A stretch of 50,835 nucleotides of DNA from the NCBI GenBank assembly GCA_018716115.1, contig DVKF01000038.1, positions 1 to 50,835 on the forward strand, in the 5' to 3' direction. Positions 1-50,835 of the stretch are shown here, piece after piece; the first letter of the stretch is position 1, and every line of letters begins with the position of its first letter. The notes beneath the pieces are model-generated. The model searched no databases, was not told the DNA's origin, and saw only the letters and a list, made by a program, of their open reading frames with translations. The translations under genes and the position numbers were made by a program. The stretch comes from Candidatus Alloscybalousia intestinigallinarum (GTDB lineage Bacteria > Bacillota_I > Bacilli_A > RF39 > UBA660).

Positions 1-270
1 AATATATTTGTTGCGTAGCTTAATCATTAATAGAATTTTATCTGAGTCCCTATTGTCAAGAAGGAAATTGGAATAAATTTTCCCGCAAATGTTTAAATAA
101 TTTTGAGACATTTTCCAAAATTATTGACACAAAAAATAAAATTTTTTTAAGAATTTAATCATTTTTTCTAATTTTCTGCAAAATTTCATCAAAAGCGAAA
201 AATCTTCCACTTGCGACTTCAATAATAACTTAGTTTATCTAAAAAGCAAAAAGAAAAACCACTAAAAGCA
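1..270. other. Intergenic left edge, no gene seen
   Basis: Very AT-rich stretch downstream of the aldehyde dehydrogenase operon terminator. I see no ORF with a ribosome binding site, no RNA gene and no convincing promoter pair. Isolated TTGTCA and TTGACA boxes (54-59 and about 125-130) lack a well-placed -10 partner. Confidence 0.6.
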
Positions 271-300
271 TAAAAAAGATGAGAAGTTAATTTCTCATCT
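271..300 (-). terminator. Intrinsic terminator of the fucO-FIST-aldehyde dehydrogenase operon
   Basis: On the minus strand a perfect 9-bp stem (277-285 with 292-300) closes a 6-nt loop and is followed by a run of six T. It lies 24 bases past the dehydrogenase stop. Confidence 0.85.
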
Positions 301-323
301 CTATCGATAAATTAAACGCTAAA

Positions 324-1757
324 TTATAAAATATTTTTTAACACAATTGTCTTTACTCTAGACATTTCTTGCAAAGTCGTCATGACACCTTCATTACCGA
401 TACCAGAATGCTTCCATCCACCAAATGGCATTTCAAATGAACGATAGAAACTAGAGCCGTTAATAACAACCCCACCACATTCTAACATTCCAGCTACTTT
501 AGCAGCAGTTTTCATATCACGGGTAAAGACATTACCACATAGACCATAAGAAGATTGATTAGCGATTTCTACTGCTTCCTCTAAAGTATCAAAGCCCATA
601 ATGGCAACAACTGGTCCAAAAATTTCCATATCTTTCATAACATCCATATCACGTTTACAATTGGTTAGAATCGTTGGCGTATAATAAGCACCATTTCTTT
701 CTCCACCAAGTACTAATTTAGCACCAGCTTCGATTGTCTCATTTACTTGTTGTTCAACACGTTTTGCTGCTCTTTCATTAACTAAGCAACCCATTTCGGT
801 ATCTTCTAAAGAAGGATCACCTTGTTTAATTTGTTTTAAACGAGCAGTTAGTTTCTTCACAAATTCTGCTTTAACACTATTATGAATTAAGAAACGTTTA
901 CTTGCACAACATACTTGGCCAGCATTGTACATTCTACCCCAAACGACTTCTTCGACAGCAAGATCAACATCCCCATCTTCAAGAAGAATAAAGGCATCGT
1001 TACCTCCTAACTCTAACATAACATGAGTTAAATTCTTACTACAAGTTTCCATCGTTTCAATACCAGCAGCGGTACTTCCCGTTAAACTAACTAAATGAAC
1101 CCCCTTATGACGAGCTAATCCTTGTCCTACTGTCTTTCCATCACCATGTAGTACTTCTACTGCCCCGGCAGGTACACCCGCTTTACGAAGCAAGTAAACT
1201 AACTTTGTAAGCGTTAATGGATTATAAGTAGATGGTTTCACAATTACCGCATTTCCCATCATCAAAGCCGAAGGTACCTTCTGACCGAATAAGTCGATTG
1301 GAAAGTTAAATGGGATAATCGCAGCTACAACACCAATTGGATAACGTTCGGTAATTTGAATCGTTTTATCTTGACCGATCTCAGTACCAGCTGGAATTAC
1401 TTGACCATATAAATGCTTTGCCTGTTCAACAAAAGCAGGAACAGATATTTGAACTTGACCAATTTCCGCTCTTGCTTCTTTAATTGGTTTACCTGTTTCC
1501 TGGCTAAGCAATGAAGCCAAATTCTCCGCATCATCTTTTACATATTCAGCAAACTTTAACAGTATTCTACCTCTTTCATGAACTGGGACTTTAGCCCATT
1601 CCTTTTGACCAACTACTGCCTCATTAACTGCGATATCAACATCTTCTAATGTCGAATTAGGAATAGTATCAATCAATACTTTATTTGCAGGATTAATAAC
1701 ATCTATTGTTTTTCCATTCGATGCATCCATCCATTTATTACCAATTAAATTTCTCAA
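324..1757 (-). CDS. NAD(P)-dependent aldehyde dehydrogenase
   Basis: Cytosolic enzyme of the aldehyde dehydrogenase superfamily, oxidising an aldehyde to the acid with NAD(P)+. At 477 residues it has the usual family length. Visible motifs are the oxyanion Asn in PFNFP (N151), the general base Glu in LELGG (E249) and the nucleophile Cys in GQVC (C283). The start is a TTG, 9 bases after an AGAAGGGAG ribosome binding site. It is preferred over the next ATG (residue 10) because the family begins with the IGNKW-like strand. It is the last gene of a three-gene operon, 23 bp after the FIST gene and downstream of a FucO-type reductase. That context suggests lactaldehyde as substrate, which is inference; a succinate-semialdehyde or glyceraldehyde-3-phosphate preference cannot be excluded from sequence. 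Confidence 0.9.
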   Translation of the reverse strand: MRNLIGNKWMDASNGKTIDVINPANKVLIDTIPNSTLEDVDIAVNEAVVGQKEWAKVPVHERGRILLKFAEYVKDDAENLASLLSQETGKPIKEARAEIGQVQISVPAFVEQAKHLYGQVIPAGTEIGQDKTIQITERYPIGVVAAIIPFNFPIDLFGQKVPSALMMGNAVIVKPSTYNPLTLTKLVYLLRKAGVPAGAVEVLHGDGKTVGQGLARHKGVHLVSLTGSTAAGIETMETCSKNLTHVMLELGGNDAFILLEDGDVDLAVEEVVWGRMYNAGQVCCASKRFLIHNSVKAEFVKKLTARLKQIKQGDPSLEDTEMGCLVNERAAKRVEQQVNETIEAGAKLVLGGERNGAYYTPTILTNCKRDMDVMKDMEIFGPVVAIMGFDTLEEAVEIANQSSYGLCGNVFTRDMKTAAKVAGMLECGGVVINGSSFYRSFEMPFGGWKHSGIGNEGVMTTLQEMSRVKTIVLKNIL

Positions 1758-1780
1758 ATTATAAAACTCCCTTCTATCTA

Positions 1781-2968
1781 CTACTCAGAAAAAGCGGTAA
1801 AAGATAACGATAAACCACCACAAGTATTTGCGGAATGCTCTTTATACCCATATTCACCAAATGTAAATGCTACAATAAATGGTTTTCCATTAGCCGCTTT
1901 CATCAATTCATCATAGATTTCGTGTTCACGTTTCTCCATTGCGATACCAAGTCTTCTTCCACCACAGTGAATCAATAAGTAAGCAACTGGTTCATGTTTC
2001 ATCATATGATTCAACTCATCTAAAACAACATAATTAGAATGAATAAGCTCATCAATCGTTGCTTCCATTTGGATAATTGCAGTATTTTTTACCAAATGGT
2101 TACCCAAATTCATTACATCATCATTACTATCTGGTGTTCCTTGATCATCTCCAAACATTGGATGACGAATAGCAATCAAATTACCAATTGGATCCTTAAC
2201 TCCTAATGGTTTAGTAATAGATGCTGATAATAAATTATTTCCCTTTAAAGCTTCAGGAGTACTGCCAATCCAATCTGCATATTTTTTCAAAGCAGATACT
2301 CCATCGATAGACACTAAAGTACGGTGATTCCTTACTTCAGTAATTACACCAACATGATCAGTTTCACGATATGCTCCTGTATAATTTGTCTTACATTCGT
2401 TATCTGCATAGAAGAAGGCAACTGCACATCCATCACTAAATACTTTATCATTACAAATAATAGACCATTTTCCTTCTACAGTATTATCAGCAGCACTACC
2501 ACCAAACATAGGCACTCTACCAATAACATCTTGAATACCTAATAGATATTCTTCTTCCTCTTTTGGAGAAGCTGTCATAAAGAAATAAGATGGAACTTTA
2601 TTAATTCCCGCATTTTTAATGGCTTCTCTTGCGATTCTCTTACCGATTTCTCTTGGATCGCCGTCTCTTTCACTACCAGCTACTCCTACAACCAAATTAT
2701 CCCCACCAAAACACATCATTCCTGAATATCCATCAGCATTATCGATATATCCATGATCGGATACAACGATCCCTGCGCTAGATGTACATCCTACAAAAGG
2801 AACATTAGATACACTACGAATTCCTTTTACAATTTCATTTTGATCTAATACACAAGACGTAAACAAAAGACCAACTTTAGGAACCATTCCTTCAGATGCT
2901 TTTGTTACGGTTTCTACTCCTGATTGGAAGCTATTAGCTTCTACACTATAACCAACTTTTGCTTTCAT
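1781..2968 (-). CDS. FIST domain-containing protein (FIST_N + FIST_C)
   Basis: A 395-residue soluble protein with the two-part FIST architecture: FIST_N roughly residues 30-220 (GLLFTS, VGCTSSAG and FGGSAADN motifs) and FIST_C roughly 225-375 (near the end, LLIHCGGRR and FGEYG). FIST domains are predicted small-ligand sensor domains, usually coupled to signalling outputs such as kinases or methyl-accepting domains. Here no output domain, signal peptide or membrane segment is visible. The ATG is preceded by AAGGAG. It sits between fucO (24 bp upstream) and an aldehyde dehydrogenase (23 bp downstream), so it is very likely cotranscribed with them. A role in sensing or binding the aldehyde/diol substrate is inference from context. 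No catalytic activity is assigned. Confidence 0.85.
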   Translation of the reverse strand: MKAKVGYSVEANSFQSGVETVTKASEGMVPKVGLLFTSCVLDQNEIVKGIRSVSNVPFVGCTSSAGIVVSDHGYIDNADGYSGMMCFGGDNLVVGVAGSERDGDPREIGKRIAREAIKNAGINKVPSYFFMTASPKEEEEYLLGIQDVIGRVPMFGGSAADNTVEGKWSIICNDKVFSDGCAVAFFYADNECKTNYTGAYRETDHVGVITEVRNHRTLVSIDGVSALKKYADWIGSTPEALKGNNLLSASITKPLGVKDPIGNLIAIRHPMFGDDQGTPDSNDDVMNLGNHLVKNTAIIQMEATIDELIHSNYVVLDELNHMMKHEPVAYLLIHCGGRRLGIAMEKREHEIYDELMKAANGKPFIVAFTFGEYGYKEHSANTCGGLSLSFTAFSE

Positions 2969-2992
2969 TATTTACTCCTTTTCCTTCTCTTT

Positions 2993-4147
2993 TTAGAACG
3001 CTTTTTTATAAAGTTCTAAAATATCTTCTTGACTAACATCGCGTGGATTACCTGGTGTACATGGATCAGCGTAAGCCTTCTTAGCTAACATTCTCAAGTC
3101 TTCTTTCATTACACCGATCTCACTTAAATGCTCAGGAATACCTAAACGTTTTCCTAAATCACGAACTGCTTTAACTACTTTATCTATGATTTCTTGTCGT
3201 GTTAAAGCATTCATATCTAATCCAATTGCAGTACCGATTTCCTCAAATTTCTGCACACATGCTTCGCCATTAAATTCCATAACATATGGTAGCAATAAAG
3301 CATTGGCTAAACCATGTGGCGTATCGTATACTGCACCTAATGGATGAGCCATAGAATGAACAATTCCAAGGCCAACATTAGAAAATCCCATTCCAGCAAT
3401 ATATTGAGCAATTCCCATATTATTAATTGCTTCTGAATCTTTCTCTTTCACTGCTTTCTCCAAATTAGCAAATATCATTTGGATAGCTTTTAAATGCATC
3501 ATATCTGTCATACACCAAGAAGCTTTTGTGATATAGCCCTCAATCGCATGCGTAAGAGCATCCATTCCTGTCCAAGCCGCTACATTCTCTGGCATACCTG
3601 CCATTAATTCTGTATCAATAATCGCTAAGACTGGTATATCATGTGGGTCCACACAAACCATTTTTGTCTGGTTTTCTTCATCGGTTATCACATAATTGAT
3701 TGTAACCTCAGCTGCTGTACCTGCCGTCGTCGGTAAAGCTATAATGGGAACCGACTTTTGTTTCGTCACGACCGCTCCGGCTAAAGATACAACATCAGCA
3801 TGCTCTGGATTATTCGCTATAATACCTATTGCCTTAGCCGTATCGATAACACTGCCACCACCAACTGCTACAATACAATCAGCTTTAATTCTTTTAAATT
3901 TTTCAACCCCTTTTTGTACACAAGCTACAGTAGGATTAGGCATTACATCAGAATATACCTCATAGGGAATAAACTCTGTATCTAATACTTCTAACACTTT
4001 ATCCGTAATTCCTGCTTTAACTAATGTCTTATCAGAAATTACTAAAGCCTTTTTATAGCCACGTGCAAGAAATTCCGTTGCCAATACATCTCTAGCCTTA
4101 GGTCCAAAATATGAAGTTTCATTCAAAATCATTCTATTTACGGACAT
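2993..4147 (-). CDS. fucO: Lactaldehyde reductase / 1,2-propanediol oxidoreductase (iron-containing alcohol dehydrogenase)
   Basis: Group III metal-dependent alcohol dehydrogenase that reduces L-lactaldehyde to 1,2-propanediol with NADH, the terminal step of anaerobic fucose/rhamnose use. The 384 residues follow E. coli FucO closely from end to end (from memory). Shared stretches include NRMILNET near the N terminus, GGGS at the nucleotide site (about residues 96-99), PTTAGTAAEVTINYVITDEE, and GMDALTHAIEGYIT. Candidate metal ligands are D196, H200, H264 and H278. The ATG follows a GGAGGT ribosome binding site. It is the first gene of the fucO-FIST-aldehyde dehydrogenase operon. No fucose or rhamnose catabolic genes are visible in the window, so the source of lactaldehyde is unknown. 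Confidence 0.93.
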   Translation of the reverse strand: MSVNRMILNETSYFGPKARDVLATEFLARGYKKALVISDKTLVKAGITDKVLEVLDTEFIPYEVYSDVMPNPTVACVQKGVEKFKRIKADCIVAVGGGSVIDTAKAIGIIANNPEHADVVSLAGAVVTKQKSVPIIALPTTAGTAAEVTINYVITDEENQTKMVCVDPHDIPVLAIIDTELMAGMPENVAAWTGMDALTHAIEGYITKASWCMTDMMHLKAIQMIFANLEKAVKEKDSEAINNMGIAQYIAGMGFSNVGLGIVHSMAHPLGAVYDTPHGLANALLLPYVMEFNGEACVQKFEEIGTAIGLDMNALTRQEIIDKVVKAVRDLGKRLGIPEHLSEIGVMKEDLRMLAKKAYADPCTPGNPRDVSQEDILELYKKAF

Positions 4148-4178
4148 ACATATTACCTCCTATTATCCTATAGTAAAA

Positions 4179-4184
4179 ATTATA
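4179..4184 (-). promoter_or_regulatory. Candidate extended -10 promoter for the fucO operon
   Basis: TATAAT preceded by TGG (an extended -10, TGn) on the minus strand, 32 bases upstream of the fucO start. No good -35 box is seen. Confidence 0.5.
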
Positions 4185-4193
4185 CCATACTAA

Positions 4194-4226
4194 CAAAAAA
4201 AGAAAAAGTTATAAACGAACTTTTCC
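4194..4226 (-). terminator. Probable intrinsic terminator downstream of pyrG
   Basis: Minus-strand stem AAAAGTT/AACTTTT (4204-4210 with 4218-4224) with a 7-nt loop, followed by a T-run. It lies about 95 bases after the pyrG stop and just upstream of the fucO promoter. Confidence 0.6.
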
Positions 4227-4319
4227 TTAACTTTTTCCTAAAAACAATGACTACTGTCAACCAAAAACAAAAAATGAAACTGAACCATTCTATAAATAGA
4301 GAAAACTAAGGATTATACT

Positions 4320-5951
4320 TTAATTTGTTTTTTTACCATTTTCCGTTTTTGCATACTGAATAGCTGATTCAATAAAAGAAACAAACAATGGATGAGCCTT
4401 AGTAGGACGGCTTTTAAATTCTGGATGAAATTGACAAGCAATAAAATGAGGATGCTTTGGTAATTCAATGATTTCTACTAAACCACTATCGGGATTAATA
4501 CCAGAAAAAACCATACCATTAGCTTTCAATATCTCCATATACTGATTATTAAATTCATAACGATGACGATGTCTTTCTAAAATTAAATCTTGTTGATAAT
4601 CCTGATAAGCAAGAGTTCCTTTTTTGATCTGACATGGATAATTACCTAAGCGAAGAGTTCCTCCCTTATTAACTACTGATTTCTGATCAGCCATCAAATC
4701 AATAACTGGACTTTTACAAGCTTCATCAAACTCGGTAGAAGAAGCATCACTAATTCCACAAACATGACGGGCAAATTCAATGACAGCAATCTGCATACCT
4801 AAACAAATTCCTAAATAAGGAATTTTGTGTTCCCTAGCATATTGGCAAGCTAAAATTTTTCCTTCAATCCCTCGGCTACCAAAACCACCCGGAACCAAAA
4901 TACCAGAAGAATGTTGAAAAACTTCATCCAAAGACACACGACTACCCTCTAATTTTTCACTATCCACCCAATTTATTTTCACTTTGGTTAAAAATTGATA
5001 GCCGGCATGTTTTAGTGCCTCCTTGACAGACAAATAAGCATCCTCTAATTCTACATACTTACCGACAAGGGCAATTTCTATCTCTTGGTCTAAATGATTC
5101 ACTTTATCCAATAAATCCTCCCAAAAAGTCAAATTACTTTTCGTAATCTTCAATCCAAATTGATTAAGAATAATATCCTCTATCTGTTGCCGATGAAAAT
5201 TTATCGGTATTTCATAAATATTATTTACATCCTTCGCTTCGATAATATTTTTTTCCGGAATACTACCAAATAAAGCAATCTTCGCACGTATAGCATTACC
5301 TAAATCAAGAGGCGCTCTAGTAACAATAATATCCGGTTGAATGCCTAATCGTCTTAATTCAATGACACTATTTTGCGTCGGTTTCGTCTTTAACTCATTA
5401 GAACCAAACAGATAAGGAACCAAAGTCGTATGAACAAACAACGTATTCTCTCTTCCCTGTTCCAAACGAAATTGACGTAATGCTTCCATCATAACCGATG
5501 ATTCGATATCACCAACGGTTCCACCAATTTCCGTAATAACAATATCTGCTTCGCTAGTTTTAGCAGCTTCATAAATTTTATTCTTAATCTCATTAGAAAT
5601 ATGCGGAACAATCTGAATAGTAGCTCCTAAAAAATCTCCTCGCCGTTCCTTTTCAATCACACTAGAATAAATCTTACCATTCGTGATATTCGAAGTATAA
5701 TTTAACTCTTCATCAATAAAACGTTCATAATGACCTAAATCAAGATCCGTTTCACACCCATCTGCAGTTACAAACACCTCACCATGTTGAATTGGAGACA
5801 TCGTACCAGGATCGACATTCATATAAGGATCAAACTTTTGCATAAATACCTTATAACCTTTTGCTTTCAATAATAAGGCAATCGATGAAGCAGTAATTCC
5901 TTTTCCTAATCCAGAACAAACCCCACCGGTTACAAAAACAAACTTTGCCAT
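4320..5951 (-). CDS. pyrG: CTP synthase (glutamine-hydrolysing)
   Basis: Makes CTP from UTP, ATP and glutamine in the last step of pyrimidine nucleotide synthesis. The N-terminal amidoligase domain (about residues 1-265) has the P-loop GLGKG and the DPYMNVDPGTMSP and ETDLDLGHYERF signatures. The C-terminal class I glutamine amidotransferase domain has the nucleophile Cys in GICLGMQ and the His/Glu of the FHPEF motif. The ATG at 5951 gives MAKFVFVTGG and 543 residues, the usual length. It has an AAGGAGGAG site. A start 14 codons further upstream would lie inside the leader hairpin and is rejected. It is monocistronic, with its own promoter and a leader hairpin that suggests attenuation. Confidence 0.97.
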   Translation of the reverse strand: MAKFVFVTGGVCSGLGKGITASSIALLLKAKGYKVFMQKFDPYMNVDPGTMSPIQHGEVFVTADGCETDLDLGHYERFIDEELNYTSNITNGKIYSSVIEKERRGDFLGATIQIVPHISNEIKNKIYEAAKTSEADIVITEIGGTVGDIESSVMMEALRQFRLEQGRENTLFVHTTLVPYLFGSNELKTKPTQNSVIELRRLGIQPDIIVTRAPLDLGNAIRAKIALFGSIPEKNIIEAKDVNNIYEIPINFHRQQIEDIILNQFGLKITKSNLTFWEDLLDKVNHLDQEIEIALVGKYVELEDAYLSVKEALKHAGYQFLTKVKINWVDSEKLEGSRVSLDEVFQHSSGILVPGGFGSRGIEGKILACQYAREHKIPYLGICLGMQIAVIEFARHVCGISDASSTEFDEACKSPVIDLMADQKSVVNKGGTLRLGNYPCQIKKGTLAYQDYQQDLILERHRHRYEFNNQYMEILKANGMVFSGINPDSGLVEIIELPKHPHFIACQFHPEFKSRPTKAHPLFVSFIESAIQYAKTENGKKTN

Positions 5952-5970
5952 AAACTTCTCCTCCTTAAAC

Positions 5971-6007
5971 AAAAAAAGACCCTGTGAGAACATCTCATCA
6001 GGCTCTC
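5971..6007 (-). promoter_or_regulatory. pyrG leader attenuator (terminator-like hairpin)
   Basis: Between the pyrG promoter and its ribosome binding site the minus strand forms a 9-bp stem with one bulged A (5981-5989 with 5993-6002). A second short helix can extend it toward the transcript start. It is followed by GGTC and seven T. The position, starting almost at the transcript 5' end, resembles the CTP-sensing attenuator of B. subtilis pyrG. The expected GGGC transcript start is not obvious here; the start is predicted near GAGAGCC. Confidence 0.65.
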
Positions 6008-6011
6008 TTAA

Positions 6012-6039
6012 AGTATAGCACTATTTAAGAAGAAAACAA
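6012..6039 (-). promoter_or_regulatory. pyrG promoter
   Basis: Minus-strand -35 TTGTTT (6034-6039), 16-bp spacer, -10 TATACT (6012-6017). The predicted start near 6005-6007 places the leader hairpin at the very 5' end of the transcript. Confidence 0.65.
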
Positions 6040-6133
6040 AGCCTTCAAATAATAATTGACAAGAAATTGACAAAAATAAAATAAGATAAAAAAAGAAAAA
6101 CAATCAAAAAACGGAAATGCTTACCATTCGATT

Positions 6134-6832
6134 TTACTTTTCACAAGCTTGAACCAAAGCTTTAAAAATAGCAAGCATCTCTGGCTCATAGCTAATCATC
6201 GATTCTGGATGCCACTGAACACCAATCATAAACTTTTTATTAGGAATTTCTATTCCTTCAACCAAATGATCCTCAGATAAACAAGACACTGTAAACCACG
6301 ACTTGGCATTAACATGATAACGATGTCTACTATTGACACGAATTCTATCTCTTTTCAAAATATCGTGCAAACGACTAGGAAACAAAATATTCTCATGAAC
6401 ATATTCCACATCAGGTTGTTGGTGTTCGATATACGTATGATTTAACAACGTTTTATCCACCACATGAGCACTAGAAAAATTATCCATATTAGCAAGAATT
6501 TGCATGCCTAAACAGATTCCTAATAAGGGAACATCATAATCATAAGCATACTGACACAAGATTTCATCACAGTCATACCACCTACTGCCACCTGTCATAA
6601 TAAAGCCATCGCATAAAGATAAAACCCGCAAAAATTCCTCTTTCTTTATATCGGATAATCTCCCGGCTTGACGTGGCATCACTTTTCCATAGTTCAGCTC
6701 ATCTGTAGGAGTAATTACTAACGGAATGCCACCCGCCTTGACGACAGCTAACCGATAATTCTCATTAAGTTCGATAATTGACTGATCATTTTCTACACTA
6801 CTACGTGCCACTATCCCAATAATTGGTTTCAT
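6134..6832 (-). CDS. Gamma-glutamyl-gamma-aminobutyrate hydrolase family protein (class I glutamine amidotransferase-like, peptidase C26)
   Basis: A 232-residue cytosolic hydrolase with the class I amidotransferase fold. The nucleophile is C107 in GICLGMQ and the catalytic His/Glu are H208 and E210 in QWHPES. The IMTGGSRWYD segment (about 78-87) is like the PuuD group, which cleaves gamma-glutamyl amides. No partner synthetase domain is present, so it probably acts alone. The ATG has an AAAGGTGG site. The 300-bp spacing and the pyrG promoter separate it from pyrG downstream. Its physiological substrate cannot be told from sequence, and no putrescine pathway genes are nearby. Confidence 0.85.
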   Translation of the reverse strand: MKPIIGIVARSSVENDQSIIELNENYRLAVVKAGGIPLVITPTDELNYGKVMPRQAGRLSDIKKEEFLRVLSLCDGFIMTGGSRWYDCDEILCQYAYDYDVPLLGICLGMQILANMDNFSSAHVVDKTLLNHTYIEHQQPDVEYVHENILFPSRLHDILKRDRIRVNSRHRYHVNAKSWFTVSCLSEDHLVEGIEIPNKKFMIGVQWHPESMISYEPEMLAIFKALVQACEK

Positions 6833-7024
6833 GTTTCTACCACCTTTAGCCTTTTTTCTAAAAACCTAATTTCACTATATTGTATTCTTTTCATTAACTA
6901 AGCGATATTACTATTATTTTCATCACCTTTTTAATTATACTTCATCGATATAACAACAAATTAAATATACCAAATGAAATAATCAAACAAAAAAACACCT
7001 CTCTATAAACTAAAAAACAATTAC

Positions 7025-8956
7025 CTACTCAAAAAAGAATTCAATACTTCCTTTTTCCTTTCCATCATAAACAACTTCCGCAATTGCCCCATTGACAAAA
7101 GTCATTCTAGGCGGAATATGTCCAACATCAATATCCCACAACACAGGAACATTTAACTCCTGTAAAACTTCTTCCAAAGCCTGTTCGAAAGATATCTGAT
7201 AATAACTTCTATTCGTCATCGTTCTTCCAAACAAAATAGCTCTAGTTTCTTTAAACCACCCTGCTTCTTTCAACTGCCATAACGCTCGAATTAAGGATTC
7301 GCTAGAAAGTTCACAGTTATCAAAATACCAAATAATGCCATCCTCATAGAAATCACGCAAAAATTCTTCAACATAATCAAAGCGAGTACCTATCATAGAA
7401 ACTAGCACATCTAAACAGCCGCCTAATAATCGTCCTCGTACCTTAACTGGTTGATTTTTAAATAACCTCTTCCAAACAACTGGAGTATCTAAAACATAAT
7501 TACCGGGCACCAAAGGATCTTCACAACAACCACTATCATACAAAGTAAAACTTTTCTGAATCATCTTTTCTCCTTTTAGTATAGCCAAATTATTCACTAA
7601 AGATTCATGCCAATCTTCCATGCCAAAAGCCATAAAATTATTGGCGTATAAAGTAGCTATTCGAAATTTAGTCGTCAAATAAAATAGTATTCCAGTAGGA
7701 TCAGAGTATCCTTGTACCCACTTAGTAAATTTAGCTAATACTTTATCATCTAAATAAGATAACATTTCTAACAAGAAATCTCCACCAGCCACACAGAAAA
7801 TAGCTTTAACTTTTTCGTTCTCCCACATACTCATAAATTCTTTAGTCTGAATAGGACTAGCACAACTTTTTCCCCTACCATCAGTAGAACGTACATGTTT
7901 TGCTTCTATTACCGAAAAATGTTGCTGCTTAAATTTTTGAATAGCACGATCCAAGCGAGTAATATCCTCTTTTACTGTAACACCATCAGAGGGAGCAACA
8001 ATTGCAATAGTATCTCCATCCCGAATAAACTCCGGATAATGTATAACACTACCTTTACTTGCTTCTTTAAGATTTTTTACTTGAGTAACTAAAGTATTGG
8101 GATTGTTTTTTTTGTCAGAAATAGCAACATTATCTTTAGTAGTTACACCTGTAGCTACTTGTTCTAATTTCCGACTAAAGCCTTGATTCTCTTTCTGAGG
8201 TAAAAAGCATTCGATTCCTATTGGACAATGATCACTCCCATAAACATCGGCATAAATCATCGTATCTGTTACCTGATGAATAAAACGCTTAGAAACCAAA
8301 AAATAGTCAATCCGCCAACCAATATTCCGCTCGCGACAATTCCCAATATAACTCCACCATGTATAGGCACCTGTTAACTCAGGATGATAATACCTAAAAC
8401 TGTCGATAAAATTACAATCTGCCAACAACTGACCAAAATTCTCTCTTTCCTGATCGGTAAAACCAGCATTCCCGCGATTAGCTTTTGCATTACAAATGTC
8501 GATTTCTTGATAGGCAACATTAAAATCACCACAAACAACGACTGGTTTTCTTTGATCTAATTTTTTTAAATACTCACGAACCAACTGTTCCCAAAGTAAT
8601 CTTTCGTCCATTCTTTCTAGCGTACGCTTAACATTAGGAACATAAAAATTAACTAAAAAGAATTGATTAAATTCTAATGTTATCGCCCGCCCCTCTGAGT
8701 CAAAAATGGAATTTCCTATTCCATAAGTCACTTGTATCGGCTCAATTTTCGTATAAATTAATGTGCCCGAATACCCCTTACGATCAGCAGCATTTAAATA
8801 TTCATGCCACCCTTCCGGATGAAAATCGTACTGATCGATAGTTGCCTTCACTTCCTGTAAACAATAAACATCTGCATCCTCACGGTAGAAAAAATCGGCA
8901 AATCCTTTTTTCAAGCAAGCTCGCAATCCGGCTACATTCCAAGAAATTATTTTCAT
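7025..8956 (-). CDS. Exonuclease III (AP endonuclease) fused to an S66 family LD-carboxypeptidase-like domain
   Basis: A single 643-codon reading frame joins two unrelated enzymes. Residues 1-253 are a complete exonuclease III/ExoA-type AP endonuclease: N7, E35 (QEVKA), D144/N146 (GDFN), the WRIDYF segment and D242/H243 (SDHCP). About 50 polar residues follow as a linker. Residues about 305-643 are a complete S66 serine peptidase of the LdcA/MccF family: the nucleophile elbow GYSDPT (S418), E549 and H613 (VGH) form the expected Ser-Glu-His triad. S66 enzymes cleave L,D-peptide bonds of murein peptides or inactivate microcin C-like compounds. There is an AAGGAGGG site before the ATG. It lies downstream of mutY and the NUDIX gene. 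Either the proteins are truly fused or a stop was lost; both sets of catalytic residues are intact. Confidence 0.88.
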   Translation of the reverse strand: MKIISWNVAGLRACLKKGFADFFYREDADVYCLQEVKATIDQYDFHPEGWHEYLNAADRKGYSGTLIYTKIEPIQVTYGIGNSIFDSEGRAITLEFNQFFLVNFYVPNVKRTLERMDERLLWEQLVREYLKKLDQRKPVVVCGDFNVAYQEIDICNAKANRGNAGFTDQERENFGQLLADCNFIDSFRYYHPELTGAYTWWSYIGNCRERNIGWRIDYFLVSKRFIHQVTDTMIYADVYGSDHCPIGIECFLPQKENQGFSRKLEQVATGVTTKDNVAISDKKNNPNTLVTQVKNLKEASKGSVIHYPEFIRDGDTIAIVAPSDGVTVKEDITRLDRAIQKFKQQHFSVIEAKHVRSTDGRGKSCASPIQTKEFMSMWENEKVKAIFCVAGGDFLLEMLSYLDDKVLAKFTKWVQGYSDPTGILFYLTTKFRIATLYANNFMAFGMEDWHESLVNNLAILKGEKMIQKSFTLYDSGCCEDPLVPGNYVLDTPVVWKRLFKNQPVKVRGRLLGGCLDVLVSMIGTRFDYVEEFLRDFYEDGIIWYFDNCELSSESLIRALWQLKEAGWFKETRAILFGRTMTNRSYYQISFEQALEEVLQELNVPVLWDIDVGHIPPRMTFVNGAIAEVVYDGKEKGSIEFFFE

Positions 8957-9109
8957 TATTAACCCTCCTTGACTAAACTATATATTGAAAATACAAAAAA
9001 TATCATTAACCAATTAACAATCGATAAACCATCTTATTATTTAAAACAGAAAATCAACACCTTAAACTAAATAAATTTTGTTCTAAAATAAGCAATAAAA
9101 AATTTCCTT

Positions 9110-9595
9110 TTAAGCATTATTCTCAATATGAGAACCAAGACGTTGTCGTAACCTTTTTAAAAAATATGCTTGCCCTTTTATGATTTTTTCTTGTGCTTCA
9201 TCGAGAGTAAACCACGAGGCCTGGTCCATCTCTGGAAATTGACAAAAACAACCACTGTTTTTTGGCCATTCTTTAACAAAAGTATTACTCTTAGCTAAAG
9301 TAACATCATAATCATGACAAGCAGTAAATACAATCACCAATTTATAGCTAGCCTGTTTTTTACTTCCTAGATAAGAGAGCTCTCCTCGAGAAATAGAAAA
9401 TCCAGTCTCCTCATTAAACTCACGAAGAGCAGTATCAATCACCCTTTCCTTAGAGCTATCAACCATTCCTTTAGGTAACGACCAGGCCCCAGAATCTACA
9501 TGTCGCCAATATGGACCACCCATATGACATAACAAAACCTTATAGTCTTCACCGTCTTTTTTATAAATTAATATCCCTGCACTACGCTTTAACAT
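9110..9595 (-). CDS. NUDIX hydrolase
   Basis: A 161-residue NUDIX family pyrophosphohydrolase, which splits nucleoside diphosphates linked to another group. The NUDIX box runs from KGMVDSS to REFNEETGF, with the REFNEE metal-binding core intact. There is one extra residue between the first Gly and the first Glu compared with the canonical box. The LPKG before the box is like the MutT/Ap4A hydrolase group. The start is taken as the ATG at 9595, just after a TTG, with a GTGGGG site. It lies 51 bp after mutY on the same strand, so a role in nucleotide-pool cleaning alongside mutY is a reasonable inference, not proven by sequence. Confidence 0.85.
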   Translation of the reverse strand: MLKRSAGILIYKKDGEDYKVLLCHMGGPYWRHVDSGAWSLPKGMVDSSKERVIDTALREFNEETGFSISRGELSYLGSKKQASYKLVIVFTACHDYDVTLAKSNTFVKEWPKNSGCFCQFPEMDQASWFTLDEAQEKIIKGQAYFLKRLRQRLGSHIENNA

Positions 9596-9646
9596 CAAAT
9601 CCCCACTTTCATAAAATAATTTACGATACTCTTCATCTCATTTAAC

Positions 9647-10717
9647 CTAATTAATCCTACCATTACTACTATCTATTAAAAAATTTAAAAAGGGTAAAAA
9701 AGCAGATGGCATTGCATATTTAGATATCAATTCCTCTAAAGAAACCCAGTTATATTTTCCAACATCTTGTATTAAATCAGTTGGGCAAAAATTAACCCCT
9801 ATACTATAGCTAGACATCTTCCATTTCTTATGGGTAAAAACATGAATATAAGAAATGGCCGAATGTAAAGTAGATAGCTCACAACCACAATCATTTAAAT
9901 ATTGTTCAACTTCATCTAAAGAATAATCACCAGGTAACATCGGAAATTGCCACATATTTGCTAAAAGGCCAGTCTCCCCTCGCTGACAAATCGCATACTT
10001 ATCATGATATTTTAACAACAAAACAGTATAATTTTCCACTTGCTTTTCCTTTTTAGGATTTCGGATAGGCAAAGATAGAAAAGTTCGGTTTTTCCGACTC
10101 AAACAAACATCATGTAACGGACAAAGATGACATCTAGGAACATCATGTGGGATGCAAACCACTTCGCCTAATTCCATAAGTGCTTGATTAAACTCACCTG
10201 CTTGTGCAGGAATTACTGTCATCAAATGCTCTCTTATTTGTCTTCTAGTAGTTAGCCGATCGATATTTTCGTAGCAATTATAAACTCGTGTATATACCCG
10301 CAAAACATTTCCATCTATCGTAACTTGAGGCTCAGAAAAACAAATAGATGCTATCGCACTAGCAGTATATTCTCCTATTCCTGGTAATTGCAAAATATCA
10401 GAGTAAGTGCTGGGAAATTCTCCATGATACCGTTCTACAATGATCTGGGCTGCTTTTTTTAAATTTCTAGCCCGATTATAGTAGCCTAAGCCTTCCCATA
10501 GTTTTAGTAACTTATCTTCATCTACATGAGCCAATTCGAAAACTGTCGGCAGTTCTTCGAGAAAACGATGATAATAGGAAATAACCGCTTCTATTCTCGT
10601 CTGTTGCAACATAATTTCTGAAATCCAAACATGGTAAGGACTTGGTTCCATACGCCATGGCAAAGCCCTTTTATTTTCTTTATACCAAGAAATCAATATT
10701 GAAATTGCCTGCTCCAT
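9647..10717 (-). CDS. mutY: A/G-specific adenine DNA glycosylase
   Basis: Removes adenine mispaired with 8-oxoguanine. The 356 residues hold the HhH-GPD glycosylase core: catalytic Glu in ISEIMLQQT (E38 when counted from the upstream TTG codon), hairpin LPGIGEYTA and catalytic Asp in TIDGNV (D139, same counting). An iron-sulfur loop of four Cys follows, then a C-terminal NUDIX-like domain that reads 8-oxoguanine (WQFPMLPG). The first Cys-Cys interval is 7 residues instead of the usual 6. The ATG at 10717 is chosen over a TTG 4 codons upstream, because the TTG falls inside the GAGGTGG ribosome binding site. It leads a likely repair operon with the NUDIX hydrolase and the ExoIII fusion. Confidence 0.95.
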   Translation of the reverse strand: MEQAISILISWYKENKRALPWRMEPSPYHVWISEIMLQQTRIEAVISYYHRFLEELPTVFELAHVDEDKLLKLWEGLGYYNRARNLKKAAQIIVERYHGEFPSTYSDILQLPGIGEYTASAIASICFSEPQVTIDGNVLRVYTRVYNCYENIDRLTTRRQIREHLMTVIPAQAGEFNQALMELGEVVCIPHDVPRCHLCPLHDVCLSRKNRTFLSLPIRNPKKEKQVENYTVLLLKYHDKYAICQRGETGLLANMWQFPMLPGDYSLDEVEQYLNDCGCELSTLHSAISYIHVFTHKKWKMSSYSIGVNFCPTDLIQDVGKYNWVSLEELISKYAMPSAFLPFLNFLIDSSNGRIN

Positions 10718-10831
10718 ATCCCACCTCAACTACATAATAATACAACTATTATATAATAAATTTCAAATTTTTAAAAATAAAACAAGTCATATGGTAATAA
10801 ATGGAAAATAATACATATAGGAGGATGTGAA

Positions 10832-11590
10832 ATGAATAATATTAAAAATTTATACTCAAGATTTGAAGATATTAAAAAAATGGGTTGGGTAAAAAGTTTG
10901 CGAAAGGGCGATACCGGGATAGGAAAAACTTTTGAAGAACTGTTAGGTAAAACCGAAGAAAACTTTGAATTTCCAGATTTTGAAGGAATTGAAATCAAAA
11001 CCAAACGATATTATAGTCAAACGTATACTTGCTTATTTAGTGCGATACCTGACGGAACATACTTGTTTGAAACAAAACGCTTAGTAGAAAACTATGGCTA
11101 TCCCGATAAGATCCTGACCGACAAAAAAAGATTAAATGACGCAATCTTTGCGACACAAAAAACAAAGGTTGGTTATGATTACTTATTTCAATTAAAAGTA
11201 AACAGAAGGGATAGACGACTATACTTATACGTCTATGATGTTTTTGGACGATTACTCGATACTAAAACTTATTGGGATTTTTCTACATTACAAGAAAAAC
11301 TCTATCGAAAATTACAATTGCTCGCTATAGTTACGGCAAAAAGGAAAATACAAAATAATTGGGAATATTTTAAATATGAAAAAATAGAATTCTATCGATT
11401 AATGAATTTCAATCGTTTTATATTTCTAATTGAAAATGGATTTATTCGAGTAAATTTTAAAATTGGAGTGTATAGAAGTGGACCACGTAAAGGAGAAATT
11501 CATGATCACGGAACTGGTTTCGAAATTAGAAAGCAAGATCTCGAAAAATTATATTCCAAAATACCAGAAAATGAATACACGGATAATTAA
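10832..11590 (+). CDS. MvaI/BcnI family restriction endonuclease-like protein (orphan)
   Basis: A 252-residue protein of the MvaI/BcnI family, monomeric PD-(D/E)xK nucleases structurally related to MutH. The active site is visible: FEELLG with an early Glu (about E35/E36), then PDFEGIEIKTKR with D49, E54 and K56. The ATG follows an AGGAGG site. It is divergent from mutY (114-bp gap). No DNA methyltransferase is present within the window, so it is not a standard restriction-modification pair here. It may be a solitary endonuclease, a repair nuclease, or a remnant of a lost system. The family also contains many uncharacterised solitary members. The next segment to the right is an IS remnant, consistent with a mobile island. 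Confidence 0.8.
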   Translation: MNNIKNLYSRFEDIKKMGWVKSLRKGDTGIGKTFEELLGKTEENFEFPDFEGIEIKTKRYYSQTYTCLFSAIPDGTYLFETKRLVENYGYPDKILTDKKRLNDAIFATQKTKVGYDYLFQLKVNRRDRRLYLYVYDVFGRLLDTKTYWDFSTLQEKLYRKLQLLAIVTAKRKIQNNWEYFKYEKIEFYRLMNFNRFIFLIENGFIRVNFKIGVYRSGPRKGEIHDHGTGFEIRKQDLEKLYSKIPENEYTDN

Positions 11591-11719
11591 AGTGAAATAA
11601 AATAATAGCAAGATTTATAGATGATTAAAAAATCAGTTTACAGTTTTTCCAGTTTCGAAAATTTTGAAAAATTACAAATAATTATAGATAAATTGAAATG
11701 AAAAGTGTCTCAAATGAAC
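11591..11719. other. Intergenic, between endonuclease gene and IS remnant
   Basis: AT-rich spacer with no ORF and no clear hairpin with a T-run. Confidence 0.5.
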
Positions 11720-11754
11720 TGAACCCCAAAAGTTGGACAGTTTATAAATAGTTT

Positions 11755-12817
11755 CTAATTAGAGGATTGTAACCTGTAATTTACGGGTGACAGTCCTTTT
11801 AATTTTGCTTTAATTCTATCATAGTTATAATAATAAATATAGTTATCAATTGCTTTTATCCAATCATCCAATGTTTTATAATTATCTTCTGGATTATAAA
11901 ACATTTCTATTTTAAATATCCAAAGAAATTTTCCATCATACCATGATCCATACTATTTCCTTTTCTAACCATACCTCGCTTTATTCCTTTATTCTTTAAT
12001 CTTTGTTAATAAGACTCAGGTTAATATTACCATCCTTGATCTGAATGAAATATCAATCCATCAAGGTTGTTGTTTCTATTGAATGCTTTATTTAACATAT
12101 CATTTATTTGTTCTAGATTAGGAGATTTAGAAGTATTGTAAGATATTATTTCACCATTATATCCATCTAGTATTGGTAACAAACAACATTTTTCACCACG
12201 AAGATTAAATTCTGTTACATCTGTATACCATTTTTTGTTAGTTTTATTTAGCTAACTAGATACTTGTAGAAGAATCGATAATGAATATTTTAGCCGAAGT
12301 TTACTTACGACATTTACTTTTTCTTCTGTTGTTGATTCTTACTTGCGTGATCAATAGCTCTCAATTTTTTGGAGTATTCTAGTTCTGCCTTCAAATATAA
12401 ATTTTCTTTTTATAAATGTTTTATTATTTCATCCTTTGTTTCATTATCTTTTTTCTTTGTTACTTTTGCATAGTTGGGCGACCTTGCTTTTGTTCAACTA
12501 TATTATAACAATTTTCTTTATATTCTTTAATCCAATTAAATAACATGTCATTACTTATTAATCCTTCTTCGATAGCTAGAGAACATACTGATTTATTATC
12601 CAATATTACACGATTTATAATTCTTTCTTTTTCAATAACAGAAAATGTTCTGTTTTTATTTGTTTTTAAAACATCATAACCACGTTTGTCTATCGATCTT
12701 ACTAGATATTTTAGATTACTTGTCTAATATTATATTTAGCAGAAAAATAACTGAATGTTTTTCTATTTTTTTTCATTATAAATTTCTAGTTTACCTTCAT
12801 AACTTAATTTTAACATA
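11755..12817 (-). pseudogene. Broken IS3-family transposase (orfA + orfB remnants)
   Basis: Translating the minus strand by eye gives the OrfA helix-turn-helix region (ERIINRVILDNKSVCSLA, then EYKENCYNIVEQKQGRP) and the OrfB DDE catalytic region. OrfB fragments are WYTDVTEFNLRG, LDGYNGEIISYNTS, LIFHSDQGW, KRGMVRKGNSMDHG and, at the C terminus, YYNYDRIKAKLKGLSPVNYR. These lie in different frames and are interrupted by stops (for example soon after the OrfA start near 12817), so no functional transposase can be made. Position order and motifs fit the IS150 group. No intact copy is in the window to act in trans. Confidence 0.85.
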
Positions 12818-12824
12818 TAAAAAC

Positions 12825-12853
12825 CCCGTTTCTATTTTGTCCAAGAAACGGGA
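12825..12853. other. Stem-loop at the right end of the IS remnant
   Basis: CCCGTTTCT and AGAAACGGG form a perfect 9-bp inverted repeat around about 11 bases, overlapping the right terminal repeat of the IS3-like element. It may be a transcription barrier or part of the transposon end. Confidence 0.5.
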
Positions 12854-13001
12854 TTCATATCAAAAAAAAGAAAGCACTTTTTAAAAAGATCCAAACTAAA
12901 CAAATATAATGGTTCTCATACTTATCCAAAAGGTCAGGTAAACATTGCTATAAAAAAATCTGCAGCACTGGGCTTGGGAATATCCATGTGTTTGCAGGGA
13001 A

Positions 13002-13030
13002 CAAAAAAAGGTTACCAAATGGTAATCTTT
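13002..13030 (-). terminator. Terminator of the tRNA operon
   Basis: Minus-strand stem AGATTACC/GGTAACCT with one mismatch and a 4-nt loop, followed by seven T. It lies just past tRNA-Pro. Confidence 0.8.
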
Positions 13031-13043
13031 TAATGAACAAAAA

Positions 13044-13120
13044 TGGTCGAGATGACAGGATTTGAACCTGCAACCCCATGGTCCCAAACCACGTGCTCTA
13101 CCAAGTTGAGCCACATCTCG
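13044..13120 (-). tRNA. tRNA-Pro (TGG)
   Basis: Acceptor stem CGAGATG/CATCTCG with encoded CCA, T-arm GCAGG-TTCAAAT-CCTGT, anticodon loop TTTGGGA. Last gene of the twelve-gene tRNA operon. Confidence 0.95.
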
Positions 13121-13121
13121 G

Positions 13122-13198
13122 TGGTGCGCTCGAAGGGATTCGAACCCCTGACCTTTTGGTTCGTAGCCAAACACTCTATCCAACTGAGCTACGAGCGC
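13122..13198 (-). tRNA. tRNA-Arg (ACG)
   Basis: Acceptor GCGCTCG paired with CGAGCGC, encoded CCA, anticodon loop CTACGAA. The A34 is presumably converted to inosine. One base separates it from tRNA-Pro. Confidence 0.95.
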
Positions 13199-13234
13199 AG
13201 CATAACAAACCAGGCATAAGATTTATTATTAATA

Positions 13235-13310
13235 TGGTGGCTCCGACAGGAATCGAACCTGTGACACAAGGATTTTCAGTCCTTTGCTCTACCGACTGAG
13301 CTACGAAGCC
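13235..13310 (-). tRNA. tRNA-Phe (GAA)
   Basis: Acceptor GGCTTCG with CGGAGCC (one G-T pair), encoded CCA, anticodon loop CTGAAAA. Confidence 0.95.
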
Positions 13311-13313
13311 AAA

Positions 13314-13389
13314 TGGCGGTCTCGACGGGAATTGAACCCGCGATCTTCTGCGTGACAGGCAGACGTGTTAACCCCTGCACTACGAGACC
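13314..13389 (-). tRNA. tRNA-Asp (GTC)
   Basis: Acceptor GGTCTCG/CGAGACC, discriminator G, encoded CCA, anticodon loop CTGTCAC. Confidence 0.95.
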
Positions 13390-13392
13390 AAT

Positions 13393-13469
<77 letters not shown>

Positions 13470-13477
13470 ATATAAGA

Positions 13478-13570
13478 TGGCGGAGGAAAAGGGATTCGAA
13501 CCCCTGCGCCGCTTGCACGACCTCCCGGTTTTCAAGACCGGTCCCTTCAACCAGACTTGGGTATTCCTCC
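13478..13570 (-). tRNA. tRNA-Ser (TGA)
   Basis: A 93-nt class II tRNA with a long variable arm, acceptor GGAGGAA/TTTCCTCC region, encoded CCA, anticodon loop CTTGAAA. Confidence 0.95.
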
Positions 13571-13576
13571 ATAAGA

Positions 13577-13665
13577 TGGTGCCTAAGGCCGGACTTGAAC
13601 CGGCACGGGTGTTGAAGCCCGCAGGATTTTAAGTCCTGTGCGTCTACCTATTCCGCCACTCAGGC
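13577..13665 (-). tRNA. tRNA-Leu (TAA)
   Basis: An 89-nt class II tRNA, acceptor GCCTGAG with CTTAGGC, encoded CCA, anticodon loop CTTAAAA. Confidence 0.95.
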
Positions 13666-13674
13666 ACATATAAA

Positions 13675-13750
13675 TGGTGCCTCGTTGGAGATTCGAACTC
13701 CAGACCCTTTGATTAAAAGTCAAATGCTCTACCGACTGAGCTAACGAAGC
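13675..13750 (-). tRNA. tRNA-Lys (TTT)
   Basis: Acceptor GCTTCGT with ACGAGGC, encoded CCA, anticodon loop CTTTTAA. Confidence 0.95.
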
Positions 13751-13764
13751 AAATAAATTTAAAA

Positions 13765-13839
13765 TGGCTGCCTCGGCTAGATTCGAACTAGCGCATGTCA
13801 GAGTCAAAGTCTGATGCCTTACCACTTGGCTACGAGGCA
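13765..13839 (-). tRNA. tRNA-Gln (TTG)
   Basis: Acceptor TGCCTCG/CGAGGCA starting with T1 as usual for Gln, discriminator G, encoded CCA, anticodon loop CTTTGAC. Confidence 0.95.
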
Positions 13840-13846
13840 ATTACGA

Positions 13847-13930
13847 TGGTGGAGAGAAATGGATTCGAACCATTGAACCCGAAGGAGCAGATTTACAGTC
13901 TGCCGCGTTTAGCCACTTCGCTATCTCTCC
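13847..13930 (-). tRNA. tRNA-Tyr (GTA)
   Basis: An 84-nt class II tRNA, acceptor GGAGAGA, encoded CCA, anticodon loop CTGTAAA, long variable arm. Confidence 0.95.
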
Positions 13931-13937
13931 AAATAAA

Positions 13938-14013
13938 TGGTGCCGAAAACAGGAATCGAACCCGTAACCTATTGATTACAAATCAATTGCTCTACCAATT
14001 GAGCTATTTCGGC
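13938..14013 (-). tRNA. tRNA-Thr (TGT)
   Basis: Acceptor GCCGAAA/TTTCGGC, encoded CCA, anticodon loop TTTGTAA. Confidence 0.95.
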
Positions 14014-14020
14014 ACATAAA

Positions 14021-14097
14021 TGGTGGGCGATGCAGGACTCGAACCTGCGACCCCCTGCTTGTAAGGCAGGTGCTCTAACCAACTGAGCTAATCGCCC
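14021..14097 (-). tRNA. tRNA-Val (TAC)
   Basis: Acceptor GGGCGAT/ATCGCCC, encoded CCA, anticodon loop CTTACAA. First gene of the tRNA operon. Confidence 0.95.
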
Positions 14098-14130
14098 AAA
14101 TAAACTCAAACTAATGACTTGACGTTATCA

Positions 14131-14159
14131 AATATAACATTTTGTAAGATGTTTGTCAA
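14131..14159 (-). promoter_or_regulatory. Strong promoter of the tRNA operon
   Basis: Minus-strand -35 TTGACA (14154-14159), exact 17-bp spacer, -10 TATATT (14131-14136). It lies about 34 bases upstream of tRNA-Val. This is a near-consensus housekeeping promoter. Confidence 0.85.
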
Positions 14160-14178
14160 TATAAATAATTTATTTTTT

Positions 14179-14535
14179 TTATTTTTTGTTAAATTCTTTC
14201 TTTTTTTTCGAAATCCACCCCTCTAAATTAGCTCGTAAAGGGGCAAAACCCTCACCGACTTCACAAACATTATTTTTCGTTTTCTGATTCACCCGATAAT
14301 CCAAATCCTTAATACTTAGCTTTACATGATAATTTTCTTCATCCGTTTCTACTACTCTCACACGAATAGTCTCACCGATGGATACATAGTCATTAACATC
14401 TTTTACAAAATTCCTAGATATCTCAGAAATATGAATCAAGCCACTATAAAATTCATCCAGTCCGACAAAAACACCATATTTCTCTATTCCTGTGACGCAA
14501 CCAGTGACAATTTTTCCTTTTTCATATTTATACAT
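14179..14535 (-). CDS. S1 domain RNA-binding protein (YugI / general stress protein 13 type)
   Basis: A 118-residue protein with one S1 RNA-binding domain at residues about 5-76 (KGKIVTGCVTGIEKYGVFVGL, then GLIHISEIS, IGETIRVRVVETD, KLSIKD), followed by a basic, Lys-rich tail. Single-S1 proteins of this type in Firmicutes (YugI/CvfD) bind RNA or ribosomes and influence translation or stress. The stop lies only about 20 bases before the tRNA promoter and I see no clear terminator between, so read-through into the tRNA operon is possible. Ribosome binding site GAGGG. Confidence 0.85.
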   Translation of the reverse strand: MYKYEKGKIVTGCVTGIEKYGVFVGLDEFYSGLIHISEISRNFVKDVNDYVSIGETIRVRVVETDEENYHVKLSIKDLDYRVNQKTKNNVCEVGEGFAPLRANLEGWISKKKKEFNKK

Positions 14536-14556
14536 TTAATACACCCTCTAAAACCC

Positions 14557-14585
14557 ATTTTAACAAATTCTAACGCAACAAACAA
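14557..14585 (-). promoter_or_regulatory. Candidate promoter of the S1-domain gene
   Basis: Minus-strand TTGTTT (14580-14585), 17-bp spacer, TAAAAT (14557-14562) preceded by TGT. Confidence 0.5.
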
Positions 14586-14759
14586 TGAATTTAATAAAAT
14601 TATAATAAAAAAAGGAAAAATTCATTTCTTATGATTTTCAACAATAATCAAAATACTATATATTAAATACCATATATTAAAATATTAAAAAGAAGACTAA
14701 GAAAATAAAAATTAAAATTAACCCTTTAAACTTTTCTAAAAAATGTCGAATTCAAAATA

Positions 14760-14788
14760 TTGTCAAAGTACAAAAAAACAATTATAAT
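14760..14788 (+). promoter_or_regulatory. Promoter of the NifU-like gene
   Basis: TTGTCA (14760-14765), 17-bp spacer, TATAAT (14783-14788). A TTG-initiated reading frame would begin inside this -35 box, so the true start is the downstream ATG. Confidence 0.8.
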
Positions 14789-14804
14789 GAAAACGGTGAT
14801 CAAT

Positions 14805-15050
14805 ATGAAAGAAGAAAACAAAATCGAAAAAAAAGTAATTGAAATGTTAGATAAAATTCGTCCCTTTTTAAATAGTGAAGGCGGCGATATAGAATTTGTT
14901 AAAATGGAAAATGGCATTGTTTATGTAAAAATGACTGGACATTGCGCAAGTTGTCCAATGATCGATATTACATTAAAAGACAATATCGAAATGGCAATCA
15001 CCGCGGAAATTCCAGAAGTAATTGAAGTGCGAAATATCAATAACGAATAA
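14805..15050 (+). CDS. NifU-like iron-sulfur scaffold protein (YutI-like)
   Basis: An 81-residue protein consisting of the NifU C-terminal domain: IRPFLNSEGGDIEFV (18-32) and the cluster-binding CASC motif (C47, C50). Such proteins carry and hand over Fe-S clusters to apoproteins in the cytosol. Several predicted Fe-S proteins are encoded nearby (MutY, ferredoxin, DinG-like helicase). The ATG at 14805 follows a GGTGAT site and a clear promoter. In B. subtilis the homologue yutI lies in the same yut/yun region as yutH, yutD and yunB, matching its position here next to the YutH-like gene. Confidence 0.88.
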   Translation: MKEENKIEKKVIEMLDKIRPFLNSEGGDIEFVKMENGIVYVKMTGHCASCPMIDITLKDNIEMAITAEIPEVIEVRNINNE

Positions 15051-15086
15051 AATTAAAATAGCAATCGATATTTCTCTTTTGAAAAA

Positions 15087-16016
15087 TTAATTTGTCTTTA
15101 ACAACCATAATACTTCTGGAATAGGAAAACGTTGTGTAATAACATAAAAAACATCTGCCAAAAATAATTGATACTCCTCAACTCGGTCACATAACCGTTT
15201 CAAAGCTTCATAATCTCCATGTACCATACATATCTCCAATTGATCAAAATAAAAACTAGGAAACATCAAACGACCGAACAACAAACACGCACCTCTCAAA
15301 GAAAAATCAACGCGTCCCAAATAACTACTAATAACATCCATGTCATAATCGCCACTAACAAACAAAAACTTAATATATTCTGCAACATCACGCGCTTTAT
15401 GATCAATAATTAACTCGGTTGGATCATAATAATCAATTAAAGTAGTTTGCTTATAAAATCGGCGATGGGAAACGACCAACTGATCAGAGAATTCTGCTTC
15501 ATAATTTATTAAAGCTTCTCTTACATATAAAATAGCATTCTCACCTAACCCTATAAAATAATGAAAAGTAGGTAAAATAGAATAATATTCTGATACCTTG
15601 CTAAATATTTGTTCTTCGAAGTAATCGATTTTAGACTCCCATAAATTAGTCCAATGAAACATATTTAAAACTTCAAGCTTTTTATCTACCTGTACATAAT
15701 CCAATCCTTTAATGTCAAAAATAGAAATAGGCTCACTGGCTAAATGATTAACCTTCATTAAAACATAAGCCTTACCATCTATAACTGTCACTAATGAACG
15801 ATCCTTATTACGCACAATTCTATGATAGAAAGGATTAGAATAAACAATTTGCTGATTAAGATCATATATAGCTTCTAGATAAGAGAAATCTCCATAAAAT
15901 GGTTTAAATAGATAAGATTGATTTTGATAACGAAAGAAATATTTTCCATTTGATAGATGAATATCATTAATTTGTAACTGATAATAATAATTAATAAAGT
16001 TTTTCACGATAATCAC
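15087..16016 (-). CDS. YutH/CotS-like protein kinase-fold protein (probable spore coat protein)
   Basis: A 309-residue soluble protein without a clear standard kinase motif. The segment VVSHRRFYKQTTLIDYYDPTELIIDHKARDVAEYI (about 182-216) and the later LFGRLMFPSFYFD resemble, from memory, the spore coat YutH/CotS group of phosphotransferase-like proteins. Context supports this: the NifU-like gene beside it and yutD and yunB a few genes away recreate the yutI-yutH-yutD-yunB neighbourhood of Bacillus. Product and role remain tentative. A profile search for the CotS/YutH family would settle it. Confidence 0.5.
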   Translation of the reverse strand: MIIVKNFINYYYQLQINDIHLSNGKYFFRYQNQSYLFKPFYGDFSYLEAIYDLNQQIVYSNPFYHRIVRNKDRSLVTVIDGKAYVLMKVNHLASEPISIFDIKGLDYVQVDKKLEVLNMFHWTNLWESKIDYFEEQIFSKVSEYYSILPTFHYFIGLGENAILYVREALINYEAEFSDQLVVSHRRFYKQTTLIDYYDPTELIIDHKARDVAEYIKFLFVSGDYDMDVISSYLGRVDFSLRGACLLFGRLMFPSFYFDQLEICMVHGDYEALKRLCDRVEEYQLFLADVFYVITQRFPIPEVLWLLKTN

Positions 16017-16056
16017 CCATTTAAATATATGAAATAAATAAAGTACTTAGTAGTCT

Positions 16057-16103
16057 TTGTGATAGACTGTTAACAAAGAAATTTTGTAAACAGTCTTTTT
16101 TAA
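16057..16103 (+). terminator. Terminator-like hairpin on the plus strand without an upstream gene
   Basis: GACTGTT and AACAGTC flank an inner pairing (ACAAAG/TTTTGT) and are followed by six T on the plus strand. No plus-strand gene ends nearby. Confidence 0.45.
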
Positions 16104-16176
16104 TGAATCACGAAAAAATTAATCAAAAATCAAGCTTCCGTAACAATAAAAATTCACTTTAGGAAAAAAATAAGCA

Positions 16177-16205
16177 TAAAAAAGCTAAGCACTTTCTGCC
16201 TAGCT
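16177..16205 (-). terminator. Intrinsic terminator of the coiled-coil gene operon
   Basis: Minus-strand 8-bp stem AGCTAGGC/GCTTAGCT (one G-T pair), 7-nt loop, then a T-run. It lies 35 bases past the gene at 16240. Confidence 0.85.
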
Positions 16206-16239
16206 AAATGAACTTTAAACCTTAAATATTCAAATAATA

Positions 16240-17526
16240 TCAAGCAACTTTCTTAACTGCTGCTGGTTCAGGAAATTCTAAAGCATTTGAATCCTGAGCA
16301 GTCATAGAATTAGCAACTGATGGTGAAGGAATATAATTACCAACAGATTCAATAGGTTCACTAATTGCCTTTAAAATAGCATCTAAACGATCTGTTTTTT
16401 CAGTATACTCATCTATAGTAGCTTGGTCTTGCTTAATTTGATCGTTATATTCAGCAAGTTGTTGCTCATTCTTAGAAAGTTTATCTTCACCATTTCTATT
16501 AACTTCTTCTAATTCACGTTCTGAAGCTTTTGCTGCTTGTAACGCTTGATCACGTTGTTCCCTTAAAGATCGACTTTGAGCGGTTGCTGCTTTATTAAAT
16601 TCAACAACTTTATTATCATAACGTGTTTGAGAAGCCTCCGCCTGTGATTTGGTATTCTCCATTTCAGCCCTCGCTTCCTGAAGTTTTTGATCAGATTCTT
16701 CTATCTTCTTATTAAATTCTTTTTTCGTTTCTTCTACTTTAGCTGCAATAGCACTAGCTTTTTCCATAGCAGCTGTTGTTTCATCGCGTGCTCTTACTAA
16801 TTCATTGTAAATTTGTTCAGTATCCTTAGAAGCAAAATCAATCGTAACATCAACTTCCTCTTCCGCTACTGGCGCAGCTTCAGCGGATACCGGAGTAGTT
16901 GTTTGTTCTATCTCCGTAGTTTGTGGTTCAATTTGAGGCTCACTTGGAACAGTCTGTGCAACGCCTTCTGTGACAGTTTCTTGTTCATGTGTAGGTTCAA
17001 CAGCATTTTGAACATCATTAGTAACAGCTGTATGCTTAACTGTCTCTAAAACGCCACCCAAATTAAACTGAGTATCCTCTAAAGCCGCAGGCTTACTAGA
17101 TGGAGATAGCTCATTGGCAACACCAGGAGTAGCAATAGGTGGTACAGAAACATTTTCCTGTTCACGGTTTTCCCCCTCGACATTAACAGGAATAACCTTG
17201 TCCATAGGCTCAAGAGAACTCATAATTACAGCAGGAATACTAGCCAATTTCTTCTCGCGTGCTTCTTTCAATTTTAAAGCACGTTCACGCGCACTAAACC
17301 TATGTAAAGCGCGTTCTCGAGACTTAGTCAATAATTCATAATCTTTAGAATCATTTACCTTATTCGCTGTTTCTACTTGATTTACAGTTGGTTCTACAGG
17401 AATTTTATAACGTCTAATTTTGGCATTAACAAAACTAGGTGCTCTAAATTTTATTCTAGTATCCCCATTGCTTGACATTTTGGCATTATTTCGATCGACA
17501 AAATATATATTGTTAAATTCGCTCAT
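16240..17526 (-). CDS. Uncharacterised coiled-coil protein
   Basis: A 428-residue protein not recognised as any family. Residues 1-90 are basic and Arg-rich (REREL-type repeats about 70-92). Residues about 95-225 are low-complexity and rich in Pro, Thr, Glu and Val. Residues about 225-390 form a long heptad-like charged coiled coil (alternating Glu, Lys, Gln, Ala). The tail contains SIESVGNYIPSPS. There is no signal peptide or membrane segment. The gene starts 15 bp after the DUF1292 gene on the same strand and ends at a strong terminator, so it is likely the last gene of the yunB-yutD-DUF1292 unit. A structural or scaffolding role, perhaps in the spore or cell envelope, is a guess from architecture only. 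Confidence 0.7.
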   Translation of the reverse strand: MSEFNNIYFVDRNNAKMSSNGDTRIKFRAPSFVNAKIRRYKIPVEPTVNQVETANKVNDSKDYELLTKSRERALHRFSARERALKLKEAREKKLASIPAVIMSSLEPMDKVIPVNVEGENREQENVSVPPIATPGVANELSPSSKPAALEDTQFNLGGVLETVKHTAVTNDVQNAVEPTHEQETVTEGVAQTVPSEPQIEPQTTEIEQTTTPVSAEAAPVAEEEVDVTIDFASKDTEQIYNELVRARDETTAAMEKASAIAAKVEETKKEFNKKIEESDQKLQEARAEMENTKSQAEASQTRYDNKVVEFNKAATAQSRSLREQRDQALQAAKASERELEEVNRNGEDKLSKNEQQLAEYNDQIKQDQATIDEYTEKTDRLDAILKAISEPIESVGNYIPSPSVANSMTAQDSNALEFPEPAAVKKVA

Positions 17527-17541
17527 AAAATCACTGCCTTT

Positions 17542-17811
17542 CTAATCACCATTCTTTGAAAGTTCCCTTAATACATCTTTGATCCGTGACCATTCCTCAT
17601 CACTTTCGACAGCTTCCATTTCTAGTTGCCCATCCTTTTCAACAACATGAGAAACATAAATCGTGATATTACCACTTTCATCTTTTTCATTACGCGTATA
17701 AACGATATACTCTTTATTATTATCTCTAAACTTAAAAGAAACAAGTAATTCTACTTCTTCAACGGACCCATCCTCTTGTACAATAGAAAGTACTTTCTTA
17801 TCATTTTCCAT
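17542..17811 (-). CDS. DUF1292 family protein (YrzB-like)
   Basis: An 89-residue acidic protein of the DUF1292 family: IVQEDGSVEEVELLVSFKF, EYIVYTRNEKDESGNITIYVSHVVEKDG, then a WSRIKDVLREL helix. The family is common in Firmicutes, with no assigned biochemical function; in B. subtilis yrzB accompanies alaS and yrrK. Strong GGGGAGG site before the ATG. Located between yutD and the coiled-coil gene. Confidence 0.85.
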   Translation of the reverse strand: MENDKKVLSIVQEDGSVEEVELLVSFKFRDNNKEYIVYTRNEKDESGNITIYVSHVVEKDGQLEMEAVESDEEWSRIKDVLRELSKNGD

Positions 17812-17870
17812 TTAATTATCCTCCCCTTCTATTATCATATATATCCATTTTATCATAAACAACATATATT

Positions 17871-18176
17871 TCAACCATTTTTCTTATCTTTTTTTGTTTT
17901 CTTTAACAAAAAATAACGACATTCATAAGCACAATAGCCCTGTAAGTATTGATCTAAATGATCGATATTATTCAGTTTACGACACTGCTTATTTTTGGAA
18001 TCAAAAAAACCTTTTAAGCGTAAGGAGTCATACGAATAATCCCCTAAAATATAATCAAAATCGAAAAAATAATCCGTATAGCGAGCTTCTAAATCTGACA
18101 TACAAAAGGCATTTTTATAATTGGAAACCAATTCGTAATCGGCATTTTCCAAAGTAATCACTTTCCCCACTACCAT
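17871..18176 (-). CDS. yutD: YutD family protein (DUF1027)
   Basis: A 101-residue protein matching the YutD family: YELVSNYKNAFCMSDLEARYTDYFFDFDYILGDYSYDSLRLKGFF, then YLQGYCAYECRYFLLKK. The family is conserved in Bacilli but uncharacterised. A GTG one codon earlier is possible; no strong ribosome binding site decides between them. It is 48 bp downstream of yunB. yutD and yunB are close neighbours in B. subtilis too. Ends in TGA, evidence that TGA is a stop in this organism. Confidence 0.85.
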   Translation of the reverse strand: MVVGKVITLENADYELVSNYKNAFCMSDLEARYTDYFFDFDYILGDYSYDSLRLKGFFDSKNKQCRKLNNIDHLDQYLQGYCAYECRYFLLKKTKKDKKNG

Positions 18177-18224
18177 CACTCACATTCTATTATTCATTAT
18201 ACATTATTTTACACTAAAAAGCAA

Positions 18225-18992
18225 TTACTCCAAAGGTAAAGAATACATAGAAGAGTCTTTAATAAATCCGTTTCCATAATAAGTAGGAACACTACCTTGA
18301 ACCATTTTAATAGCTAAAGGAATATCGCATTCTAAAACCATTTTCTCAGTAACAAATGGTAAAATAATCTGAGCTGTCATTTCAAGGTGAACTCCAACTT
18401 CGACCATAGCATTGTTTATTCCATACGGAGTGATTTTCGTCGTAACATTACTATTCACATCGCCAACATACCGTAATCGAATAGGAATCTCAGGCCCAAA
18501 ATTAGCTAAAATAGCGTTCTTAGTCAATACGCCCATGGGAATACGTTCGATAATTCCACGTTCTAAATCTTCAATTCTTTCTTCTGGTAAATCCATATCG
18601 TAAATACCAATCGCATCAAGTTCACCGTGTTCTAGCAGTTTCAAATTATTCTGAACAACAGTAGTCGCTAAATTGAGAACCTGATTAACAACAACGGGAT
18701 TAAAATCTATTGTCTGAATACTGCCATCTTCACTCTTTACGGTTTCAAACAACTCATCGGTATTAATTTTGTCTTCTAACACCTGGGCAATTGCCTTATT
18801 AACCATAATAGTCGAAAATTTTTGAATTTCTAACTCTGCCATTTCAAACAAAAGAGGAGTAAAGTGTCGATTAATATGATATAAAGAAAAGATAACAGTT
18901 ATAACAACACCTATCATAGTAAACAAAAACAAATGACGTTTACGCATCTTAAAATGAGCTTTTTTCTTCCGTAAATGTATTCTTTTTTTCAT
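18225..18992 (-). CDS. yunB: Sporulation protein YunB
   Basis: A 255-residue protein with a basic N terminus, one membrane segment at about residues 20-39 and a large extracytoplasmic domain. Conserved stretches include the NKAIAQVLEDKI region, the IPMGVLTKNAILANFGPEIPIRLRYVGDV region and ITPYGINNAMVEVGVHLEM. In B. subtilis yunB is expressed in the mother cell under sigma E and is needed for normal spore formation. The ATG follows GAAGGAAA. I cannot point to a sigma-E promoter with confidence. Together with dacB-spmA-spmB it marks a sporulating lineage. Confidence 0.9.
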   Translation of the reverse strand: MKKRIHLRKKKAHFKMRKRHLFLFTMIGVVITVIFSLYHINRHFTPLLFEMAELEIQKFSTIMVNKAIAQVLEDKINTDELFETVKSEDGSIQTIDFNPVVVNQVLNLATTVVQNNLKLLEHGELDAIGIYDMDLPEERIEDLERGIIERIPMGVLTKNAILANFGPEIPIRLRYVGDVNSNVTTKITPYGINNAMVEVGVHLEMTAQIILPFVTEKMVLECDIPLAIKMVQGSVPTYYGNGFIKDSSMYSLPLE

Positions 18993-19021
18993 AAAGTTTC
19001 CTTCTATATTTCTAGTTTATG

Positions 19022-19060
19022 AAAAAAAATAAAAAGTAGGAAATAAATTATAAATCCTAC
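19022..19060 (-). terminator. Terminator of the 19106-22212 operon
   Basis: Minus-strand stem GTAGGA/TCCTAC (19036-19041 with 19055-19060) followed by a long T-rich tract, about 45 bases past the last gene of the operon. Confidence 0.75.
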
Positions 19061-19105
19061 CATAAAAATAACATTTAAATGCTAAAAAATGAAAAGCATA
19101 AATGA

Positions 19106-20497
19106 TCAAAAAATGAAAAGCAAACTTACGACAACTGCAACCAATTCTAACGAAACAACTATAGCCAATACAGCAGGACTAATCTGACCACTTTCAGAAG
19201 ATGGTGTTGGTGGCAGATAAGTTTTTACATAAGCTCCTTTCGTATTATCTAGCGTGTTAGATTGACTAAGTTCTTCTTCCATTGTAAGCAAGGTAGCCTC
19301 AGTATCTTGAAGCAAGACTAATTGTTCTGCGACTGTGTCTTTAGAAATAGAAACTAAATTTTTCCCAGTCGGTGTCTCGTTAGCAATCGCATTGTTCGTC
19401 CGGAAAGCTTCTGCCACTTGTTGATAATTTTCATCCATGCTAAGAGAAAAATGAAAATGATTATCGGCTTTCTTGATTCCTAACGATGCGGCGCCTTCGT
19501 TTCCTAAAATATGTTGATCGTAAATTTGAAACATCAAAGCAATCTCTGGGGCTTCTTGAAGCAAAGCTTGACGATAATCAACATCTGTGCGAAATTCATG
19601 AGCGGCCTGTTGAATTTGGTTCATCGCAATAGTATTTAAACGATTCTCTGGATGGTTAGTAACAGGAAAATTACCAGTTTCTAAGCGAAAAACATTATTA
19701 TTGTTTGTATCTTTAATCAATTTCAACCCTAGATTTTGAAACAATTCTTGATCCTTATCCGCCAACATAAGAGAGCCCATCATCATTAACGCAAACTGCA
19801 TAGACACCTCATCATTTTTATCAATATAACAATAAGCTGTTCCCTCATCGCTAAAGCTCATATTCATATTCATATTCTGAGAAAGCGTTTTATCTTCATC
19901 TTCTGTAATGGCATCTAAAACCGTTTCATCGCCACTAGCTTCTATAGAATCTTGAATTTGATCAACATGAATTTCAGGTGATGATAAGCGATCTCCAACT
20001 AACTCCGTTCTGGCATCCATATAATCTATAGCTGTATCCACATTTCTTTGAATGCGATCAATGTCGGCTTGTTCTTGAATACCAGCGACCAAATTATCCG
20101 TATCCCCATTCACCGTAACTCCCGCTTCTTCTAATTGATGAATAGAATCATCAACAAATCCTTGTTTAATATGGTTAACTGTATCATTTGATTTTTGAAA
20201 GTCTGTTTGTTGATCGTGAACAAGAGATTGCATATATTCTTTTAACTGCCAAATAGCTGTTTGAACATCGATATTAGAGGAAAACCCATCACAAATATCT
20301 AACAATTGTTCACGAACAGAAGAAGGTACATCATTTTTCATCAAAAAAGTATTTACTTCTTCCTTCACCTCAGAAATTGACTGAGAGCCATTTATTCTTG
20401 TTTCTAACGCAGAAAGATAATACTCCGAGTCCATCAATTCTTGAAGATTCGCGTCATTTTCCTTAACATATTCATCAAACATATTGGTACGATCCAT
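19106..20497 (-). CDS. Uncharacterised protein with C-terminal membrane anchor
   Basis: A 463-residue acidic, mostly helical protein, not recognised. It is rich in Gln, Asp, Glu and Asn with short charged helices (repeated QEQADIDRIQ-, VDQIQDSIE-like patterns). Residues about 205-215 are Met/Asn-rich. A single hydrophobic segment at about 440-462 forms the very C terminus, preceded by a Pro/Ser linker, so the bulk would be cytosolic with a tail anchor. The ATG follows GAGGAGTG. It is the last gene of a four-gene operon with DUF2752, DUF4234 and another C-terminally anchored protein. Function unknown. Confidence 0.65.
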   Translation of the reverse strand: MDRTNMFDEYVKENDANLQELMDSEYYLSALETRINGSQSISEVKEEVNTFLMKNDVPSSVREQLLDICDGFSSNIDVQTAIWQLKEYMQSLVHDQQTDFQKSNDTVNHIKQGFVDDSIHQLEEAGVTVNGDTDNLVAGIQEQADIDRIQRNVDTAIDYMDARTELVGDRLSSPEIHVDQIQDSIEASGDETVLDAITEDEDKTLSQNMNMNMSFSDEGTAYCYIDKNDEVSMQFALMMMGSLMLADKDQELFQNLGLKLIKDTNNNNVFRLETGNFPVTNHPENRLNTIAMNQIQQAAHEFRTDVDYRQALLQEAPEIALMFQIYDQHILGNEGAASLGIKKADNHFHFSLSMDENYQQVAEAFRTNNAIANETPTGKNLVSISKDTVAEQLVLLQDTEATLLTMEEELSQSNTLDNTKGAYVKTYLPPTPSSESGQISPAVLAIVVSLELVAVVVSLLFIF

Positions 20498-20523
20498 ATA
20501 ATATCACTCCTCTATTTTATTCA

Positions 20524-20925
20524 TCAGATTGGTCTCAAAAAAGAAAAAGGCGAGCAATTACGTAATATGCCAAATAAAACAACTACAATGAGTCCTATAA
20601 AAATCATTTTTTTAGGATATAACTCTTGTAGCAAAAGAAGTTTTCCATCTTTAACATACTGGAAAATAAAACACACACCGTAAAAAAAGAAAAAGGGAAG
20701 CAGGAAATATAAAAGAGCATTATCATAAAAAGCCGTTTGATACTCTCCATGTAAAAAGGTCAAAATTGCCCTCGTCATCCCACAACCAGGACAATACATT
20801 CCAGTAGTTTGGTAAAAGAAACACGGTAGATGAAGAATACCCTGATCAACTAGCCAAAGAATAATAGCCATCATTGACAAACTACCTATTCCTAAAATTG
20901 TAATCTTAACCACTCGGCTTCTCAT
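20524..20925 (-). CDS. DUF2752 family membrane protein
   Basis: A 133-residue membrane protein with an N-terminal hydrophobic segment (about 7-30), the family motif CPGCGMTRA (45-53), and two further hydrophobic segments (about 70-88 and 104-122). DUF2752 proteins are small integral membrane proteins of unknown function that often carry this CxxCGMTR motif. The TTG-free ATG follows GGAGGAATGAG. It is 24 bp from the DUF4234 gene and 26 bp from the next gene. Confidence 0.85.
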   Translation of the reverse strand: MRSRVVKITILGIGSLSMMAIILWLVDQGILHLPCFFYQTTGMYCPGCGMTRAILTFLHGEYQTAFYDNALLYFLLPFFFFYGVCFIFQYVKDGKLLLLQELYPKKMIFIGLIVVVLFGILRNCSPFSFLRPI

Positions 20926-20949
20926 TACTCATTCCTCCAATATTAGGAA

Positions 20950-21312
20950 TTATTCTTGATCGAATTCGGCTAATTTGTTTAAATCGCTTTGTAGCAAAAT
21001 CCAGTTTACAAGATCTAATTTTAAAACAGATAAAATTAAATACAAAGTAGAATTATCAGTAGCTAGAAGATGTCTTTTTTCTTCAGCCACTTGGATTCTT
21101 TTTCCCATTTGATAAGACCAATACCAACTGTAAATTCCGCAGGTAATTAAGCATAAAAGGATACTCATTCCACCGCTAATAGCATGATTTCCACTAGCAT
21201 CAGCACAATCATCAGTAATTTCACTAAACCAATAAAAGCCATAAAAACCACAGGTAATCACGGTCAAAATGACCGATGTAACAATATCCCTGCTTCTTAC
21301 TCTAGAAATCAA
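20950..21312 (-). CDS. DUF4234 family membrane protein
   Basis: A 120-residue protein with the DUF4234 pattern: VTSVILTVITCGFYGFYWF, then a second LCLITCGIYSWYWSYQMGKRI repeat and a third weak hydrophobic segment at the end. The duplicated TCG(F/I)Y..YW motif is characteristic. Start is a TTG with a GGAGG site 7 bases upstream. Function of the family is unknown. The gene lies 12 bp after the upstream membrane-anchored acidic protein. Confidence 0.82.
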   Translation of the reverse strand: MISRVRSRDIVTSVILTVITCGFYGFYWFSEITDDCADASGNHAISGGMSILLCLITCGIYSWYWSYQMGKRIQVAEEKRHLLATDNSTLYLILSVLKLDLVNWILLQSDLNKLAEFDQE

Positions 21313-21324
21313 CCGACTCCCTCC

Positions 21325-22212
21325 CTATACGTAATAATAGACAATCACCAAAATTACTGCCAAGACAATTAACATTGCCAAAACAATAAATAGCTTAACA
21401 ATCTTAGAACGTTTGGGAACAACATCTGTAAATAACTCTTCATCCGTATCATCACTTTCTAAATCTTCTTTAGAAAGGTCCATAGACTTGGTGTAAAAAG
21501 ATTCATCTAGAGCGATGGCTTCTGTTTGTTGTTCGTCATGCTCGTTTTTAGGAAAAGACGTTTCTTCAGAAAGCATATCTTTTTGGATTTTGTCTTCCAA
21601 TTCAGCACTTAAGTTCTCATCGATGACCGTTTCATCCATATTGGTTGGCATAAGATCGTTAAGTAATTGCTGATCAATATCGTGCCGCATCGTATTAGAA
21701 GTAATTGTATGAATTAATTCTCCTAATTGTTCTTCCTCTTCTTCTGTCAATACATCTTTTTTCTTTTCTTTATATTCCTTAATCTTCTCGCTATTTAAAT
21801 CAGCTAAAATATTGTATTCCGTCGTTCTTAGCTTCCTTCTTTTCTCTAGTTCATCCGGCTGTTCTCTATTTTTTTTAGCCTCTTCCAAAATTTGATTAAT
21901 ATCATAGACTTTTTCTTTATCTTCTGTTTCTAACTCAGATTCAAAATAAGAATAATTACGAGTAGAAATATCGGAGCTTTTTTCCGATACAAAAGGCGAA
22001 AACTCCCTACTCCTCTGATATTGTTCACGACGACCTTTTTGTTCATCAGAAGATATTGAAGAAGTTAAATCAACTACATTGGAATCCAAGTTAGTAAATT
22101 GTGTATAACCAACATTAGTATATAAGTCTTCATAAACTTTTTTATTCTTTTCCAATCTACTAGTAGGATGATTATCTTGATTATTGGTATAACGTTCCAT
22201 TCGACTAGCCAT
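21325..22212 (-). CDS. Uncharacterised acidic protein with C-terminal membrane anchor
   Basis: A 295-residue protein, highly charged and mostly disordered-looking. It has Arg/Asn/Tyr-rich N-terminal and mid parts, an acidic coiled-coil-like part (about 105-165, KKKDVLTEEEEEQLGELI), and one C-terminal hydrophobic segment at about 273-295 preceded by the basic KRSKIVK. This is the topology of a tail-anchored or Ncyt-single-pass protein. Family not recognised. First gene of the operon; ATG follows GGTGAGG. Confidence 0.65.
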   Translation of the reverse strand: MASRMERYTNNQDNHPTSRLEKNKKVYEDLYTNVGYTQFTNLDSNVVDLTSSISSDEQKGRREQYQRSREFSPFVSEKSSDISTRNYSYFESELETEDKEKVYDINQILEEAKKNREQPDELEKRRKLRTTEYNILADLNSEKIKEYKEKKKDVLTEEEEEQLGELIHTITSNTMRHDIDQQLLNDLMPTNMDETVIDENLSAELEDKIQKDMLSEETSFPKNEHDEQQTEAIALDESFYTKSMDLSKEDLESDDTDEELFTDVVPKRSKIVKLFIVLAMLIVLAVILVIVYYYV

Positions 22213-22298
22213 ATCCTCACCTTATCCTATCTATTTATTATCATAGCATAAATCCCTTAAAAAAAAAAGAAATTCCCTATCGATTATCAAAGAAAGAA

Positions 22299-22327
22299 TT
22301 GTCATTTTCTAAATTTTTCGCTATAAT
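22299..22327 (+). promoter_or_regulatory. Ferredoxin gene promoter
   Basis: TTGTCA (22299-22304), 17-bp spacer, TATAAT (22322-22327), giving a short leader before the AAAGGAGAG ribosome binding site. Confidence 0.82.
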
Positions 22328-22351
22328 GAATACATGTAAAGGAGAGAAAAT

Positions 22352-22555
22352 ATGAAAACATATGTAAAAAAAGACACTTGTATCGGTTGTGGTAGCTGTA
22401 CTTATATTGCTGAAAATGTATTTGAAATTGGCGAAGATGGGCTAGCACAAGTAAAAGGAAACGAAGAAAAAATAGAAGTTTCAGAAGAAGAAAAAGATAA
22501 TGTTCAAGACGCAGCAGAAAGTTGTCCAACAAGAGCAATTGTTGTCGAAGAATAG
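22352..22555 (+). CDS. Ferredoxin, single [4Fe-4S] cluster type
   Basis: A 67-residue electron carrier with cluster ligands C10, C13 and C16 (CIGCGSC) and C58 (CPT), and a very acidic surface. This is the Bacillus-type Fer with one [4Fe-4S] cluster, the second motif being reduced to one Cys-Pro. It has its own promoter and a bidirectional terminator, facing rluB tail to tail. The redox partner is not identifiable from the window. Confidence 0.93.
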   Translation: MKTYVKKDTCIGCGSCTYIAENVFEIGEDGLAQVKGNEEKIEVSEEEKDNVQDAAESCPTRAIVVEE

Positions 22556-22580
22556 ACTCTACTCAGAAAAAAATTAGTCA

Positions 22581-22626
22581 AAAAAAAGATTAGGATCATA
22601 AAATTACTTGTTCCTAATCTTTTTTT
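22581..22626. terminator. Bidirectional terminator between ferredoxin gene and rluB
   Basis: GATTAGGA (22588-22595) pairs with TCCTAATC (22612-22619), with an A-run before and a T-run after. It can stop both convergent genes. The rluB stop codon lies inside the loop. Confidence 0.8.
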
Positions 22627-23353
22627 CTTTTCCTTTACCTTTATTCGCTAAAGCAAATAATTGATGAACTTCTTTAGGAGAAAGTTCACGATATTCTCCA
22701 GATAACAATGAACCAGTCGTTAAAAAAGCAAACCGTTCTCTCTTTAATTTAACTACAGGAAAACCAACAGCTTGTAACATTTTTTTCACTTGATGATTTT
22801 TTCCTTCATGAAGAGTAATTTCAACTAAAGTTTTTTTGCTTTTTAAATCAATTTTCCTTACTTTGACGCGACTAGCATGTAAAATTTCGTCGCCTACTTT
22901 TATCCCCTTTTTTAATTCACGAAAAGCATCTACTGAAAAAATACCATCCACTTTCGCAATATATACTTTATCAATTGCTTCATTAGGACGCATCAACAAA
23001 TGGGCAAACTCACCATCATTCGTTAATAATAATACTCCAGTTGTATCATAATCTAATCGTCCGATTGGGTAAATTCTCTTATCCGTATCAATCAAATCAA
23101 CAACGGTTTTTCGCTTTTTCTCATCGTGAGCCGTCGTTACCACTCCACGTGGCTTATTGAGTAGAAAATAAACTTTTTCCTGACGTTCTAAGCGAACCCC
23201 ATCAATCTCAATTTTATCTCGATCACTAACTTGAAAACCGAGTTGGTTTACTAATTTTCCATTTACACTTACCCGATTCTCTACAATTAATTTTTCCGCT
23301 TTCCGTCTCGAACAATATCCACAGTTCGCAATTACTTTTTGTAGTCTTTCCAT
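22604..23353 (-). CDS. rluB: 23S rRNA pseudouridine synthase B family
   Basis: A 249-residue enzyme that isomerises a specific uridine to pseudouridine in 23S rRNA. An N-terminal S4 RNA-binding domain (about 1-60) precedes the RsuA-type catalytic domain, with Asp in GRLDYDTTG (D101), LLTNDGEFAHLLMRP and the C-terminal EGKNHQVKKML motif. RluB, RluE/F and RsuA are close relatives; RluB is the best match for a single Firmicutes copy with this layout. The tail is Lys-rich. It follows the DinG-like gene by 24 bp, so they may be cotranscribed. Confidence 0.88.
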   Translation of the reverse strand: MERLQKVIANCGYCSRRKAEKLIVENRVSVNGKLVNQLGFQVSDRDKIEIDGVRLERQEKVYFLLNKPRGVVTTAHDEKKRKTVVDLIDTDKRIYPIGRLDYDTTGVLLLTNDGEFAHLLMRPNEAIDKVYIAKVDGIFSVDAFRELKKGIKVGDEILHASRVKVRKIDLKSKKTLVEITLHEGKNHQVKKMLQAVGFPVVKLKRERFAFLTTGSLLSGEYRELSPKEVHQLFALANKGKGKEKKIRNK

Positions 23354-23377
23354 TATGCAACTTTTTCTCCTTTCTGT

Positions 23378-25489
23378 TTAACGCAACTTTTCTCGAACAA
23401 AATTTCTTACCTCATCCATATCAGAAGTCATGGTTGTAAACGGTAAATTAGCCGTTAACATCTGGTTATACATCTCATTATACTCCATAAATCTCGGATC
23501 TAAAATAGAAATTATACCTTTATCCGTACAACTGCGAATTAATCGACCGGTTGCTTGCCTTAATTTAATCATCATTTCTGGTAAATAAACTTCTTTAAAA
23601 CCATCTTGATATTTTTTAGCTTTAAAATCAACTACTGGATCCACAATTGGGAAAGGTAAACGAGGAATAATGACACTACTTAATGATTCCCCTTTAATAT
23701 CAATTCCTTCAAAGAAAGTACCAGTCGCTAGTAAGCAGGAATGAATATTATTTTCGAAACTTTCTCTTAACTTTTTCATATCCACATTATCACTCTGAAG
23801 ATAGATAGGATAATCAAAATTTTCTAGACCGAGGTGTTCATAAACATAATTCATATCACTTCGAGAAGTAAATAAGACTAAGCTTCGCCCCTCAGTTAAT
23901 GCAAACAAATCGCGAATACGATAAACCACATCATCTAAAAAGCGCTCACGATCCAACTTAGGATTTGTAATATCCGTTGGGGTGTACAAAAGAACTTGAT
24001 TGGCATAGTCATAAGGAGAAGTTATAGGAAACTCTTTAAAAACCTTACGTCCCATCACTTGATTCAAGCCAATGGAATCTGCATAATATTGATAGTCGTC
24101 CCCTGCCGACAAAGTAGCACTTGTTAGAACTACGCTACCATCTATACGGGATAAAGAATTAGCCAATAATTTACTTGTTTCTTTAGAAACGTAACTTAAT
24201 TGGACATATTTTCCTTTTTTATCCAAAAACTTAACCCAATAAAGATTAGTAGCTTTATCGCCTTTTAGTAAGTCTTTTAATAATTTACAAAACTGTTCGA
24301 TGATATCGACCGCTCTCTTATCAGGAGATAATCCTTCATATTGTTTACTCTTTTGATCGGTAACTTTTATTGCTTCCATTAACTTAGAAATTAAAGTATC
24401 GATTTCTTTTTTCATCGTTGGACTACAATTAATCATCACACGATCACAATCTTGGTAACTATCTACTTCTAGATGACGGTCTAACGAGTTTTTAGCACTA
24501 CTTCTCAACTTAACAAAAAAATGATTTAGAAGAGAAATCGTCGCTTGTTCAGGATAAAATTCCTCTTCCCCAAAAGTAACAGAATTATATAGATGATACA
24601 AAGCACCCTCAATTTTACGCTTATCTATCGTCTCTGTATAAGAATTTCTAACCTTTTCTTCCAAGTTATGGGCTTCATCTACAATGAGCACACTCGCATT
24701 CTTCAATAAAGAAGACTCATTGCCCATTTTTAAATGTTGTGCAAGATAATCTTGATTAGTAACCACAATTTTACGAGCAACATTCTCTTCCTTTTGTAAA
24801 GTGAATTGACAATTAATATAATGTGGACATGCACGAGCTAAACAATTCTTGACATTAATCTTTTTCCAAATAGAATCAGGAAGCGTTAAAAAATCATCGC
24901 GATCTAAAGCTTTGCCCTTTTCTTGTTCGATTTTTTCTAAGATATATTGATAAGATGGGTCTACAACTTCTTTTAAAAATTCATGTACGCGTTTTTCGCA
25001 AACATAATTATTTTTTCCTTTAACTAAAATTGCCTCAAAATCATCTATGTCTAACATTTCTACAACCTTAGCAATATCCTTCATCAATTGTTCTTGTAAG
25101 GCGATAGTAGAAGTCGCAATGACTGCACCCTTAATTTTAGGATTCTTTTTAAAAGAATAAACGAGAGGAATCAAATAGGCATAGCTTTTACCAATTCCTA
25201 CTTGTGCTTCAATTAATAAAATTTGTTTTTCCTTTAGTGCTTCCGCTACAGTAAGCGCCATCGTATGTTGACCTTCACGGTAACCGAGATCCTTATCCTT
25301 ATTAATCTCTGGTTGATCTTCTTTTTCAGTTTTGTCGATCTCTTGCTGAGCTTTCTTTTTACTTTCATCAACATCTGGATACTCTACTTTTTTACTTTTT
25401 TCAATTGCTAGGAAAAAATCATTTACCTCATTATAAACATCAGCCCCCAGTTCTAACTCTCTTACTCTCTTCTTCCAAATATCTGCCAT
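23378..25489 (-). CDS. dinG: DinG/XPD-type ATP-dependent DNA helicase
   Basis: A 703-residue superfamily 2 helicase with 5'-3' polarity expected for the family. Walker A is in EAQVGIGKS (94-102), DEAH at 271-274, and motif VI GRLIRS lies near the C terminus. Four cysteines between motifs I and II (C164, C216, C221, C227) match the [4Fe-4S] domain of XPD/DinG. The FEGIDI motif is also intact. No exonuclease domain is fused, so this is the short DinG type rather than the B. subtilis exonuclease-fused one. Residues about 35-70 are a charged Lys/Glu-rich insertion. The ATG follows a G7 ribosome binding site. Confidence 0.9.
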   Translation of the reverse strand: MADIWKKRVRELELGADVYNEVNDFFLAIEKSKKVEYPDVDESKKKAQQEIDKTEKEDQPEINKDKDLGYREGQHTMALTVAEALKEKQILLIEAQVGIGKSYAYLIPLVYSFKKNPKIKGAVIATSTIALQEQLMKDIAKVVEMLDIDDFEAILVKGKNNYVCEKRVHEFLKEVVDPSYQYILEKIEQEKGKALDRDDFLTLPDSIWKKINVKNCLARACPHYINCQFTLQKEENVARKIVVTNQDYLAQHLKMGNESSLLKNASVLIVDEAHNLEEKVRNSYTETIDKRKIEGALYHLYNSVTFGEEEFYPEQATISLLNHFFVKLRSSAKNSLDRHLEVDSYQDCDRVMINCSPTMKKEIDTLISKLMEAIKVTDQKSKQYEGLSPDKRAVDIIEQFCKLLKDLLKGDKATNLYWVKFLDKKGKYVQLSYVSKETSKLLANSLSRIDGSVVLTSATLSAGDDYQYYADSIGLNQVMGRKVFKEFPITSPYDYANQVLLYTPTDITNPKLDRERFLDDVVYRIRDLFALTEGRSLVLFTSRSDMNYVYEHLGLENFDYPIYLQSDNVDMKKLRESFENNIHSCLLATGTFFEGIDIKGESLSSVIIPRLPFPIVDPVVDFKAKKYQDGFKEVYLPEMMIKLRQATGRLIRSCTDKGIISILDPRFMEYNEMYNQMLTANLPFTTMTSDMDEVRNFVREKLR

Positions 25490-25548
25490 CTTTATCCCCC
25501 CCTTTTGTTAAAATCGTCCCCATTATATCACAAAACCGAAAAATAGGC

Positions 25549-25588
25549 AAAAAAAAAGAATGGAAATGGTGCTAGAAATTTTCCATTC
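25549..25588 (-). terminator. Terminator of dacB-spmA-spmB
   Basis: Minus-strand stem GAATGGAAA/TTTCCATTC (25580-25588 with 25558-25566) followed by a run of about nine T, about 40 bases past spmB. Confidence 0.87.
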
Positions 25589-25625
25589 CTTCTAGTATCG
25601 TTTTTCACAGAAACATGGCAATCCA

Positions 25626-26156
25626 TCAACTACCAAATACCAGAGTAACTAATAAAATGCTCATCACTAAAGTCACAAAATCAGCAAATAATCCAGCTTT
25701 TAAAGCATAGCGAATATTCTTTATCCCGATACTACCAAAATATAACGACAAAACATAAATCGTCGTATCAGTAGCCCCCTGCATGACGGCAGCAATTCTT
25801 CCTAGATAAGAATCAACCCCATAAGTTTTAAATATATCGATCATAACCGCAAAAGAAGCATTTCCGGAAATAGGACGGATCAAAGCCATAGGTAAAATTT
25901 CAACTGGAACGCGAAGGAAAGAAAATAATGGTTCTAAAAATAAAAAAATACGATCTAAAAGCCCACTCTTTAATAAAATATTAATCCCAAAAATCATCGC
26001 AATTAAGCAGGGGAAAACACTAAAACCTAATTGCAAACCTTCCTTAGCACCATCGACAAATTCATCGAAAACATTAACCTTTTTATACAAAGCATATCCA
26101 ATAATACCAAGTACCAATAAAGGAATAAATAGCTGACTAAGTTCGCTTAAGTTCAC
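25626..26156 (-). CDS. spmB: Spore maturation protein B
   Basis: A 176-residue membrane protein of the nucleoside-transporter-like SpmA/SpmB group. Conserved stretches are DEFVDGAKEGLQLGFSVFPCLIAMIFGI, PISGNASFAVMIDIFKTYG, and GATDTTIYVLSLYFGSIGI. SpmA and SpmB together promote spore core dehydration and heat resistance. The GTG start with a GGTGG site lies 20 bases inside spmA, so the genes overlap and are probably translationally coupled. Ends in TGA. Confidence 0.94.
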   Translation of the reverse strand: MNLSELSQLFIPLLVLGIIGYALYKKVNVFDEFVDGAKEGLQLGFSVFPCLIAMIFGINILLKSGLLDRIFLFLEPLFSFLRVPVEILPMALIRPISGNASFAVMIDIFKTYGVDSYLGRIAAVMQGATDTTIYVLSLYFGSIGIKNIRYALKAGLFADFVTLVMSILLVTLVFGS

Positions 26157-26736
26157 GTTTTTTCCACCTCTTCCACAACATTCTATCTACTAGTAAAGCC
26201 AAAAAGGAATTCACAATAGTCGCAATAATCGTAATCATCACTAAGTCGGTAGGAGAACTAGCACCAAGTTTTGAACGAATCCCAATGATATCCGTGGCGA
26301 TCAATGTTACCCCACTGGTATTTAAGACCAAAAAAGTAATCATACTGCGAGTCGCTACTTTTTTATCAGGATTTTTTTCTTGTAAACACTTCATCGCTTT
26401 TAAACCGAAAGGAGTCGAAGCATTATGAATACCTAACATGTTAATGGTAAGATTGCTGGCAATATAGCCAAGGGCGGGATCATCTTTCTTTAACTCCGGA
26501 AAAATAAGGCGAAATAAGGGACTCATCAGCTGGGCCAATCGATCCAAAATTCCTGCCTTCTTTGCAATATTCATGATACCACTCCATAAAATCATCAAGG
26601 GAAACATTCCCATAAATAACTCGACTGCACTATTACCACACTCGATAATCTCCTGATTGATTACATCTACTCGACCAGTTAAAAGAGCGTAGCTAATCCC
26701 AATTAAAAGAAAACTTCCCCAAATAAGATTAATCAT
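26137..26736 (-). CDS. spmA: Spore maturation protein A
   Basis: A 199-residue polytopic membrane protein: ECGNSAVELFMGMFPLMILWSGIMNIAKKAGIL, YIASNLTINMLGIHNASTPFGLKAMKCLQ, and LNTSGVTLIATDIIG match the SpmA family. The start is the ATG at 26736, because its ATGA overlaps the dacB stop TGA by 4 bases; a GTG three codons earlier is less likely. Partner of SpmB in spore cortex/core maturation, membrane of the developing forespore or mother cell. Confidence 0.94.
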   Translation of the reverse strand: MINLIWGSFLLIGISYALLTGRVDVINQEIIECGNSAVELFMGMFPLMILWSGIMNIAKKAGILDRLAQLMSPLFRLIFPELKKDDPALGYIASNLTINMLGIHNASTPFGLKAMKCLQEKNPDKKVATRSMITFLVLNTSGVTLIATDIIGIRSKLGASSPTDLVMITIIATIVNSFLALLVDRMLWKRWKKRELKRT

Positions 26737-27800
26737 GAAAACCACGACCTAATCCAAGAAAATAAGCCTTTTTTCTTATTTTTTACTTGAACATAAATTT
26801 TCTGATGATGAATTTCTTTCCCGTTCAGTTTAACCGTAACAAGACCAACGACATCCCCGTCATGATAATTAGTTAACTTGGTTAATCTTACTTCAACTTT
26901 TACTTCTTCCTTTTCTTCTTCCGTTAATGGATAAGAAAAATTTTCACGGATATAAATCTTATTAGGATAATAAGCATCATCGATCTTAAACTTCTTTGTA
27001 TCTAAAATTTTATATGTTTTATACTCTGAAAAGGCATATTCATACAATTCCTGATGTGTTTGATACTCATTTCCATCATTGAGAGTAACTGCTGTCAAAT
27101 TTAAGCCATCTCGAGAGGCATTAGTGACTAAAGTCCTGCCGGCACTAGGGGTATACCCCGTCTTTCCCCCTGTACAATAACGATAACTACCTAACAATTC
27201 ATTTCGATTATGCCACAAGTAACTCTTTTTATCCGATTGAACACTATATTTTTCTGTTCCGATAATTTTCATATACGTCTCATTCTTTGAAGCATAGCTA
27301 GATAAAAGCGCCATATCATAAGCCGTCGATTTATTCTGAGTCACTTCATCTAAACCGTGAGGATTGTTAAAAATCGTATTTCGCATCCCAATACTAGCCG
27401 CTTTCTGATTCATCATCTCGACGAATTTTTCTTCTGTTCCACCGACAAAAACACTAATTACAATCGCCGCATCATTACCGCTTCTCAGCATTAATCCATA
27501 AACCAAATCCAAAAGGGTCATCTTCTCCCCCAACTCAATATAAATATTCGACCCATACATAGTAAGAACTTCCTCGCCTACGGTCACTACTTCATCTAAA
27601 CGACCTGACTCGATTGCAAGAATTGCAGTCATAATTTTGGTAATCGAAGCAATCAAACGTGGTGTATCCTTATCTTTCGCAAATAAAACACGCCCACTTT
27701 CCGTATCCATTAAACAAGCACTACGACTACTGACCGTCATCCCATAAACACTAGTCGGAAACAAACATAAAACCATGAATATAATCAATCCTTTTTTCAT
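26733..27800 (-). CDS. dacB: D-alanyl-D-alanine carboxypeptidase (PBP5* type), spore cortex
   Basis: A 355-residue secreted penicillin-binding protein that trims the pentapeptide in spore cortex murein. A Sec signal peptide covers about residues 1-20, then the SxxK motif (S52-K55, SITK), SGN (107-109) and KTG (213-215) form the active site. The last 80 residues are the C-terminal beta domain and an amphipathic tail that binds the membrane. The gene order dacB-spmA-spmB is the same as in B. subtilis. The stop codon TGA overlaps the spmA start. I could not define a sigma-E promoter with confidence. Confidence 0.93.
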   Translation of the reverse strand: MKKGLIIFMVLCLFPTSVYGMTVSSRSACLMDTESGRVLFAKDKDTPRLIASITKIMTAILAIESGRLDEVVTVGEEVLTMYGSNIYIELGEKMTLLDLVYGLMLRSGNDAAIVISVFVGGTEEKFVEMMNQKAASIGMRNTIFNNPHGLDEVTQNKSTAYDMALLSSYASKNETYMKIIGTEKYSVQSDKKSYLWHNRNELLGSYRYCTGGKTGYTPSAGRTLVTNASRDGLNLTAVTLNDGNEYQTHQELYEYAFSEYKTYKILDTKKFKIDDAYYPNKIYIRENFSYPLTEEEKEEVKVEVRLTKLTNYHDGDVVGLVTVKLNGKEIHHQKIYVQVKNKKKGLFSWIRSWFS

Positions 27801-27894
27801 GAACTCACCTATAAAAACATATGAAAAAAAGAAGACAGTTAGTCCTTAAAATCCTTTTCTTCTAGTAGGAGAGAACATTTTCTTTAAATAATAA

Positions 27895-27923
27895 TTGCGT
27901 AAACAATACAACCCTCGTATAAT
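27895..27923 (+). promoter_or_regulatory. Promoter of the HEXXH-motif gene
   Basis: TTGCGT (27895-27900), 17-bp spacer, TATAAT (27918-27923). An upstream TTG start would fall in the -35 box. Confidence 0.65.
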
Positions 27924-27948
27924 AAGAGTACTAAAAGAAAGGGATACT

Positions 27949-29358
27949 ATGAACAAAATCAAAGTTTACAGTCTAGTTTTTGGTACTAGTTTAATCCAAT
28001 TAGCAAATCCAAACCTAGACGAATTAAAATACTGTAGTAATAACCAAGTAATAGAAAGTTCAATAGAAGAATTAGAAGAAACTTGGTATCAAAATGGCTA
28101 TGAAGATACTTATCAATTAGAAGAATTACTAAATAACTATACTTATCCAAAAATAGAAGTTAAACAACATCAAAATACCAATCTGTATGATCCAATGAAT
28201 GATACGATTAGATGGGAAAAACTCTATCGAACAATAAAGAATAATAATCAAGAATATTTAAAAACAAATGATGAAGACTATTACGAAGAATTTAGTGAAC
28301 AAGAATTAATAGAAATTCTATCTACAGTAAGAGATTTTATTTGTCAAATAGAGAAAGAGAAGAAGCTAGACAACAAAGAACTAGCGTGTAAATTAGAAGA
28401 GTTAACCATTCTAAAAGAAAAAAGAACACCTTATATCGATATCCTATTTACTGGTGAATTAGATTGGCATAGTTTTAGACTATCTTTAACAGAAGAAAAT
28501 GACCAAGACTACTTCAAAATCAAAGTAGCACATGAAATTACTCACTTATTACAAGCAGGATGTCCAGATATTCAACAAAAAACAATTCAAGTTAGTGTAT
28601 GGCAAGAACCATTAGAAGTATTTAATCCGAATCAGCCAAGTACTCTTAGAACCAGAACCATCGATGAATGTGTTGCCTATATTGTATCGCAAAACTATCA
28701 CCCTAATTACCCAATTGATTTTCCGGACATGACAAATTTTAATCTTCTACAGTTTGCCATGCTTCCTAAAGAGGACTTCATAGCGAATGAGACCATAATC
28801 GATTTATCCTTAAATAAAAATCAAGAAGGTTTCTATCAACTATTTGATGCAGAAACTAACGAAGAAAAAAGGCATGTTCACGAGATGATGCATACGATGG
28901 ATACACTGGATTTTTATGACCAAAGCTTATACGATAACTATCCTGAATCAGAAGAAAAAATAACCGAAATGTATGCGTTAAACAGCTTGAATTTGGCCAA
29001 ATATCTCATGAAGAATCTTATCGAGCGCAAACAACCCCTACCAAAAAATGCCCTTTTTTATCTACTTAATCTCTATCGAGATTATAATATCTATACCTTA
29101 AATATCTACATCGAAGAATTAGAGAGTGATTCCTATATTAAAGATTATTTTGTAGAAGAATATCAACATCTAGAAAAGACGATTTGGAAATCACTTGAAC
29201 AAATTTATCAAGATAACACTCTTCAAAAACAATATAATTATTATGAATATAACGACAAAGACTTAGAAGGGCTATCCTTTTATAATTTTATAACGCCACT
29301 AAGACACGAAGTAGACGACTACAATGAATTCAAACAAAAACTACTAGAATTAGGATAA
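27949..29358 (+). CDS. Uncharacterised protein with HEXXH zinc-protease-like motif
   Basis: A 469-residue protein with no recognised family. It is rich in Glu, Tyr, Asn and Gln, and the N terminus (residues 5-20) is a short weak hydrophobic stretch rather than a clear signal peptide. VAHEITHLLQAGCP (193-206) holds H195-E196-x-x-H199, the zinc-binding pattern of zincin metallopeptidases. DECVAYIVSQ (239-248) fits a third ligand Glu (E240) in an ExxA helix, 41 residues after the second His, as in gluzincins. The C-terminal half is helical and charged. It is divergent from dacB, with its own promoter and an AAAGGGA site. A peptidase role is inferred from motifs only. Confidence 0.7.
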   Translation: MNKIKVYSLVFGTSLIQLANPNLDELKYCSNNQVIESSIEELEETWYQNGYEDTYQLEELLNNYTYPKIEVKQHQNTNLYDPMNDTIRWEKLYRTIKNNNQEYLKTNDEDYYEEFSEQELIEILSTVRDFICQIEKEKKLDNKELACKLEELTILKEKRTPYIDILFTGELDWHSFRLSLTEENDQDYFKIKVAHEITHLLQAGCPDIQQKTIQVSVWQEPLEVFNPNQPSTLRTRTIDECVAYIVSQNYHPNYPIDFPDMTNFNLLQFAMLPKEDFIANETIIDLSLNKNQEGFYQLFDAETNEEKRHVHEMMHTMDTLDFYDQSLYDNYPESEEKITEMYALNSLNLAKYLMKNLIERKQPLPKNALFYLLNLYRDYNIYTLNIYIEELESDSYIKDYFVEEYQHLEKTIWKSLEQIYQDNTLQKQYNYYEYNDKDLEGLSFYNFITPLRHEVDDYNEFKQKLLELG

Positions 29359-29391
29359 GTTGAAGTTTCTATCTAATAGATTGCTTCAACT
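29358..29391. terminator. Inverted repeat between the convergent HEXXH and lipoprotein genes
   Basis: AGTTGAAG (29358-29365) pairs with CTTCAACT (29384-29391) around an 18-base loop. The T-tract that follows is only moderate, so termination is possible, not certain. Confidence 0.45.
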
Positions 29392-29420
29392 ATTTCCACT
29401 AGTAGTTTTTTCTATGTGAA

Positions 29421-29960
29421 TCACGAATATAATCCGTGGATCTTTTGACGATCAATATCAGTAATATCGTCCATTTCCCAATTATCGTCTTTCTTTGTTA
29501 ACGTAAAATTAATCGTATATTTGATCTTTTCTTTTACCCCATCCATTTGATCCAATTTATAATCCATAAATTTAGTATCGTCTGTCGCATTGGTTTCTTC
29601 GCTAATAAACTCATCAGGATGCGTTCTCAAATAAGTTTCTGCTTCCGTAATCGCAGTCGCATAATCGTATACTTCGATTTCTACTTTGACTGTCGCATGA
29701 TTGCCATCTTCCGTTTCATCGTCAATCTTATAGCTCAAATTTTTATACTGTTTTTTCATGAGTTCCCGATATTTTTCTTTCTGGTCCTTAGACATCGTTC
29801 CTGCACTATCGATCACTTCATCTAACTGAGATAAAACCTTTTCATCCATCGTCTGATATTTACTTAAAAATTCCTCTACTTTTTTAGTAGGCGTATTCAT
29901 CATATTACCACAACCAACTAAGAAAAATAACGCAAGTACACTAATAATAATCTTTTTCAT
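29421..29960 (-). CDS. Uncharacterised lipoprotein
   Basis: A 179-residue secreted lipoprotein. The signal peptide MKKIIISVLALFFLVGC ends in the lipobox LVGC. The mature part is hydrophilic, with an alpha helix rich in Lys, Glu and Gln (about 25-75), then a beta-like part resembling the DUF4878/NTF2-like layout (YKIDDETEDGNHATVKVEIEVYDY... and KIKYTINFTLTKKDDNWEMDDI). That resemblance is weak. The ATG at 29960 follows GGAGG; an upstream start five codons earlier would put the ribosome binding site inside the gene. It faces trpS with a divergent intergenic region. Confidence 0.8.
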   Translation of the reverse strand: MKKIIISVLALFFLVGCGNMMNTPTKKVEEFLSKYQTMDEKVLSQLDEVIDSAGTMSKDQKEKYRELMKKQYKNLSYKIDDETEDGNHATVKVEIEVYDYATAITEAETYLRTHPDEFISEETNATDDTKFMDYKLDQMDGVKEKIKYTINFTLTKKDDNWEMDDITDIDRQKIHGLYS

Positions 29961-30086
29961 ATTTTCCTCCTTCATTTGTAGGATGAATCAAAATCAATAG
30001 AACTATACATACTTACGAGAATTTCTCTTTTAATTTTATTTATTTTGAATAAAAAATGTGCTAGAATACAAACAGGATGTGAGAAA

Positions 30087-31088
30087 ATGAAAAAAACAAT
30101 TCTAACCGGAATCAGACCAACTGGAAATCTACACCTTGGACATTACTTTGGAGCTTGTCAAAACTGGATAGCACTACAAGATAAATATGATTTCTTTTTA
30201 GAAATAGCGGATGTTCAAGCACTAACGGATAACTTTCATCAACCTGACAAAATTAATAAGAGTGTCTATGAATTAACTAGCGATTTACTATCAATTGGGA
30301 TTGATCCAGAAAAAGTTCATATCTTTATTCAATCCCAGATTCCAGAAATTGCGGAACTAACCGTTTTTTATTCTAACCTAGTCACCATGAGTAGACTCTA
30401 TCGAAATCCGACAGTAAAAAATGAAATTGCGCAAAAAAAAGCGATTTTTGGATCAAGTGGTGAAAGTGTCACTTACGGTTTTGTCGGCTATCCTGTCAGC
30501 CAAACAGCAGATATTACAGCTTTCGATGGCGAACTTGTTCCTGTTGGAGAAGATCAACTTCCTCTAATTGAACAATGTCGAGAAATTGTTAGAAAATTTA
30601 ATTCTATCTATGGAGCTACTTTAAAAGAACCGGAACCACTTCTTTCTAAGAATCCTAGAATTAAAGGATTAGACGGCAATGAAAAAATGGGAAAAAGTTT
30701 AGGAAATGCCATTTACCTTATTGATACTGAAGAACAAGTCAAAGAAAAAATCATGTCTGCAGTAACGGATACCAAGAAAATCAAAAAAGATGATCCAGCT
30801 GACCCTGATGTTTGTATGGTGTATTATTATCATAAATTGATTAATAATCCTAACCTAGAGACTGTCTGCCAAGAATGTAAAATGGGACAAAGAGGCTGCG
30901 TAGCATGTAAAAAAGAACTAATTGAAAGGATGAACGAATTCCTAGAGCCAATCAGAAAGAAAAAAGAATACTATCGAAATCACCCAGAAGAAGTAAAACA
31001 AATTTTAAATAACGGAACAGAAATTGCCAAAGAAAAGGCCAAAGGAACCATGAAAAAAGTAAAAACAAGTATGAAAATTAACTACTAA
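30087..31088 (+). CDS. trpS: Tryptophanyl-tRNA synthetase
   Basis: A 333-residue class I synthetase that charges tRNA-Trp. It has the HIGH-like motif HLGH (16-19), the AxSPV-equivalent VPVGEDQL region, and KMGKS (200-204). Residues about 245-275 contain four or five cysteines, including C-x6-C-x2-C (CKMGQRGCVAC), matching the [4Fe-4S] site described in a subset of TrpRS such as Thermotoga. The start at 30087 is taken over an upstream codon because the extension is not part of the fold. No T-box is seen upstream; the leader is only about 110 bases. A TGC-preceded TAGAAT (30058-30066 region) could serve as an extended -10. Ends at a bidirectional terminator shared with the DUF3603 gene. Confidence 0.95.
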   Translation: MKKTILTGIRPTGNLHLGHYFGACQNWIALQDKYDFFLEIADVQALTDNFHQPDKINKSVYELTSDLLSIGIDPEKVHIFIQSQIPEIAELTVFYSNLVTMSRLYRNPTVKNEIAQKKAIFGSSGESVTYGFVGYPVSQTADITAFDGELVPVGEDQLPLIEQCREIVRKFNSIYGATLKEPEPLLSKNPRIKGLDGNEKMGKSLGNAIYLIDTEEQVKEKIMSAVTDTKKIKKDDPADPDVCMVYYYHKLINNPNLETVCQECKMGQRGCVACKKELIERMNEFLEPIRKKKEYYRNHPEEVKQILNNGTEIAKEKAKGTMKKVKTSMKINY

Positions 31089-31105
31089 CTTCATACTTGT
31101 TTTTT
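31061..31105. terminator. Bidirectional terminator between trpS and the DUF3603 gene
   Basis: A 15-bp perfect inverted repeat (31061-31075 with 31090-31104, AAAAACAAG.../...CTTGTTTTT) serves both convergent genes. The trpS stop is within the loop. Confidence 0.85.
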
Positions 31106-31744
31106 CTTATGAGATAACCGGAGTAACTGATACAACCCAACATGCTTATCATCCAAATAATTATCCATACTATGAATAAGTCGCTCGTACATTACCTGAT
31201 AATTATTCTCTACTTCATCATAATACTCATAATACAAAAATTTTAACTTGTGATAATTCTTCGATTGAAAAGTATCCTGTAATTCCGTAGTTAAATATTT
31301 TTTCATCTTTAACTCTCGACGAGTAAGAAAACGCAAGGCATTTTCTTCTTTAAGTACAATGTAATCTATAGTCGTAAAAGCTAAATTACTCGCTAAATAC
31401 GCAATTTCCTCTTCTTCATCCAACAACAATTTACTCTTACAAATACTCTCTCCATTCTTAGAAAACTCTATAGCTAACACCCTACTCCCATCAGAAAACA
31501 AGCAACAATAATCAATCGTCTCTACTCCTTTATTCGAATACACTTCACAACTTTTGAATATTTTCAGTAAAAAATCCGTAGAAATTTTTATTTTATGATG
31601 AAGAAACTGCTCAAAATCATGTTTATCGATTTTCACCAGTTTAATTTTTTTCATATTCTCTATATCATCATTTGTATTCCATTCATAAAATTCATAAAGA
31701 ACACCATCACTAAAATTTAACAATATATCATATATATAAATCAT
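31091..31744 (-). CDS. DUF3603 family protein
   Basis: A 217-residue protein that recalls the DUF3603 family of Bacilli: an N-terminal MIYIYDILLNFSDGVLYEFYEW, an ...YCCLFSDGSRVLAIEF segment, a LTRRELKMKKYL segment, and a ...MDNYLDDKHVGLYQLLRLSH end. Family function unknown. ATG at 31744 with GGGAGG; it overlaps the upstream small membrane protein gene by 17 bases. Cytosolic prediction. Confidence 0.75.
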   Translation of the reverse strand: MIYIYDILLNFSDGVLYEFYEWNTNDDIENMKKIKLVKIDKHDFEQFLHHKIKISTDFLLKIFKSCEVYSNKGVETIDYCCLFSDGSRVLAIEFSKNGESICKSKLLLDEEEEIAYLASNLAFTTIDYIVLKEENALRFLTRRELKMKKYLTTELQDTFQSKNYHKLKFLYYEYYDEVENNYQVMYERLIHSMDNYLDDKHVGLYQLLRLSHKKKQV

Positions 31745-31949
31745 TATGATGCCTCCCACTTAGAATAATTACTAAACTAACCATCAATAAGCCAACCAAG
31801 GAAAATAAGCACTCAATTCTAGTAAAAATAAAACTTAAATAATCTAGTAAGCTATATCCCATCGTTAACAGATTCAAATAAGTCACAATATAAGTAAAAC
31901 CAATGACCATAAAGCCAAATCCTAGTAAAAAGAAAAATACTCGGTACAT
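31728..31949 (-). CDS. Small two-helix membrane protein
   Basis: A 73-residue protein with two hydrophobic segments (about 5-25 and 43-63) separated by a short loop with an acidic/aromatic pair, ending in a short basic tail. ATG at 31949 is preferred over a GTG three codons upstream that overlaps the AGGTGA site. It overlaps the DUF3603 gene, which suggests coupled translation. No family recognised. Confidence 0.65.
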   Translation of the reverse strand: MYRVFFFLLGFGFMVIGFTYIVTYLNLLTMGYSLLDYLSFIFTRIECLFSLVGLLMVSLVIILSGRHHNDLYI

Positions 31950-32019
31950 CCACTTCACCTAATTTATCTTATTTCATAGAATCCATTTATAGTATTAATT
32001 TTTTTAAAGAAACTATTCT

Positions 32020-32052
32020 AAAAAAAGAAAAGAAATCAAATCTTTTGACTTC
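32020..32052 (-). terminator. Terminator after the BspA/SipW pseudogene
   Basis: Minus-strand 9-bp stem GAAGTCAAA/TTTGATTTC (one G-T pair, 3-nt loop) followed by a T-rich tract. Confidence 0.75.
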
Positions 32053-32059
32053 TTAACAA

Positions 32060-33238
32060 TTAAGCAATAATGACAGTACCAATTCCACTACCTAATCTAT
32101 CCTGAATCCAAGTTTGAGTTTCACTGTCTTTGACGGTTACTTGAATAGTAGCTGGAACACCATTAAATATTACATCATAAACAGTTACTAAAATAAACGT
32201 AGCATTTCTAAAATCTAAATTGATTAAATTATTACATTGACTAAACATAGCTCTTATATCCATTACTTGTGAGGTATCAAAATGACTTAAATCTAGACTA
32301 GTTAAACTATTACACTCAAAAAACATAGAAGCCATATCCGTTACTTGAGAGGTATCTACATATTCTATTCCTTCTATCCCTTCTAGCTGATTAAAGTCAC
32401 TAAATAAAAATTTTCCACTCGATAAATAAATCAAATCATTTCCTTGAATATATAATGTATATGTTGGATTAGTTCCTTCACCGTTAGAAACTAAATAAGC
32501 CATACAATTTCCATCATTATTTTCTGATATATCTCAGCTTAAGTCTGTTTCGATTGGTTCCATTCGATTTTGAAATACTACTTTAGTGATTGAATCTTTA
32601 TATTGGTAGAAAGTCTCTGGAGAGCCATAAGAATTTCTTTCCCTCATTGTGCTTACCTTACTTGTTGGTTCTTGTTTTTCTAAAGTATCTACCTACATTT
32701 TCATTGCTAAGCTTAATCCTTGATCTTCATTCTGAGATTTTCCAGTTTCTTGTAACCACACTTTTAGAATATAACTTTGTTTTTCTGCTGGAGCTAAAAT
32801 CATATTGGTTTTAATGACAAACTCATTATCTCCACTTAAATAACCACTTGATGAAGAAAAGCTTCCAGATTTAACTAGAGTTCCTTCTGCATAATCTTCA
32901 TCTGCCTGATAAAGTGCCCATTTTAAATTGTTAGAAAAAGTATCCATCCCCATTTTAGTTAAAGTAATATCGATAAAACTAATATTATAATGCGCATCTA
33001 AAGTCCCTGTATTTTCTACTGTAAATTGATGAACAGAGGCATTTTCTTCTTCAGTTGGAATGATATTTGTTGCGTTGATATCCTGTCCAGTCGTATAGGT
33101 TAATTCTAATACACCAGATTGTACTACCTGTTCTTCCGAAGTATCCATAGCCGTAAAATAAGCATAACTAACTCCCGTTACAATTAATACAATCGCTACT
33201 AATACGATCAAAAAAAGCTTTGATTGCTTTTCTTCCAT
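32060..33238 (-). pseudogene. Surface protein pseudogene: SipW/TasA-type N terminus plus BspA-like (DUF285) repeats
   Basis: One continuous frame (393 codons counting stops) is cut by TAG at 32693-32695 and TGA at 32534-32536. The first part (33238-32696) encodes an N-terminal membrane/signal segment ending VSYAYFTA, with the TasA/SipW-dependent sheet domain (ELTYTTGQDINATNIIPTEE, ENTGTLDAHY, LKVWLQETGKS) seen in surface proteins of gut Firmicutes. The frame then reads VDTLEKQEPTS, a FYQYKDSITKVVF segment, then MAYLVSNGEGTN and DUF285 repeats with SMFFECNSLTSLDLSHFDTSQ. Because all pieces are in the same frame and match known surface proteins of this type, the stops look like nonsense mutations. 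The TGA stands where a Trp would be expected, the TAG where a Gln is likely. Start ATG 33238 with GGAGTGA. Confidence 0.85.
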
Positions 33239-33433
33239 ATTACTCACTCCTATTATCTATTCTATTATTAGAATATCATTGATTAAAAATAAAATAAAGA
33301 GATTAGTGGAAAATAAAATCATAAAGTCAAGCATATCAAAATTTTTGCTATTCATCACTTATCACTTTCCGACAATATTTTCTCTTCTAAACTAAAGATG
33401 AGACAAGTATAGTTGTACTAGGAGGAAAGCGGC

Positions 33434-36067
33434 ATGATAAAGATAAACAGTAATCATGTAGTATTAGATGGACTGACCAAAAAAGAAGTAGAAGAAGCAA
33501 GAAAAAAATATGGGACTAATGAACTCAGTCACAAAAAACAAAAAAGTTTTTTTGGACAATTAATTGAAACACTGGGCGATCCAATAATTAAAATCCTATT
33601 AATTGCCTTAGCGATTAAAACAGTTTTTCTCTTTCAAGATTTTGATTGGTTTGAAACTTTAGGTATCGTTATCGCCATTTTTTTAGCTAGTTTTATCTCG
33701 ACGATTTCTGAATATGGTAGCGAAAAGGCATTTGCGAGACTACAAGAAGAAGCCAGTAAATTAAAATGTAAAGTAAAACGTGAGAAAACGATTCAGGAAA
33801 TTCCTATCGATGATATTGTAGTTGGCGATATTATCAAACTAGAAACTGGAGATAAAATTCCCGCAGATGGTTATTTAGTAGATGGCGAATTAAGTGTCGA
33901 TGAATCCAGTTTAAATGGAGAAACTAAAGAAGCCTATAAAGAAAAAGTAATAGGAGAAATCACCGAAAAAAATCGTATCTATCGTGGTACAGTGGTCTAT
34001 GCGAAAAGTGGATATATGAAAGTAGAAAAAGTAGGAAATGATACTTACTATGGAAAACTAGCTCTCGAATTACAAGAAAAAAATCCCGATAGTCCCTTAA
34101 AAATAAAGCTCGCAAAATTAGCGAAAACCATTAGTAGAATTGGTTATATTGGCGCTATTTTAGTTTCTTTATCTTACCTGTTTTCCGAAATTGTTCTTCA
34201 AAATGGATTTAATCTAGATAAAATCATCAAAACGGTAACGAATTTTCGCTTAATGAGTAGTTATCTATTATACGCACTTACCCTATCTGTAACTATCATT
34301 GTCGTCGCTGTTCCGGAAGGACTACCGATGATGATTACTCTGGTCCTATCTTCTAATATGAAACGGATGTTAAAAAATAATGTCCTAGTTCGAAAATTAG
34401 TAGGAATCGAAACAGCGGGATCCATCAATATCTTATTTACCGATAAAACAGGTACCTTAACGAAAGGAAAACTAGAAGTTATCGGGTTAATCTCTGGCAG
34501 TTTAAAAAAATACACTAGTGAAGTTGAGCTAAGCCCCTACCCTAAATTTCATGAGCTGTTAAAAGTATCCCTTGTTTACAATAACGAAAGTAATTATACA
34601 GAAGATGGAAAAGTGGTTGGAGGTAATATTACCGATCGTGCCATTCTAAATTTTATTAAGACACCGGTATCTAAACAGACCGTTTTAAAAACAATGCCAT
34701 TTGATAGTAAAAATAAATACTCATCTACAGTTATAGATGGTCCGAAAAAACTAAATCTGATTAAAGGAGCTCCAGAAATCATTCTAAACGCCTGTAATAA
34801 GTATTACCACGAGACCGGAAAAAAACTTCCTCTTGAAAAAGAAAAAATAGAAGAAAAAATTAAAGAGATGACCGGTAGAGGGATTCGCGTATTATGTGTT
34901 GCGATTAACGATAATTACGATTACCAATCTTTAAAGAATCTAACTTTAATCGGCTTAATTCTGATCAAAGATGAAATAAGGCCTGATGCGAAAGAAGGAA
35001 TAAAACTAGTAAATGATGCCAATATTCAAACCGTCATGATTACCGGAGACAATAAAGATACCGCGTTAGCGATTGGAAAAGAAGTTGGTCTAATCACTAG
35101 TCATAACGATATCGTCATGACTAGTCAAGAACTACAGAATTATTCTGATCAAGAACTAAAAAAACTCCTTCCCCACTTAAGAATTATCGCTCGAAGTCTC
35201 CCCCAAGATAAAAGTCGCCTGGTACGAATCGCAGAAGAGATGAATCTAGTTGTTGGCATGACCGGAGACGGTGTAAATGATGCTCCCGCTTTAAAAAAAG
35301 CCGACGTTGGCTTTGCGATGGGAAGTGGTACCGAAGTTGCCAAAGAAGCAAGTGAAATCGTTATCCTAGACGATAATTTTCTTTCAATTTCTAAAGCCAT
35401 TCTCTATGGAAGAACAATCTTCAAAAGTATACGAAAATTCATTATCTTTCAATTAACCGTAAATATGTGCGCCATTTCCTTATCCATTGTAGGACCGTTT
35501 ATTGGTGTTGAAACCCCAGTTACCGTCATTCAGATGCTTTGGATTAATATGATTATGGATACTTTAGCGGGAATTGCCTTTGCTTATGAACCGCCTCTAA
35601 AAGAATACATGAAAGAAAAGCCCAAGAAAAAAGACGAAAATATCATCAATCGCTATATGCTAGATGAAATTATTTTTACTGGTCTCTACTCTTCCCTACT
35701 TTGTATTTTCTTTTTAAGATCCCCACTAATTCACGGATTATATCGAATCGACATCACCAATAAATATTTAATGACTGCCTTCTTTGGACTATTTATCTTT
35801 ATCGGAATTTTTAACTGTTTCAACGCTAGAACCGAAAGATTAAACTTAATCGCCAATCTCCATAAAAATCAGGCTTTTGTCTTCATCATTGGTTTTATCG
35901 TCATTGTACAATTATTGTTAATCTATTTTGGGGGTGACCTCTTTAGAACTTTTGGCTTAACATTTAAAGAATTAATCATTATGATCGTTCTTGCATCTAC
36001 TGTCATTCCTGTTGATTGGCTCAGAAAAATCTATCTTAAGAAAAAGGATCACGCAATAGGAGTTTAA
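33434..36067 (+). CDS. Calcium-translocating P-type ATPase (PMCA/SERCA-like)
   Basis: An 877-residue P-type ATPase exporting Ca2+ from the cytosol, using ATP through a phospho-aspartate. Visible features are the N-terminal cation ATPase domain, helices M1-M2 (about 55-92), the actuator motif NGET (161-164, in place of the usual TGES), M4 with PEGLP (294-298), the phosphorylation site DKTGT (D337), the nucleotide-binding domain with KGAPE, the hinge GDGVNDAPALKKADVG, and M5-M10. M6 WINMIMDTLAGIAFAYEPP supplies Asn and Asp for one Ca2+ site. Length and organisation fit a single-site PMCA-type transporter. AGGAGG ribosome binding site. Not part of an operon. Confidence 0.93.
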   Translation: MIKINSNHVVLDGLTKKEVEEARKKYGTNELSHKKQKSFFGQLIETLGDPIIKILLIALAIKTVFLFQDFDWFETLGIVIAIFLASFISTISEYGSEKAFARLQEEASKLKCKVKREKTIQEIPIDDIVVGDIIKLETGDKIPADGYLVDGELSVDESSLNGETKEAYKEKVIGEITEKNRIYRGTVVYAKSGYMKVEKVGNDTYYGKLALELQEKNPDSPLKIKLAKLAKTISRIGYIGAILVSLSYLFSEIVLQNGFNLDKIIKTVTNFRLMSSYLLYALTLSVTIIVVAVPEGLPMMITLVLSSNMKRMLKNNVLVRKLVGIETAGSINILFTDKTGTLTKGKLEVIGLISGSLKKYTSEVELSPYPKFHELLKVSLVYNNESNYTEDGKVVGGNITDRAILNFIKTPVSKQTVLKTMPFDSKNKYSSTVIDGPKKLNLIKGAPEIILNACNKYYHETGKKLPLEKEKIEEKIKEMTGRGIRVLCVAINDNYDYQSLKNLTLIGLILIKDEIRPDAKEGIKLVNDANIQTVMITGDNKDTALAIGKEVGLITSHNDIVMTSQELQNYSDQELKKLLPHLRIIARSLPQDKSRLVRIAEEMNLVVGMTGDGVNDAPALKKADVGFAMGSGTEVAKEASEIVILDDNFLSISKAILYGRTIFKSIRKFIIFQLTVNMCAISLSIVGPFIGVETPVTVIQMLWINMIMDTLAGIAFAYEPPLKEYMKEKPKKKDENIINRYMLDEIIFTGLYSSLLCIFFLRSPLIHGLYRIDITNKYLMTAFFGLFIFIGIFNCFNARTERLNLIANLHKNQAFVFIIGFIVIVQLLLIYFGGDLFRTFGLTFKELIIMIVLASTVIPVDWLRKIYLKKKDHAIGV

Positions 36068-36085
36068 ATTTTCGACTAAATATGA

Positions 36086-36091
36086 TATAAT
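36086..36091 (+). promoter_or_regulatory. Extended -10 promoter of the Pro/Thr-rich protein gene
   Basis: TATAAT preceded by TGA (TGn extension) 31 bases upstream of the GTG start. The -35 box is weak. Confidence 0.55.
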
Positions 36092-36121
36092 ACCCCTAAG
36101 AAAAGAAGGGAGATATCAGTA

Positions 36122-36976
36122 GTGAAAAAGTTAACCAAAGATCAAACAATTTACTTGCTTGGTGGTGTGATTGTCGTCTTAGTCATTGCAATTATTGCAA
36201 CAGTTATCCTACTTCAACCACAAAATAGTTTCAAATTAAAAAATGATAGTGAAACCAATCAAAGTGAAACCAATAACAACAAAGATCTACCGGCTTCTAG
36301 TGAAGGACAAGAAAGTGCTAGCAATGGCAACCATAATGAAACTGTACCAACGCCAACGCCAGATACTCCAAGTGCGACAACAGAACCAACTCCTGATTCG
36401 AGTCAAGAAACAACCGAAACACCAACCAGTCCTCAAACCCCAACACCTACTCCATCCACACCATCCACACCAAGTCAACCACCAACGACAAACTATACAG
36501 AAAACGATGTGATAGAATATTTTCAAAGTGCCAATAATACTCTTGATCAACAAAATGACCAAAACAACTCATCCTTTGTAGATAAAGCCAAAAATGCCTT
36601 TACAACCGTCGTCGATTTTATCTTCTATGGTAAAGAAATTAATGGCTATACTTTCAGTGAACTAACTACCTCAGCCAAAATGAAAGTAATCGAGATTGCC
36701 TTAAAAATCGATGCCAAAATTAATCAGTATTTTCCAAACTATAAAGATTCTATCAAGGCAGGATACGAAAACATCAAAGGAAAACTTGCTTATGCTTATC
36801 TAGAAATTACTTCCTCACTCTGTGAAGCAGTTGGAACAGATACTTGTGAGCAAGCAAAAGAAGATTTTAACAACATGAAGAAAAGTTTTAGTTTCACCTT
36901 TGATCTAATTAAAGAATTAGCGAAAAGTGGCGCAAGTAAAGTAAAAGAGTTTTACGAAAATACGTTTAAAAACTAA
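36122..36976 (+). CDS. Membrane-anchored protein with a Pro/Thr-rich linker
   Basis: A 284-residue protein: short basic N terminus, one membrane segment at about residues 10-33, a low-complexity linker rich in Pro, Thr, Ser, Gln and Asn (about 40-125, TPTPD/TPTPSTPSTPSQPP repeats), then a folded-looking C-terminal domain with helices (about 130-284) and two cysteines in CEAVGTDTCEQ (a possible disulfide). The architecture is that of a wall-spanning extracellular protein with N-terminal anchor. Start GTG with an AGGGAG site. It is flanked by a Ca2+ ATPase and a terminator and has its own promoter. Function unknown. Confidence 0.7.
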   Translation: MKKLTKDQTIYLLGGVIVVLVIAIIATVILLQPQNSFKLKNDSETNQSETNNNKDLPASSEGQESASNGNHNETVPTPTPDTPSATTEPTPDSSQETTETPTSPQTPTPTPSTPSTPSQPPTTNYTENDVIEYFQSANNTLDQQNDQNNSSFVDKAKNAFTTVVDFIFYGKEINGYTFSELTTSAKMKVIEIALKIDAKINQYFPNYKDSIKAGYENIKGKLAYAYLEITSSLCEAVGTDTCEQAKEDFNNMKKSFSFTFDLIKELAKSGASKVKEFYENTFKN

Positions 36977-37018
36977 AAGACTTAGTCAACATCCTAGTGA
37001 TTGTAACTAAGTCTTTTT
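36975..37018. terminator. Terminator between the Pro/Thr-rich gene and aminopeptidase gene
   Basis: GACTTAGT (36979-36986) pairs with ACTAAGTC (37006-37013), flanked by A-rich and T-rich tracts, so it can act in both directions. Confidence 0.8.
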
Positions 37019-37024
37019 CATGGA

Positions 37025-38143
37025 TTATTCTCCTACTTGATAATCAAAATTTAACGGTTTCAATTCTTCTAAAACAAACATGCCATCTTTACGAATCAAT
37101 ACATCATCAAAATAAATTTCACCGCCGCCATAATCTTTACGTTGAATCAAAACCATATCCCAATGAATACCAGAATCATTTCCATTATAACAGTCCTTAT
37201 ACGCCTGACCTGGTGTGAAATGAAGACTGCCTAATATCTTCTCATCGTATAAAATATCGCCCATTGGATGAAGAATCTTTGGATTGAATCCTAAAGAAAA
37301 TTCCCCCACATAACGTGCTCCCTCATCCGTATCAAAAATCTCGTTTAACTTTTGATCATCTTCATCACAAGTGGCTTTGATAATTTTACCATCCTTAAAA
37401 TCTAAGGATACATGATGATAAACATTACCTAAATATGGACTAGGCGTATTATAGGTAATCTTCCCATTTACACTTGTTTTGACAGGAGCGCTATAAAGTT
37501 CTCCATCAGGAATATTTTTTTCTCCTGTACAAGGAATACTCTTCATCCCTTTAATACTAAAGGTAAGATCCGTTCCAGGTGCAACAATACGTACTTTATC
37601 CGTTTTATCCATTAATTTTTTTAGTGGTTCGATTAATTGATGCATATTCTGATAATTCACTGTCATCACATCTAAAGCGAACTTCGTAAAATCATGGGTT
37701 GTCATATTAGCTTTATGCGCATCTAATAAAGAAGGATAATTTAATAGTACCCACTTGCGTTCGTTGACACGAATATCAGAACTTTTAAGTAACGCTTTGC
37801 TAAGTTTTCTCTTCATTTCTGGAGAAACATTTTTCTCTTCATAATCATTCATGCCATACCGAATCTGAATAAAAGAATCATATAAGGCCACTTCTTGTTC
37901 TTGAATCGTCTTTAATAACTCAATTCTCTTATCAGTATTTCCTTGGGCTAACTGACTTCCCCAAAGAGGATCATTAAACTTAACATAAGGAATTCCTCCA
38001 CTTTTATAAATCTCTTCGATTAAATAAGAAACCAATTCTCTAGTTTCTAATGATTGTGTCGTAATCAATACTTTTTCATTCTTTTCTACATGAATTGAAT
38101 ACGAAACAATTGTTCTTGCCAATTCTTTTAGCTTTTCGCTCAT
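37025..38143 (-). CDS. M29 family aminopeptidase
   Basis: A 372-residue cytosolic metallo-aminopeptidase of the M29 (AmpS/PepS, thermophilic aminopeptidase T) family. The metal-binding and active-site segments are visible in the C-terminal half: PCTGEKNIPDGELYSAPV, YVGEFSLGFNP, GSLHFTPGQAY, and SGIHWDMVLI with the DYGGGEIYFDD end. It is about 40 residues shorter than typical M29 enzymes, mainly at the N-terminal part. It removes N-terminal residues from peptides. The ATG has a weak ribosome binding site. Divergent from the Tyr-rich gene. Confidence 0.9.
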   Translation of the reverse strand: MSEKLKELARTIVSYSIHVEKNEKVLITTQSLETRELVSYLIEEIYKSGGIPYVKFNDPLWGSQLAQGNTDKRIELLKTIQEQEVALYDSFIQIRYGMNDYEEKNVSPEMKRKLSKALLKSSDIRVNERKWVLLNYPSLLDAHKANMTTHDFTKFALDVMTVNYQNMHQLIEPLKKLMDKTDKVRIVAPGTDLTFSIKGMKSIPCTGEKNIPDGELYSAPVKTSVNGKITYNTPSPYLGNVYHHVSLDFKDGKIIKATCDEDDQKLNEIFDTDEGARYVGEFSLGFNPKILHPMGDILYDEKILGSLHFTPGQAYKDCYNGNDSGIHWDMVLIQRKDYGGGEIYFDDVLIRKDGMFVLEELKPLNFDYQVGE

Positions 38144-38197
38144 CTTTTACACTCAATCCTTTCTTTGTTCATAAAATACTCTAGAGGTGAATATTTT

Positions 38198-38452
38198 ATG
38201 TACCCGTACAATTATAATATGAATCAAATGAACAGAAATATGTATCGAAATTCTTATCGACCTAATCCACAGACACCACCGATAGCAACAAACGATGATC
38301 GCTTAATTGGTGGAGGATTCTTTGGTCCTCTACTTCTCGGTGGGATAGCAGGATACGCGATTGGTAACAATCGCCCAAATTATTACTATCCACCACAACC
38401 ATACTATTATCCAAATATGTATTATAATAACTTTTACTACTATCCATACTAA
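38198..38452 (+). CDS. Tyr/Asn/Pro-rich small protein with a Gly zipper
   Basis: An 84-residue protein: N-terminal Tyr/Asn/Met-rich stretch, a glycine-rich hydrophobic core (GGGFFGPLLLGGIAGYAIG, about 39-57) and a C-terminal Tyr/Pro-rich tail (NRPNYYYPPQPYYYP...). Such low-complexity Tyr-rich small proteins are typical of spore coats in Firmicutes, but I see no specific family. The ATG at 38198 has a GAGGTGA site; an upstream start at 38165 lies before that site and is rejected. It is followed by a strong bidirectional terminator. Confidence 0.65.
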   Translation: MYPYNYNMNQMNRNMYRNSYRPNPQTPPIATNDDRLIGGGFFGPLLLGGIAGYAIGNNRPNYYYPPQPYYYPNMYYNNFYYYPY

Positions 38453-38457
38453 TTCGT

Positions 38458-38484
38458 AAAATCCTTAGAGTTTCTAAGGATTTT
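38458..38484. terminator. Bidirectional terminator between the Tyr-rich gene and smc
   Basis: A 12-bp perfect stem AAAATCCTTAGA / TCTAAGGATTTT with a 3-base loop, with A/T tracts on both sides. The smc stop codon falls inside. Confidence 0.85.
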
Positions 38485-41431
38485 CTTCATGTTCATCTAA
38501 TTTTACACTAACTAATTTACTTACTCCAGATTCCTGCATCGTAATACCATATAAAGTATTCGCATATTCCATAGTCTTTTTCTTATGCGTAATGAGTAAA
38601 AACTGCGTTTTTTCTTTATAATGATCTAAATACTTTCCAAAACGATCGACATTTGCCTCATCTAAAGCCGCTTCTACTTCATCAAACAAGCAGAATGGAA
38701 CCGTTCGAACGTTTAAAATCGCAAATAATAAACTAATCGCTGTAAGGGTTTTTTCACCACCGGAAAGTAACGATATTGTTGTTAATTTTTTACCTGGAGG
38801 TGAAGCTACAATTTCAACACCTGTCTCTAATAAGTTATCTGGATCGGTAAGTTTTAAAGACGCTTTTCCGCCATTAAATAACTGTCTGAAAACAACTTCA
38901 AATTCCTTTTCAATCAATTGGAAAGTCGCTTTAAATTCTTCTTTCATCACTTGATCCATCTCTTCAATGATCTCTAATAAGGTATCTCGTGCTGATAAAA
39001 GTTCATCTTTCTGACTAGTTAAAAATTGATAACGTTCATTTACCCGTTCAAACTCATCAATCGCTTCTAAATTGACCATACCGATCCGTTTCAAAGTATT
39101 TTTATAGATAGAAACTTTATTCTTCGCTTCTTCTACTTCTAAAGTAAGTGGATATTTATCCTTAGCCTTCTCAAAAGTAAGTTCATAAGTCTCACTAAGA
39201 GTATTTAAATCATAATCCAACTTAACATCCATCCGGTTAATCTGAACTTCTAATTCACTTGATTCAGTTTGTTTTTTCGTTAAACTACTGTTAGTAAGCT
39301 TCTTTTTTGCTTCCCATTCTTCAATTTCAGCTTTCACTCGGTCGACATCTTTATTTTTTTGGTTAAGCGTTTGAATAAGTATCTCCTTTTCTTTCTGTGT
39401 CTCGTAAAACTCTTCCATTAAACGTATTTCTTCTTTAGAAAGAGAAGAATCAACAACATGATTTAAACTCGTTAACTCCTGAGTAGTTTCCGCCTTTTCT
39501 TGTCGTTTAGCATCAAGTAATAACATTTTATTTTTTAATGCTTCTTTTTCTCTAAAAAGATCACCTTGTATTGCTTCTTTTTTGGTATCAATTGTTTTAC
39601 GACTAGAAATGATTTCTGAAATACTAGTTTCTAATTCACTAAGCACACGCTTACTATCTTCTAAAGAACGTTTATAGCGAATCAAATCGTATTTATCGCT
39701 AATGATACTACGATTTCCAGTCGTTAAATTACCACCTGTTATCGAACCACCAACATGAATAATTTCACCATCTAAAGTGACAATCTTATAACGATTTTGA
39801 ATCCGTCTACTAATCCTATTCGCACTATCAATATCTAAAACAACTAAAACATTACCTAATTGGTTCGCTATAATATTACGGTAAATAGGCTCACACTTTA
39901 CTAAAGAAGAAAAAACATCAATATATCCCATTTCGCCACGTAAAAGTTGTAAAGTTTCATGATCTACTGTTTTAGGACGAATCACATTAAGAGGAAAAAA
40001 AGTACAACGACCAAGTTTATTTTCTTTCAAATAGAAAATTGCTTCTTTTGCTACTTGTTCATCATCGACAACAATAAACTGTTTGCTAGCGCCAAGTGCA
40101 ACATCCAAGGCTTTCTGAAACTTCTCGTCACATTCTACTAGTTGACCAATACAATTATGCACCCCTCGTAACCTAGGATTATTTAACACAGAACGAACAC
40201 TAGTAGAAAGCCCTCCACCATTTTCGATAAAGTTTTCTAGAACACTAATTTTATTTTCTAGCTCTATTTTATCACGTTTTTTCGTATTATATTCAACTTC
40301 TAATTTCTCCTGCCCACTCTTGTTCCGCTCTAATTCTTCAGTCACTACCCTATCTTTAGTTTGTAACTCTTCGACAGTTTGATTCAAATAACCAATATCT
40401 TTTTCTAACAATTCAATTTCGTTATCCAGTTGTAATTCTCGTTCCGTTAAATGGGCAATATTTTCATGCAAACGCCCATCATTAGCTTGATACTGACTTC
40501 TTTCCTGAAGTATTTTTTTATCCCCATTTAATCGTTCTTCTTTCTTTGTCAAATCAAGTAATTGATTCTGAAAAGAAGAAACTTCGCGTTCTAAGCGCAA
40601 CAACTCTGCCTTACGACTATCAATAAACGCATCATTTCCAGACGAGGAAGTCGATAAACTTAAAATTTCTTGTTGAAGACTAGCTTGTCTTTCTTTCGCT
40701 TTTTGATATTCATAATTTAAATTTTCAATTTCATAAGCAAGTAACGCAACCTCTACTTTTTCTAAATTCTCTTTGGTCTCTAAGTATTCTTTTGCCTTTT
40801 TACTCTGTTCTCTTAACGGTTCAATTTGATTTTCTAATTCACCAATAATATCGTTAACGCGATCCAAATTTTGATGCGTTCGATCCAATTTACGAATCGC
40901 TTCTTCTTTTCTTTTTTTATACTTTAAAACTCCAGCTGCTTCTTCAAAAATAATTCTTCTGTCATAAGCAGAATTACTTAAAATTCGATCAACTTCTCCT
41001 TGAGAAATAATATTGAATGATTCTTTACCGATACCACTATCCATAAATAAATCCGTAATATCTTTTAACCGACATTTCTCTCCATTTAAAAAATACTCGT
41101 TTTCTCCACTACGATATACTCTTCTTTTTACAGAAACCTCCGTATAAGGAACGTTTAAATAATGATCAGAATTATCAAATACTAAACAAACAGAAGCAAC
41201 ATTTAAAGGATTTCTACTTTTACTACCAGAAAAAATAACATCACTCATACTGCCGTCTCCACGAAGGGACTTTACTGATTGTTCACCAAGTACCCATCTT
41301 ACCGCATCGACAACATTACTCTTTCCACTACCATTTGGTCCAACAATACAAGTAATATTATCATCTAAGTGAATGGTTATCTTATCCGCAAAAGATTTAA
41401 ACCCTGATGCTTGAATTTCCTTTAAATACAT
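38474..41431 (-). CDS. smc: Chromosome segregation protein Smc
   Basis: A 985-residue SMC ATPase that loads on DNA with ScpA/ScpB to condense and segregate the chromosome. The N-terminal Walker A is GPNGSGKSN (31-39), then a coiled coil, a hinge at about 415-575 (GVHNCIGQLVEC ... GGSITGGNL), a second coiled coil, and the C-terminal head with LLSGGEKT and Walker B (FDEVEAALDEAN). All functional parts are present, so the shorter length (B. subtilis Smc is about 1186) reflects shorter arms, not truncation. Start ATG with a GGTGAAG site; nearest upstream gene is unrelated. Confidence 0.95.
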   Translation of the reverse strand: MYLKEIQASGFKSFADKITIHLDDNITCIVGPNGSGKSNVVDAVRWVLGEQSVKSLRGDGSMSDVIFSGSKSRNPLNVASVCLVFDNSDHYLNVPYTEVSVKRRVYRSGENEYFLNGEKCRLKDITDLFMDSGIGKESFNIISQGEVDRILSNSAYDRRIIFEEAAGVLKYKKRKEEAIRKLDRTHQNLDRVNDIIGELENQIEPLREQSKKAKEYLETKENLEKVEVALLAYEIENLNYEYQKAKERQASLQQEILSLSTSSSGNDAFIDSRKAELLRLEREVSSFQNQLLDLTKKEERLNGDKKILQERSQYQANDGRLHENIAHLTERELQLDNEIELLEKDIGYLNQTVEELQTKDRVVTEELERNKSGQEKLEVEYNTKKRDKIELENKISVLENFIENGGGLSTSVRSVLNNPRLRGVHNCIGQLVECDEKFQKALDVALGASKQFIVVDDEQVAKEAIFYLKENKLGRCTFFPLNVIRPKTVDHETLQLLRGEMGYIDVFSSLVKCEPIYRNIIANQLGNVLVVLDIDSANRISRRIQNRYKIVTLDGEIIHVGGSITGGNLTTGNRSIISDKYDLIRYKRSLEDSKRVLSELETSISEIISSRKTIDTKKEAIQGDLFREKEALKNKMLLLDAKRQEKAETTQELTSLNHVVDSSLSKEEIRLMEEFYETQKEKEILIQTLNQKNKDVDRVKAEIEEWEAKKKLTNSSLTKKQTESSELEVQINRMDVKLDYDLNTLSETYELTFEKAKDKYPLTLEVEEAKNKVSIYKNTLKRIGMVNLEAIDEFERVNERYQFLTSQKDELLSARDTLLEIIEEMDQVMKEEFKATFQLIEKEFEVVFRQLFNGGKASLKLTDPDNLLETGVEIVASPPGKKLTTISLLSGGEKTLTAISLLFAILNVRTVPFCLFDEVEAALDEANVDRFGKYLDHYKEKTQFLLITHKKKTMEYANTLYGITMQESGVSKLVSVKLDEHEENP

Positions 41432-41510
41432 ATTATCTTCACCTTACCACTATCTAAAATTATACTATAAGCCCTAAGTGAAAACAAGAAATTTTAATGA
41501 TTCACCATAA

Positions 41511-41533
41511 GAAAAAAACGTCATAAAGACGAT
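41511..41533 (-). terminator. Terminator after the deacetylase-like gene
   Basis: Minus-strand stem CGTC/GACG (41519-41522 with 41528-41531) plus weak AAT extension, followed by seven T directly after the gene's stop. Short stem, strong T-run. Confidence 0.7.
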
Positions 41534-42393
41534 TACTTTTCAGAAATAGACTGTTGTTCAATCAATTGTTGAACTGTAACTAAGTCATATCCTTTTTGTT
41601 GAATATAACTAATAACAGAAGGTAACTCTTTAAGTGTAGTATCACTAGTATCAAAACTAATCATACTACCATTACTTAAATTTTTCTTTACAGTAAGTAA
41701 TGGATAATTAGAAGCATAAATAGAAGGTTTAATCGTATACATCTTATGATGACTACATAAATCTAAAATATTACTATCTTTATATTCCGTATAACAGTAA
41801 TTGGTTTTTGCATTCGTTAACGATTCGATCATATTATTTGTCCATTCGAACCGATCTGTCGTATAACTACCCTGATAACCTAGATTTTCTATTTCATAGC
41901 CATCTCCAGCTAAACTTTCTACCATATCCATATTTTCTTGTACTACGTCTCCATCGATAAAGAATGTCGCAACTACATTTTTTTCTAATAAAACTTGGCT
42001 AATGGCTTCTAAATTATTACTATCATCCACGGTAAACATCAACGCGACTTGATTTAATTGTTCATTTCCTTTAATCACATATTTATCATAGGCTAAGGAA
42101 AGATCAGGCATTACTTCATCGAATACTAAAAGAGATTCTTGATAACGATTAATTTTTTTCATATTAGAAAAACTCTTATTTACATTTACTTGTCTTCCAT
42201 TTAACCCAGGTATAATCTCATCCCCAACCACGATGGCTTCGATAGGATCTACTTCATATTCACTTTTCACTTCTTCAATCATCTGCATGATTGGATCATT
42301 ACGTCTTACAATATCTGCTGCTTTTTCCGTATAAAAGAAACTAAAACAAACTAAAACAAAAACGCCAAGATAGGAAACATATTTTTTTAACAT
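41533..42393 (-). CDS. Degenerate polysaccharide deacetylase-like (NodB fold) extracytoplasmic protein
   Basis: A 286-residue protein with an N-terminal hydrophobic segment (about 4-20, signal anchor) and a NodB-like domain (about 105-275): VALMFTVDDSNNLEAISQVLLEKNVVATFFIDGDVV and a later SDTTLKELPSVISYIQQKGYDLVTVQQL. The usual catalytic start motif TFDDGP reads FTVDDSN here, and the expected metal-binding HxxxH box is replaced by ENLGYQGSY, so de-N-acetylation is doubtful. Spore-forming Firmicutes have several such pseudo-deacetylases. ATG at 42393 with AGGTGG; a GTG three codons earlier is inside the ribosome binding site. Located downstream of the DUF6273 protein and upstream of smc. Confidence 0.75.
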   Translation of the reverse strand: MLKKYVSYLGVFVLVCFSFFYTEKAADIVRRNDPIMQMIEEVKSEYEVDPIEAIVVGDEIIPGLNGRQVNVNKSFSNMKKINRYQESLLVFDEVMPDLSLAYDKYVIKGNEQLNQVALMFTVDDSNNLEAISQVLLEKNVVATFFIDGDVVQENMDMVESLAGDGYEIENLGYQGSYTTDRFEWTNNMIESLTNAKTNYCYTEYKDSNILDLCSHHKMYTIKPSIYASNYPLLTVKKNLSNGSMISFDTSDTTLKELPSVISYIQQKGYDLVTVQQLIEQQSISEK

Positions 42394-42540
42394 AATATCC
42401 ACCTAATAAAACTTATGAAAAGAAGAGAAAATTATGAAAGAGAAAACGATAGTTAGAAAGATTTGACAACAATATTTCAAATAATTACTATAGAGATAAA
42501 CTAAAAGTGAGCATGGAGTATTTATTTCAACTCATGCTCT

Positions 42541-44082
42541 CTATTCAACTACATACGGATTTTCCATAGTTCCATTACCACCACTAATGATTCTAGTTCC
42601 TGCCTTCAAGGATACTGCTGGACGAATACCATAACTAAAATCAACTGTATAATCATTTAAATAGCCCTCTGCATAAACTTGAAAAACAAGGGCCTTTGAA
42701 CCATTAAAATAACTAGGTGACAACAACCACCAACCAAGATCGTTATTCAAATAATAGCTATTATTAGCAGTATGATATACGCCACCGGCATAAGCCACCT
42801 CATCCGCAGTTAACAACGCTATCGGATAAGTTAAAGCCCCGTTTCCATTATCTTCACTTACAGTAAAACGATCGTTTACATTTTTACACTCAAAACTCGG
42901 ATTTTGATTATCTACTAATCGATAGCGAGACATATAAGCAGTAGCAGAAGTACCTGTTCCAGGCCCAATTGAGCTAGAAGCAAGAGTAATACCTCTATCA
43001 TTACACCAAACAGTATCTTCTAAATCATCAGTATATGACATCATATTTTGACTATACCACTCTTCAATTATAGATTTAATCGTTGAAGCATAATCATTCC
43101 TGTGAGTCTCATCATAACTATCCGATCCCGTTTCCCCATACATATAGCCTAAATACGCATTATCATCAGCTTCAGTATTGAATGGTTGATTATTCGTAAT
43201 TAAAGTTGCTTCTCCAGTTGTGTTACATTCGCCATTTGAATTTGGTTTCCCATTATAAAGTAGTTTAACTCCGCCCGTTTCTGTCGTTCTTACTATTTTC
43301 CAACAAAGATTCGCAAATTTCACATGATTATTTTCTACTGCTCCCCGATAATACATAATTGGAAACTGACTATTTACACTATCATGTAAAATATATAATC
43401 CTTTTCCATTCGTATCACTAGATATTTGACTAAAATCAATCCCCGTTGAACTAGTAACATAAGTACTCGCTACATTATCCATTACTGCATCTTTTTTAAT
43501 CATACTAACCAAAGTCCGATTAATTGTCTTTGGAACAGTAGTTGCTTCTACTTTACCACTAAACACTAAACCTTGATCCCAATTTTGTAGTACACCAATC
43601 TCTTGTAACCAAATTTTCAAAATATAGTACTGTTTCTCTGCTGGATTAATTTGTATTACTGTATCTAACTCTATTGGATTATTTCCTTCTTCGAAAGTTC
43701 CACTAGAAATCTCTTCTGCTTCAGTATAATCCGATGTAGCTTTATATAATTTCCATTTTAAATTATTACTTTGTGTATCTACTCCATCTTTCTGTAACAT
43801 AATATCCGTTAAATATAAGTAATAAGTAGCTTCTAATGTACCGGTATTTTCTATCGCGAAAGTATGAATACCAGCTTCTGTTTCATCAGTAGGAAAAACA
43901 TCTGCTAATAAAATATTTCGATCAGTTAAATAAGTTAATTGTAATGTCCCACTCTCCACTACTTGTTCGTTGGAAAAAGCAGAAGAAATAAAATACGCAT
44001 AACTAAAACCGGATACTACTAACAACAATCCAACTACCAATAATAAATATAAAAATATCGTTTTATAACGTAAATGTTTCAT
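42541..44082 (-). CDS. Surface protein with SipW/TasA-type N terminus and DUF6273 domain
   Basis: A 513-residue protein. Residues about 8-30 are a hydrophobic signal/anchor ending GFSYAYF, characteristic of SipW/TasA-type secreted proteins. Residues about 38-180 form a TasA-like beta sheet domain with ENTGTLEATYYLYLTDIML. The rest carries conserved DUF6273-type elements: FANLCWKIVRTTETGGVKLLYNG, DDNAYLGYMYGETG, ALLTADEVAYAGG, WLLSPSYFNG, and IRPAVSLK. It closely resembles in layout the pseudogene at 32060-33238. ATG with AAAAGGAG. It may form fibres or bind ligands at the cell surface; function is inferred only. Confidence 0.85.
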   Translation of the reverse strand: MKHLRYKTIFLYLLLVVGLLLVVSGFSYAYFISSAFSNEQVVESGTLQLTYLTDRNILLADVFPTDETEAGIHTFAIENTGTLEATYYLYLTDIMLQKDGVDTQSNNLKWKLYKATSDYTEAEEISSGTFEEGNNPIELDTVIQINPAEKQYYILKIWLQEIGVLQNWDQGLVFSGKVEATTVPKTINRTLVSMIKKDAVMDNVASTYVTSSTGIDFSQISSDTNGKGLYILHDSVNSQFPIMYYRGAVENNHVKFANLCWKIVRTTETGGVKLLYNGKPNSNGECNTTGEATLITNNQPFNTEADDNAYLGYMYGETGSDSYDETHRNDYASTIKSIIEEWYSQNMMSYTDDLEDTVWCNDRGITLASSSIGPGTGTSATAYMSRYRLVDNQNPSFECKNVNDRFTVSEDNGNGALTYPIALLTADEVAYAGGVYHTANNSYYLNNDLGWWLLSPSYFNGSKALVFQVYAEGYLNDYTVDFSYGIRPAVSLKAGTRIISGGNGTMENPYVVE

Positions 44083-44119
44083 CGATTAACTCCTTTTCCT
44101 ATGACTATCTTATTGAATT

Positions 44120-44150
44120 ATTATATCATAACTCCCCATCTCCAAGTCAA
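44120..44150 (-). promoter_or_regulatory. Candidate promoter of the DUF6273 surface protein gene
   Basis: TTGACT (44145-44150) and TATAAT (44120-44125) with TGA before it (extended -10), 19-bp spacer. Upstream the divergent intergenic stretch to 44413 also holds an inverted TAACCT/AGGTTA repeat near 44277-44292 and an AAGCTTAAC/TTAAGCTT-like repeat near 44342-44360, both possible operator sites. No ORF is seen in it. Confidence 0.5.
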
Positions 44151-44413
44151 TCAAAGTGAGAGTGATTTTCCTAATAAGATTAATATTCTTTAAATCATCA
44201 TCTCGTAATTCACCACAATAATCAGACGATTTTTTTCTTTCTCCTCTACTTTTACTTCATATTCTTAATTCTATGTAACCTATTTTAGGTTATATTTTTC
44301 ATATATAGTAAATTTTCTACTAAAAGTCAACAAACGGATTAAGCTTTAAGTTAAGCTTTTATACAAGTCCATGTAAACATCATCATCGAATAAATACTAG
44401 TCTCAAAAAGAAA

Positions 44414-44442
44414 TTGTCAAATAAAAAAACTTCTGATACACT
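44414..44442 (+). promoter_or_regulatory. Candidate promoter of the polytopic membrane protein gene
   Basis: TTGTCA (44414-44419), 17-bp spacer, TACACT (44437-44442). The TTG of the -35 box begins a spurious in-frame extension of the downstream gene. Confidence 0.6.
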
Positions 44443-44467
44443 TATAACTATAATAGGAGTGATTGTA

Positions 44468-45391
44468 GTGTATAGTGAAGTATCATATAAAAAAAGAAGT
44501 CTAGGACTTTTCTTACTAGCTATTTTTACAATTTGTATTGGATTAATTGCCCAAAATTTCTTATCAATAGACAAACTTTTATTTTTAAATAGAGAAGTTG
44601 TCATCATCTTTTTTATCATGATATTACCCATGATGATTCTAAATTATAAAACACACCCTTTTTCTTTAGGAAAAACAATAATATTCAGTATTCTGTACCT
44701 AATCGCATTATATTTTCTTCTCCCGATATACGTCAATTACCGTATTTTAGGAAAAATATCTATACCACCCCAAATCATTCAATTAGTCTTAGAATCTGTC
44801 TTTCAAATCCAAACGATAATTTCTATCATCGGGTTTTGTATCGCACAATATTGCCTACATAATATCAGTTGGATGATTATAAATGAAATTCATTTTGACC
44901 ACCCGATTATTTACTTCATTATTTTTACAATTCTATTTTTAACTGGATTAAGTCTCTATTATATCCAACCATTACTTTTCTTAGGAATTATTTTCTCCAT
45001 ATTCTATTTTCAAAACGTATTTCACAATCTGGGACAAAAAACAGGAGAAATGATTACTAGACATTTCACTTCGACTCTATTTGTCATCGCAAGTGTTTAT
45101 ATCATTGGTTTAATTATGGGATATATAGAAAACAAAGAGTCTCTTCAACTACTAGATATTTCTCTCTTAGATTACTTCTTACAAAAAGAAAACTTAATCG
45201 TTATTCTTATAGTTACTTGTCTTTATACAATACCAGATATCATAGCTTGTCTAATAGGAAAGCCATTATTTCAAAACAAAAGTTTCTTTAAAAATCACTC
45301 ATTAATTTCCTATCTTTTCTACTTAGTCATTTACCTTATTATTCTAATACCCGCCATCTATTTTCTTTTAGAAAAATTACAAGAGATATAA
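44468..45391 (+). CDS. Uncharacterised polytopic membrane protein
   Basis: A 307-residue integral membrane protein with about eight hydrophobic segments spread along its length, a short N-terminal cytosolic part (MYSEVSYKKRS) and conserved-looking polar residues in loops (HFDHP, GQKTGEMITRHF, YIENKES, IPDIIACLIG). No family recognised, and no transporter signature is clear. The start is a GTG with an AGGAG site; the upstream TTG codon is part of the -35 box. It lies divergent from the DUF6273 gene and convergent with pnp. Confidence 0.7.
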   Translation: MYSEVSYKKRSLGLFLLAIFTICIGLIAQNFLSIDKLLFLNREVVIIFFIMILPMMILNYKTHPFSLGKTIIFSILYLIALYFLLPIYVNYRILGKISIPPQIIQLVLESVFQIQTIISIIGFCIAQYCLHNISWMIINEIHFDHPIIYFIIFTILFLTGLSLYYIQPLLFLGIIFSIFYFQNVFHNLGQKTGEMITRHFTSTLFVIASVYIIGLIMGYIENKESLQLLDISLLDYFLQKENLIVILIVTCLYTIPDIIACLIGKPLFQNKSFFKNHSLISYLFYLVIYLIILIPAIYFLLEKLQEI

Positions 45392-45407
45392 AATATAATC
45401 TTAATTT

Positions 45408-45442
45408 AAAAAGAAGAAAACAATCTAGTCTTCTTCTTTTTT
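45408..45442. terminator. Bidirectional terminator between the membrane protein gene and pnp
   Basis: AAAAAGAAGA (45408-45417) pairs with TCTTCTTTTT (45432-45441). The A-run and T-run allow termination in both directions. The pnp stop is inside. Confidence 0.75.
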
Positions 45443-47614
45443 CGATTTCTTTTGATCCGATTTTTCTTTATCGTTTTCTTCTTTTGGTAGCGCTTGTTTT
45501 CTAGAAAAGTTAAGTCTACCCTTCTTGTCAAACCCTAAACACTTAACGATGATTTCGTCTCCTAAACTAACAACATCACTAACTTGTTTTACACGTTTAT
45601 GATCGAGTTCAGAGATATGAACCAATCCCTCACAACCTGGCCATACTTGAACAAAGCAACCAAAATCTTCAATTTTTACTACTTTAGCCGGGTAAATTTT
45701 TCCTTCTTCTACCTCACGTACAATATCTAAAATCATATTGCGAGTCGCCTCAATTACTTGTTTATCTGAGTGATAAATCATTACTCTTCCATCATCTTCA
45801 AGATCTACTTTAACAGCATTCATATCCGTAACAGAAGTAACATGAGAAGCATCACAGATAATTTTCGTGATCATCTCTCCACCCTTACCGATAACATCTT
45901 TAATTTTTTCAGGTTTAATCATGAATGTTTCCATCTTAGGTGCATACTGACTAACTTCTTTACGTGGTTCTGAGATTTCCTTAGCCATAACCTCTAAAAT
46001 TTCCATTCTAGCCACTTTAGCTTGGGCAAGAGCTTCTTTCAAAATCTCTTTAGTAATACCTTTGATTTTAATATCCATCTGTAAAGCACATATACCATCT
46101 CTCGTTCCGGCTACTTTAAAGTCCATATCCCCTAAGTGATCTTCCATTCCTTGAATATCCGTTAAAATCGTATAATCATCACCAGCAGTGATCAATCCCA
46201 TCGCAATACCAGCAACAGGAGCTTTAATCGGAACACCAGCAGCCATTAAACTCATACACCCAGCACAAATAGTTGCTTGGCTACTACTACCATTTGATTC
46301 CAATACTTCAGAAACTACTCTAACTGTATAAGGAAATTCTTCTTCACTTGGCATCACTTGAAGTAAAGCTCTTTCTCCTAAGGCTCCGTGACCGATTTCT
46401 CTTCTACCAGGTGCGCCATAACGCCCCGTTTCTCCTACCGAAAAAGCAGGGAAATTATAATGAAGCATAAACCGTTTTTCCGTCTCCATATCCAAGCCAT
46501 CTAAAACCTGATGCTCTCCTAAAGCACCTAGAGTGGTAACCGCTAGAGCTTGAGTTTCACCACGAGTAAACAACGCTGAACCATGTGTCCTTGGTAACAA
46601 ATCGATTGCGGTAGATAAAGGACGAATTTGGGTCATACTTCTACCATCCGCACGAGTCTTTTCTTTAACGACAATCTGTCTAAAAATTTCATATTCGATT
46701 TCTTCTAACACTAGTTTTACTTTAGTAATTAACGTTAGTAAATCTTTTTCTTTTAATCGATTTTCATTTTCCGTTGTATATTTCGCAACAATTTCCTCTT
46801 TAACTGCATCAATTGCCTCATACTTTTCTTGTTTACCAGGTATACGAAGAGCTTCATTTAAACGAGCCTCTGCCAACGAACGAACTTCTTCTTTAAGACT
46901 ATCTTCGATTTCAAGAGTCTCATAATCCATCTTCTCAACACCAATCTCAGCAATAATCTCTTCTTGAAAAGCAACTAATTCTTTGATTGCTTCATGACCA
47001 AACATCAATGCATCTAACATTAAATCTTCTGATACTTGTTTAGCTCCCGCTTCAACCATATTGATGGCTTCTTTCGTACCAGCTACAGTTAAATCCAAGT
47101 CAGAAACTTCTAATTCACTAGGAGTTGGATTAATAATAAATACTCCGTTAACGTGCCCAACTTTAACGCCAGCGATAGGCCCTCCAAAAGGAATCTTACT
47201 AATCGAAGTAGCTAAACTAGAACCAAACATAGCTGTAAGTTCTGGCGAATAATCAGGATCAACAGATAAAACCGTATTGACTACCTGTACCTCATTTTTA
47301 AAATCTTCTGGAAATAACGGTCTCATCGGACGATCAATCATTCTAGCCGCCAAAGTGGCATTTTCCGTAGGCCTTCCTTCACGTTTAATAAAGCCACCCG
47401 GTATTTTACCTACTGAATATAACTTTTCATTATATAAAACCATCAACGGAAAAAAATCAGATAATAAATTCACATTATCATTAACTACAACCGTAGATAA
47501 CACAACAGTATCGCCATAACGTACCCAAACCGCACCATCGGCTTGTTTCGCAACCATTCCATGTTCAACAACTAATTTTTTTCCTCGAAAATTCAATTCA
47601 AATACTTTCTTCAT
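45425..47614 (-). CDS. pnp: Polyribonucleotide nucleotidyltransferase (PNPase)
   Basis: A 729-residue 3'-5' phosphorolytic exoribonuclease, active as a trimer in mRNA decay. It contains two RNase PH domains (about 1-215 and 310-540, with [12 protein letters not shown] and [14 protein letters not shown]), the helical middle domain, a KH domain (about 553-610, [11 protein letters not shown]) and a C-terminal S1 domain (about 618-690, [33 protein letters not shown]), then an acidic/basic Lys-rich tail. ATG at 47614 with GAGGTGA, one codon after a GTG. It follows the HD hydrolase gene by 19 bp, and rpsO lies just upstream of that, the common rpsO-pnp neighbourhood. Confidence 0.97.
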
Positions 47615-47633
47615 CACACATCACCTCTTCATA

Positions 47634-48191
47634 CTATAACTTTTTCATTAATTGTTTTACCGTATCTTCAAACTCAGTTCGAACTTGATATGGATCACGA
47701 ATCTTAAAATCAAGATCAATATCCAGTAAGGGAATATCTGGTTTGATTTCTTCTAAATTAGGGATTAACTCAGGAATCTCATAAGCTAACAAATCTCGGT
47801 CGACCATATCAATCATCCTCTGATAATGGGGACTGGGGAATCCTAAGCCAAAATGAAGATAAATTATTTCCATTAATCGTTCTTCTATTTCTAAATAACC
47901 CGGTAACATTTTCTTAACTGGAGTTGGTACATCAGATAAATACGCTTCTGATGCATCATGCAATAACAAATAAAGTTGTGTCTTTTCATCATAATAAAAT
48001 TCACGACTTAAACGATATGCATTTAATGAATGCTGAGCTACACTATAAAAAATAGCCGTCCCACCAGAATATCTGCAAAGTTGCGATAACGGATGAGAAA
48101 TATCCTCTAAATAGATTTCTTCAACGCTAGGACAATCTAAATGAATCATATGTCCTGACCAAGTTAACATTTCTCCACGATTTAAACTCAT
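47634..48191 (-). CDS. HD domain metal-dependent phosphohydrolase
   Basis: A 185-residue HD-superfamily protein of the YfbR/Cas3-HD-like small phosphohydrolase type, which often acts on deoxynucleoside monophosphates. Visible ligands are H33 (ISHPLSQL), H54 (AQHSLNAYRL), HD at 78-79 (LLLHDASEAYL) and D87 (DVPTPVK). ATG with ATGGAGG. It is inserted between rpsO (45 bp upstream) and pnp (19 bp downstream). The substrate cannot be assigned from sequence. Confidence 0.82.
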   Translation of the reverse strand: MSLNRGEMLTWSGHMIHLDCPSVEEIYLEDISHPLSQLCRYSGGTAIFYSVAQHSLNAYRLSREFYYDEKTQLYLLLHDASEAYLSDVPTPVKKMLPGYLEIEERLMEIIYLHFGLGFPSPHYQRMIDMVDRDLLAYEIPELIPNLEEIKPDIPLLDIDLDFKIRDPYQVRTEFEDTVKQLMKKL

Positions 48192-48211
48192 AAAATTTCC
48201 TCCATAAAATT

Positions 48212-48236
48212 AAAAAAGACACTAAAAATAAGTGCC
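48212..48236 (-). terminator. Terminator of rpsO
   Basis: Minus-strand stem GGCACT/AGTGTC (one G-T pair) with a 7-nt loop and six T. It overlaps the rpsO stop codon, so partial read-through could feed the HD hydrolase and pnp. Confidence 0.75.
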
Positions 48237-48505
48237 TATTTTCTTAATCCTAATTGTTTAACAATCTCACGATAACGTTGAACATCTTTTTTCGCTAAAT
48301 AATTCAACATATTTCTTCTTTGTCCAACTTTCTTTAAAAGACCACGACGTGAATGATAATCATGTGTATGTTCTTTTAAATGTTCAGTTAACACGTTAAT
48401 TTCTTCTGTAAGAATTGCAATTTGAACTTCAGCAGAACCAGTATCTTTTTCGCCTCTTGCGTATTTTTTAACAAGTTCTTGCTTTTTTTCTGATGTTAAA
48501 GCCAT
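48236..48505 (-). CDS. rpsO: 30S ribosomal protein S15
   Basis: An 89-residue ribosomal protein binding 16S rRNA at the central domain junction. The helical pattern [46 protein letters not shown] is diagnostic, and length is standard. ATG with a GAAGGAGG site. Preceded by a structured leader with a three-way junction that probably mediates S15 autoregulation. Confidence 0.98.
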
Positions 48506-48526
48506 TTTTATTCCTCCTTCTATCTA

Positions 48527-48570
48527 TCTGCCTAAACCGAGGTACGGTCGGAATAACTCCGTGTCCCAGA
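48527..48570 (-). promoter_or_regulatory. rpsO leader three-way junction (putative S15 autoregulatory RNA)
   Basis: On the minus strand UCUG (48567-48570) pairs with CAGA (48527-48530). Between them are hairpin CGGA-loop-UCCG and hairpin ACCG-loop-CGGU, making a three-way junction just upstream of the rpsO ribosome binding site. S15 proteins are known to bind three-way junction RNAs, and rpsO leaders of Firmicutes often mimic the rRNA target. Confidence 0.7.
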
Positions 48571-48584
48571 AAAGGTACATGTAT

Positions 48585-48613
48585 AATATACTAGAAAAGT
48601 TTAGAAAAAGCAA
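48585..48613 (-). promoter_or_regulatory. rpsO promoter
   Basis: TTGCTT (48608-48613), 17-bp spacer, TATATT (48585-48590) on the minus strand. The predicted transcript begins just before the leader junction. Confidence 0.65.
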
Positions 48614-48668
48614 GCTTTTTATGAAATCTTTCGCGATAGAGAAAAATACAAACTAAAATTGAATTATA

Positions 48669-50621
48669 TTAACTAGTTAAATAAGTAACTACCGGATTAG
48701 TAAACCCCGTAATAGAATGACATTGTCCATACTGATGACCAGTATTGTATTTACAATAGCCGTAAAGATGATATTCAAAATAAACATAATCACCTTCTAT
48801 ATCCATAGTAAATAAATTCCAAGTACGATTCCCTGTTGAATTACTAATCGTATCTAACGTATTACCAGCAGCATCTTTTAAATAAATAACCTGCTGTGTG
48901 CTCACAATTTGTCCATAAGCTTCTTCAGATCGATAATTGTAAGTAATAGAAATAGTATTAGCAATACCTACACTACCATCTGGTTTTTTTAATAAATAAA
49001 TATTATCCGATTTACCATCATAAGTTAAAGTATCTACTTGACCAAATGGAGTATAAGAATCATTCTGATTAATATTTATACTAATAGGGCTTGAGCAAGA
49101 AATATTATAATTTTGCGTATTTCCACTATAGAGATTGTTAACAATTTCTGTTGTTGGAGAAGCTGTACCAGTAATTCCTAAAATTGTATTCCCTGCCATA
49201 ATTTTATCAGCTGTTAACCCAATCACTGAGGCAAGTGAGGAATATGATATGTATTTTTCAGATACATTAGTAAAATTACCATAACTTGCCGCAGGATAAT
49301 ATCCATAATCTGTTGCGAAATAAATACGATTATTGTAATGCCATGCGGTATCTCCTGTTACATTACTAGAAGAGGAGCGATTTGGCATATTACCAGTTAC
49401 TTTGCTTCCATTTACCCACGCTGTTTGTCCACTTAATATTTGAGAAGCTGTTGCCGTTCCTTGTGTCTGGCTAGCAAGCGATGCTGCTGTAATCTTTCCA
49501 CTTCCGTTATGATATCCTGCAGGGATGGTGTAACTTCCTCCCGCATTTAAAGTCTGGGTGACTGCTCCTCGATTAGGCATTGTTCCAGTTATCTTTTGCC
49601 CCTTTACCCAAGCAGTTTTTCCGGTTAAGATTTGACCTGCTGTCGCATCCCCATCTCCACTACTACATGCATAAATCGTCTGAATTGGATTCGCTGTGAT
49701 ATTTCCTAATTTATCTTTTACTTGAATTTCTGCATTCGTACTAATTGCATAGATCTTACTCGTATCTTTCACCCATGTTGCTCCACCATCAAATGAGTAT
49801 ATCGCATCTGCTTTATCGACTCCAATCCCGCTATCTGTAACATCGCTAATCCCCACTTCAATTTGGTTACCGTTAAGAATAGAGTGTTCATCACTTGTCA
49901 AAGTAAATTCCGGTCCTTTAGAATCTGCTCTTACGATATGATTATTCATATTACTTACATTGTTCGCTTGATCTACCGCTCTAACATAGATATTTCCATT
50001 ATAATTCTGATACTCTTGATTACTTGGATTTAGGGTTAGCCAATTTAAAAGATCCTTTGTATATTCATAGCGATCTATCTCAATACTATAAGGATTACTA
50101 CTACTATACGTTCCATAAACATATCTGGTCCAATCACCTTCATTGTAGCTTTGTGTATGGGTCGTATCTTCATATAGTTCATAGTTCACGACAAAGTTAC
50201 CACTAAATCCTTTACAATATAAAGGTAATCCCCCTTCTGCTTCATGGACAGTCTTCCCATTCTTATCCTTACAAGTTAAGTAAGCTTGATATTCATTTCC
50301 TTTTCCACTTGTATTATCAATAATAATATTTCCCGTACAAGAAATATCTTCTTCTTCGATTAATCCTTCATTCAAAAGTGTATCATAAGGGACATTAAAA
50401 CAATCACTACTAGCGTTAGTCATTTCTCCACGATAGTTCTTCACATACAACTTACTTGCTTCATAAGCTAACTTTTCTAAAGTCTGATACTTCTTTTCAC
50501 TATTTCCATAAGTTAGATTTCTAACAGCAGGTAAAGCAATTGCCATCAAGACACCTATCAATATGATAACTACTAACAATTCAATCAAAGTAAATCCTTT
50601 TCTTCCACTTCTCTTATTCAT
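48669..50621 (-). CDS. Giant type IV prepilin-like surface protein
   Basis: A 650-residue protein beginning with a class III prepilin signal: basic MNKRSGRKG, the cleavage G|FTLIE, and the long hydrophobic helix to about residue 35. After cleavage the N terminus would enter a pilus or pseudopilus, but the protein is far larger than usual pilins (about 150-200). Residues about 236-325 look like an Ig/cadherin-type or bacterial adhesin fold. Two copies of a tail-fibre-like repeat (about 326-352 and 389-415, ATAGQILTGKTAWVKGQKITG and TATASQILSGQTAWVNGSKVTG) are followed by a Gly/Asn/Ser-rich beta region. It may be a pilus-tip adhesin, which is inference. ATG at 50621 with GAGGAG 7 bases upstream; a start five codons earlier lies before that site. 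Its promoter carries a poly-G tract. Confidence 0.85.
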   Translation of the reverse strand: MNKRSGRKGFTLIELLVVIILIGVLMAIALPAVRNLTYGNSEKKYQTLEKLAYEASKLYVKNYRGEMTNASSDCFNVPYDTLLNEGLIEEEDISCTGNIIIDNTSGKGNEYQAYLTCKDKNGKTVHEAEGGLPLYCKGFSGNFVVNYELYEDTTHTQSYNEGDWTRYVYGTYSSSNPYSIEIDRYEYTKDLLNWLTLNPSNQEYQNYNGNIYVRAVDQANNVSNMNNHIVRADSKGPEFTLTSDEHSILNGNQIEVGISDVTDSGIGVDKADAIYSFDGGATWVKDTSKIYAISTNAEIQVKDKLGNITANPIQTIYACSSGDGDATAGQILTGKTAWVKGQKITGTMPNRGAVTQTLNAGGSYTIPAGYHNGSGKITAASLASQTQGTATASQILSGQTAWVNGSKVTGNMPNRSSSSNVTGDTAWHYNNRIYFATDYGYYPAASYGNFTNVSEKYISYSSLASVIGLTADKIMAGNTILGITGTASPTTEIVNNLYSGNTQNYNISCSSPISININQNDSYTPFGQVDTLTYDGKSDNIYLLKKPDGSVGIANTISITYNYRSEEAYGQIVSTQQVIYLKDAAGNTLDTISNSTGNRTWNLFTMDIEGDYVYFEYHLYGYCKYNTGHQYGQCHSITGFTNPVVTYLTS

Positions 50622-50652
50622 TTTACGGCTCCTCATATTCTTTTATATACTA

Positions 50653-50683
50653 AGTATACCCCCCCCCCAAGCCCTTTTGGCAA
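50653..50683 (-). promoter_or_regulatory. Prepilin gene promoter with a homopolymer spacer
   Basis: Minus-strand -35 TTGCCA (50678-50683) and -10 TATACT (50653-50658) are separated by 19 bp, of which ten next to the -10 box are a G-run. Changing the run from 10 to 8 G would give the optimal 17-bp spacing. Confidence 0.65.
50659..50668. repeat. Homopolymer tract of ten C (ten G on the minus strand)
   Basis: A run of ten C in an otherwise AT-rich genome, located inside the prepilin promoter spacer. The longest other C/G run noted in the window is seven (in the dinG ribosome binding site). Confidence 0.95.
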
Positions 50684-50769
50684 GGGGGTAGTTTATAATT
50701 TTTTTCGTAAATTATTTACTTAACTTCCCGTTTTCATACTGACGAGAAGTTACTTCTGAACTTTGAAGG

Positions 50770-50827
50770 GGGGAAGGAATAAATAAAAAATAAATCAAGG
50801 ATTAGTTTACTAACTTGCTTGTCCTTG
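50770..50827 (-). terminator. Terminator-like hairpin at the right edge
   Basis: CAAGGA and TCCTTG enclose TTAGT/ACTAA, and on the minus strand a T-rich tract follows. It probably ends a gene beyond the window edge. No gene is seen from 50622 to the end. Confidence 0.55.
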
Positions 50828-50835
50828 AGTTGTTT

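Follow-up and report, generated by a model that had tools for sequence, protein, structure and literature searches.

A G10 tract between the −35 and −10 boxes of a prepilin-like gene in Candidatus Alloscybalousia intestinigallinarum: a probable phase-variable promoter of a kind that recurs in its family

Does the run of ten guanines upstream of a prepilin-like gene in Candidatus Alloscybalousia intestinigallinarum belong to a promoter, and could changes in its length alter the expression of that gene? The window analysed here is the whole 50,835-nucleotide stretch of contig DVKF01000038.1 (assembly GCA_018716115.1). It has a GC content of 33.4%, and the G10 tract is its only run of G or C longer than 7, the next longest being 7. 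From base composition, 0.0014 runs of at least ten G or C are expected in the window and 0.04 in the 1.49-Mb genome, in which three runs of at least nine G were found. A preliminary description, made from the sequence of the window, had called the tract an outlier in AT-rich DNA, and these values bear it out.

On the minus strand, the −35-like hexamer TTGCCA (50683–50678) is followed by a nine-nucleotide non-repeat part of the spacer, AAAGGGCTT (50677–50669), by the G10 tract (50668–50659), which is the putative slippage site, and by the −10-like hexamer TATACT (50658–50653), 3′ of which the strand reads TAGTATATAAAAGAATATGAGGAGCCGTAAAATG. The distance between the two hexamers is exactly 19 bp, with the tract forming the −10-side end of the spacer; all the coordinates given for this arrangement in the preliminary description hold. 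A generic sigma-70 scan restricted to spacers of 16–18 bp did not list this promoter, as expected because its spacer is 19 bp long. A ribosome-binding site, GAGGAG (50634–50629, minus strand), is located seven bases upstream of the likely start codon, the ATG at 50621.

The gene that begins there (48669–50621, minus strand) encodes an exported protein of 650 aa; the ORF tool called the same gene as 48669–50636 (655 aa), from an upstream ATG at 50636. Its N-terminus contains a class III signal peptide and a pilin N-terminal helix, MNKRSGRKG/FTLIELLVVIILIGVLMAIALP (50523–50621, minus strand), matched by the Pfam profile PF07963 (N_methyl; E=5e-8, 32.6 bits against a cut-off of 21.2) and by TIGR02532 (E=1e-7, 31.5 bits against a cut-off of 16.3). 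These motifs support the label of prepilin-like surface protein, and with it a predicted surface product under the G-tract promoter, as the preliminary description had proposed for this 650-residue protein. Assembly and processing enzymes of the type IV (pseudo)pilin kind are encoded in the genome, with T2SSE ATPases on contigs C57 and C28 and a prepilin peptidase (Peptidase_A24) on C19. Pilin chains in the PDB match the N-terminal part alone of the protein, which at 650 aa greatly exceeds a major pilin in length, and its AlphaFold model (mean pLDDT of 31) is unusable for fold assignment. The repeat ILxGxTAWVxGxKxTGxMPNRG occurs twice in the protein, with a YTIPAGYHNGSGK linker (49368–49646, minus strand), and is also present in further surface genes from the genus. 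Relatives of the protein were found in 17 out of 17 genomes of the genus; their first ~380 residues are conserved, while the C-terminal third diverges between species, a pattern that suggests module exchange. Most of the nearby genes covered by a scan have housekeeping functions (PNPase, SMC, P-type ATPase and CTP synthase). Partial relatives of the prepilin-like gene were also detected at contig ends of the same genome (C36, C58, C59, C47, C4 and C45).

A second copy of the promoter is present in this genome. The run of at least nine G at C35:11080 lies inside a 47-bp block that is identical to the window promoter at 45 out of 47 positions, and this block sits upstream of another exported-protein ORF (MKKLELNFSKRNIAIFGLLV...), not of the prepilin-like gene. 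The 47-bp block had no match in the viral contigs scanned. Among promoters related to the C35 copy by a shared N-terminus or leader, the tract is G12 in G004 and, with an altered −10, G10 in G015; the G004 protein behind this promoter contains the TMxNRG/YTIPAGYHNGSGK repeat of the window protein. The third run (G9; C37:175–183, L038) falls in the apparent signal-peptide region of another exported protein, in a different frame from the 502 open codons that follow it. It is not claimed here as a switch because no start codon was found upstream of it, near the start of the contig.

The promoters of the prepilin-like relatives, whose spacers were counted by hand, retain both boxes, whereas the tract ranges from G7 to G12 or is absent. 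The −35 box recurs as TTGNNA, 17–20 bp from the −10, and TATACT is kept in the orthologues and in the tract-less paralogue. The orthologous promoters read TTGCAA-18-TATACT with G7 in G015 and TTGTCA-23-TATACT with G7 in G004, and the tract-less paralogue on C47 of the same genome reads TTGTTA-17-TATACT. The leader ending in ...GGAGCCGTAAAATG is common to the window gene, this paralogue and G004. Tract-less pilin promoters elsewhere have spacers of 18 bp (G001 and G011) or 17 bp (G009), so that 17–18 bp is the length in tract-less homologues. The retention of the hexamers, even next to a tract-less 17-bp spacer, supports their assignment as putative promoter boxes. The preliminary description had regarded 19 bp as longer than the ordinary spacing, and the 17-bp paralogue, with its identical −10 and near-identical leader, is in agreement. 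It had also named a fixed length among relatives as the observation that would speak against a switch; the lengths differ.

To place these promoters in a wider context, 17 genomes of the genus were searched for runs of at least nine and at least eight G, and the 73 runs with both flanks were analysed. Read on the G strand, 48 out of 73 runs of G≥8 had a −35 of the TTG type on one side and a −10 of the TATAAT type on the other. When the flanks were dinucleotide-shuffled 200 times, the mean count was 2.3 and the highest was 8; on the C strand, none of the 73 runs had this arrangement. The spacers measured 14 to 21 bp, with a mode at 17–19, and the tracts G8 to G13. In these promoters, the tract is always on the G strand and usually abuts the −10.

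The design extends across the family. The exact string G7-TATAAT occurs at 295 sites (the sum of our own table) in 36 out of 291 family genomes, compared to 2 for the reversed pattern. In G174, a genome of ~1.3 Mb, 79 runs of G≥8 were found, many of them ~1.0–1.1 kb apart and many preceding tandem paralogous exported proteins of ~330 aa (VYAATIISSINVGYSNESSKLVADNVQ...; loci L217–L246, L258–L261 and L271–L290), and G148 contains 34 runs of G≥9 and 34 G7-TATAAT sites. All the genomes drawn at the order level belonged to this same family. In a sample of the class outside the family, 28 out of ~341 genomes contained G7-TATAAT, in lower counts; ten of these loci were inspected, of which at least seven show an upstream box of the TTGAC type, and the ORFs that follow mostly start with signal-peptide-like or lipoprotein-like N-termini. 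Among these other families, L352–L360 have G8–G11 abutting TATAAT and, in most cases, an upstream TTGAC; the genes behind them encode lipoprotein-like or other exported proteins.

The genes behind the tracts encode mainly surface-type proteins. A strongly hydrophobic N-terminus was detected in 131 out of 142 ORFs behind tracts, compared to 9 out of 32 ORFs taken from the window as controls. According to Pfam, example targets carry vWA, InlB-type repeat, SHIRT and BspA-type LRR domains, and nine of the ORFs behind tracts are prepilins. As exceptions, the same tract promoter precedes an ABC-transporter ATPase, not a surface protein, at L201 (G255) and L202 (G151).

Spacer length was then assessed in 174 promoter tracts, bearing in mind that promoters within one genome are non-independent and that the parser settles ties toward 18. 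The spacer was 19 bp long in 101 of them, 18 bp in 35 and 20 bp in 16. The length of the part preceding the tract and the number of G were anticorrelated (r=−0.54, against −0.32 for the most extreme of 10,000 permutations), that is, the spacing clusters at 18–19 bp while the two parts that compose it each vary. The commonest composition was ten bases plus G9 in G174, G134 and G361, nine plus G10 in the window, G148 and G225, eight plus G11 in G076, and seven plus G12 in G344 and G207. No motif is shared by the non-repeat parts beyond a frequently A-rich start.

We propose that positions 50653–50683 form a sigma-70-type promoter in which a slippage-prone G tract sets the −35/−10 spacing and makes the prepilin-like surface gene phase-variable, a reading that we hold to be very probable. 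Replication slippage would add or remove single G's in the tract and thereby shift the spacer within a range of about 17–20 bp, and the altered spacing between the two polymerase contacts would turn transcription of the gene up or down. What is observed are the boxes, the tract with its recurrence, its differing lengths in homologous promoters and the surface-type targets; slippage within a population, its consequence for transcription and the assignment of an ON length are inferred. If 17–18 bp is the active spacing here, the assembled 19-bp allele would probably be a low or OFF state. The tract-less homologues at 17–18 bp agree with this, as does a search for tract-less promoters, which gave a peak at 17 bp; this peak is weak and the counts are small, so the ordinary spacer optimum in these species is weakly established. 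Alternatively, these polymerases could have their active spacing at the modal 19 bp. The preliminary description had considered a phase-variable switch plausible, and the position of the tract within the spacer, far above chance in the genus and in the family, supports it.

A different role for the tract would be that of a fixed promoter part, either a binding site for a regulator or sigma factor or a structural spacer, which does not switch and whose length differences reflect slow drift. Its invariable strand and usual contact with the −10 would fit such a role, as would the near-constant G9 of G174 (31 out of 33 parsed promoters, the remaining two being G8) and of G134 (11 out of 11), maintained despite differing neighbouring bases. 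A fast switch would be expected to produce more variation than this, unless variation is masked in the consensus or kept down by selection; the uniformity is still compatible with switching because a consensus assembly displays the majority allele only. Against a fixed part, tract lengths differ between near-identical promoters of the same genome: G10 in five and G11 in seven promoters of G076, G10 in four and G11 in three of G225, G8, G9, G9 and G10 in G361, G8, G9 and G9 in G367, and from G7 to G17 in G344, with differences within G011 too. With one genome per species, the variation seen is that between species and between paralogous promoters. Moreover, the non-repeat part of the spacer offers no common motif and compensates in length for the tract, and the tract-less paralogue has otherwise much the same promoter. 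We regard a fixed part as improbable.

Still less probable is that the G run acts as a recombination signal, like the G-quadruplex upstream of pilE, with the partial gene copies serving as donors for antigenic variation. The conserved N-terminal and species-specific C-terminal parts of the protein would suit this scheme, and so would the partial copies elsewhere in the genome (C36 at 89%, C58 at 84%, C59 at 60% and C47 at 94%). However, the pilE element is a pattern of four G runs, and upstream of the window gene we found one ten-G run only, with no guanine-quadruplex motif of several runs. The partial copies stop at contig ends, which indicates that they were cut by the assembly, and the copy on C47 possesses a promoter and a start codon of its own. 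Furthermore, hundreds of promoters, mostly those of unrelated genes, have the tract placed exactly within the spacer. This combination of a pilE/pilS quadruplex and silent cassettes was thus rejected. Finally, the tract could be an artefact of assembly or sequencing, or a chance G run beside a chance TATACT, which we consider the least credible of these alternatives. Homopolymer counts in assemblies are uncertain, the contig terminates 167 bp past the tract, and the other two runs of G≥9 also lie less than 200 bp from contig ends. Nevertheless, the reversed-pattern and C-strand controls are near zero, and the same layout recurs across many genera whose genomes were assembled independently. The preliminary description had allowed for an assembly artefact: the recurrence of the design makes this unlikely for the tract itself, while the exact count of ten is indeed uncertain, because all three runs are within 200 bp of contig ends. 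Proximity to contig ends (C12:50835, C35:11217 and C37:1 in this genome) was likewise observed for many tracts of relatives, and repeats or mixed tract lengths may be breaking the assembly near them.

Phase variation through the spacer, our preferred reading, has precedents in distant bacteria. In the promoter of porA of Neisseria meningitidis, a poly-G tract of 9–11 G between the −35 and −10 steps the expression of a surface protein through one-base changes, with 11G giving high surface levels, 10G about two-fold lower and 9G 13-fold lower (PMC3639595). The promoter of tp0126, an OmpW homologue of Treponema pallidum, also has a poly-G between its boxes, and its transcription was best at a 17-bp spacing, as reported in PMC7864442. 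The feature common to both, a homopolymer of at least eight within the spacer, is present in the window as G10 in 19 bp. By analogy, the two systems show that a poly-G spacer can work as a switch before a surface gene. They differ from ours in that porA is a single locus of a Gram-negative pathogen in which 11G is high, whereas here some species have many such promoters per genome with a modal spacer of 19 bp, known from sequence; tp0126 belongs to another phylum and another protein class. A gut commensal, Bifidobacterium breve, resembles the present case in having poly-G slippage at pilus genes: its sortase-pilus genes contain intragenic G-tracts for which deep sequencing revealed slippage mixtures in populations (PMC9187656). 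Unlike the window tract, those tracts are in the coding sequence and shift the reading frame, and promoter-spacer G-tracts are touched on in passing only (PMC9187656).

Literature searches for such switches in RF39, in Firmicutes promoter spacers or in MAGs of Bacilli, which covered subscription journals thinly, retrieved none. The mechanism is already known; its lineage and its scale in the family appear to be undescribed so far. The tandem surface-protein genes vlp of Mycoplasma hyorhinis each have their own homopolymer, a poly-A tract, near the promoter. G174 is similar in its tandem arrays with one tract per gene and differs in that its tracts are poly-G and in that the proteins are unrelated, with prepilin or signal-peptide N-termini; we take this likeness as a lead and not as a test. 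It is conceivable, at somewhat less than an even chance in our judgement, that poly-G spacers are a standard device throughout this family of genome-reduced, uncultured Bacilli, with up to ~79 tracts of G≥8 per genome, often before tandem paralogues, most of them held at 19 bp (OFF) and a few at 18 bp (ON), so that each cell would display a small random subset of its surface proteins. Our findings suggest that a large uncultured group diversifies its surface by the contingency-locus trick of human pathogens, in some species with dozens of such promoters per genome. The compensating lengths of the tract and of the part preceding it also provide a clean natural series of spacers. Elsewhere in the window, a 643-aa ORF (7025–8956, minus strand) fuses an endonuclease/exonuclease/phosphatase domain to an LD-carboxypeptidase (S66) domain.
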